Positions 1 through 30,069 of a DNA stretch of 30,069 nt are shown one piece after another (the stretch's first letter is position 1; every line of letters starts with the position of its first letter). The position numbers and the translations under genes were made by a program. Source of the stretch: a virus. Where the stretch lies: positions 1-30,069 of IMG/VR virus record IMGVR_UViG_3300010885_022088; one strand, given 5' to 3'. Below the pieces are notes generated by a model, which saw only the letters and a program-made list of their open reading frames with translations, made no database searches and had not been told where the DNA came from.

Positions 1-29
1 TGCTTTAGACCGGGCTAAGCTACACCGAC
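1..29 (-). tRNA. partial tRNA, 5' half only, isotype unknown
   Basis: The minus strand reads a seven-base acceptor strand GTCGGTG, then TA, then a D-stem GCTT/AAGC around a loop containing CCGG. The gene runs off the left window edge before the anticodon, so the isotype cannot be read. It lies two bases downstream of the His tRNA and is presumably co-transcribed with it. Confidence 0.75.
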
Positions 30-30
30 A

Positions 31-106
31 TGGGGTGACTGAGGAGTTTCGAAATCCCGACATTTGGGTTCACAACCCAACGCTCTGCCTCTGAGCTACA
101 GCCACC
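31..106 (-). tRNA. tRNA-His (anticodon GTG)
   Basis: The cloverleaf has anticodon stem TTGGG/CCCAA around loop TTGTGAA, giving anticodon GTG. The acceptor stem has seven pairs, and an extra 5' G faces a C discriminator: the G-1:C73 pair that identifies bacterial tRNA-His. The 3' CCA is encoded. It is the fifth intact member of a minus-strand array transcribed towards position 1. Confidence 0.95.
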
Positions 107-236
107 ATACTGCGAAGCTCCCATTCGCTGCCCATCTCTTTCAATGGTCTTTGGCATACACCACATTTGGGGCCGAATTAGCATCTAATTCTGCGATCCA
201 CCACTTGTTTTTTAAAGGAAAAACAAGAAAACTTAA

Positions 237-313
237 TGGTCGGGAATGTAGGATTCGAACCTACGACCCCCTGCTCCCAAAGCAGGTGCGCTACCGGACT
301 GCGCTAATCCCCG
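237..313 (-). tRNA. tRNA-Pro (anticodon TGG)
   Basis: The acceptor strand CGGGGAT pairs with ATTCCCG, with one G-U. The anticodon loop TTTGGGA carries TGG, the T-arm has the usual GGTTCGAATCC core, and ACCA is encoded. About 130 bases separate it from the His tRNA; I see no further tRNA in that spacer. Confidence 0.95.
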
Positions 314-352
314 TAAAATATTACGTTTCTAACAATGTCAAAGAGCATAGAT

Positions 353-431
353 TGGTTGCGGGAGCCGGATTTGAACCGACGATTTCCAGCTTATGAAACT
401 GGCGAGGACGGCCATACTCCTCTATCCCGCT
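353..431 (-). tRNA. tRNA-Met (anticodon CAT), initiator-like
   Basis: The anticodon arm is CCAGT/GCTGG around TTCATAA. Placing the encoded ACCA end and the T-arm (GTCGG TTCAAAT CCGGC) forces the acceptor stem to be AGCGGGA/TCCCGCA, so positions 1 and 72 are an unpaired A:A. D-stem GAGG/CCTC gives A11:T24. An unpaired 1:72 and A11:U24 are hallmarks of bacterial initiator tRNA. However, the three consecutive G-C pairs at the base of the initiator anticodon stem are absent. It could be an initiator, an elongator with a frayed end, or an Ile tRNA needing lysidine. Confidence 0.9.
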
Positions 432-501
432 ATAATCTATTTTGTCGAAGCCAACATTCAATTACATTACATCCGTGCTTATTAAACGTCAACCCCTAAC
501 T

Positions 502-577
502 TGGTGGAGACTAAGGGGATCGAACCCTTGACCTATAGCTTGCAAAGCTATCGCTCTCCCAACTGAGCTAAGTCCCC
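502..577 (-). tRNA. tRNA-Ala (anticodon TGC)
   Basis: The acceptor GGGGACT pairs with AGTCTCC (one G-T). The anticodon stem ATAGC/GCTAT surrounds TTTGCAA, giving TGC. The D-arm is TAGCTCAGTTGGGAGAGC, the T-arm core is GGGTTCGATCCC, and ACCA is encoded. It sits about 70 bases upstream of the Met tRNA; a candidate secondary promoter (TTGACG, 17 bases, TAATGT) lies in that gap. Confidence 0.95.
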
Positions 578-584
578 GAAATTC

Positions 585-660
585 TGGTGCCGCCATGAGG
601 AATCGAACCCCAGACATTCTGCTTACAAGGCAGACGCTCTACCAACTGAGCTATAGCGGC
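585..660 (-). tRNA. tRNA-Thr (anticodon TGT)
   Basis: The acceptor GCCGCTA pairs with TGGCGGC. The anticodon stem TCTGC/GCAGA surrounds CTTGTAA, giving TGT. The T-arm is TGGGG/CCTCA and ACCA is encoded. It is the first gene of the array, with its 5' end only 13 bases downstream of the -10 box of the promoter. Confidence 0.95.
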
Positions 661-672
661 GTTATGGGTTGT

Positions 673-700
673 ATTATACGTTTCGTTCCATCAGTGTCAA
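673..700 (-). promoter_or_regulatory. consensus sigma70 promoter of the tRNA array
   Basis: On the minus strand TTGACA (700-695) and TATAAT (678-673) are separated by 16 bases. Both hexamers match consensus perfectly. The expected start lies about 6 bases before the Thr tRNA, so it most likely drives the whole array with host polymerase early in infection. Confidence 0.85.
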
Positions 701-711
701 CCCACTATCAT

Positions 712-744
712 AAAAAAAAGCTCCGGTTTTGTGGACCGAAGCTT
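712..744 (-). terminator. intrinsic terminator after the small late gene
   Basis: A 10-bp stem (AAGCTTCGGT with ACCGGAGCTT, one A-C mismatch) and a 7-base loop are followed on the minus strand by eight T. It lies between the stop of the 773-880 gene and the tRNA promoter, so it isolates the tRNA array from that gene. Confidence 0.85.
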
Positions 745-772
745 GACAAGTTATACTTATGTCGTACTTCAG

Positions 773-880
773 TTACATCTCATCTGTCCACGCACCATTA
801 TTGACAGACGCAAAGCGGCCATGTTCGAATGAACTGGCTGGCTTCATATCTTTCATAATGGGTTGATAGGTGAGTTGCAC
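773..880 (-). CDS. very small late-type protein (27-35 aa), unknown
   Basis: From GTG at 880 the frame encodes 35 residues; from the in-frame ATG at 856 it encodes 27 (starting MKDMKPASSF and ending GAWTDEM). I do not recognise it. It has no membrane segment or signal peptide. It is believable because it has full transcriptional punctuation: a perfect TATAAATA element at 922-915, a second sigma70-like promoter upstream, and a strong intrinsic terminator 29 bases after the stop. The ribosome-binding sequence (AAAGAC before the GTG) is weak, so the start is uncertain. Alternatively the transcript could act as a small RNA. Confidence 0.45.
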   Translation of the reverse strand: MQLTYQPIMKDMKPASSFEHGRFASVNNGAWTDEM

Positions 881-914
881 TTTAAGTCTTTCTTAGTAAA
901 TAGTTTCTTACATT

Positions 915-922
915 TATTTATA
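915..922 (-). promoter_or_regulatory. T4-type late promoter element TATAAATA
   Basis: A perfect TATAAATA on the minus strand, the -10 box recognised by T4-type late sigma factor (gp55). Its predicted start is about 25 bases upstream of the GTG of the small gene at 773-880. Confidence 0.6.
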
Positions 923-934
923 CAAGTTGAGACG

Positions 935-962
935 CAAATAGCAGAAAAAAATGGATTGTCAA
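935..962 (-). promoter_or_regulatory. sigma70-like promoter candidate
   Basis: TTGACA at 962-957, a 16-base spacer and TATTTG at 940-935, pointing towards the small gene 773-880. The -10 is imperfect. If real, the small gene has both an early and a late start. Confidence 0.5.
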
Positions 963-1001
963 CTTTTTTTTTTCGTATGCTACATACAAAGATGCCATTT
1001 G

Positions 1002-1009
1002 CATAAATA
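1002..1009 (+). promoter_or_regulatory. late-promoter-like element before the curli block
   Basis: CATAAATA, one mismatch from the T4 late box TATAAATA, ends only 5 bases before the ATG at 1015. Transcription from it would begin at or next to the start codon, giving a leaderless or nearly leaderless message. No Shine-Dalgarno sequence is visible before that ATG. A weak sigma70 alternative (TTGTCA near 956) lies upstream. Confidence 0.4.
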
Positions 1010-1014
1010 TAAGC

Positions 1015-1302
1015 ATGGGATACGATGTTATATTCAAACTGATTGGTGACGTAGGGTTCCCCATCGCAGCAGCGTTGTTGGGTGGTGTCTTCGTGTACTT
1101 TGTTATTAACTACATCCTAGAAAGCGTCCTCAAAGCCATCAAAGGAATGCAGGGTATTATTATGGGACTCGATAATCGAGTCAAAACAATGAACCATGAT
1201 ATTATCCGTGTTGATGCCGTAGTAAGTTCTGCATTAGGTCTTAAGCCTGATCTTGAAAGAATTGCACGAGCAGACGGGAAGAACGATGCTAGGAGAGACT
1301 AA
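1015..1302 (+). CDS. small membrane protein, holin-like (first of a pair)
   Basis: 95 residues. An amphipathic start precedes one strong membrane span at about residues 14-35 (GFPIAAALLGG through FVINYI), followed by a charged helical tail with regular hydrophobic spacing. It aligns by eye with the next gene (shared GFPI-AA, RV-D-I-R and final VV-AL patterns), so the two look like tandem paralogues. Size and topology suit a holin, an anchor or an inner-membrane accessory of the secretion genes that follow; I cannot choose. There is no visible ribosome-binding site, and the stop overlaps the next start (TAATG). Confidence 0.75.
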   Translation: MGYDVIFKLIGDVGFPIAAALLGGVFVYFVINYILESVLKAIKGMQGIIMGLDNRVKTMNHDIIRVDAVVSSALGLKPDLERIARADGKNDARRD

Positions 1303-1565
1303 TGTCACCCGATCTAATTGCTCAATTTGTGAAGCAATATGGATTCCCAATTGTTGCCGCAGTCGGTATGGGATATTTCGTATTCTTCATCTATAAGTTT
1401 GTTACAGATAAATTAATGCCGTTGATTGGCGAAACCAATGTTATTTTAATCGCACTGATTGATCGTGTTCGCATGTTGGACAATGACCTCATTCGGTTGA
1501 ACCAGAAGGTGAATGTAGTACTACAGATAAAGGAAGATCACAGTGATTATAAGCCTAAAAATTGA
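1302..1565 (+). CDS. small membrane protein, holin-like (second of a pair)
   Basis: 87 residues with the same plan as the preceding protein: one membrane span near residues 14-33 (GFPIVAAVGMG through FIYKFV), then a helical tail with DRVRMLDNDLIRLNQKV. A strong AGGAG lies 6 bases before the ATG, unlike the first gene. It ends in a TTGA overlap with the frame that leads into CsgF. Phage genomes often carry single-span proteins of this size as holins, but its position ahead of csgF/csgG also allows an inner-membrane role in curli-type export. Confidence 0.75.
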   Translation: MSPDLIAQFVKQYGFPIVAAVGMGYFVFFIYKFVTDKLMPLIGETNVILIALIDRVRMLDNDLIRLNQKVNVVLQIKEDHSDYKPKN

Positions 1566-1636
1566 AATCATCAAAATCTTCAAACTTGAATTCGATCTTT
1601 CTTCTGAAAATAATAAAAAGAAAAAGGAAGAAGAAG

Positions 1637-2086
1637 TTGCTAAGAAAGAGCCTGATACTAGCAAGCCTACTGTTTCTAAGTAGTCCTGCACATTCCACAG
1701 AAATTGTTCAGCAATTCAAAAGCCCTTCATTTAGTGGAGTTGGCACTTCTGCACATTGGTTAACAATTGAAAATCAAGAAGCAACCAGACGTAAAACAAT
1801 TCAAGACAAAATTGAATCAGATTTGAAAGCAGCAGTTCAAGCTGAGCAAAATTCAATCATGAACAAATTCATGACCAATTTGCAGTCTCGTATATATTCT
1901 CAACTAGCCAAACAACTGACAGATAGTCTTTTCGGTCCAAACGCACAGGATTCAGGAACCTTTGAGCTTGATGGAAATACCGTTGCATTTCAAAAAGACT
2001 TAAATGGTATAACACTGACAATAACACAGCCAGATGGTACATCAACTTCAATCACCATTCCAACAGCAGGGTCATTTAAATTCTAA
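1637..2086 (+). CDS. csgF: CsgF-like curli assembly factor
   Basis: The mature N-terminus after the signal peptide (VQQFKSPSFSG) matches the CsgF segment that inserts into the CsgG pore (F-R-N-P-N-F-G-G in E. coli). The C-terminal half has the CsgF-type beta region ending in TSTSITIP. Established role: CsgF caps the CsgG pore and helps nucleate the curli fibre outside the cell. I place the start at TTG 1637, preceded by AGGAAGAAGAAG, giving 149 residues and a classic signal peptide (LRKSLILASLLFLSSPAHS). An in-frame TTG at 1562 overlapping the previous stop would add 25 Lys-rich residues. The stop overlaps the csgG start (TAATG). Confidence 0.8.
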   Translation: MLRKSLILASLLFLSSPAHSTEIVQQFKSPSFSGVGTSAHWLTIENQEATRRKTIQDKIESDLKAAVQAEQNSIMNKFMTNLQSRIYSQLAKQLTDSLFGPNAQDSGTFELDGNTVAFQKDLNGITLTITQPDGTSTSITIPTAGSFKF

Positions 2087-2853
2087 TGAAAAGCATAGGT
2101 TTAGCATTATTACTATTGCTAGGTGGTTGTGCAACCCCTGCTCTACATGACTTCAACAGAAATTTACCTGTTGTTGATAGTGTGGCATATAAGCCACTGT
2201 TAGATATTAGACCACCACAAATGCCAGCAGTAGTAGCTGTGTATGACTTTCCTGATCTTACAGGTCAAAGAAAAGATAAAGATGGTGTAGCGACATTTTC
2301 AACTTCCGTAACTCAAGGCGGAACAAGTTTATTAATTGATGCATTGAAAAATGCTGGACGTGGAAAGTGGTTTAGAGTTGTCGAACGTCAAAGAATAGAC
2401 GATCTTACTAAAGAACGTCAAATTGTTCGTCAAACTCGTGAAGAATACCAAGGTGAAGGCGCTAATAAGCTTGAACCTTTAGTCTTTGCAGGAATAATGA
2501 TTCAAGGTGGCATTATTGGTTACGATACCAATATTGTTACTGGTGGTGCTGGAGCCAGATATCTTGGTATCGGTTCAAGCACAAAATATCGCAAAGACCA
2601 AGTAACAGTAGCACTAAGGGCGGTTTCAACAAACACTGGCGAAGTCATTATGAACGTACAGGTTTCAAAAACAATCCTTTCAACTGGTACAGACTTTACA
2701 TTATTTAAATTTATTGATGTAGGAACCAAACTTGTTGAAACAGAAGTAGGTATAACCGAAAATGAAGCAAACACGATTGCGGTTAAGATGACAATTGAAG
2801 CGGCAGTAGTCGAACTAATCAAACAAGGCAGAATTAAGGGATATTGGAGTTAA
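2086..2853 (+). CDS. csgG: CsgG-like curli export pore lipoprotein
   Basis: 255 residues; E. coli CsgG has 277. Lipoprotein signal ending LGGC with the acylated Cys at residue 15. The central region matches CsgG closely by eye: TGQ..., FSTSV, RWF-like KWFRVVERQ, IIGYDTN, GGAGARYLGIG, YRKDQVTVALR, TGEVIMNV and SKTILS. Established role: a nonameric outer-membrane channel for unfolded curli subunits. The constriction loop keeps the Phe (residue 71) but lacks the Tyr of the E. coli pore (that stretch reads QRKDKDGVATF), and the C-terminal tail beyond the last helix is missing. It is translationally coupled to csgF. Confidence 0.92.
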   Translation: MKSIGLALLLLLGGCATPALHDFNRNLPVVDSVAYKPLLDIRPPQMPAVVAVYDFPDLTGQRKDKDGVATFSTSVTQGGTSLLIDALKNAGRGKWFRVVERQRIDDLTKERQIVRQTREEYQGEGANKLEPLVFAGIMIQGGIIGYDTNIVTGGAGARYLGIGSSTKYRKDQVTVALRAVSTNTGEVIMNVQVSKTILSTGTDFTLFKFIDVGTKLVETEVGITENEANTIAVKMTIEAAVVELIKQGRIKGYWS

Positions 2854-2858
2854 AAGAT

Positions 2859-3548
2859 ATGTTAAAGAAAATCAAGATGTTATCACTCTTGATGGTCATG
2901 ATTTCATCCACAGCGATTGCAAATCCAAACGCAATCTATATTGAGCAAGTAGGCGAAACAAGTAAGATAACAGTAACGCAAACAGGCCAAGATAATAAGA
3001 TCGGTTCTGAAAATAATAGATTTAATCTTGAAGGAAACTCACAAGATATCACTATTACTCAAACTGGTTCAAACAACATTCTTACTGGACGTATAACAAA
3101 TGCATCTGGTGTGAATTATAACCTTAATATTACTGGTAATTCTAACGAAAATATCTTCAACACAGGCAGTAGTGCTTCTGTTGCAGGTACAACCCAAAAT
3201 ATGACAATTACTGGTGATAACAATAAAACAACATTTAATCATGGTGATTATTCATCAGCAACAAATGCTCTTCTGAATTATGTAATCTCAGGAGACTATA
3301 ATACATTACTGGCAAATATCAATACAGATGATGTTACCAATACAATAAACGTAACTGGTGATCAAAATACCATTACAACTACTCAAACTGGTTATGCTGG
3401 TAAGAACATCGATATGAACGTACTAGGTTCATTGAATACTATTAATATCGATCAGAAGAGTACATTGAATGTGGATACGATTAAACTTAATACTACTGCT
3501 ACTGGTGGTATTATTAACATCACACAATGCAATAGCGGCAACTGCTAA
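2859..3548 (+). CDS. secreted curlin-repeat (CsgA/CsgB-like) protein
   Basis: 229 residues from ATG 2859, preceded by GGAG at 9 bases. The longer frame from TTG 2844 would spoil the signal peptide (KKIKMLSLLMVMISSTAIA). The mature protein is a run of Asn/Thr/Gly/Gln-rich repeats of the curlin type: IEQVG-x-x-xKITVTQTG-x-xNKI, ITQTGSNN, ITGDNNKT, VTGDQNTI-TTTQTG. Such repeats form amyloid strand-turn-strand units. It follows csgF and csgG directly, so it is the likely export substrate. The last residues CNSGNC hold two Cys, unusual for a curlin. Its 3' 80 bases overlap the next gene in another frame. Confidence 0.85.
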   Translation: MLKKIKMLSLLMVMISSTAIANPNAIYIEQVGETSKITVTQTGQDNKIGSENNRFNLEGNSQDITITQTGSNNILTGRITNASGVNYNLNITGNSNENIFNTGSSASVAGTTQNMTITGDNNKTTFNHGDYSSATNALLNYVISGDYNTLLANINTDDVTNTINVTGDQNTITTTQTGYAGKNIDMNVLGSLNTINIDQKSTLNVDTIKLNTTATGGIINITQCNSGNC

Positions 3549-4530
3549 TATTGGCAGTGTTACTGAGCTAAGAGGACCAAGCGAGGTTGTTAGGAAAACA
3601 CAAAAAATTCCTACACAGCCTCGCTTACCTGTGCAAAAAATGGATAACGTGCGTACTGGTAATGGTCGCATCGAAATAACATTTGTTGACAACACTAAGG
3701 TTAAACTCACAGAACAATCAAAGCTTGTGATCGATGATTTTGTTTATGATGGCGATGCTAGTAAAGGAAAGATGAATCTTCGATTTGCTTCAGGTACTGC
3801 TAGGTTCGTAACTGGTTCCATGGGTAAGAAAGGTATCAACCTTAAAACTCCTACTGCTACCATAGCGGTTAGAGGAACAGATTTCACAACAACCGTAGAT
3901 GAAATGGGTAAGAGCCTGTTTATTCTTCTACCAGAAGAAAACGGTCATGTTGGGCAGATTACTGTGTCGAATAGTGCAGGGACTGTTATTTTAGATAAAG
4001 CCTTTCAATCAACTATTGTTCTGACGGCTGATACACCACCAACAAAACCTGTCATTCTCAACCTAGACCTAAGCATGATCGACAATATGTTGATCGTGTC
4101 TCCACCAGATGTGGTTAAACAACAGGATATAGTTGATAAAAGAGCCAATATTCTTGATCTATCAGAACTAGATATTGACTTCCTAAAGAACGATGAACTT
4201 GAAAAGAATGATATCAACGACAATGATCTTAGTATCAATAGACTTGATGTAAACTTTTTTGAGGATGATTTAACATATTCTGAAGGTGGAGAAGTTACTA
4301 AAGATAATATTCGATTGATTGGTACAAATTTTGGTCTTGATAGCACAACAAAGATATACACATTTGTTGAACAGGTTACTATCCAGTTTACTAGAATTCA
4401 AAACAATACGGCATCGATCCTTACAGAAAAAACATCAAACCTAAATATATCATTCACTGATAATGGAAAAACAAATATTATTCAATTAAACGATGGCGGG
4501 AGTAGCATAATTGTTAGTCAACAAAATTAA
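3469..4530 (+). CDS. secreted FecR-domain protein
   Basis: 353 residues. A clean signal peptide (LNLILLLLVVLLTSHNAIA) is encoded inside the 3' end of the curlin gene in another frame. Residues about 27-180 form a FecR domain: GSVTELRG, VRTGNGRIEITFVDNTKVKLTEQS, then GTARFVTG and TPTATIAVRGTDFT. The C-terminal half is acidic and Asn-rich without a domain I recognise. FecR domains usually sit in the periplasm and pass ligand or envelope signals to membrane partners. Bacterial genomes often pair a secreted FecR-domain protein with a CHASE2 cyclase, as here. The stop overlaps the cyclase start by 20 bases. Confidence 0.85.
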   Translation: MWIRLNLILLLLVVLLTSHNAIAATANIGSVTELRGPSEVVRKTQKIPTQPRLPVQKMDNVRTGNGRIEITFVDNTKVKLTEQSKLVIDDFVYDGDASKGKMNLRFASGTARFVTGSMGKKGINLKTPTATIAVRGTDFTTTVDEMGKSLFILLPEENGHVGQITVSNSAGTVILDKAFQSTIVLTADTPPTKPVILNLDLSMIDNMLIVSPPDVVKQQDIVDKRANILDLSELDIDFLKNDELEKNDINDNDLSINRLDVNFFEDDLTYSEGGEVTKDNIRLIGTNFGLDSTTKIYTFVEQVTIQFTRIQNNTASILTEKTSNLNISFTDNGKTNIIQLNDGGSSIIVSQQN

Positions 4531-6565
4531 AAAGACATTATTGTCCCCATGGTTAGCTTTACTTACTTTTTCTCTTCTGATCACATTGAAGGTAGCTGAT
4601 CCTCGCCTTATCGAATCAACCCGCTTGAATTTCTACGATAACCTGATGGTAGCAGAGCAGCAAGTTGTTAGTACTGATGTTGTATTGCTCAATATTTCCG
4701 AAAAAACTTTGGAAAAGTATGGGCAGTATCCATTCTCAAGAGATGTTTATGCTAAGGTTATTAATGACGCTTACAGCAGCGGTGCTGGCTTAGTCGGTAC
4801 TACCATACTATATCCTGAGCCAGATCGCTTCAATCATGACACCGATCTACAACAATCACTTTTATCTAATCCTGTAGTCTTATCTCAAGTTGCTAGTGAA
4901 AAGTGCGCTAGAGATAACTCAAACACAAAGCGTACAGGTGTAGCAGTTGTTGGTGACGGCAAAGCCACCGATTATCTACCACAATATAAATGCATTCTTG
5001 ATAACGTAGCTACGGTCCAAAATAAAGCTTCTGGGATTGGCGTAACATCAACCCTTCCAGAAGTTGACGGCGTTGTTCGTCGTATTCCTCTTTTGGCAAT
5101 GTCAAATAATGAGTATTACCCATCTTTTGCTCTTGAGATGCTTCGAAATGCGGCTGGTGATACATCATATCAAGCAAAGATAAATGAGACAGGTGTTGAG
5201 GCTGTTCGTGTCCCTCAGTACGATACAATTTCAACAGACCCTTATAGTCGAGTGTTTGTAAATTGGAACAAGGCATTTCAGGAGTATGATGTTGGTTCCC
5301 CATTACCATCTCTTCAAAATAAGTTTGTAATTCTTGGCGTAACTGCTGAAGGAATTCAGAACCCTGTTCCAACTCCTGTGGGAGCAAAGTCTCCACAGTA
5401 TATTCAAGCTTCATTATTGCAGACCCTTCTTGACGGATCAAGCGTTTCCATTCCGTCATGGGTTCCTTTAGTGGAATGGGCTGGTTTCCTAACCCTTGGC
5501 ATTTTGGTGATTGGTCTTTCACGTGTACGCTTCTCATTCGTTTGGGTAGGTGGATTATTAGCAGCGGCTGTATATGCACCATACTATGCGATGGAACATT
5601 ATAAAATTCTACTTGATTCAAGTTTCATTATTGGATCAATGATTCTTATATACCTACATGTCAACATCGTCAATTATATCTCAGAATTCCTTCAGAAGCA
5701 ACAAATCAAGAAACAGTTTGGTACATATCTGTCACCAGACCTTGTTGCACAGTTGCAAAAGCAACCAGACTTGCTACAGCTAGGTGGAACAGAGCAAAAG
5801 CTCTCTATCATGTTCACAGACGTTCGTGGCTTCACAACAATCTCAGAACACTATGGAAGAGACGTTCAAGGTTTAACTAAGATCATGAATCGCTACATGA
5901 CTGCCATGACAAAGGCAATCCTAGAGAACAAAGGAACGCTTGATAAGTATATCGGTGACGCTCAGATGGCATTCTGGAATGCACCACTAAACAATGAACA
6001 ACATGCTCTAGATGCTGTGAAGACTGCATTCCAGATGCTAAACTCACTAAAGGAATTTAATGATGAAGTTACAAGAGAAGGTGTACCCGCTTTTGGGATG
6101 GGTCTTGGTATTAACACTGCCACTGTGGTTGTTGGTAATATGGGCAGTGATCAGCGTTTTGACTATACTTGCTTGGGGGATGGCGTTAATCTGGCTTCTC
6201 GTTTGGAAGGTCAATCCAAGCCTTATGGAGTCAAACTCATTATTGGGCCAGAAACTGCCGAATTGGTTAGGGATGTATACCAAATAATTGAACTGGACCT
6301 TATTGCTGTTAAGGGCAAAACAGAACCAGTAAAGATTTATACTGTGGTTGAAAAGAAAGATAGTGCAGCAGAAAAAGCTCATAATAAATTTTTAAATTAT
6401 TATCGTACTGGTGAATGGGGTAGAGCTTTAGCTATGGCTTATGAAATGGGACCAGTGTGGAAAGGTGAACTTTCTGGCTATTACAACGCTATGATAGATC
6501 GCATGAATGAGCAAAAGTCTGCACCAAATAATTGGGACGGTGTTTACCGTGCTACCAGTAAATGA
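4511..6565 (+). CDS. CHASE2-domain class III adenylate cyclase
   Basis: 684 residues from TTG 4511 (GGGAG 8 bases upstream). An N-terminal membrane helix (residues about 10-27) is followed by a periplasmic CHASE2 sensor (about 30-310), three membrane spans (about 318-390), then a cytoplasmic class III cyclase domain (about 425-620). Catalytic residues are present: metal-binding D437 (FTDVRGFT) and D483 (DKYIGDA), K479 and T553 as ATP-selecting positions, and N560 and R564 for the transition state. It should therefore make cAMP from ATP in response to an envelope signal, plausibly through the adjacent FecR protein. A helical tail of about 60 residues follows the catalytic domain. An intact, membrane-anchored cyclase is very unusual in a phage. 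Confidence 0.92.
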   Translation: MLVNKIKKTLLSPWLALLTFSLLITLKVADPRLIESTRLNFYDNLMVAEQQVVSTDVVLLNISEKTLEKYGQYPFSRDVYAKVINDAYSSGAGLVGTTILYPEPDRFNHDTDLQQSLLSNPVVLSQVASEKCARDNSNTKRTGVAVVGDGKATDYLPQYKCILDNVATVQNKASGIGVTSTLPEVDGVVRRIPLLAMSNNEYYPSFALEMLRNAAGDTSYQAKINETGVEAVRVPQYDTISTDPYSRVFVNWNKAFQEYDVGSPLPSLQNKFVILGVTAEGIQNPVPTPVGAKSPQYIQASLLQTLLDGSSVSIPSWVPLVEWAGFLTLGILVIGLSRVRFSFVWVGGLLAAAVYAPYYAMEHYKILLDSSFIIGSMILIYLHVNIVNYISEFLQKQQIKKQFGTYLSPDLVAQLQKQPDLLQLGGTEQKLSIMFTDVRGFTTISEHYGRDVQGLTKIMNRYMTAMTKAILENKGTLDKYIGDAQMAFWNAPLNNEQHALDAVKTAFQMLNSLKEFNDEVTREGVPAFGMGLGINTATVVVGNMGSDQRFDYTCLGDGVNLASRLEGQSKPYGVKLIIGPETAELVRDVYQIIELDLIAVKGKTEPVKIYTVVEKKDSAAEKAHNKFLNYYRTGEWGRALAMAYEMGPVWKGELSGYYNAMIDRMNEQKSAPNNWDGVYRATSK

Positions 6566-6756
6566 CTTGGTGGATGATTGCTTACATTTTTTATAATGGA
6601 GATTTAAAGGCAAGGATTGTTCACGTACATCCATCTAAGTATGAGTGTATGATGGACGGTAAAGAACAGACAACATTTTATAGCAAGCTTAGAGGCACTG
6701 TATTATATTACTGTATGTATGAAAGATATCCTGAAATATTTCCAAAAGAAAAATGA
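6562..6756 (+). CDS. small hypothetical protein at the end of the curli block
   Basis: 64 residues starting inside the cyclase stop (ATGA), so probably translated by coupling. It begins MTWWMIAYIFYNGDLKARI, a possible short membrane-facing beta or helix segment, then a Cys-containing polar region. I do not recognise it. The pattern of an aromatic start followed by H-P-S-K-x-x-C resembles small periplasmic hypotheticals, but that is only an impression. Confidence 0.55.
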   Translation: MTWWMIAYIFYNGDLKARIVHVHPSKYECMMDGKEQTTFYSKLRGTVLYYCMYERYPEIFPKEK

Positions 6757-6771
6757 CTGATGTATCAGTCA
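6744..6771 (-). terminator. intrinsic terminator in the convergent gap
   Basis: A perfect 7-bp hairpin, TGACTGA with TCAGTCA, loop TACA, is followed on the minus strand by TTTTTCTTTT. It overlaps the stop of the 6769-6978 gene and ends its transcript. On the plus strand the same hairpin lacks a T-run, so it may only slow transcription from the curli block. Confidence 0.7.
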
Positions 6772-6978
6772 ATAGCAATCGTAATAATCACCATTATCTG
6801 TAATAACCACTAAGCTACGTTTAGACTCTTCACCACAAACACAACTAGCTAATCTCAATGCTTCCTTTTCATTCCTTGTATTAAATGTAAGGAAGAACAT
6901 ATATTCATCATCATCTTCGTCATCCATTCTACATGGTATGGCATAGAATGTGTTTCTATTCTTGTCTTCTTGTTCCAT
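6769..6978 (-). CDS. small acidic hypothetical protein
   Basis: 69 residues, very acidic (EQEDK, DDEDDDEY, TDNGDYYDCY) with three Cys including CVCGEES. I do not recognise it. It is supported by its own strong promoter 48 bases upstream and a terminator at its stop. The ribosome-binding site is weak (AGAAAGA). The small acidic make-up is common among phage early proteins that bind host factors, but no function can be assigned. Confidence 0.7.
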   Translation of the reverse strand: MEQEDKNRNTFYAIPCRMDDEDDDEYMFFLTFNTRNEKEALRLASCVCGEESKRSLVVITDNGDYYDCY

Positions 6979-7025
6979 GTGAGTCTTTCTGTAATATGTT
7001 AGTAATATTTCATGCCGACAAACGG

Positions 7026-7054
7026 ATTATAACGGCAGTTGCAACTCGTGTAAA
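7026..7054 (-). promoter_or_regulatory. sigma70-like promoter for 6769-6978
   Basis: TTTACA (7054-7049), 17 bases, TATAAT (7031-7026) on the minus strand. The -35 and the next three bases (TTTACACGA) resemble the repeated TTGACACGA promoter family seen between 12775 and 20403. Confidence 0.8.
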
Positions 7055-7055
7055 G

Positions 7056-7094
7056 TAAAAAAATGGGGGCATCATTAAAAAATGTCGCCCCCAT
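7056..7094 (-). terminator. strong intrinsic terminator after the GP88-like gene
   Basis: The stem ATGGGGGC/GCCCCCAT, with an inner AATG/CATT pairing, is followed on the minus strand by seven T. It lies 46 bases beyond the stop at 7140 and just upstream of the next promoter. Confidence 0.88.
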
Positions 7095-7139
7095 AAGTTT
7101 TTATATTTTACTTTTATTATTATATATCATTATTGAACC

Positions 7140-8384
7140 TTACTTATTGATACGAATGATACCATCTTTATCAACTGGATTGGCAAATTTACCAGCTTCT
7201 TCGTTCTTAATGCCCTTAAGCTGTAGACCAGACACAACTCCATGTCCCTTCTTGCCTTCAGTTCTGCCGATTGATTCATGACGGTCAAATGTGTTGTCAT
7301 CCTTATCGCCATTTACGATTGGATAACGAGTGCCTGTCTTAACGTCTTCAACGTGTGTTGGATGTGGAATTTTCTTACCACGGTGATAAACCATCGCAAC
7401 CACGTGGCCTCTCTTCAAGGTATCTACAGCAGCCTTATCGTTTGATTCAGCGTGATCCGTACCTGTGTGTGATAGGGTAAGGTGATAGTTCTTTGGTAGA
7501 TCAGGATGGCCTACACGATTAGAGAGCTTGGTATAGTCATAGAATTGAGCATCTGGATGACGATCAAATAGTTGTGGAGCATGTTTTTCCCATGAGATAT
7601 CTGAAGTCACGTTTAGACGCACACCGGGCTTCATGCCCTTCTTAGCGGCATTCTTGACGTGATTGCCGATTTCGTTGTCTAGGATACGTGCAGCATGTTC
7701 AGGATGCTTTGCAATGAAGTGTGTTCTGATAACCTTGCTTGATAGAGCAGCATCTGGGTACTGACGATTGCCACCAGCAGTAAGACCAAGGCAACCCCTC
7801 TTACATTCAGTTGATGCCTTAACGCATGAGTTAAAGCCATGTAGACCTGATGTTGTATGTGGAGCTAGTGTTAGACCTTTGGTTAGAACGCCCTCACCAG
7901 AAGATTTTTCTGTCTTCATGTTTTCGCCCAAAAGGGGAAACTTGCTCTTGAAACCACGTGACTTAGCAAAATCGCTTAGAACCTTATGTGATTCTGAAAG
8001 CTTTGCTCTTGATTCCTTTGGAGTTTCATTTGCCATTGATTTGAATGTTGATTGAAAGCCTTCACCAATACGCTTATGGACGTTTCCCGCTGGAATGTCT
8101 CTACGGCCCATATCAATAAGATTACGTGTCTTAGGCAAATTCATTGAAGGATGTGCAGCTTCATCAGGATTAAATTTTGGCTGGCTTACATCCATAACAT
8201 CTCTTTTACGTTCCTCTTCTTCAATCTGATCATAATACTCAGCAGCTTCGTTGAGAAGCTTGGTAGGATCAGAAGGACCACTAAGGTGGAAAAGGAAGTT
8301 GTGAAGATTTTCTGGGACACCAGGAAGTGTTGTAAGTGCAGTGCTACCAGTTGCTTCAGTCATGAAAGATTTAAAATTAATCAT
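7140..8384 (-). CDS. GP88-type domain protein with capsid-targeting-like N-terminus
   Basis: 414 residues. Residues 1-11 (MINFKSFMTEA) resemble the T4 capsid-targeting peptide (MKTYQEFIAEA), cut by the prohead protease after Glu. From about residue 165 to 400 it matches, from memory, the phage gene-product-88 family: a Cys cluster at 187, 194 and 198 (SCVKASTECKRGC), VTSDISWE, QFYDYTKLSNR, YHLTLSHTG, and a C-terminal VNGDKDDNTFDRHESIG followed by VVSGLQLKG. The spaced Cys could bind metal or an Fe-S centre. A perfect late promoter lies 40 bases upstream and a terminator downstream. I infer a virion-packaged, possibly injected protein; the biochemical activity is unknown. Confidence 0.75.
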   Translation of the reverse strand: MINFKSFMTEATGSTALTTLPGVPENLHNFLFHLSGPSDPTKLLNEAAEYYDQIEEEERKRDVMDVSQPKFNPDEAAHPSMNLPKTRNLIDMGRRDIPAGNVHKRIGEGFQSTFKSMANETPKESRAKLSESHKVLSDFAKSRGFKSKFPLLGENMKTEKSSGEGVLTKGLTLAPHTTSGLHGFNSCVKASTECKRGCLGLTAGGNRQYPDAALSSKVIRTHFIAKHPEHAARILDNEIGNHVKNAAKKGMKPGVRLNVTSDISWEKHAPQLFDRHPDAQFYDYTKLSNRVGHPDLPKNYHLTLSHTGTDHAESNDKAAVDTLKRGHVVAMVYHRGKKIPHPTHVEDVKTGTRYPIVNGDKDDNTFDRHESIGRTEGKKGHGVVSGLQLKGIKNEEAGKFANPVDKDGIIRINK

Positions 8385-8423
8385 TTATTTGGATTCCTTT
8401 AGGTATATGAACATATTCATATG

Positions 8424-8431
8424 TATTTATA
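8424..8431 (-). promoter_or_regulatory. T4-type late promoter element TATAAATA
   Basis: Perfect TATAAATA on the minus strand, 40 bases upstream of the ATG at 8384. It is the clearest late signal in the window and marks the GP88-like gene as late. Confidence 0.75.
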
Positions 8432-8434
8432 ATA

Positions 8435-9304
8435 TTAACGGTTGCCGTATTGTTTCTTTCTAGCATCTCTATACGCACGTTCAACTTCATTACTGAAGCC
8501 ATGATCACGTGCTACAATATGTTCTTGACCAGTAACAGGGTGTTTCCATACTCCAAGATTTTTTTGCTGTCTATAATCAGCAGGGGAATTGCCTGTATTG
8601 CCATGATAATCAAGAAACTTTTGTACAAGCGGATGTTGTTCAATATGATCCATATGTCTTTCGTGATTATCAGTACTTTTCCAATGATTACCAATATTAC
8701 GATTATGAAAACGTAGGAGAGTGCTTGTAAAATCATCATGAGTTATACCCTGTGGATACTCTTTTGTTTTGGTTAGCTTCTTCCAATCCCCAGCTTTAAT
8801 ATCACGTGCATGACCTATTTTAGTCCACTGATGATCCTTATCATCATGGTCAACAAGTGGTGGAAAAATGCCTTCATCATTTGTTTCGAAATGACCATGA
8901 CCTTTGTCTGTCAATGTGCGATAGTTACTGTTCACCCAATGATCCCCACCTTCAGCATGATTTTGCATTGCACCAAGGTGAAGCCCATCATGTTCTTTTG
9001 AATTGTGAAACCTGTCTAATGGGGAACGAATAGCAACCTTTGTGCCAACTTTCATAGGTACAATCTTCTTGTCTACAATGATATTCTCAGGCTCTGCATG
9101 TTGCATGTAAGCACGAGAAGAACCTTTAGGCATGTTACCTTCAATGCCTGTTTTTTCACCACGTGATGTAAGGTCTTTGATCTTATCAGCAAGTTGCTTT
9201 TGTTTAGTTTTTCTACTAGAACCTGTACGAACCACATCCTGAAGTTCTGGGTGGAGATTTTCAACAATAACATTGTCCATAAAATCTTTAAAATTGGTCA
9301 GCAT
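8435..9304 (-). CDS. His-rich basic protein with capsid-targeting-like N-terminus
   Basis: 289 residues. It starts MLTNFKDFMDNVIVEN, related to the N-termini of both neighbours (N-F-K-x-F-M) and to the T4 capsid-targeting peptide; a Glu occurs at residue 15. The remainder is rich in His, Lys and Asp (GHGHFETNDEG, WKSTDNHERHMDHIEQH) and ends with HIVARDHGFSNEVERAYRDARKK. I do not recognise the fold; the His/Asp clusters might bind metal or DNA. It starts 4 bases after the stop of the 9309-9776 gene and is probably read from the same late promoter. It is a probable internal virion protein, by inference only. Confidence 0.7.
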   Translation of the reverse strand: MLTNFKDFMDNVIVENLHPELQDVVRTGSSRKTKQKQLADKIKDLTSRGEKTGIEGNMPKGSSRAYMQHAEPENIIVDKKIVPMKVGTKVAIRSPLDRFHNSKEHDGLHLGAMQNHAEGGDHWVNSNYRTLTDKGHGHFETNDEGIFPPLVDHDDKDHQWTKIGHARDIKAGDWKKLTKTKEYPQGITHDDFTSTLLRFHNRNIGNHWKSTDNHERHMDHIEQHPLVQKFLDYHGNTGNSPADYRQQKNLGVWKHPVTGQEHIVARDHGFSNEVERAYRDARKKQYGNR

Positions 9305-9308
9305 TATA

Positions 9309-9776
9309 TTATACTTTCTGAATATTTGCGATTATGTGAGTATCACCTTTAAGTCTCGCTGCTACAATTCTATGATGACCATCTATAACATAATGCTTAT
9401 TGTTATGATGTAGTACTAAAATAGGATTTTCATCATTGATTTTTTCTTTTGCCTTTTTAGAATTCCAATCAGTAAAGGCTTGTGATGGGATTAATTTTTT
9501 TATATCAATTCGTGTTTTATTTGGTTCATTAATTTTTGGATCAAATACGTCTGTGCCTCTTTCGGCCTTAGCTTTATATGCACTCATTCCAGTATAATCT
9601 GGTTTAGAACCGCTTATCAGTTTGTGTGATGGTGAAGACAACGCTTTATTCTGCATATAGCTTGGTGGTTGTTTTACCCAATCTTTTTTTGATTTGTCAG
9701 CTAATCGATCACCAAGCTTTAATGCTCTATCAATAGTTCTAGTAGCCTCATCAAAAAATTCTTTAAAAGTTTTCAT
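9309..9776 (-). CDS. ParB/Srx-like domain protein with capsid-targeting-like N-terminus
   Basis: 155 residues. The first 13 (MKTFKEFFDEATR) are the closest of the three to the T4 capsid-targeting peptide MKTYQEFIAEA. The C-terminal part (about 88-155) ends with a ParB/sulfiredoxin-like signature: KKLIPSQAF, PILVLHHNNKHYVIDGHHRIVAARLKG with D-G-H-H-R at 132-136. In that superfamily this segment binds or hydrolyses nucleotide, and several phage and toxin members are nucleases. GGAG lies 5 bases before the ATG and a near-perfect late promoter 23 bases upstream. I infer a packaged enzyme of ParB-like fold. Confidence 0.75.
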   Translation of the reverse strand: MKTFKEFFDEATRTIDRALKLGDRLADKSKKDWVKQPPSYMQNKALSSPSHKLISGSKPDYTGMSAYKAKAERGTDVFDPKINEPNKTRIDIKKLIPSQAFTDWNSKKAKEKINDENPILVLHHNNKHYVIDGHHRIVAARLKGDTHIIANIQKV

Positions 9777-9798
9777 GGTTTCTCCATTAGGTTTGTAT

Positions 9799-9806
9799 TA
9801 TTTATC
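9799..9806 (-). promoter_or_regulatory. late-promoter-like element GATAAATA
   Basis: One mismatch from TATAAATA, followed by ATACAAACC and the GGAG of the 9309-9776 gene. It likely drives both 9309-9776 and 8435-9304. Confidence 0.55.
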
Positions 9807-9811
9807 AAAAC

Positions 9812-9843
9812 AAAAAAAAGGGAGGATTGCTCCCCCCTTTTTT
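9812..9843 (-). terminator. bidirectional intrinsic terminator
   Basis: A 13-bp stem (AAAAAAGGGAGGA with TCCCCCCTTTTTT, one A-C mismatch) and loop TTGC, with T-runs on both strands. It ends the 9906-10058 transcript just before the late promoter of the next cassette. Confidence 0.85.
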
Positions 9844-9905
9844 CTGTGCTATGATGTGAGTTTTTACTTCTTGATAAGAATATCATAAATCTCTCTTATC
9901 AGAGT

Positions 9906-10058
9906 TTATGTTTCGCTGCCATCATCAAATCCAGCCTCATAAGCAGATTCCATCCATGAAAATAAAATCTGTAATTGATCTCTAGTAAACTTTCCGTATA
10001 TCAAATCCGAATCAAGAGTTTCGGAATTTTCGGCTCTCCACTTATCAAAAGCATACAT
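9906..10058 (-). CDS. small hypothetical protein (50 aa)
   Basis: MYAFDKWRAE at the start, then LDSDLIYGKFTRDQLQI and LFSWMESAYEAGFDDGSET at the end. A helical, acidic small protein I cannot name. GAGG lies 8 bases before the ATG. A promoter 34 bases upstream (consensus -10) and a strong terminator 63 bases downstream frame it as a one-gene transcription unit, which makes it very likely real despite its size. The E-x-G-F-D-D-G ending is common in small phage proteins of this kind. Confidence 0.75.
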   Translation of the reverse strand: MYAFDKWRAENSETLDSDLIYGKFTRDQLQILFSWMESAYEAGFDDGSET

Positions 10059-10091
10059 GTTTAAGTTCCTCTTCAATTGACCTTATAAACC

Positions 10092-10120
10092 ATTATAACA
10101 TACTTTTAGAAATAAGTCAA
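10092..10120 (-). promoter_or_regulatory. sigma70 promoter for the 50-aa gene
   Basis: TTGACT (10120-10115), 17 bases, TATAAT (10097-10092). Strong, and positioned directly after the terminator of the SPFH operon. Confidence 0.85.
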
Positions 10121-10132
10121 GCATTATTTTTA

Positions 10133-10166
10133 TAAAAAATACCCCCGACATTGCTGCTGAGGGTAT
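10133..10166 (-). terminator. intrinsic terminator of the SPFH operon
   Basis: An 8-bp stem ATACCCTC/GGGGGTAT with a 12-base loop is followed by TTTTTTA on the minus strand, 14 bases beyond the stop at 10181. Confidence 0.85.
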
Positions 10167-10180
10167 CATTATGTATGGTT

Positions 10181-11008
10181 TTACTTCTTGATAGCAATGG
10201 TAGGCAAAGGCATACCACCACCAACATACTGAGGATAATGACCATCCCACTTTTCAATCATGCGCTGAGTAAGAATCTGCGGATTTGAAGAGATAGCATT
10301 TGCTTCAATCTGTGTAGCCTTAGCACGACCTTCTGCTTCAGCAACTCTTGCACGAGCATTAGCTTCTGCCGTAGCAACATTAGCCTGAGCGGCTAGAGCC
10401 TGTTGTTCGTTAGCAATCTTCTGATTGATCTGTGCCTTGATTTGATCAGGGACACGTACTGGTGAAGCCCAATAAAGCTGTTCAACATTCAGACCAAAAG
10501 GAGCAAAGAACTTTTGAACACGTAGAAGCGACTTAGTGATAAGTTCCGCCTTACGTGAACCATAGACTTCTTCTACTGTCATGCCACTAGCTTCTTGGTT
10601 GATAGCGTCACGAATAGCAACACGCATAGGACCAGCAACAATACCATCCATATCAGTACGATACTTTTGGAACAGAATAGGAGCCTTAGTCGCATCAACA
10701 TGATAGCTAACAGCAACATCAGCGGTGACGGTCATACCATTCTTATCAGAGAAACTAAATTCCTGATTTGAAGCAGAACCTTCCTCAGTATCCTTTGTCC
10801 ATGTGTACGTATTGGTGAACACTGGATATTCATAGATGCTTGTGCCTGGTCCAGTAAAGTATGTACCAACTGGAAGAGATTCGGCGGCAACACCAGCAGA
10901 TGAACCATACTGGTCAACCTTGATACCAACATGACCCGGTTCGACACGACTACATGCGGCAAGTGAGAGAGCCGCAAGAGCAACCAGAACGATATTCTTA
11001 ATCTTCAT
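10181..11008 (-). CDS. SPFH/band-7 (prohibitin-like) lipoprotein
   Basis: 275 residues from the ATG at 11008, which has GG 9 bases upstream; an ATG at 11014 is too close to it. Lipoprotein signal ALAALSLAAC, then the SPFH domain: RVEPGHVGIKVD, LPVGTYFTGPG, SFSDKNGMTVTADVAVSYHVD, LFQKYR, VRDAI-like IRDAINQEASGMTVEEVYGSRK. A long Ala/Glu helix follows (ANVATAEANARARVAEAEGRAKATQ), typical of band-7 oligomers. Such proteins form membrane rings that protect or scaffold proteases and envelope complexes. It is the last gene of a four-gene membrane operon (11684 to 10181). A role in envelope remodelling or superinfection control is inference. Confidence 0.88.
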   Translation of the reverse strand: MKIKNIVLVALAALSLAACSRVEPGHVGIKVDQYGSSAGVAAESLPVGTYFTGPGTSIYEYPVFTNTYTWTKDTEEGSASNQEFSFSDKNGMTVTADVAVSYHVDATKAPILFQKYRTDMDGIVAGPMRVAIRDAINQEASGMTVEEVYGSRKAELITKSLLRVQKFFAPFGLNVEQLYWASPVRVPDQIKAQINQKIANEQQALAAQANVATAEANARARVAEAEGRAKATQIEANAISSNPQILTQRMIEKWDGHYPQYVGGGMPLPTIAIKK

Positions 11009-11210
11009 TAACATTTTCCTTTTTGGTGGATTTCATAATTTTGTTAATTACACCAATAACAATACTGGCGATAACGCACACAACGGTAACAGCAATTACA
11101 ATTCCAAAATCTGAGTGTGCATTGATCAGAAACTGAAATAGTTTGGGTATTAGGAAGAACACTGCAAATGCACCCAAAGGCAATGCAGCGTATTTCATAG
11201 AAATCTTCAT
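10998..11210 (-). CDS. small two-span membrane protein
   Basis: 70 residues with two hydrophobic spans (about 8-28 and 34-58) and a charged Lys/Glu/Asp tail. I do not recognise a family. Its ATG overlaps the previous stop (ATGA) and its end overlaps the SPFH start, so the three membrane genes are translationally coupled and probably act together. Confidence 0.8.
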   Translation of the reverse strand: MKISMKYAALPLGAFAVFFLIPKLFQFLINAHSDFGIVIAVTVVCVIASIVIGVINKIMKSTKKENVNED

Positions 11211-11428
11211 GGCTTACGCTTCCTAACATTGATGTTAGCGCCAGTAATCATAGCAATAATTACAACGATGATACCAATACCAAGAATGATTGCCAGAGGA
11301 ATCCACATAGGAGCAAGCACCCACCACCAAGACCATGCAATATGACCAGTGAGCTTAAGGGTGATAAAGATCAGGGTGAGAATTCCCAAGAAGGGAAAGT
11401 TTACTGATACAGAACTTGATTCAGACAT
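11207..11428 (-). CDS. small membrane protein, 'transmembrane Fragile-X-F' type
   Basis: 73 residues from ATG 11428 (AAAGGAAATAAT upstream). It contains FLGILTLIFITLKLTGHIAWSWWWVLAPMWIPLAIIL, in two spans. The LKLTG-x-I-xWSWWWVL-P-WIP core is the signature of small phage membrane proteins annotated as Fragile-X-F; their function is unknown. It lies between the 81-aa protein and the second membrane protein in the SPFH operon. Confidence 0.85.
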   Translation of the reverse strand: MSESSSVSVNFPFLGILTLIFITLKLTGHIAWSWWWVLAPMWIPLAIILGIGIIVVIIAMITGANINVRKRKP

Positions 11429-11438
11429 ATTATTTCCT

Positions 11439-11684
11439 TTACTTTTTTTCAGCGCCAAGTTCAATTAGTGTCTTACGTACATCAGACACTTGGCGGTGTT
11501 TTCCTCGCCAATCACCGATTGTCTTTGAGAAAAGAACAAACCGTGATTTGTTGTTGACAGTCAGATAGAACTTAATGTGCTTACCTGCATTGTCGATACG
11601 AAACTCAACATCTTTCCATTTGTTAAGTTCTTTAACTAAACCGGGATTATCAAGTTTGCTAAGAGCAATCATGTCACACTCCAT
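11439..11684 (-). CDS. small basic protein, possibly HicA/dsRBD-like fold
   Basis: 81 residues from ATG 11684 (GAAGG 10 bases upstream). The open frame continues upstream to 11729 but those codons lie over the promoter, so the shorter form is chosen. It has an N-terminal helix, then VEFRIDNAGKHIKFYLTVNNKSRFVLFSKTIGDWRGKHRQVSDVRKTLIELG. This beta-strand block followed by a basic helix resembles small HicA-like RNA-binding proteins of phages, including the G-KH strand. That is a fold-level impression only. It is the first gene of the SPFH operon. Confidence 0.75.
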   Translation of the reverse strand: MECDMIALSKLDNPGLVKELNKWKDVEFRIDNAGKHIKFYLTVNNKSRFVLFSKTIGDWRGKHRQVSDVRKTLIELGAEKK

Positions 11685-11697
11685 TTTCGTTAAACCT

Positions 11698-11726
11698 TCA
11701 ATAGCTGAGTAAATCAGGTCTGTCAA
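11698..11726 (-). promoter_or_regulatory. sigma70 promoter of the SPFH operon
   Basis: TTGACA (11726-11721), 17 bases, TATTGA (11703-11698). The -35 begins two bases after the T-run of the preceding terminator. Confidence 0.75.
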
Positions 11727-11727
11727 C

Positions 11728-11755
11728 AAAAAAGGTTGGGGGGATTTCTCCCCCC
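11728..11755 (-). terminator. intrinsic terminator after the DUF932 gene
   Basis: Perfect GGGGGGA/TCCCCCC stem with a GAAA loop, then AACC and TTTTTT on the minus strand, 6 bases after the DUF932 stop. Confidence 0.85.
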
Positions 11756-11761
11756 TTCCAA

Positions 11762-12724
11762 TTAGGATGCTTCAGCCATCTCTACAGCGGTCTGAAGAGC
11801 CTTGGTCTTAAGGTTCTTGTTGACACCGTACCATGCGTTGTGGAGGCGGTTGTCAGCGGTACGACCCATGACGTGATCGGTCATGAAGGTCACAGCGTTA
11901 AAAGCTTGCCACCATGTACCTTCGCCAAGTTCAGCACCAGGCTGGATGTGGAGGGCTTCTAGAGCGGTACGTGCATTGAGGGACAGTTCCTTCTTTGCTT
12001 CTTCCTTAGTCGTAACAACAGGGAAGACACGCTTGAAGTAGTCAACAATGTTCTCATTGCTGAAACGCTTCTGCGACAGGTACTGAGCCATTTCCTTGTA
12101 GGTGCTCAGCTTTTCCTTGGCAACGCCAAGAGCTTCCTTCACCATGTCACCGTCAAACTGACGTGCATGGCTGATCTTGACCATATTTTTGCTCTTCATG
12201 TTGAGCGAGAGGGTCAAGGTGTTGTTGCACACAACACGAATTGGAGTGAAGCGAACGTCAATCGACTGACCATACTGGTGAGGATTGGTGAAGTGCAGGT
12301 AAGCATCGACCTGATCACGACCACCAAAGAGTTCGAAGCTATCCTTGACCTTAGCCAAAGCCCAAACAATCTTGCCGTCCTTGAGCGAACCAGCAGTGTG
12401 CATTTCCATGTCACCAGCAGCAACGAAGTCATTGAAGAATTCGAAAGCTTCAGTGTTCTGGCAAGGGTTCCAATCGTCAGAGACGATATCCAGAATGCTG
12501 TTGTCCGTGTTGCGGATCAGTGCCGAACGGCCAATATCAACCTGTTCACCATCGATGTTGACGAAGGCAGGAGCCTTGCTAACCGACCAATCAAGACCAG
12601 CAGCCTTAAGCATCTGATCAGGGGTAAGGTCATTCGAAACCTTAACACCAAGACCGTGCCAAGGGGTTTCACCAGCGTAAGCCATCTGAGCAACGCCATT
12701 GAGCATTTCAAGTTCATGAGACAT
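11762..12724 (-). CDS. DUF932 phage/plasmid-like protein
   Basis: 320 residues. It opens MSHELEMLNGVAQMAYAGETPWHGLG, the signature start of DUF932 proteins, and continues with RNTDNSILDIVSDDWNPCQN (typical R-x-D-x-x-LG-V-x-x-x-Y-x-P-x-Q-N region), GSLKDGKIVWALAKV, TNPHQYGQSIDVRFTPIRVVCNNTLTLSL and the C-terminal GTWWQAFNAVTFMTDHVMGR. The family is widespread on phages and plasmids; its function is unknown, with anti-restriction or DNA-associated roles suggested by context elsewhere. It is a single-gene unit with a family promoter, a 5' hairpin leader and a terminator. Confidence 0.92.
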   Translation of the reverse strand: MSHELEMLNGVAQMAYAGETPWHGLGVKVSNDLTPDQMLKAAGLDWSVSKAPAFVNIDGEQVDIGRSALIRNTDNSILDIVSDDWNPCQNTEAFEFFNDFVAAGDMEMHTAGSLKDGKIVWALAKVKDSFELFGGRDQVDAYLHFTNPHQYGQSIDVRFTPIRVVCNNTLTLSLNMKSKNMVKISHARQFDGDMVKEALGVAKEKLSTYKEMAQYLSQKRFSNENIVDYFKRVFPVVTTKEEAKKELSLNARTALEALHIQPGAELGEGTWWQAFNAVTFMTDHVMGRTADNRLHNAWYGVNKNLKTKALQTAVEMAEAS

Positions 12725-12745
12725 AATATAATTTCCTTCAAGTAG

Positions 12746-12767
12746 TCAGTGGCACATCGCCATCTGA
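12746..12767 (-). promoter_or_regulatory. 5'-terminal mRNA hairpin of the DUF932 gene
   Basis: TCAGATGGCGATGTGCCACTGA on the minus strand folds as TCA/TGA and TGGC/GCCA with a GATGT loop. It begins where the promoter at 12775-12803 should start transcription, so it would cap the 5' end of the message and could stabilise it. Confidence 0.5.
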
Positions 12768-12774
12768 TGAATTG

Positions 12775-12803
12775 GTTTTAGAATAGTTTTTGATTCGTGT
12801 CAA
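12775..12803 (-). promoter_or_regulatory. family promoter (TTGACACGAATCA) for DUF932
   Basis: TTGACA (12803-12798), 17 bases, TAAAAC (12780-12775). The spacer begins CGAATCA. The upstream flank AACTAAAATTAGTTG is almost the same as that of the 13471 promoter, an AT-rich UP-like element. Confidence 0.75.
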
Positions 12804-12831
12804 CAACTAATTTTAGTTTTTTTTAGTCTTC

Positions 12832-13191
12832 TCACCAAGGATCGTAACGATGAAATCGATGAAGTTCTTCACGAGTTTTAACAATATTTTCTTTGGTGAA
12901 TTCTTCTTTCAATTCCATAGAATCTTCTATGAGAAATTTTGTAATGTTACAGTATGCAAGAATTTTTATCTGCATATAGTCCATAAAAGGATTTGCCTGA
13001 CCTGCAAAATCTTCAACATCGCCATCTTCCCATTTAAGAAGGTCCATATCACTTTTTGTGAGGACACCAAAATTACCAGTACCATAGATGATGATGAAAA
13101 CATCGTCATCTGTACCACGTGGTCCTTTTTTACCATTATGCCTAGTAAAATAGGCCATATGTTCATCAAATAAATGTTTATATTCGTCCAT
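12832..13191 (-). CDS. hypothetical protein (119 aa)
   Basis: The ATG at 13191 has AAGGTGG about 8 bases upstream and follows the previous stop by one base. It is an acidic protein with DEHMAYFTRHNGKKGPRG, DDDVFIIIYGTGNFGVL, then DLLKWEDGDVEDFAG and a helical C-terminus. I do not recognise it. It is co-transcribed with the 62-aa protein upstream from the promoter at 13471. Confidence 0.75.
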   Translation of the reverse strand: MDEYKHLFDEHMAYFTRHNGKKGPRGTDDDVFIIIYGTGNFGVLTKSDMDLLKWEDGDVEDFAGQANPFMDYMQIKILAYCNITKFLIEDSMELKEEFTKENIVKTREELHRFHRYDPW

Positions 13192-13192
13192 G

Positions 13193-13381
13193 TCACGCCA
13201 CCTTCTTGTTAGGAAGATAGACATAGTAGTATTCGATGAAGCGGGTTTGAATGGGAACTATTTCACCATTGCTCTTCTTGAAATAAGTCAGAGCACCAGC
13301 CTTACGAACAACTTCACCAACAGGGCGGCGACCAATGGTCTTCTTGAACCGCTTGAATGTATACTTTTCACCAATACGCAT
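13193..13381 (-). CDS. small basic protein (62 aa)
   Basis: MRIGEKYTFKRFKKTIGRRPVGEVVRKAG, then FKKSNGEIVPIQTRFIEYYYVYLPNKK. It is strongly basic and looks like a small beta-barrel (SH3-like) nucleic-acid-binding protein, but no family is certain. AAAGGAATACATT precedes the ATG. The striking feature is its leader: a three-hairpin RNA ending in a terminator-like T-run just before the ribosome-binding site (13396-13464), which suggests controlled expression. Confidence 0.8.
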   Translation of the reverse strand: MRIGEKYTFKRFKKTIGRRPVGEVVRKAGALTYFKKSNGEIVPIQTRFIEYYYVYLPNKKVA

Positions 13382-13395
13382 AATGTATTCCTTTC

Positions 13396-13464
13396 AAAAA
13401 AAAAGCGGGGAAGTCCACTTAGGCATCTGCCAATTTACGAAAGACCATTCGTTCCCCGCTCAGT
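13396..13464 (-). ncRNA. structured leader RNA or small RNA with terminator-like end
   Basis: Starting a few bases after the promoter at 13471-13499, the minus-strand transcript has a perfect 9-bp outer stem AGCGGGGAA/TTCCCCGCT (13460-13452 with 13412-13404). It encloses hairpin CGAA-TGGTCT-TTCG and hairpin GGC-AGAT-GCC. Nine T follow directly, then the AAAGGA of the 62-aa gene. It may be a 69-nt small RNA with its own terminator, or an attenuator/riboswitch for the gene behind it. The two loops (TCT and AGA) could pair. I know of no matching RNA family. Confidence 0.65.
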
Positions 13465-13470
13465 GACACC

Positions 13471-13499
13471 TTTATAAAATTATTTGTGATTCGTGTCAA
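13471..13499 (-). promoter_or_regulatory. family promoter (TTGACACGAATCACAAAT)
   Basis: TTGACA (13499-13494), 17 bases, TATAAA (13476-13471); upstream AACTAA-rich flank shared with the 12775 promoter. It drives the leader RNA and the genes 13193-13381 and 12832-13191. Confidence 0.88.
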
Positions 13500-13518
13500 C
13501 AACTAATTTTAATTTTTT

Positions 13519-14124
13519 TTATCCTTCATCCTCATCATAAACTTCATCAGGATAAAGTTCCTTTTCAAGCTCATCAAAGTTCTCAGGCAGGTTTCCAAGT
13601 GGGAAAGAAGCAACCAGCTTCACAGCCTGATATTCTCCATTATCCTTAGAGGTGCCAGTGAAACGTGCACTATCAGGAAGTGGTTCTTTGTTGAAACCTT
13701 GATAGACTTCAAGGACGTTATCGTCCAGATCGATCACGTAGGCATATTCACAGAACAAAGATTCCTTGGCGAAATCAATCTGATCAATCAACATAAGTGG
13801 ACCATCTGAATTCAGAATAACACTCAGAATTTCAGAGCCAGTATCACGACCAATATGACCGAATTCTGACTTCTTAAACTCAGCAGACTGTTTAAAGGTC
13901 ATCCACCCATCACCATTGGTATATGGTGTGTATGCCTCATCAATCTGTTCCTGAGTACCATAGAAGCAGTTATCAACCTTGGCACGGAATGCTTCAAGAT
14001 CGGTTCTATGGAAGAACTTAAGGATGCTATCACCCTGACCAGAGAGATAACCATCCCACTGACCATACTGAGCGACCTTGTACTCATGGTTCTTCTGCAC
14101 TGCGATAAGATGACGTGTACCCAT
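13519..14124 (-). CDS. conserved phage hypothetical, 'MGTRHLI' family
   Basis: 201 residues. The N-terminus MGTRHLIAVQKNHEYKVAQYGQWDGYLSGQG is the hallmark of a protein family found in many phages and some bacteria, with a Q-Y-G-Q-W-D-G-Y motif. The rest is acidic and ends ELEKELYPDEVYDEDEG. The function is unknown; the fold may be Ntn-hydrolase-like given the early conserved residues, which is speculation. It is second in the operon from the promoter at 14529. Confidence 0.88.
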   Translation of the reverse strand: MGTRHLIAVQKNHEYKVAQYGQWDGYLSGQGDSILKFFHRTDLEAFRAKVDNCFYGTQEQIDEAYTPYTNGDGWMTFKQSAEFKKSEFGHIGRDTGSEILSVILNSDGPLMLIDQIDFAKESLFCEYAYVIDLDDNVLEVYQGFNKEPLPDSARFTGTSKDNGEYQAVKLVASFPLGNLPENFDELEKELYPDEVYDEDEG

Positions 14125-14146
14125 AATATAATTCCTTTTGAGTTTC

Positions 14147-14500
14147 TTACTTTTTGACGAACTTAAACTTACGACCTTGCTTCTTCAAGAAGCCGACCAC
14201 TTCATGATTAGCAGTATCGTCAGCAAACGAAGAATTCTTGACCTTGATGACAGTCAGACCTTCATCTTCACTGGCATACTTCCATTCACCGATTGCAGCA
14301 TATTCCAGATCGGAGTTAGCTTCAAAAGCACGATCAGCGGCTGCTTCAACGCTGCCAACCAGACGGTTGTACATTGTAGCATAGCGGTCCTGATTGTAGT
14401 GACGGAAATAAGAATGCTTGTAAGCATAGCCATAGCGGCCAATCTTGGTGCCATCGACAGTCTTAGTTTCCTTGCGGAGTGTGTACTGATAAACGCCCAT
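14147..14500 (-). CDS. hypothetical protein (117 aa)
   Basis: MGVYQYTLRKETKTVDGTKIGRYGYAYKHSY at the start, aromatic and basic, then VGSVEAAADRAFEANSDLEYAAIGEWKYAS and a basic tail KKQGRKFKFVKK. I do not recognise a family. The ATG has AAAGGAAC upstream. It is first in the operon from the promoter at 14529-14557, ahead of the MGTRHLI-family gene. Confidence 0.8.
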   Translation of the reverse strand: MGVYQYTLRKETKTVDGTKIGRYGYAYKHSYFRHYNQDRYATMYNRLVGSVEAAADRAFEANSDLEYAAIGEWKYASEDEGLTVIKVKNSSFADDTANHEVVGFLKKQGRKFKFVKK

Positions 14501-14528
14501 GTGGGGTTCCTTTCGTTTCTATGAAGAG

Positions 14529-14557
14529 AATATAAAACTATTTGTGATTCGTGTCAA
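14529..14557 (-). promoter_or_regulatory. family promoter (TTGACACGAATCACAAAT)
   Basis: TTGACA (14557-14552), 17 bases reading CGAATCACAAATAGTTT, TATATT (14534-14529). The spacer is identical to that of the 15867 promoter. Confidence 0.9.
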
Positions 14558-14564
14558 CAGCTTT

Positions 14565-14879
14565 TTATGCTGCCTCGTACATTTTTTCCCAATTATTTTT
14601 CTCTGCACGATATTCCATTTCCAGTTCCTGTTGAGCTTCAGCGAAAAGCTCCATTGCTTTCTTCATAGGAAAGCGGCGACCATGCTGGATGAACTTGGCA
14701 CGAACTGCATCTTCAAGGTCTTCATCACATTCGCTGCAACGAACATTCCAACCAGCACCCTTGGGACCAGTAGGTTCGAAGCGAATACGGCCAAAGGTGT
14801 AACCTCGGTTCGTTTCAGATACAATCTTGTACTGATGCTTGTACTTACCGTCTTCCTTGATTGCGATAAACTTGATCAT
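14565..14879 (-). CDS. hypothetical protein (104 aa), Cys-pair containing
   Basis: MIKFIAIKEDGKYKHQYKIVSETNRGYTFGRIRFEPTG forms a basic beta-rich N-terminus; one CSEC pair lies near residue 48, then a helical C-terminus. I do not recognise it. Its ribosome-binding site AAAGGAC lies in the 3' arm of an 11-bp inverted repeat whose 5' arm overlaps the upstream promoter, so its translation may depend on which promoter made the message. Confidence 0.8.
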   Translation of the reverse strand: MIKFIAIKEDGKYKHQYKIVSETNRGYTFGRIRFEPTGPKGAGWNVRCSECDEDLEDAVRAKFIQHGRRFPMKKAMELFAEAQQELEMEYRAEKNNWEKMYEAA

Positions 14880-14884
14880 AAAAA

Positions 14885-14938
14885 AGTCCTTTCCGTCTCT
14901 GTTGAATTTCTTCTACATAAGTCGGAAAGGACTGTCAA
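14885..14938 (-). promoter_or_regulatory. promoter spacer/ribosome-site inverted repeat
   Basis: On the minus strand TTGACA (14938-14933) runs into AGTCCTTTCCG (14933-14923). The exact reverse complement CGGAAAGGACT (14895-14885) contains the ribosome-binding site of the 14565-14879 gene and is followed by TTTTTT-ATG. A -10 candidate TAGAAG (14915-14910) lies inside the 27-base loop. Read-through RNA would hide the ribosome site; RNA begun at this promoter would not. Confidence 0.6.
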
Positions 14939-14957
14939 ACATTTTTTTGTTTTTTTT

Positions 14958-15413
14958 TTAGTTCACACGATAACGACGAGGTTGACCATTTAGATCAAAC
15001 GAAAGAACTTCAACATAATCAATATGTTCGAAGTAGCCAGCACCGTTGTTGTGAATGCTGATTTCACGATCAAAATCATCAATGAACTTAATTGTGAAAT
15101 CTTCTGAGTTTTCAGTGATCTTCTTTGCTAGTTCATGTGCTTTTTCAGAGCTAGAAGTGCAATGAATGATATCGATGTTTCCGTTAGAATTACCAAAGCT
15201 ATCACCGCTGCTATAGATCATATAGACAACGTAGGCTGTGGTGGCATCATCAGGAAGAATAAAAACCTCACTGGTATATTCAGCCTTTTCTTTTTCACCA
15301 AGCACACGAACGCCAGTTACTGACGAACTAAAACTAGTTCTCCATTCACCATACTGTTCACCTGAGTGATAATCTTCATTACAATACTGATCATATTCAA
15401 CTGCAACACGCAT
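14958..15413 (-). CDS. hypothetical protein (151 aa)
   Basis: MRVAVEYDQYCNEDYHSGEQYGEWRTSFS at the start, then a core VVYMIYSSGDSFGNSNGNIDIIHCTSSSEKAHELAKKI and a C-terminal HIDYVEVLSFDL. The Y-S-x-G-D-S-F-G segment recurs in phage hypotheticals I have seen but without a known role. GGAG lies 8 bases before the ATG. It is second in the transcript starting at 15867. Confidence 0.8.
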   Translation of the reverse strand: MRVAVEYDQYCNEDYHSGEQYGEWRTSFSSSVTGVRVLGEKEKAEYTSEVFILPDDATTAYVVYMIYSSGDSFGNSNGNIDIIHCTSSSEKAHELAKKITENSEDFTIKFIDDFDREISIHNNGAGYFEHIDYVEVLSFDLNGQPRRYRVN

Positions 15414-15555
15414 AATATATCTCCAAAAAGTTTCTCATTGGTACCCATTCACGCCAAAAAAATATGCCAACTCACAATGGCGTTTGTTCCTTCCGGTGGA
15501 TACCCTTCGTGGCCGCTGAGAATGTCGGCCATTTAAGGTTTGTGGTTGGTAACTT
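15414..15555 (-). other. structured spacer between two accessory genes
   Basis: 141 bases without a convincing gene. On the minus strand it holds GGCCG-N10-CGGCC, GCCA-N8-TGGC, a CATTG/CAATG pair and the palindrome GGTACC, so the transcript could fold. A 27-codon frame (MADILSGHEGYPPEG...) starts at 15534 without a ribosome-binding site. A small RNA, a decayed gene or a leader for 14958-15413 are all possible. Confidence 0.35.
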
Positions 15556-15837
15556 TTAAGCAGCAATACGACGAAGTGTACAAACACCATCATAAGAGCG
15601 AATAGTGCTACGGCTAGTATGCTTTTCAACATACTTCATGCATGTACCGTAAGTGGCTTCATAAGCCTTTATAAACTTAGGTGCATCACAATCTTCTTCA
15701 AGATATAAGGTCTTGCCTCGAACAAAAGAATAGTTGCTGATATCGCTCAGTGGCAGATTGACCTTGCTCAGATCAGCAATCTTAACAGCCAACCAACCAT
15801 GACCACAATCAGAGTGAAAATTAAAAGTCTTTTCCAT
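15556..15837 (-). CDS. conserved small phage protein (93 aa)
   Basis: MEKTFNFHSDCGHGWLAVKIADL: the FHSD-x-GHGWL-V motif is a recurrent signature of small phage and plasmid proteins of unknown function. SYDGVCTLRR near the end fits the same family. AAAAAGGAACACCCT precedes the ATG. It is first behind the promoter at 15867-15895. Confidence 0.85.
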   Translation of the reverse strand: MEKTFNFHSDCGHGWLAVKIADLSKVNLPLSDISNYSFVRGKTLYLEEDCDAPKFIKAYEATYGTCMKYVEKHTSRSTIRSYDGVCTLRRIAA

Positions 15838-15866
15838 AGGGTGTTCCTTTTTCTATTGAGGATCAC

Positions 15867-15895
15867 AATATAAAACTATTTGTGATTCGTGTCAA
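15867..15895 (-). promoter_or_regulatory. family promoter with embedded stop codon
   Basis: TTGACA (15895-15890), 17 bases CGAATCACAAATAGTTT, TATATT (15872-15867). The TGA stop of the kinase gene 15892-16368 lies inside the -35 hexamer. Confidence 0.9.
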
Positions 15896-16368
15896 CAATT
15901 ATTTTCAATAAAATTGATATTCTCGAAACCTTCAGAATATAGGGGTATCTCATAGCTATCCTGCATCTTCTTCAAAACTTCAGCAGGAATGGTCTTGCCG
16001 TCACGGTTTGTCAGGCGGCGGCTCCACTCTTCCTTTTCAGGGGTTTCAAAAACCATAGCATCAAAGGTATAGCCATACTTTTTCAGCTTAGTGATAAACT
16101 GATGGCGGCTCTTCTCAGAAAGATTAGTACGATCAATGATCAAATCATAACCAATTTCAGCATTCATGATCATATGCTTTACCATTACCATATCAGCAAA
16201 GCGAATCGTTTCCTTAAAGATTTCATTATATGTAAAGCCATACCTCGTAGCAAGACTTTCAATAATATTATCAGTCGAGACAACCCATGTCCTTTCAGAC
16301 ATGTTTTCCTGAACCCACGTGGACTTACCAGAGGCAGGAACACCGACAAGAATTGTACACTTAGGCAT
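15892..16368 (-). CDS. polynucleotide-kinase-like P-loop protein
   Basis: 158 residues. Walker A GVPASGKST at residues 9-17, a VVSTDNI segment around 29-35 in the place of the Pnk catalytic Asp, and DRTN at 79-82 followed by SEKSRHQFITKLKKYGY, as in the lid region of T4 polynucleotide kinase. It matches the kinase half of T4 Pnk (about 150 residues) without the C-terminal phosphatase half. Likely role: 5'-phosphorylation of broken RNA ends, working with the RNA ligase 1 in the same operon. A general AAA/zeta-type kinase is the alternative. Confidence 0.8.
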   Translation of the reverse strand: MPKCTILVGVPASGKSTWVQENMSERTWVVSTDNIIESLATRYGFTYNEIFKETIRFADMVMVKHMIMNAEIGYDLIIDRTNLSEKSRHQFITKLKKYGYTFDAMVFETPEKEEWSRRLTNRDGKTIPAEVLKKMQDSYEIPLYSEGFENINFIENNC

Positions 16369-16385
16369 TTCGTTTTTCCTTTAAA

Positions 16386-16622
16386 TTAAACACCATGACC
16401 ATAGTTTGGGTCACTATCTGGAAACGGAGGATATAAAATCTTTGGCTTAAAGGCAGCTATCTCGTGTCGCCTTTTAATATAATCTTTGCATTGATAATAT
16501 GTCCATTTGTTATTGGGGCTACCATAATAATCATCAACAGAGTTGACCCAGAACCCTAAAAATCCTTTATGCTCTACCTTCCACGATCCGTCTAGTTTTT
16601 CTTTAATTCTATACTTCTTCAC
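16386..16622 (-). CDS. small hypothetical protein (78 aa)
   Basis: I place the start at GTG 16622: it follows the previous TAA by one base and has AAGAGG 7 bases upstream. The frame stays open to an ATG at 16661 or beyond, but that would overlap the upstream gene heavily. The protein reads MKKYRIKEKLDGSWKVEHKGFLGFWVNSVDDYY and later YYQCKDYIKRR, then a Pro-rich tail. I do not recognise it, though the K-x-x-GFLGFW-x-V pattern is typical of small phage proteins. Confidence 0.65.
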   Translation of the reverse strand: MKKYRIKEKLDGSWKVEHKGFLGFWVNSVDDYYGSPNNKWTYYQCKDYIKRRHEIAAFKPKILYPPFPDSDPNYGHGV

Positions 16623-16623
16623 T

Positions 16624-16797
16624 TTATGCCTCTTGTCTCTTTCGCATAGAAGACCATACATCCAATGTTGCCTTGTGTCTAGCACGTTCTGATTCTACTT
16701 CACGTCCTAGCGTAGTGACAATTTCAATAAGCTCTTCTTTGGTATAATATGTCAGGGGCTTTCCCATCCAAAGGGCAATCATGGGGTATTCATCCAT
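16624..16797 (-). CDS. small helical hypothetical protein (57 aa)
   Basis: MDEYPMIALWMGKPLTYYTK, then a long helix EELIEIVTTLGREVESERARHKATLD. GGAG lies 9 bases before the ATG and the gene overlaps the RNA ligase 3' end by 8 bases, as expected within this operon. I do not recognise a family; the length and the K-E-E-L-I-E-I helix are reminiscent of small T4-type regulators of unknown role. Confidence 0.7.
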   Translation of the reverse strand: MDEYPMIALWMGKPLTYYTKEELIEIVTTLGREVESERARHKATLDVWSSMRKRQEA

Positions 16798-17917
16798 TAT
16801 AAGTTACTCCCTCAAACCAATGATCACGCAACTCTTCCCACTTGGTAGTACGACCAAGATTATTACGAACAGTTCTACGAACCAATTCTGAAGAACGCTC
16901 ATAAGAATTGTCATCCCAAAGAGCAAACACAATCGCCTTAGAATATGAGTTATATTCTTGTGCACGGTTTAGAGCAAAATATTTACGATCACCCAAATCC
17001 TGTTCAGTATTTGTTGCATCAGAAAGATGAGCAGACCTATCAAGAATACGACTGTTAATCTGAGACTCGAAGTAAGTCAGGCGATCACGATCTTCAGCAG
17101 GAAGGTGCGCCTTGATATCGTCCAACTTATCGTCAAGGATCAACTCAACGATGTTGCGATCCTGTAGAATAGCTTCCTTCGCCTTGTGAATTTGGACATA
17201 CCAATCACACTTCAGCTTGATCATATGGCCATCATCAAAACGAACCACGAAGCCTTCTAGGTCTTCTAGACCACGAACATACTCAATGAATTCCTTCATG
17301 TCAGTCTGTGGATCGAATTCACGAACCAAAGGAACAAGATGATTCCATGCCTTAAAAAAAGCATAATTACCAGTTGTCATATTTCGAACAGCAGTGAGAA
17401 TTAATTGGTCTTCCTGATAATCAAGAACGATACGCTGCTTACGAGAGCACCATTCGAAGATTGGAGTATAACCATAGCTAATAGCTTCTTCAGCTAAAAA
17501 TTGATAATCTGGATTGTTCTTCACAAACTCCTCAACAGGCTTTGCCACGTCAGTAGCGCCCATCTTCGTACCCCAGATCATTTGACCATTCACAATGAAA
17601 GGTGCTATCATTGAACCATCAAGCTTCTCAAGGATAGCGTGAGGACGTGATAGATCGACCACATGATCCTGAGTTTCTTCACGCTCATTCACGTTGAAGA
17701 ACTTTTGGAAGGGACGGCGAATGATATCACCAGAAGCAGTGTCGAAGATGATACCACGACACTCACGGCGAATGGGGCAGTCAAAGGTATCACTCATCAT
17801 CACGTTATAGTTGATGACAGTGTAGCCTTCCTTGACGGCCACAGTGAACTCATCCCTACCTTCAATAGCAGGAAGCACGTCACTAATGTTATTGATGATA
17901 GGGAAATCGTAGTTCAC
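16790..17917 (-). CDS. rnlA: RNA ligase 1 (T4 Rnl1 family)
   Basis: 375 residues, close to T4 Rnl1 (374). The nucleotidyl-transfer motif KLDGS has the AMP-accepting Lys at 98 (T4 Lys99). Further conserved blocks are PIFEW (motif IIIa), LEGFVVRF (motif IV) and MIKLKCDWYVQIHK (motif V). The C-terminal helical part resembles the Rnl1 tRNA-recognising domain. Established role: sealing tRNA cut by host anticodon nucleases after end-healing by Pnk. The kinase-like gene downstream in the same operon and the tRNA array in this window fit such repair. Confidence 0.92.
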   Translation of the reverse strand: MNYDFPIINNISDVLPAIEGRDEFTVAVKEGYTVINYNVMMSDTFDCPIRRECRGIIFDTASGDIIRRPFQKFFNVNEREETQDHVVDLSRPHAILEKLDGSMIAPFIVNGQMIWGTKMGATDVAKPVEEFVKNNPDYQFLAEEAISYGYTPIFEWCSRKQRIVLDYQEDQLILTAVRNMTTGNYAFFKAWNHLVPLVREFDPQTDMKEFIEYVRGLEDLEGFVVRFDDGHMIKLKCDWYVQIHKAKEAILQDRNIVELILDDKLDDIKAHLPAEDRDRLTYFESQINSRILDRSAHLSDATNTEQDLGDRKYFALNRAQEYNSYSKAIVFALWDDNSYERSSELVRRTVRNNLGRTTKWEELRDHWFEGVTYNG

Positions 17918-18090
17918 ATCTTTTCTCCAATTACATCATAATAATGTTCGTCTTCTTCGACACGAACCATCATACCAAGGCCCATCATCTTATTATGATG
18001 TTCCATCATCCTACGCATAGCAATCTCTGGATTCTCACGAATCCAAGACTTGTACATGTGATGTTCAATTCTGATCAAACCTTCAGTCAT
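17914..18090 (-). CDS. small Met/His-rich hypothetical protein (58 aa)
   Basis: Start at ATG 18090, with AAGGAA about 8 bases upstream; the frame is open further but would overlap the preceding gene. MTEGLIRIEHHMYKSWIRENPEIAMRRMMEHHNKMMGLGMMVRVEEDEHYYD. Rich in Met and His, mostly helical. I do not recognise it. Overlaps the RNA ligase start (ATGA). Confidence 0.7.
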   Translation of the reverse strand: MTEGLIRIEHHMYKSWIRENPEIAMRRMMEHHNKMMGLGMMVRVEEDEHYYDVIGEKM

Positions 18091-18100
18091 AATAAATTCC

Positions 18101-18313
18101 TTAGTCCATTGGTACGCCGGGATCAATCGTCAATCCCTTATGGTGGTTATCGGTAACACAGAATGCAGAGATTGCGAATGATTTATTTACAAACTTCTTA
18201 GCCATATTACCAGCAGCCTGTACACACTCTACACGGTTTTTATAGGGAAGCTCCACTTTCTGAATGTATTGACCATCCAGATTGAAGAACCAAAGTATCA
18301 ACCACATCTTCAT
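18101..18313 (-). CDS. small hypothetical protein (70 aa)
   Basis: Start at ATG 18313, one base after the methylase stop, with GGAAAG 7 bases upstream. It begins MKMWLILWFFNLDGQYIQKVELPYKNRVECVQAAGNMAKKF; W-L-I-L-W-F-F is short for a membrane span and more likely a beta strand. ECVQAAGNMAKKF followed by CVTDNHHKG resembles small secreted or periplasmic phage proteins, but I cannot name it. Confidence 0.7.
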   Translation of the reverse strand: MKMWLILWFFNLDGQYIQKVELPYKNRVECVQAAGNMAKKFVNKSFAISAFCVTDNHHKGLTIDPGVPMD

Positions 18314-18314
18314 A

Positions 18315-18839
18315 TTAAATCTTTCCAAAAAATTGCGTTTGCGAGACATTCTTATGCCAGAACAGATACCAGCAGCAATTGTCTTTTCCGACAGACTTGC
18401 TATCTTCTATCCATTTTACCCTTCCGATACTAACAACCCTTATGAGACGTGTCAAGTAGGGTACGGCTTGTTTTGTGTGCATCCAATCAGCATCAAACAA
18501 AAGCCACGTGGGCAACTGGTTGCTGAGATTTTCAATCATAGGATGGAGTATTTTCCTGTCCCATGGTGGATTGGTAATGAAGTAATCATTTTCGCCATGA
18601 TTATACTGCATCGAAGTTGCATCACCAACCCTTTGAATAGGCCATATGGGTTCAACATCGACACCATACGTACACCTGTGCCCATGCGCCTGTAGATGAT
18701 CTATAAGGCGACCATCACCAGCGCAAGGCTCAATGAACCAGCTTTCTGGTTTTAGGTGTGGAAGTAAAGGAAGCACAGCCTTCATGGGTGTAGGGTAGAA
18801 ATCTCTCTCTACCCTATCGAAGTCTGAACGCTTACCCAT
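18315..18839 (-). CDS. small N6-adenine methyltransferase-like protein
   Basis: 174 residues. SAM-binding motif I FIEPCAGDG at 35-43, an acidic turn GVDVEPIW after it, and catalytic motif IV NPPW at 90-93, so the fold and active site of a DNA adenine methylase are visible. There is no target-recognition domain, and the length is short for a Dam-type enzyme. The start YPTPMKAVLPLLPHL is typical of phage methylases of this small type. It may modify phage DNA against restriction, or methylate RNA or protein. TAATG overlap with the upstream gene. Confidence 0.85.
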   Translation of the reverse strand: MGKRSDFDRVERDFYPTPMKAVLPLLPHLKPESWFIEPCAGDGRLIDHLQAHGHRCTYGVDVEPIWPIQRVGDATSMQYNHGENDYFITNPPWDRKILHPMIENLSNQLPTWLLFDADWMHTKQAVPYLTRLIRVVSIGRVKWIEDSKSVGKDNCCWYLFWHKNVSQTQFFGKI

Positions 18840-19180
18840 TAAGCGTTTTCCATCTTTTCAAAACCGAATGAAGCAACCTTGTATGCTTCGCCATCGACAA
18901 TCATCGTATCGCCAACTGACGAAGAGCGATGACCAATGGTACGACCCATGAACTTACGCAGAGGAGCCAGAACCTTGACGTTCTCGTTGAAGTCAGGATT
19001 ATCATAGAGTTGACCGTCCATTGCAAACTCTTCACCCTGCGACCATGAACCATCAAGATTATTGGTCCAACGATAAGCATAATCAAGACCAGCAATGATA
19101 TCAGTACCATTAAAGGTAACAACGGCAACAGCTTCCTGCTTGTTGGTTTCGAAGTCTTTATGAATAACCGTGATTTGCAT
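18839..19180 (-). CDS. hypothetical protein (113 aa)
   Basis: Start at ATG 19180 (AAAAGGAATTCAAA upstream). The frame extends further but crosses the promoter at 19211-19239, so the shorter form is chosen. MQITVIHKDFETNKQEAVAVVTFNGTDIIAGLDYAYRWTNNLDGSWSQG suggests a beta-rich protein; GHRSSSVGDTMIVDGEAYKVASFGF ends it. The last segment recurs in phage hypotheticals annotated only by length. First gene of the operon that runs through the methylase, RNA ligase and kinase. Confidence 0.8.
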   Translation of the reverse strand: MQITVIHKDFETNKQEAVAVVTFNGTDIIAGLDYAYRWTNNLDGSWSQGEEFAMDGQLYDNPDFNENVKVLAPLRKFMGRTIGHRSSSVGDTMIVDGEAYKVASFGFEKMENA

Positions 19181-19210
19181 TTTGAATTCCTTTTCTCTGT
19201 CTGTGAAATG

Positions 19211-19239
19211 ACAATAGTCGATTCGTTGATTCGTGTCAA
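19211..19239 (-). promoter_or_regulatory. family promoter of the RNA-repair operon
   Basis: TTGACA (19239-19234), 17 bases beginning CGAATCAACGAATCG, TATTGT (19216-19211). The CGAATC core occurs twice in the spacer. Confidence 0.8.
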
Positions 19240-19247
19240 CAAACAAT

Positions 19248-19898
19248 TTAATAATTATTTTTTACCTGACGTGCAGTTTCCATGCGCTTGAACATGATGT
19301 GCCAATCTTTGAATTCCTTCACCGACTTGATGGTAGGAACGGTCATCTTAAGACCAGCATCCTTGAAGTGCTTATTGAGAAGTTCACCCTGCTCCTTGCC
19401 CATGAACTTGGTGACAAAGGCAACGAGGCACTTACGGAATGTTGAGTCGTGATGACGATGGCCATTGGTGTGCGCCAGTTCATGAAGCAGGATGTATGCG
19501 TTCATCCCGTTACGACTAAGGGTGATACGATTGCTATAAGCCATCCCGCTGTAGCGAGTCATCTTGTTAGAATATTCGATGCGGGGTGAAGTGCTGCTGA
19601 CACGATTGGTCTTATGCTTTTCCCACACCTTCGAAGCAAACACCTTGTCAGCAAACTTCTGAGCTTCCTCTACAGTGGTGAACCATACACCACGACCATG
19701 AGTTGCCATGAACTTGTTTTCGGCGTTATAGGTCTTCTGGCGGGTGCTATCACGAAGCGTATTACGGCCCATCTTCAGGACCATATTCTTTTCCTTCGCC
19801 TTTGCAACATACTCAGCATAAAGGTTAGCAACCCGAAGAGACACTTCGTTCTCGTTGGCAATTTCATGAATTTGATTGATGCTAAGATAAATCGACAT
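19248..19898 (-). CDS. putative zinc metalloprotease (HExxH)
   Basis: 216 residues. Zinc-binding HELAH at 139-143, followed by TNGHRHHD with several candidate third ligands. The block ILLHELAHTNGHRHHDSTFRK resembles the SprT/putative-metallohydrolase group found in phages and actinobacteria, where a K near the end completes the motif. N-terminal helices and a basic middle region (KMGRNTLRDSTRQKTYNAENKF) precede it. There is no signal peptide, so it acts in the cytoplasm; the substrate is unknown. It is a one-gene unit with a consensus promoter (19928). Confidence 0.82.
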   Translation of the reverse strand: MSIYLSINQIHEIANENEVSLRVANLYAEYVAKAKEKNMVLKMGRNTLRDSTRQKTYNAENKFMATHGRGVWFTTVEEAQKFADKVFASKVWEKHKTNRVSSTSPRIEYSNKMTRYSGMAYSNRITLSRNGMNAYILLHELAHTNGHRHHDSTFRKCLVAFVTKFMGKEQGELLNKHFKDAGLKMTVPTIKSVKEFKDWHIMFKRMETARQVKNNY

Positions 19899-19927
19899 AA
19901 TGTATATCCTTCCGTCTTGATGAAGTG

Positions 19928-19956
19928 ATTATATAATCATTTGTGATTCGTGTCAA
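19928..19956 (-). promoter_or_regulatory. family promoter with consensus -35 and -10
   Basis: TTGACA (19956-19951), 17 bases CGAATCACAAATGATTA, TATAAT (19933-19928). Best match of the family to consensus; drives the metalloprotease gene. Confidence 0.92.
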
Positions 19957-19959
19957 CAT

Positions 19960-19989
19960 AAAAAAAATCCCCCAGATTTCTCTGAGGGA
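19960..19989 (-). terminator. intrinsic terminator
   Basis: A 9-bp stem TCCCTCAGA/TCTGGGGGA (one G-U) with a GAAA loop, then eight T on the minus strand, 6 bases after the stop at 19995 and directly before the next family promoter. Confidence 0.92.
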
Positions 19990-19994
19990 GTTCT

Positions 19995-20189
19995 TTACCA
20001 TTCTATCTTGTATCCATCTTCAGGTTTGAATTCATATCTCTTAAGGTCTTTCATTTCATCCATCATGGCGTTTCCGCTATAGTTGGAATAGATTCGACCT
20101 TCAACAAAGACTTCATCCTTGTAGATGTTGCAACCATAGTCTGGCCACTTTGGATCGACAGGAGCGTTAAAGATTTTATAGGGGATCAT
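19995..20189 (-). CDS. small hypothetical protein (64 aa)
   Basis: Start at ATG 20189, AAGG 8 bases upstream; an in-frame GTG at 20198 would overlap the previous gene. MIPYKIFNAPVDPKWPDYGCNIYKDEVFVEGRIYS, then EMKDLKRYEFKPEDGYKIEW. A compact beta-rich acidic protein I do not recognise. Last gene of the two-gene unit from the promoter at 20375, followed by a terminator. Confidence 0.75.
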   Translation of the reverse strand: MIPYKIFNAPVDPKWPDYGCNIYKDEVFVEGRIYSNYSGNAMMDEMKDLKRYEFKPEDGYKIEW

Positions 20190-20190
20190 A

Positions 20191-20346
20191 TCATTCACCT
20201 TTTAGTTCACGAATGTCTGCTTCATATCCAACAACTACACGCTTCAGTCTTTCGACGTGATCAGCATCACTGGAAGGATTGCTGATGATTGCTTTGTAGC
20301 TATCGACGTTAGCTTGAAGAGCATTGATCAAATCATTTACGGTCAT
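20191..20346 (-). CDS. small helical hypothetical protein (51 aa)
   Basis: Start at ATG 20346 (AAAGGG upstream; an earlier overlapping ATG is out of frame). MTVNDLINALQANVDSYKAIISN, then DADHVERLKRVVVGYEADIRELKGE. Mostly helical, possibly a coiled-coil dimer. The frame remains open across the promoter to 20403 but no start is needed there. The D-L-I-x-x-L opening is common to small phage proteins with a helix-turn-helix-like arrangement, without proof here. Confidence 0.75.
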   Translation of the reverse strand: MTVNDLINALQANVDSYKAIISNPSSDADHVERLKRVVVGYEADIRELKGE

Positions 20347-20374
20347 TTCATTTCCCTTTCGTCTTGATAAAGAG

Positions 20375-20403
20375 AATATAAAACGATTCGTTTTTTGTGT
20401 CAA
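20375..20403 (-). promoter_or_regulatory. divergent member of the promoter family
   Basis: TTGACA (20403-20398), 17 bases CAAAAAACGAATCGTTT, TATATT (20380-20375). The TGA stop of the 20400-20921 gene lies inside the -35. The CGAATC core is shifted 6 bases downstream compared with other members. Confidence 0.82.
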
Positions 20404-20921
20404 CTCAATTTTATTTGAATTGTTTTTGAGATAGGAATTTGTCTAACGCACTCGCCATCAGCTTTACGATTTCTCCATTCTTTCAATGGGTAATCGAGAA
20501 TAATATCACCATCAATGATAACTGCTCTGGTGCATTCTCTGTTCATCTGTACATAGTACACCTTATATTTGTCAGCCATCTCATATGGTATCTTGTCCAA
20601 AAATTCTTGGTCCCTACGCCATTGATAATCCTTGCGTTCGATGCAATTGATTTCTCTGAAAGGAAATGAAACATCTCCCTGCCAGTTTCCATGACGAACT
20701 TCGACTTCCCAACACCCGACAACCTTACCGCTATTGTTTAGGGTAAGCACATCAATGCCAAAGGTGTTGGGATTTTCGATATTTTTGTATTGAGGACAGT
20801 TTTTATTGAGCACAGATATCATGGCATCCTTGCCCTTGGTATCATAAATCTTATGTTCTGTATTATCAAAAGATTTTAAAGCACCAGACATACCACGAGA
20901 AGATTCTATGCTCTGATACAT
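20400..20921 (-). CDS. hypothetical protein, possible PD-(D/E)XK-like nuclease fold
   Basis: 173 residues. NPNTFGIDVLTLNNSGKVVGCWEVEVRHGNWQGD places an Asp then, after a beta turn, E-V-E, the arrangement of a PD-(D/E)XK core with Lys replaced; QWRRDQEFLDKIPY and ADKYKVYYVQMNRECTRAVII follow. Proteins of this type occur as phage hypotheticals. The nuclease idea is a fold guess, not a motif proof. It overlaps the previous stop at 20921 by one base. Confidence 0.7.
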   Translation of the reverse strand: MYQSIESSRGMSGALKSFDNTEHKIYDTKGKDAMISVLNKNCPQYKNIENPNTFGIDVLTLNNSGKVVGCWEVEVRHGNWQGDVSFPFREINCIERKDYQWRRDQEFLDKIPYEMADKYKVYYVQMNRECTRAVIIDGDIILDYPLKEWRNRKADGECVRQIPISKTIQIKLS

Positions 20922-21331
20922 TAGAGGTCATTTTCCTTGCGATTTTCGCTGTAGTAAGGATCAAAGGCACCACTAGGATAACGTGCCTTCAGTTTCTCAA
21001 CATTCTCAGCGATCACTTCGTTTGGATCGATACCCAAAGCATTACAAGCATTTACCCAATACCAAGCAATATCTCCAAGCTCACGCTTCATATGAAAAAT
21101 ATTGTCTTCATTCAAGGGCTTACCTTGAAATAACATCTTCTTGACGATTTCCTGAAACTCACCGCCCTCGCTACCAAGTCCAAAAGCACCAGTTAGCAAT
21201 AATGGAATATTGACAGTTTCATGTTGATCAAGTTCAATCAGACGTGCAATCAATGTCTGTAGGTCTTTGCTGGCAAGTGATGCAAGTTCAAATGTGAAGT
21301 CTGCATACTTGTTTAGATTAATCTCACTCAT
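20921..21331 (-). CDS. MazG-like nucleotide pyrophosphohydrolase
   Basis: 136 residues from ATG 21331 (AAAGG 7 bases upstream). The core has GSEGGEFQEIVKKMLFQGK and, after a loop, KRELGDIAWYWVNACNALGIDPNEVIAENVEKLKARYP: the E-x-x-E and E-x-x-D pairs that bind Mg and the helix typical of MazG/NTP-PPase proteins. These hydrolyse non-canonical or excess NTPs; in phages they are thought to tune the nucleotide or alarmone pool. It overlaps the nuclease gene upstream by 8 bases. Confidence 0.88.
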   Translation of the reverse strand: MSEINLNKYADFTFELASLASKDLQTLIARLIELDQHETVNIPLLLTGAFGLGSEGGEFQEIVKKMLFQGKPLNEDNIFHMKRELGDIAWYWVNACNALGIDPNEVIAENVEKLKARYPSGAFDPYYSENRKENDL

Positions 21332-21992
21332 TTTCATACCTTTCATGATATTCAATGCACATTTTCTTTGCTTTTGGTAGATAGTCCTTAGCCTTACGGA
21401 CAAAGATTTGTGCTTCGCTACGTTCGTCTACACCAATTGCGACAACGATGTTGGGATATAGCATTCCTGTTCTTTCCCAAAGCATGAAAGAGTACATGGA
21501 CGTTTGGAGAAAATAACTCTCAATCCATTCTTCTTTCTTTTCTTTTTCGGATGTTTTGAAATCGATGATCGATGGAAGACCACGATACTCAGCAACCAGA
21601 TCGACTGAACCAGCAGTCTTCAATGTGTCTGAATATAACTGTCCTTCAGAACTTCGAATATTGTTGACGTTATCCCTGACAAAGTTTCGAAGTTGATAAT
21701 AACAACGAGTTGTCAAAGGCATTTCACCAGCCATATCTACAGCTTCATTCAACACATACTTTTCACAGATTGCATGGACCGCTGTACCACGAGCAGAAGC
21801 TTGCTTCATCTTACGATTGGCTTCTTCTTCTCCAACCCTTTCACGCCAACGATCAAGACCAGACTTGTCTGTCATAGCGCCAAGGATTGTGGTAACAGAG
21901 GGATACTTCTTCCCGTTAGGGATTTGATAGTATCTTTTCGGTCCATTAATCTGCAATAGCTTTGGTAGCTCTATTAGATCAAGGTTGAACAT
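21324..21992 (-). CDS. PD-(D/E)XK exonuclease (Cas4/RecB-like)
   Basis: 222 residues. YPSVTTILGAM near the start, RGTAVHAICEKYV (the H motif of RecB-type nucleases), GSVDLVAEYRGLPSIIDFKTS with catalytic Asp and D-F-K, then QTSMYSFMLWERTG with the Q-x-x-x-Y motif. This is the complete motif order of the Cas4/RecB nuclease family, without Cys for an Fe-S cluster. Such phage enzymes are thought to act in recombination or DNA processing. It sits between a small gene and the MazG-like gene, in the T4-type replication block. Confidence 0.88.
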   Translation of the reverse strand: MFNLDLIELPKLLQINGPKRYYQIPNGKKYPSVTTILGAMTDKSGLDRWRERVGEEEANRKMKQASARGTAVHAICEKYVLNEAVDMAGEMPLTTRCYYQLRNFVRDNVNNIRSSEGQLYSDTLKTAGSVDLVAEYRGLPSIIDFKTSEKEKKEEWIESYFLQTSMYSFMLWERTGMLYPNIVVAIGVDERSEAQIFVRKAKDYLPKAKKMCIEYHERYENE

Positions 21993-22153
21993 TACCTTTG
22001 TTCATTTTTCCAAAGATCAGTAGAAACTACAGGCTTTACAAAAGTTTCTTCAATTGCATCAAAAATTTTTACAGCAGTATCAATCATCATATACATATTA
22101 CCGCCATCATAATTTTCAATCAAATAATATTGTACAAATTCACGCTTATCCAT
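21992..22153 (-). CDS. small hypothetical protein (53 aa)
   Basis: MDKREFVQYYLIENYDGGNMYMMID, then TAVKIFDAIEETFVKPVVSTDLWKNEQR. A short helical acidic protein, unrecognised. It overlaps the upstream stop by 8 bases and the nuclease start by one base (TAATG), which supports it as a real gene in the operon. Confidence 0.7.
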   Translation of the reverse strand: MDKREFVQYYLIENYDGGNMYMMIDTAVKIFDAIEETFVKPVVSTDLWKNEQR

Positions 22154-22391
22154 TTTGTATTCCTTTCACTAAACGTTTATCAAAACCTAGAATGTGACCC
22201 TTATTGGATTTAAAAGCAGCATCCCAAATTTCTTCAAAACAACATTGAGCTTCATAAATAATATCATGTAAATTACTATCTCCAATATTATAGTGCTTCA
22301 ATACAAACTCACTTATAAAATCCATTTCTTTAATAAAAGGGAGTGTTTCATTCATTTTATTAAAAATTATTTGTGCATTTTCATTATCCAT
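22146..22391 (-). CDS. small helical hypothetical protein (81 aa)
   Basis: MDNENAQIIFNKMNETLPFIKEMDFISEFVLKHYN, then LHDIIYEAQCCFEEIWDAAFKSNKGH. Acidic and helical with adjacent Cys. Not recognised. AAAGGAATGAAAA precedes the ATG; it follows the PhoH gene by 14 bases. Confidence 0.75.
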   Translation of the reverse strand: MDNENAQIIFNKMNETLPFIKEMDFISEFVLKHYNIGDSNLHDIIYEAQCCFEEIWDAAFKSNKGHILGFDKRLVKGIQNG

Positions 22392-22405
22392 TTTTCATTC
22401 CTTTA

Positions 22406-23161
22406 TCAATATAGTCCTAATTCATACTCAGCGATAATGAACGATTTGACAAAGCCAGAGCGCACAATATCATCAATACCAAATTGAACGGTAGACATAA
22501 GGCCCATGCGTTCAAATACTTTCATCATATCCTTAAGACCGGACACTTCATTGTAGCGAGTCGAAGACAGGTCATCCTGCTTTGTGTCGCCACAAAGAAT
22601 CACTTTACTATTATCTCCAGTTCTTGTCAAGACGGTTCTTAGCTCAACATAGCGTTGGTTTTGAACTTCATCTACGAGGATAATGGCGTTGTCGATGGTG
22701 GTTCCACGAAGGAATGATGTGGTGTGGAATTCGATGATTCCTTTTTGCTTAAGGATTTCATAAGCATCATCACGGTGGAACAACTCGCAGCAGATAGCTC
22801 TATAGGCTGCTTCGAAAATCTCTCCCTTTTCTTTGACATTACCTGGTAAAAATCCTTGATCTTTTGATGACTGCGTATTGCGAATGATAACGAGTTTTTT
22901 GCGAGGTGTTCTTTCATTCATGATTTCGTTAAGTGCAAGAAACATTGAAATGAAAGTTTTGCCAGTACCAGCACAACCATGTAAGAACAGATTTTTACCC
23001 TCATCATATGCATCAAATGTCGCCACTTGATTATCAGTCATTGGGTAGATATCTTCTAAATCAAAGTGTTGTTGCTTGATAGTTGGAACAAGTTTTATTG
23101 TTCCCTTTTCAGCTAGTCTCTGTTGTCTTCTAGTTAAACGCTGAGTGCTTCTGGCTACCAT
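22406..23161 (-). CDS. phoH: PhoH-family ATPase
   Basis: 251 residues. Walker A GCAGTGKT at 62-69, preceded by NLFLH, an internal IIRNTQSSKDQGFLPGNVKEK (the VRP-type PhoH motif), Walker B AIILVDEVQN, and ILCGDTKQDDL. This is the full PhoH-like pattern, with a basic N-terminus (RRQQRLAEKG). PhoH proteins are predicted RNA/DNA-linked ATPases very common in T4-type and marine phages; the biochemical role is unsettled. It is followed closely by small genes and the nuclease in this operon. Confidence 0.93.
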   Translation of the reverse strand: MVARSTQRLTRRQQRLAEKGTIKLVPTIKQQHFDLEDIYPMTDNQVATFDAYDEGKNLFLHGCAGTGKTFISMFLALNEIMNERTPRKKLVIIRNTQSSKDQGFLPGNVKEKGEIFEAAYRAICCELFHRDDAYEILKQKGIIEFHTTSFLRGTTIDNAIILVDEVQNQRYVELRTVLTRTGDNSKVILCGDTKQDDLSSTRYNEVSGLKDMMKVFERMGLMSTVQFGIDDIVRSGFVKSFIIAEYELGLY

Positions 23162-23216
23162 ATTGGTTGGCTCCTAGTGTTGTTAGTGTTATCACTGAAG
23201 CATAATATATACCTGT

Positions 23217-23525
23217 CTAGTAAGGCTGTTTTGCTCTTGCTTTGTTCACAGCCTCTCTAGTTTTAGTTTCTTTGACACCCTTTTTGCCATGTGTTTGAGC
23301 AAGAGGTGAATGTGGGTTAGCATCAGATATGCGTGAAAGCATATCTTTAAATCCACTGTCATTTTTATGGGTGATACCTGCTACCCCAGAAACAAAGTTG
23401 GGTGCGGTAATTGTTTGTCGTAGATGTGGATGCTCTTCAAGATATGTTTGAAGAGCATCCCACGATCCCCAGAAGTCTTCTTCTGGCTCATCTGTTTCTG
23501 TATTGTGGACAGAATATATCGGCAT
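23217..23525 (-). CDS. conserved T4-type phage hypothetical (102 aa)
   Basis: MPIYSVHNTETDEPEEDFWGSWDALQTYLEEHPHLRQTITAPNFVSGVAG, then GFKDMLSRISDANPHSPLA. The pattern NTET-x-E, YL-x-x-x-PH, APxxVSG, D-x-G-F and L-x-x-I-x-x-A(N)P recurs in myophages of cyanobacteria and other hosts, usually beside the same neighbours as here. The function is unknown; a basic tail may bind nucleic acid. It starts 3 bases after the preceding 56-aa gene. Confidence 0.88.
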   Translation of the reverse strand: MPIYSVHNTETDEPEEDFWGSWDALQTYLEEHPHLRQTITAPNFVSGVAGITHKNDSGFKDMLSRISDANPHSPLAQTHGKKGVKETKTREAVNKARAKQPY

Positions 23526-23528
23526 TAA

Positions 23529-23699
23529 TTAAAACTCTTCGTCTAGGTCTAAGAGGTAATCGACATTGCGTGTTTTCAACGCATTCTTCATTCTCTTCAG
23601 CTTTCTACGTTCTTTTAAACTATCATGATATCCATTGTTGTATTCATCTTCGTCATAATAGTCATCAAACTGTGGGCTGCGTGAAAACTTCTTACTCAT
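23529..23699 (-). CDS. small charged hypothetical protein (56 aa)
   Basis: MSKKFSRSPQFDDYYDEDEYNNGYHDSLKERRKLKRMKNALKTRNVDYLLDLDEEF in outline: an acidic Asp/Tyr stretch, then a basic helix with E-R-R-K-L-K-R-M-K-N-A-L. The basic helix after an acidic block is seen in small conserved T4-type proteins next to this gene pair. GGAGTT lies 8 bases before the ATG. It falls between two conserved genes with 3- and 18-base gaps. Confidence 0.78.
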   Translation of the reverse strand: MSKKFSRSPQFDDYYDEDEYNNGYHDSLKERRKLKRMKNALKTRNVDYLLDLDEEF

Positions 23700-23717
23700 T
23701 AATAACTCCGGTGGTAT

Positions 23718-24131
23718 TTAAAAAAGCTTTGGAAATGCTTTTAGCACGGTTTTTGCAGAAAGTCCTTCGAATGGTAGCTTCTTATCCTTTACAGCAATTA
23801 GAAGCTTTGCATCTTCAGGGGTTACGGTTTGAAGCAGTTCTAAGAACATAGCTTCTCTCTTGCGAGGGTTCAAGTTATTATTTCCACCATCAACAAAAAG
23901 GTACATACGTCTCGCTTCAAGATAAAGCGAGTTTTCCATGTTTGGATATTCGCATGGAGTATATGGAGCATCACCTTCTGGAAGAAGCCACTTGATGTTA
24001 GGATCAAATGCTCCTGCTAGAACAGTTCTTAGAGCAAAGGTATCATTTGCTTGTAAGCATCTAATTTGCTCTTCTTCATTTGGTAACTTTGAAGTAAAGT
24101 CCAAAATCCATGCGATTGATTTACGTGCCAT
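23718..24131 (-). CDS. DUF6433-type conserved T4-superfamily protein
   Basis: 137 residues from ATG 24131 (AGGA upstream). RKSIAWILDFTSKLPNEEEQIRCLQAND, then LRTVLAGAFDPNIKWLLPEGDAPYTP and KREAMFLELLQTVTPEDAKLLIAVKDKKLPFEGLSAKTVLKAFP. The FDPNIKWLLPEG and KDKKLPF-G-(T)-(K)-x-V blocks are near-invariant in T4-type myophages, always close to rnh. Function unknown; probably part of the replication machinery by location. Confidence 0.9.
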   Translation of the reverse strand: MARKSIAWILDFTSKLPNEEEQIRCLQANDTFALRTVLAGAFDPNIKWLLPEGDAPYTPCEYPNMENSLYLEARRMYLFVDGGNNNLNPRKREAMFLELLQTVTPEDAKLLIAVKDKKLPFEGLSAKTVLKAFPKLF

Positions 24132-24142
24132 TATTTTTCCTA

Positions 24143-25000
24143 TCAAAATTCATTAATATTGTCAATTAGATGTTTTAGTTTGTGTTGAATGAAGTAGTTG
24201 AACAAATCATTTCTGCTCTTCTTCACATCTTCCTGTTCTGCATATGATTGATTGATTGATGCCTTGATATCATCAGGAATCAGAGACAGATCAACCATCT
24301 GCTTATTTCTATTGTAACGCTTCAACATTACTTCATCACAAAATTCATCAGGGTTTTGATTGACCCACTGATCAATCTTTGTTTCCCTTAACTGCTTCTG
24401 CCTTACACCAAGCACAAAACAATCGTCTTGTGAAAGGAAGTTAGGCACACCATCGCCTCTGTCGCCACGTAAAATGTGCTCACGTAGATAACGATCAGGA
24501 TCACGTTCTTCTAGATATTTTTTGCGTGTGGGATCGTATTGCTTGACGTTGGTATACGTTTGCAATTGACGAAAGTCTTTATCGCCAGAAACAATCATGA
24601 TCTTCTCAAGGGTGTTGCCGTTCTCATGAACTAGCGTACCAATGATATCATCAGCTTCTGCTCTATCGATATGAATAACTTTGTATGGGAAATATTCTTT
24701 GAGTTCGTCACGAACCTTATTGAGAACTTCGAACACGGTGTTCCAATCAATCTCAGATTCTTCACGATCCTTATGGCGGTTCGCCTTGTAATATGGGTAT
24801 AGCTCTTTACGCCAACTACGGCGGTCATCGCAAGCAATAATCATCTGTCCATATTCTCTACGGAACTTGACGTTGTAACTACGAATAGCATTTAGCACCA
24901 TATGTCGTAGAAGGTCTTCTTCTACAGGGATGTTAGTATGATTTCCAATCGTTGCCATGAACGTAGAAATCATTGTTTGAGATAAATCGACTATAAACAC
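24143..25000 (-). CDS. rnh: RNase H (T4 Rnh-type 5'-3' exonuclease)
   Basis: 285 residues (T4 305). MFIVDLSQTMIS carries the first Asp; ACDDRRSWRKELYPYYKANR, EADDIIGTLVHENG and VSGDKDFRQLQ bring the metal-binding Asp clusters; RGDRGDGVPNFLS is the helix-three-turn-helix DNA clamp. This is the T4 RNase H/FEN family that removes RNA primers from Okazaki fragments. It starts AAGG-TATGATA-ATG and is followed by the DUF6433 gene. Confidence 0.95.
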   Translation of the reverse strand: MFIVDLSQTMISTFMATIGNHTNIPVEEDLLRHMVLNAIRSYNVKFRREYGQMIIACDDRRSWRKELYPYYKANRHKDREESEIDWNTVFEVLNKVRDELKEYFPYKVIHIDRAEADDIIGTLVHENGNTLEKIMIVSGDKDFRQLQTYTNVKQYDPTRKKYLEERDPDRYLREHILRGDRGDGVPNFLSQDDCFVLGVRQKQLRETKIDQWVNQNPDEFCDEVMLKRYNRNKQMVDLSLIPDDIKASINQSYAEQEDVKKSRNDLFNYFIQHKLKHLIDNINEF

Positions 25001-25029
25001 ATTATCATACCTTATATTTCATGATCTAT

Positions 25030-25392
25030 TTAGTCTTCCAAGTATTCTTCATCAAAACTTTTTGCCATAATACTTTCAGTTTGCTCAATTGCATCTTCAT
25101 CACTAACAAAAAGCTCTTCAGCTACTAGGTGTAATGGATGGACAATTCCAACGCTTTTAAATAGTGCTGCTCTCATCGACTCTACTAGCATACCAGTAGT
25201 TTTAAAGCAATCATCATTATTCAGATTAAAACCTTCTTCATAACAACGACTGAAAACAAATGAAAGAGTTTCGTCAATGATATATTCAACGTGCTCTTTT
25301 CTGCCTTCAACGACTTTTGCTTCAACTTCTTCTCTAGTATTAAGAGGACTGTCCCTCTTAGCCTTTGGGAACATTACTACGTTATCTTTCAT
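25030..25392 (-). CDS. conserved hypothetical protein (120 aa)
   Basis: MKDNVVMFPKAKRDSP at the start, an N-VVMFP opening found in several small T4-type proteins, then helices with RKEHVEYIIDETLSFVFSRCYEEGFNLNNDDCFKTTGMLVESMRAALF. The C-terminus is acidic (EQTESIMAKSFDEEYLED). It resembles proteins of cyanophage and pelagiphage myoviruses that sit beside rnh; no function is known. ATGA overlap with the preceding gene. Confidence 0.82.
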   Translation of the reverse strand: MKDNVVMFPKAKRDSPLNTREEVEAKVVEGRKEHVEYIIDETLSFVFSRCYEEGFNLNNDDCFKTTGMLVESMRAALFKSVGIVHPLHLVAEELFVSDEDAIEQTESIMAKSFDEEYLED

Positions 25393-26498
25393 TTAGTTAT
25401 CCTCAATAATATTACATCTTCGTTGATGCGACCAGTTGGTACGGTTGTGTTGGTCTTAATGCCATCCATGAATGACCTAAGAGCAATCTTACCTGCACCA
25501 AGCAATTGAGGTAGAACTTCTTGTGGTTTGCGTAGACGCTTTGATACAGACTTTTTCTCATCAAACTGAGTAACAGTCGTACCCTTAACTGACAAACCAC
25601 CATCATCAATAGCATGATACACTGATAGCTGTCTATATTTAGTGTTGTAAACCCAGAGAGTTTGAGCCTTGATAATGTCAACTGGATTGATACTCACAAG
25701 CTTTTGCTCAGCATCTTCCTTCTTGAACTTTACCTTTTCGACAAGCTTAGCTGCTGGCTTTACCTTGATAGCACGTGGCTTACGAACCTGACGTGTAATC
25801 TTCATGTTTGCGTGATAGCGATCAGCATCGTCAGCTAGTGTCTTATAGAACTTAAGCCATGAATTATACTTCCATGTTGAAAGGTGTTCATATCCATCCT
25901 TACTCAACAACTCTTGATATAGAGAAGTAACGTAAGTCAAAACCATATTCATACCAACAGGAGATGGCTTCTCAACCTGAAGAAAGTTGTACAAAGAAAA
26001 TTTTTCATCAACGCCATCAAAAACAAACTTATCAATATGTTCGTCAAGCTTACCACGAAGCTCACGAGCCTTTGCGGCGATCTTGTCTTGAATGTTGACA
26101 ACAACCTTTGGCGCATCGTTATTCTTTTCATGCTTAGCAAAAGAAGCATTTTCTTGAATGTGAGAATTAAATTTTTCCATAGACTTATCAGGGAACGACC
26201 ATCCCTTAAGCATAAGTCTAGCCGTCCATCCCACAGTGGTTATTGTGCGGATTGGTGGTGCAGACTTAACATCTGCAATTAAAGTTTCAGCATAATTATT
26301 ATTCTTCATATATTCCAACAACCAAGCTTTTGCTTGTTCATTATCATAATAATAATTATACCAACTTAACGCTTTGCCATAACGAAGATCATTGCTGTCA
26401 ACAATAGCAACATCGTTTTCTGGCTCTGGTCCTGTCCAACGCTCATCGGCAAACTTTGGGCGACGAGTGGTGGCTTTTCTTTTTGTTGTTTTAATCAT
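25389..26498 (-). CDS. conserved T4-superfamily hypothetical (369 aa)
   Basis: Basic start MIKTTKRKATTRRPKFADERWTGPEPE, then KALSWYNYYYDNEQAKAWLLEYMK, TVGWTARLMLKGWSFP, and a C-terminal beta region (LWVYNTKYRQLSVYHAIDDGGLSVKGTTVTQFDEKKSVSKRLRKPQEVLPQL, TTVPTGRINEDVILLRI). The block order recurs in marine T4-type phages as an unannotated DNA-metabolism neighbour. Its ribosome-binding site lies in the arm of the 11-bp inverted repeat at 26503-26552, followed by TTTT-ATG. Confidence 0.85.
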   Translation of the reverse strand: MIKTTKRKATTRRPKFADERWTGPEPENDVAIVDSNDLRYGKALSWYNYYYDNEQAKAWLLEYMKNNNYAETLIADVKSAPPIRTITTVGWTARLMLKGWSFPDKSMEKFNSHIQENASFAKHEKNNDAPKVVVNIQDKIAAKARELRGKLDEHIDKFVFDGVDEKFSLYNFLQVEKPSPVGMNMVLTYVTSLYQELLSKDGYEHLSTWKYNSWLKFYKTLADDADRYHANMKITRQVRKPRAIKVKPAAKLVEKVKFKKEDAEQKLVSINPVDIIKAQTLWVYNTKYRQLSVYHAIDDGGLSVKGTTVTQFDEKKSVSKRLRKPQEVLPQLLGAGKIALRSFMDGIKTNTTVPTGRINEDVILLRITK

Positions 26499-26502
26499 AA
26501 AA

Positions 26503-26559
26503 TCCTCATGGATACTATAAGTAGATCAATCATAATAGAGCATCCATGAGGAATGTCAA
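26503..26559 (-). promoter_or_regulatory. promoter spacer/ribosome-site inverted repeat
   Basis: On the minus strand TTGACA (26559-26554) is followed by a spacer containing TCCTCATGGAT (26552-26542), then TATTAT (26537-26532), and the reverse complement ATCCATGAGGA (26513-26503), whose GAGGA is the ribosome site of the gene at 26498. Only RNA that begins upstream of this promoter can form the hairpin. The glycosyltransferase stop lies just before the -35. Confidence 0.65.
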
Positions 26560-26565
26560 GGAGTT

Positions 26566-27564
26566 TTATGGAGTTCTATACTGGAAAAATTGACCTTCTG
26601 GCTTTGGCAATGCACGTGGCATATCCAAAAGAGTTGTCAATAAACTTTCCCATTGCAATGCACGAATATTCCAGTTATAATACACGTTTGCATATGATGA
26701 CTGTGAGGATAGACGTGACTGCACACCTTCGTCCCAGAAGCTTTGAATTGAGCTATCTAGAACACTGTAGAAAACAGATGCGTGTTGGTTAGGGTCTTCT
26801 TGCCACTGATACATGTGTGACCAGTTTGCAGAAGTCTCATAGAGTGCTGCAAAGTTAGGATGTACACACATTAGACCAGCAGACATACCTTCCATCAATG
26901 TGATGCATGATGTTTCAGGCCAAGTTGATGGGTAGGCAAGAATATGGGTGTTCTTCAGGTTCTTACGAAGAGTTTCATTTGGAACAGTACCATGATAGTT
27001 GATCTTTGGATGATTCTTGCACTGATCAAACAGCGGCTGGAATTCCTTATCACGTTGCTCCCAACCATAAAGCTTAAACGAAGAATAAACATCAAGTTCG
27101 ATGTTATCATACTTCTCGCATAGCTTATCGAATACAGGAACAAGAATGTTCAGACCACGATGTGGTGTTGACCAATAGGCAAGACGAATCGTACCATCGT
27201 TTGGCTTCTTGTGATCTTCAATAGGATCAATTGCATTCTGCATGACCACACAATGTGACCAAGGAATGTTATATGTTTGAATGTATGCTTGCATCTGCCA
27301 ATTAGACGCAAAGATAATACGATGGAAATTCTTCCATCCATTATTGGCTAGATGATGGGATGCTGGATCGTTTGGAAGATCATGACACCATAGTAGACGA
27401 ATCTTTGTCTCATCAAAGTCTTCTTCAATACGAGACACAAAGATTTGAAAGTTTGACAGGAGGTCTTTAGGAAGACGTTTCTCAAGACCATACTTCATAA
27501 GCTCAGTTCCACCCATGGCATTCTTTGCCTGAGTATCCTTACCAAAAATATTCAATTCACTCAT
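26566..27564 (-). CDS. glycosyltransferase (GT-B, GT4-like)
   Basis: 332 residues. MGGTELMKYGLEKRLP near the start is the glycine-rich donor/acceptor entry of GT4 enzymes. IRLLWCHDLP and FHRIIFASNWQMQAY give the second region, then RLAYWSTPHRGLNILVPVF, NYHGTVPNETLRKNLKNTHILAYPSTWPETSCITLMEGMSAG with the E-x7-E pair of retaining GT-B enzymes. Short for the family (about 350-400). It could glycosylate phage DNA, a phage protein or host surface sugar; DNA modification is plausible in a T4-type phage but not shown. Overlaps the next gene by ATGA. Confidence 0.88.
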   Translation of the reverse strand: MSELNIFGKDTQAKNAMGGTELMKYGLEKRLPKDLLSNFQIFVSRIEEDFDETKIRLLWCHDLPNDPASHHLANNGWKNFHRIIFASNWQMQAYIQTYNIPWSHCVVMQNAIDPIEDHKKPNDGTIRLAYWSTPHRGLNILVPVFDKLCEKYDNIELDVYSSFKLYGWEQRDKEFQPLFDQCKNHPKINYHGTVPNETLRKNLKNTHILAYPSTWPETSCITLMEGMSAGLMCVHPNFAALYETSANWSHMYQWQEDPNQHASVFYSVLDSSIQSFWDEGVQSRLSSQSSYANVYYNWNIRALQWESLLTTLLDMPRALPKPEGQFFQYRTP

Positions 27565-27830
27565 TCTTCACCTTTGTTTCCATAAATATTTGCTCTAGCA
27601 GCTTTTGGACTGCCATAGAGTGTGTTTGCACGTACCCTAATGAAACGCATGTTGCTTGCTGTGCCGGGAACTGTAATCCAAGGATTCTGCCCCTTTCTCC
27701 AAGCCTCAAGCTTGTTAATCATCTTATCAAATTCTGATCTATCACGACGAACAGCATTTACTGCCCAACGTCCAATTGAACGGCGTTCACCCTTCGACAC
27801 CTGTGTCTTACGACTGCGCTTCTTACCCAT
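27561..27830 (-). CDS. small basic protein (89 aa)
   Basis: MGKKRSRKTQVSKGERRSIGRWAVNAVRRDRSEFDKMINKLEAWRKGQNPWITVPG, then RFIRVRANTLYGSPKAARAN. Very basic at the N-terminus, likely nucleic-acid binding. The WITVPG/FIRVRA pattern suggests an OB- or SH3-like fold, unproven. AAAGGTGAATAAACT lies before the ATG. Confidence 0.78.
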   Translation of the reverse strand: MGKKRSRKTQVSKGERRSIGRWAVNAVRRDRSEFDKMINKLEAWRKGQNPWITVPGTASNMRFIRVRANTLYGSPKAARANIYGNKGEE

Positions 27831-27844
27831 AGTTTATTCACCTT

Positions 27845-28231
27845 TCATTTTTTACCATGATCTAGAACAGTCAAATTATGTTCACGATCAATATACTTAT
27901 ACTCAATTTCTGTAGGACCGAATTCTTCTAATGCATCAAACACATTTTTAATATCTAACGTAGAGCACGTATATACATCAAGTTGCATAAGTGCAGGATC
28001 AACTTCATCCCAGACATGCATAGCAATATGACTAGTCTCAATAATTGTAACAGCAGTCAAGCCCCTATTACCAACCATATCAGAATACACTGCATATGGA
28101 CCCATGAGAATTTTCATGCCAATCTTATCCACGAGCTTCTTCATCCAATCTTGAATTGCTTCAACGCACTGTGGCGGATTAAACAATTCTGCTCGTACAA
28201 TTAGATGCTTATGTTCCAATATCTGTAGCAA
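27845..28231 (-). CDS. SpeD-like S-adenosylmethionine decarboxylase homologue
   Basis: 128 residues, the class IB length. Ser67, His72 and Cys89 match the pyruvoyl-forming Ser, processing His and catalytic Cys of Thermotoga SpeD (TSHIAMHVWDE and LDVYTC). KHLIVRAEL at the start is the usual beta strand. The residue before the cleaved Ser is Thr, where SpeD usually has Glu. Classic SpeD makes decarboxylated AdoMet for spermidine; phage homologues have been reported with altered amino-acid decarboxylase activity, so the substrate is open. The start codon is TTG at 28231; no ATG is in frame nearby. Confidence 0.85.
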   Translation of the reverse strand: MLQILEHKHLIVRAELFNPPQCVEAIQDWMKKLVDKIGMKILMGPYAVYSDMVGNRGLTAVTIIETSHIAMHVWDEVDPALMQLDVYTCSTLDIKNVFDALEEFGPTEIEYKYIDREHNLTVLDHGKK

Positions 28232-28245
28232 CTCATAAATTCCCT

Positions 28246-28668
28246 TTATTCTATAGTTTTTAAATGTTCTTTCAAAATGTTTGATCCACCAATTCTTACG
28301 TTTATGATACCATTATAGTAATCATCGGTTTCTAATACTCTACGTTCAAATTGTTCTCTTGCTTCCAGATAACTAGCAATACCTCTACTTGGACAAAAAT
28401 GCAAAATTTCTCTTGTAAAATTTTCAGGGCCAAGTTGTTCTACATCGGCATTTAGTCTGTCGCTAGAACCCCAATATTCTCGCCAATCACTTTCTTTTGT
28501 AGAACGTCTTTTGTTTTTCTTGCCTTTAAGCGGTGGCTTTGTGATTTTAAACTTTGCTAACTTTTTACCAACATACATCATACCAGATATTTTGTTAGTA
28601 ATCAAGTAGACAAATGCCTCACACCCTGCTGGCAATTCAGTTAATTCTTTGTTTTTATATAACCACAT
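28246..28668 (-). CDS. SegE-like GIY-YIG endonuclease
   Basis: 140 residues from ATG 28668, which has GGAG 7 bases upstream (an in-frame GTG at 28680 lacks one). FVYLITNKISGMMYVGKKL is the GIY-YIG variant, then KGKKNKRRSTKESDWREYWGSSDRLNADVEQLGPENFTREIL and EAREQFERRVL. This is the SegE-like GIY-YIG arrangement of T4-type phages, with the second-motif Tyr and late Glu in place. It may be a homing or DNA-repair nuclease. It is not inserted within another gene here, so a free-standing role is likely. Confidence 0.88.
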   Translation of the reverse strand: MWLYKNKELTELPAGCEAFVYLITNKISGMMYVGKKLAKFKITKPPLKGKKNKRRSTKESDWREYWGSSDRLNADVEQLGPENFTREILHFCPSRGIASYLEAREQFERRVLETDDYYNGIINVRIGGSNILKEHLKTIE

Positions 28669-28694
28669 TTTATACTCCACTTCAGGAGTATTAT

Positions 28695-28841
28695 TTAGTC
28701 GTTATAATCATAACCATCTTCGTCTTCTTCTTCTTTGTTTTCTATTTCAGAACCACAGAAGGGGCAATAATCAATGGGGTCATCAATATCAGACACAACA
28801 CGAAATTCTGATAAACAGCTTCCACATTCGTACCACTTCAT
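28695..28841 (-). CDS. small zinc-ribbon protein (48 aa)
   Basis: MKWYECGSCLSEFRVVSDI, then YCPFCGSEIENKEEEDEDGYDYND. CGSC and CPFC pairs make a four-Cys zinc ribbon; the tail is acidic. Such ribbons occur in T4-type phages as proposed RNA-polymerase or nuclease accessory proteins, but no role is proven here. Short spacing (13 bases) to the preceding gene. Confidence 0.8.
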   Translation of the reverse strand: MKWYECGSCLSEFRVVSDIDDPIDYCPFCGSEIENKEEEDEDGYDYND

Positions 28842-28854
28842 TCCTTTTTTCCTT

Positions 28855-29031
28855 TTATTGTTTTAGTTTCTTTTTAACTGATTTTCTGGCTTCTTCCAAA
28901 GCTTTCAATGAAATTGCATTATCATATAACAAGTCAACATTACGAGTAAGCATTGCTGTTGTAATGTTTTTCCAGTGTTGATTAGCAATGTCATCAACAG
29001 CAGCATCTACATTAGCATATGGTTCAATCAT
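28855..29031 (-). CDS. small helical hypothetical protein (58 aa)
   Basis: MIEPYANVDAAVDDIANQHWKNITTAMLTRNVDLLYDNAISLKALEEARKSVKKKLKQ in outline: two helices and a basic tail. Not recognised. Overlaps the previous gene by 8 bases, consistent with translational coupling in this operon. Confidence 0.7.
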   Translation of the reverse strand: MIEPYANVDAAVDDIANQHWKNITTAMLTRNVDLLYDNAISLKALEEARKSVKKKLKQ

Positions 29032-29221
29032 TTATCTTTTCCACAATAATTATATTAGAAGATTCAGTACGATGAAACATATTATCATCTTCATCCTCAA
29101 GATGAAGATCAACAGCGGTTGAACCTTCACGACAATTAAAGTCTAGGACATGATATCTTCTTCCATGATCGTACCACTTATCATTATCTAATGTAATCCA
29201 ATCACCTTTTTTAATCATCAT
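29024..29221 (-). CDS. small beta-rich hypothetical protein (65 aa)
   Basis: MMIKKGDWITLDNDKWYDHGRRYHVLDFNCREGSTAVDLHLEDEDDN. The KGDWITL-x-(N)D-x-x-Y opening and alternating pattern suggest an SH3-like barrel, as in many small phage proteins; unrecognised. ATGA overlap with the DUF1653 gene upstream. Confidence 0.75.
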   Translation of the reverse strand: MMIKKGDWITLDNDKWYDHGRRYHVLDFNCREGSTAVDLHLEDEDDNMFHRTESSNIIIVEKIND

Positions 29222-29538
29222 TTACTCCTATGATAATCACAATATTCTTTATCTGTCATGTATAGTGTTCTGGCATCAACCTGCTCAAAGCGTCTAACGC
29301 CTTCTTCAACTTCATCGTGCCATTGACTATATGGTCTAGAAAAGCTGAATGGATATTCCTTTTCATACTCATCTTCGACCTGATATACAACCAACATTGC
29401 ATTTGTATCACAATCAAATGCAATGTCAGTTACTCTATATATTGTTCCTTTGTAGTGTCGCCAAGTACTACCTTCAATAACACCAGAATAGGACGCTTTA
29501 TTTCTCTCAGTAAAAAGAGAAGTTTTAGATTTCTTCAT
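29218..29538 (-). CDS. DUF1653 domain protein
   Basis: 106 residues. STWRHYKGTIYRVTDIAFDCDTNAMLVVYQVEDEYEKEYPFSFSRPYSQWHDEVEEGVRRFEQV has the DUF1653 pattern: Y-x-HYKG-x-x-Y-x-V, then L-VVYQ, a W- or F-x-RP segment and F-x-x-x-V. Function unknown; found in bacteria and phages, often near nucleotide metabolism genes. Here it lies two genes downstream of nrdB. ATGA overlaps at both ends. Confidence 0.88.
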   Translation of the reverse strand: MKKSKTSLFTERNKASYSGVIEGSTWRHYKGTIYRVTDIAFDCDTNAMLVVYQVEDEYEKEYPFSFSRPYSQWHDEVEEGVRRFEQVDARTLYMTDKEYCDYHRSK

Positions 29539-29675
29539 CTATAATCCCATCCTGAAATTTCAATACCACACATTCTTTTTATTTGTTTTCTATACTTGTG
29601 CAATAAATTGAAGTCCATACCTTCACATTTCAGAAAATACTTTCCATCAATTATATCAATACTATAACTTATCAT
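29535..29675 (-). CDS. small hypothetical protein (46 aa)
   Basis: MISYSIDIIDGKYFLKCEGMDFNLLHKYRKQIKRMCGIEISGWDYR in outline: a beta hairpin then a basic helix with two Cys. Starts within the nrdB stop (ATGA) and ends in an ATGA with the DUF1653 gene, so it is well placed in the coupled operon. Unrecognised. Confidence 0.75.
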   Translation of the reverse strand: MISYSIDIIDGKYFLKCEGMDFNLLHKYRKQIKRMCGIEISGWDYR

Positions 29676-30069
29676 GATGCTGCCCAAACATCCTGCCAAG
29701 TTCCACTCAGAGCGCCCTTAGCATAGTCTGTAGAACGATTTTCAAAGAAGTTTGTATGAGATGGAGCATTGATCATACCTTCAACCCATGGAAGTGGATT
29801 CTTCTTTACTTTAAAGATACCCTTTAGCCCAAGAGCAATCAAACGACGATCAGCAATATATCGAATATACTTCTTCACTTCATCAGAAGTTAAGTTCTGC
29901 ATTGGACCCATACTGAATGATAGATCAATAAACTTGTCTTCAAGAGCAACCATCTTTTCAGCAATACCGTAGATACGTTCCTTGAGTTCATCATTCCAGA
30001 TTTCATTATTCTCTTGAATATATGTACGGAATACCTTGATCATTGATTCGGCATGGATTGTTTCGTCAA
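29672..30069 (-). CDS. nrdB: ribonucleotide reductase small subunit NrdB, 3' part
   Basis: The reading frame is open to the right window edge, so this is the C-terminal part (about 132 codons). It begins DETIHAES, the helix carrying the diiron-ligand E-x-x-H of class Ia R2 proteins. MALEDKFIDLSFSMG, EVKKYIRYIADRRLIALGL, NPLPWVEGMI, and HTNFFENRSTDYAKGALSG follow: the F-F-E-x-R-x-x-x-Y-x-K-G ending is universal in R2. It supplies the tyrosyl radical for dNTP synthesis. The stop overlaps the next gene (ATGA). Confidence 0.95.
   Translation of the reverse strand, partial: DETIHAESMIKVFRTYIQENNEIWNDELKERIYGIAEKMVALEDKFIDLSFSMGPMQNLTSDEVKKYIRYIADRRLIALGLKGIFKVKKNPLPWVEGMINAPSHTNFFENRSTDYAKGALSGTWQDVWAAS

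Follow-up and report, generated by a model that had tools for sequence, protein, structure and literature searches.

Curli-type (type VIII, T8SS) secretion genes have been described in phages before. Zaragoza-Solas et al. reported CsgF and CsgG (PMC7029224), and Wittmers et al. 2022 found CsgF, CsgG, CsgA-B, FecR and an adenylate cyclase in pelagiphages, with the viral curli genes being transcribed in ocean metatranscriptomes (PMC9599517). In the same report, one or two genes before the viral module were annotated as histidine kinases (PMC9599517). FecR and the cyclase have been stated in print to be absent from bacterial T8SS operons. Buchholz et al. 2022 proposed a gated pore or pinholin (PMC9004378). 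In Campylobacterota, FecR-domain genes cluster with CHASE2 cyclases (PMC9239204), and a CHASE2-deleted cyclase of S. meliloti makes cAMP constitutively, which identifies CHASE2 as a control domain (PMC5498481).

The stretch of DNA analysed here (the window) is the 30,069-base virus record IMGVR_UViG_3300010885_022088. A plus-strand block at 1015-6756 consists of eight ORFs, namely sm1, sm2, csgF, csgG, a curlin-like gene, fecR, a cyclase gene and orf64 (Table 1). An earlier note on this DNA had named these genes, apart from orf64, as one plus-strand run with nearly all members overlapping; ORF calls and a Pfam search of the window ORFs found all of them present, and neighbouring ORFs overlap throughout. 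Five tRNA genes lie to the left, and minus-strand phage genes to the right include an RNA ligase/tail-fibre attachment family member, an exonuclease and PhoH, which mark the window as a tailed phage with T4-like gene content. For orf64, a clear relative was seen in one locus only (L126, 77%). Three neighbouring minus-strand genes of the window (7140-8384, 8435-9304 and 9309-9776) begin with similar peptides, MINFKSFMTEATG, MLTNFKDFMDNV and MKTFKEFFDEATR, resembling the T4 capsid-targeting sequence, and may encode internal head proteins.

Table 1. Features of the block in the window (plus strand; positions of the whole stretch)
Feature	Position	Strand	Remarks
T4-type late promoter box CATAAATA	1002..1009	+	5 nt before sm1 ATG
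sm1	1015..1302	+	95 aa, single TM, charged C-terminal helix; phrog_18771
sm2	1302..1565	+	87-aa paralogue of sm1; phrog_18771
sm3	1543..1683	+	46-aa candidate ORF across sm2 end and csgF ORF start; motif LKIEIxKVFxLxF
csgF ORF	1562..2086	+	Pfam CsgF 9e-19; FxxPxF mature N-terminus kept
csgG	2086..2853	+	Lipoprotein, LGGC lipobox; predicted outer-membrane export pore; Pfam CsgG 3e-52
Secreted curlin-like repeat protein	2844..3548	+	Likely start ATG at 2859
Secreted FecR-domain protein	3469..4530	+	Pfam FecR 3e-15
Curlin-like terminal strand of FecR, SSIIVSQQN	4501..4527	+	Motif [ILVMF]x[ILVMF]xQ
Membrane CHASE2-class III adenylate cyclase	4511..6565	+	Pfam CHASE2 5e-37, class III cyclase 2e-19
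orf64	6562..6756	+	Small ORF

When gene order was compared with curli-bearing bacteria and csgG phages, as the note had proposed, csgF-csgG-curlin-fecR was kept on one strand in 72 of 73 related loci, a set in which a few loci share a contig or come from nearly identical ones. In 62/66 loci the cyclase gene follows downstream on the same strand. The full set with FecR and cyclase had been thought novel, which does not stand: the Pelagibacter phage HTVC008M and the Methylophilales phage Melnitz carry sm1, sm2, csgF, csgG, curlin, FecR and cyclase in order, and the module is published (PMC9599517, PMC7029224, PMC9004378). Like the pelagiphage/methylophage module (HTVC008M, Melnitz, pelagimyophages and HTVC023P-type podophages), the window has csgF and csgG adjacent, a curlin-repeat gene after csgG, FecR and then the cyclase, with sm1/sm2 upstream. 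However, its CsgG is 43-44% and its cyclase 37-38% identical, a second curlin gene between fecR and the cyclase gene is lacking, and its cyclase active site is complete, whereas that of Melnitz is not. With the canonical curli operon (E. coli csgBAC/csgDEFG), the window has CsgG, CsgF and a secreted curlin-repeat substrate in common, but it shows no CsgE and no csgD in the block, its curlin repeats are degenerate, and FecR and the CHASE2 cyclase are added. As in the Campylobacterota clusters, a FecR-domain envelope protein adjoins a CHASE2 cyclase, but neither a phosphodiesterase nor a TPR partner is present, and the pair is joined to a secretion pore (PMC9239204).

CsgG of the window can be aligned along its whole length with solved structures of E. 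coli CsgG (2e-47, residues 6-254). The constriction loop reads KDKDGVAT in the window and PYPASN in E. coli, from which we infer that selectivity might be affected. A comparison of CsgF with solved chains returned spurious helix-repeat matches only. Since sm3 spans the junction of sm2 and csgF and was found again in 41 loci (as 32 distinct proteins, with moderate constraint only), csgF probably does not start at 1562; its likely start is a TTG at 1637, followed by a predicted signal peptide. The secreted curlin-repeat protein of the note was borne out for the family, as 23/27 orthologues match Curlin_rpt (best 2e-9), but not for the window protein alone, which falls below the Pfam cut-off (E 0.21). 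Its AlphaFold2 model is beta-rich (18 strands, pLDDT 85), with no PDB match at E<=0.001, which counts against the export function favoured below. A lipobox and signal peptides are visible in the translations of the block, and csgG, curlin, fecR and cyclase are under purifying selection in the comparison of L121 with L123 (dN/dS 0.04-0.09).

The FecR protein is laid out as a signal peptide, the FecR domain, an acidic disordered linker (210-272) and a C-terminal beta domain, and its model resembles the PupR signalling domain 6ovk (E 5e-5), although model confidence is moderate (pLDDT 68), a point against the favoured function. The last strand resembles the curlin C-terminus. The tail motif lies within the last 16 residues in 34/38 FecR clusters, compared with 5.2% of internal windows as background and 3/29 other FecR-domain ORFs; this control is imperfect, as the anti-sigma architecture prevails among the control FecRs, and shared ancestry is not accounted for in the binomial test. 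The tail suggests a coupling of curlin to the CHASE2 cyclase. A role as iron-transport regulator was considered and rejected: a signal peptide is followed by the FecR domain, the cytoplasmic anti-sigma part and the transmembrane segment before that domain are absent, and the block holds no sigma-factor gene (FecI).

The gene for the cyclase overlaps fecR by 19 nt, an arrangement repeated in 17 loci. The window cyclase has all six catalytic residues (D437, K479, D483, D551, N560 and R564), that is, the two metal Asp, the adenine Lys/Asp, the Asn and the Arg of class III cyclases. Among 72 cyclase sequences, 39 retain the adenine Asp and 43 the Asn. In cyclases of the large phages (L145-L188) and of Melnitz (L002), the adenine-specifying Asp is replaced by Ser, Gly or Ala and the ribose Asn by Ser, while Lys, metal Asp and Arg are unchanged; these enzymes may have an altered product or have lost catalysis. 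Thus, cAMP synthesis may not be a shared output, which argues against the favoured explanation, as does the fact that no cAMP-binding protein was found in the 16 phage records searched, so that any cAMP would act via the host. PycC models match the window cyclase over the shared class III cyclase domain only, and a Pycsar cyclase was rejected, given the adenine-type Lys/Asp and a block without an effector. A defence system was likewise dismissed, the only matches being the generic ones to PycC and, for FecR, a marginal one to AbiEi.

The two small membrane proteins before csgF are present as the note had described, but form a separable unit. In four relatives lacking the csg genes (L112, L115, L117 and L125), sm1/sm2 are kept while csgG is absent from the whole record, and in some other relatives they lie beyond the cyclase gene on the opposite strand, where a separate TATAAATA precedes csgF, some 120 nt ahead of the conserved FxxPxF codons. 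Four different deletion junctions drop csgF-to-cyclase and spare sm1/sm2: a csgF stub fused to what in the window is the next gene after the block (L112, 10548-10763), a remnant joining the csgF start in frame to the cyclase end (L125, 4734-5120), a junction to a phosphoesterase-like ORF (L117, 10548-11486) and one at about 5600 in L115. No other genes of the block are as conserved as sm1 and sm2 (dN/dS about 0.01-0.08), and purifying selection on these two persists in relatives that have lost csgF-to-cyclase (0.01-0.06 for sm1, such pairs included). Obligatory membership in an export device was therefore rejected. By position, sm1/sm2 are probably the published 'histidine kinases' upstream of the viral module; for these single-TM proteins of 87-95 aa a Pfam search gave no kinase or ATPase domain match, and they were not taken as kinases, which affects the label and not module membership.

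In T4, the late promoter box sits at about -13 to -6. The sequence [CT]ATAAATA was found exactly 5 nt before the sm1 ATG in 17 loci including the window, with differing DNA further upstream, whereas no peak at this spacing was seen for a control box taken from the same composition class; in the window alone, the motif is no commoner than chance. Taken together with the T4 position, the spacing predicts a late, leaderless transcript starting at about the sm1 ATG, and the block is probably expressed late. For another gene (MTTFKDFL...), in L127 (5143) and L128 (5853), the distance from late box to ATG is likewise exactly 5 nt, and leaderless late genes may be general in that clade.

Scans of viral contigs yielded 27 CsgG loci and at least 589 sm1 loci, of which 80 were kept. 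Carriers of csgG include phage contigs of 212-372 kb, a size class for which the papers searched gave no report. Among 50,697 phage records, CsgG relatives occurred in HTVC008M, in four Melnitz isolates and in a 1.5-kb contig from a Salmonella-phage stock; the latter (OR851715.1, L004), filed as Salmonella phage, carries enterobacterial-type csgG and is probably host DNA in the stock. From the CsgG scan of bacterial genomes, 80 loci were kept, and the whole five-gene cassette lay beside csgG in 3 of about 76, so the idea that it is common there was rejected; order-level CsgF loci, at only 3.4 kb, are too short to inform on FecR/cyclase linkage. The bacterial carriers are Hyphomonas TMED17 (L034), where the cassette lies within a 705-kb contig, flanked left and right by bacterial genes, and two Caulobacteraceae MAGs (L032 and L033). 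Their cassettes have csgF-csgG-curlin-fecR-cyclase on one strand like the window, with CsgG 60-65% and cyclase 42-54% identical, but lack sm1/sm2 and have bacterial flanks; L032 and L033 hold two curlin genes, L034 a single one of double length. Over the cassette, 5.99 kb of L032 (9576-15514) and L033 (8412-14366) align at 87%, with no alignment of the flanks, which indicates that the cassette moves as a unit. A close cyclase was found in no more than these two among 149 Caulobacteraceae genomes. In the cyclase tree, the three bacterial cassettes fall outside the main phage group, but on long branches (support 80-92), and this placement does not fix the direction of transfer. Four further MAG contigs (L035, L036, L037 and L100, from Flavobacteriales, Sphingobacteriales, Planctomycetaceae and Pelagibacter) carry a phage-type cassette, in three cases together with sm1/sm2; these could be phage contigs assigned to the wrong bin. 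A recently captured host operon, raised in the note, does not fit this phage, because among phages the cassette is both old and widely distributed, even if versions of it occur in alphaproteobacteria.

The function we favour is a late remodelling of the infected cell's surface with feedback from the envelope to cAMP, and this explanation as a whole has, in our judgement, about an even chance of being correct, including that the block comprises two adjacent late units read through as a single operon in the window. The first unit (sm1-sm2-sm3, with the late box at the sm1 start codon) would provide small inner-membrane proteins kept for their own sake, and the second (csgF-csgG-curlin-fecR-cyclase) would be a mobile T8SS-like cassette related to the alphaproteobacterial chromosomal one. 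Late in infection, CsgG and CsgF would assemble into a pore in the outer membrane, through which the curlin-like beta-repeat protein would reach the cell surface. Secreted FecR, via its curlin-type terminal strand, might bind curlin, either at the pore or within the periplasm, and signal this binding to the cyclase through the periplasmic CHASE2 domain; the cAMP then made would act on the host's own receptor. The phage would probably benefit from a cell surface changed before lysis, by a block of superinfection or altered cell-cell contact. Gene identities, gene order, catalytic residues, the FecR fold and tail, late boxes, separability and mobility are shown by the analysis, while export, the contacts of FecR with curlin and CHASE2, cAMP output and benefit are inferred. 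This explanation is favoured because of the Pfam domain matches, the end-to-end CsgG alignment and the lipobox and signal peptides; because of the conserved order, fixed overlaps, purifying selection and late boxes; and because of the FecR tail and PupR-like fold, together with the Campylobacterota clusters (PMC9239204), the control by CHASE2 (PMC5498481) and the viral transcripts (PMC9599517). The note's idea of one device for export and sensing is supported by the conserved order, the overlaps, purifying selection, the complete cyclase site and the secreted FecR fold with its curlin-like tail. Loss of the whole cassette in some relatives counts against the favoured explanation.

A role in lysis, with CsgG-CsgF as a gated pore or pinholin and sm1/sm2 as a holin pair, so that the block sets lysis timing, extends the idea of Buchholz et al. 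2022 to sm1/sm2 (PMC9004378). The late promoter would fit, and sm1/sm2 weakly resemble holins in sequence: 16/22 members match the holin model phrog_4898 (best 2.7e-6), and a match to Pfam YvrJ is weak and sub-threshold. However, relatives keep sm1/sm2 under selection after losing csgFG, which are thus not needed for lysis, and the conserved curlin, FecR and cyclase would go unexplained. A GH19 lysin is not consistently near, and linkage of an endolysin to sm1 was rejected as inconsistent across loci. We consider this role unlikely.

Curlin fibres might instead make cells aggregate and so supply released virions with new hosts, as a form of sibling capture, in line with the full export set, the curlin-like substrate and an earlier report (PMC7029224). 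Melnitz-infected cultures showed no clumping (PMC9004378), which also counts against surface remodelling, and the window protein has only two canonical Q-x-G-x2-N repeats, making aggregation rather doubtful. Still less probable is an ungated CsgG that takes up nutrients or siderophores while FecR and the cyclase tune host metabolism via cAMP, as uptake was proposed in PMC7029224 and PMC9599517. CsgE (PF10627), unreported in the pelagiphage/methylophage module (PMC9599517), was not found in the window and 15 related records, which are possibly fragments; this agrees with an uptake pore and speaks against the favoured export, but the position of curlin is as conserved as that of csgG, and FecR has neither the anti-sigma and transmembrane parts of an iron regulator nor a sigma factor in the block. 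An assembly join, which the note had named as refuting its view, or decaying host DNA, for both of which the same five-gene order on alphaproteobacterial chromosomes might speak, is excluded for practical purposes by the order in 72/73 loci, the intact genes under purifying selection and the isolates HTVC008M and Melnitz carrying the set.

Beyond surface remodelling, the block could be a phage envelope-sensing circuit, in which the curlin strand of FecR binds the exported amyloid protein and gates the CHASE2 cyclase, turning the state of the pore into cAMP, with the whole travelling as a self-contained cassette among bacterial chromosomes and widely differing phages; this is speculative and improbable as a whole, and in the large-phage clade with altered active sites the output would perhaps be other than cAMP.

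New compared with published work are the five-gene cassette on three alphaproteobacterial contigs, the carriers of 212-372 kb, the separability of sm1/sm2, the late boxes and the FecR tail. The module is more widespread, mobile and conserved than published reports show, extending from pelagiphages and methylophages to a separate T4-like clade and to phage contigs of up to 372 kb. The published statement that FecR and the cyclase lie outside bacterial T8SS operons holds generally, with the alphaproteobacterial cassettes as exceptions. Natural deletion relatives show that sm1/sm2 can be parted from the export genes, which constrains the lysis hypothesis. The curlin-like FecR tail is a concrete candidate for a link of export to cAMP signalling that can be tested, and, while the phage of the window is uncultured, Melnitz and HTVC008M make the module testable.
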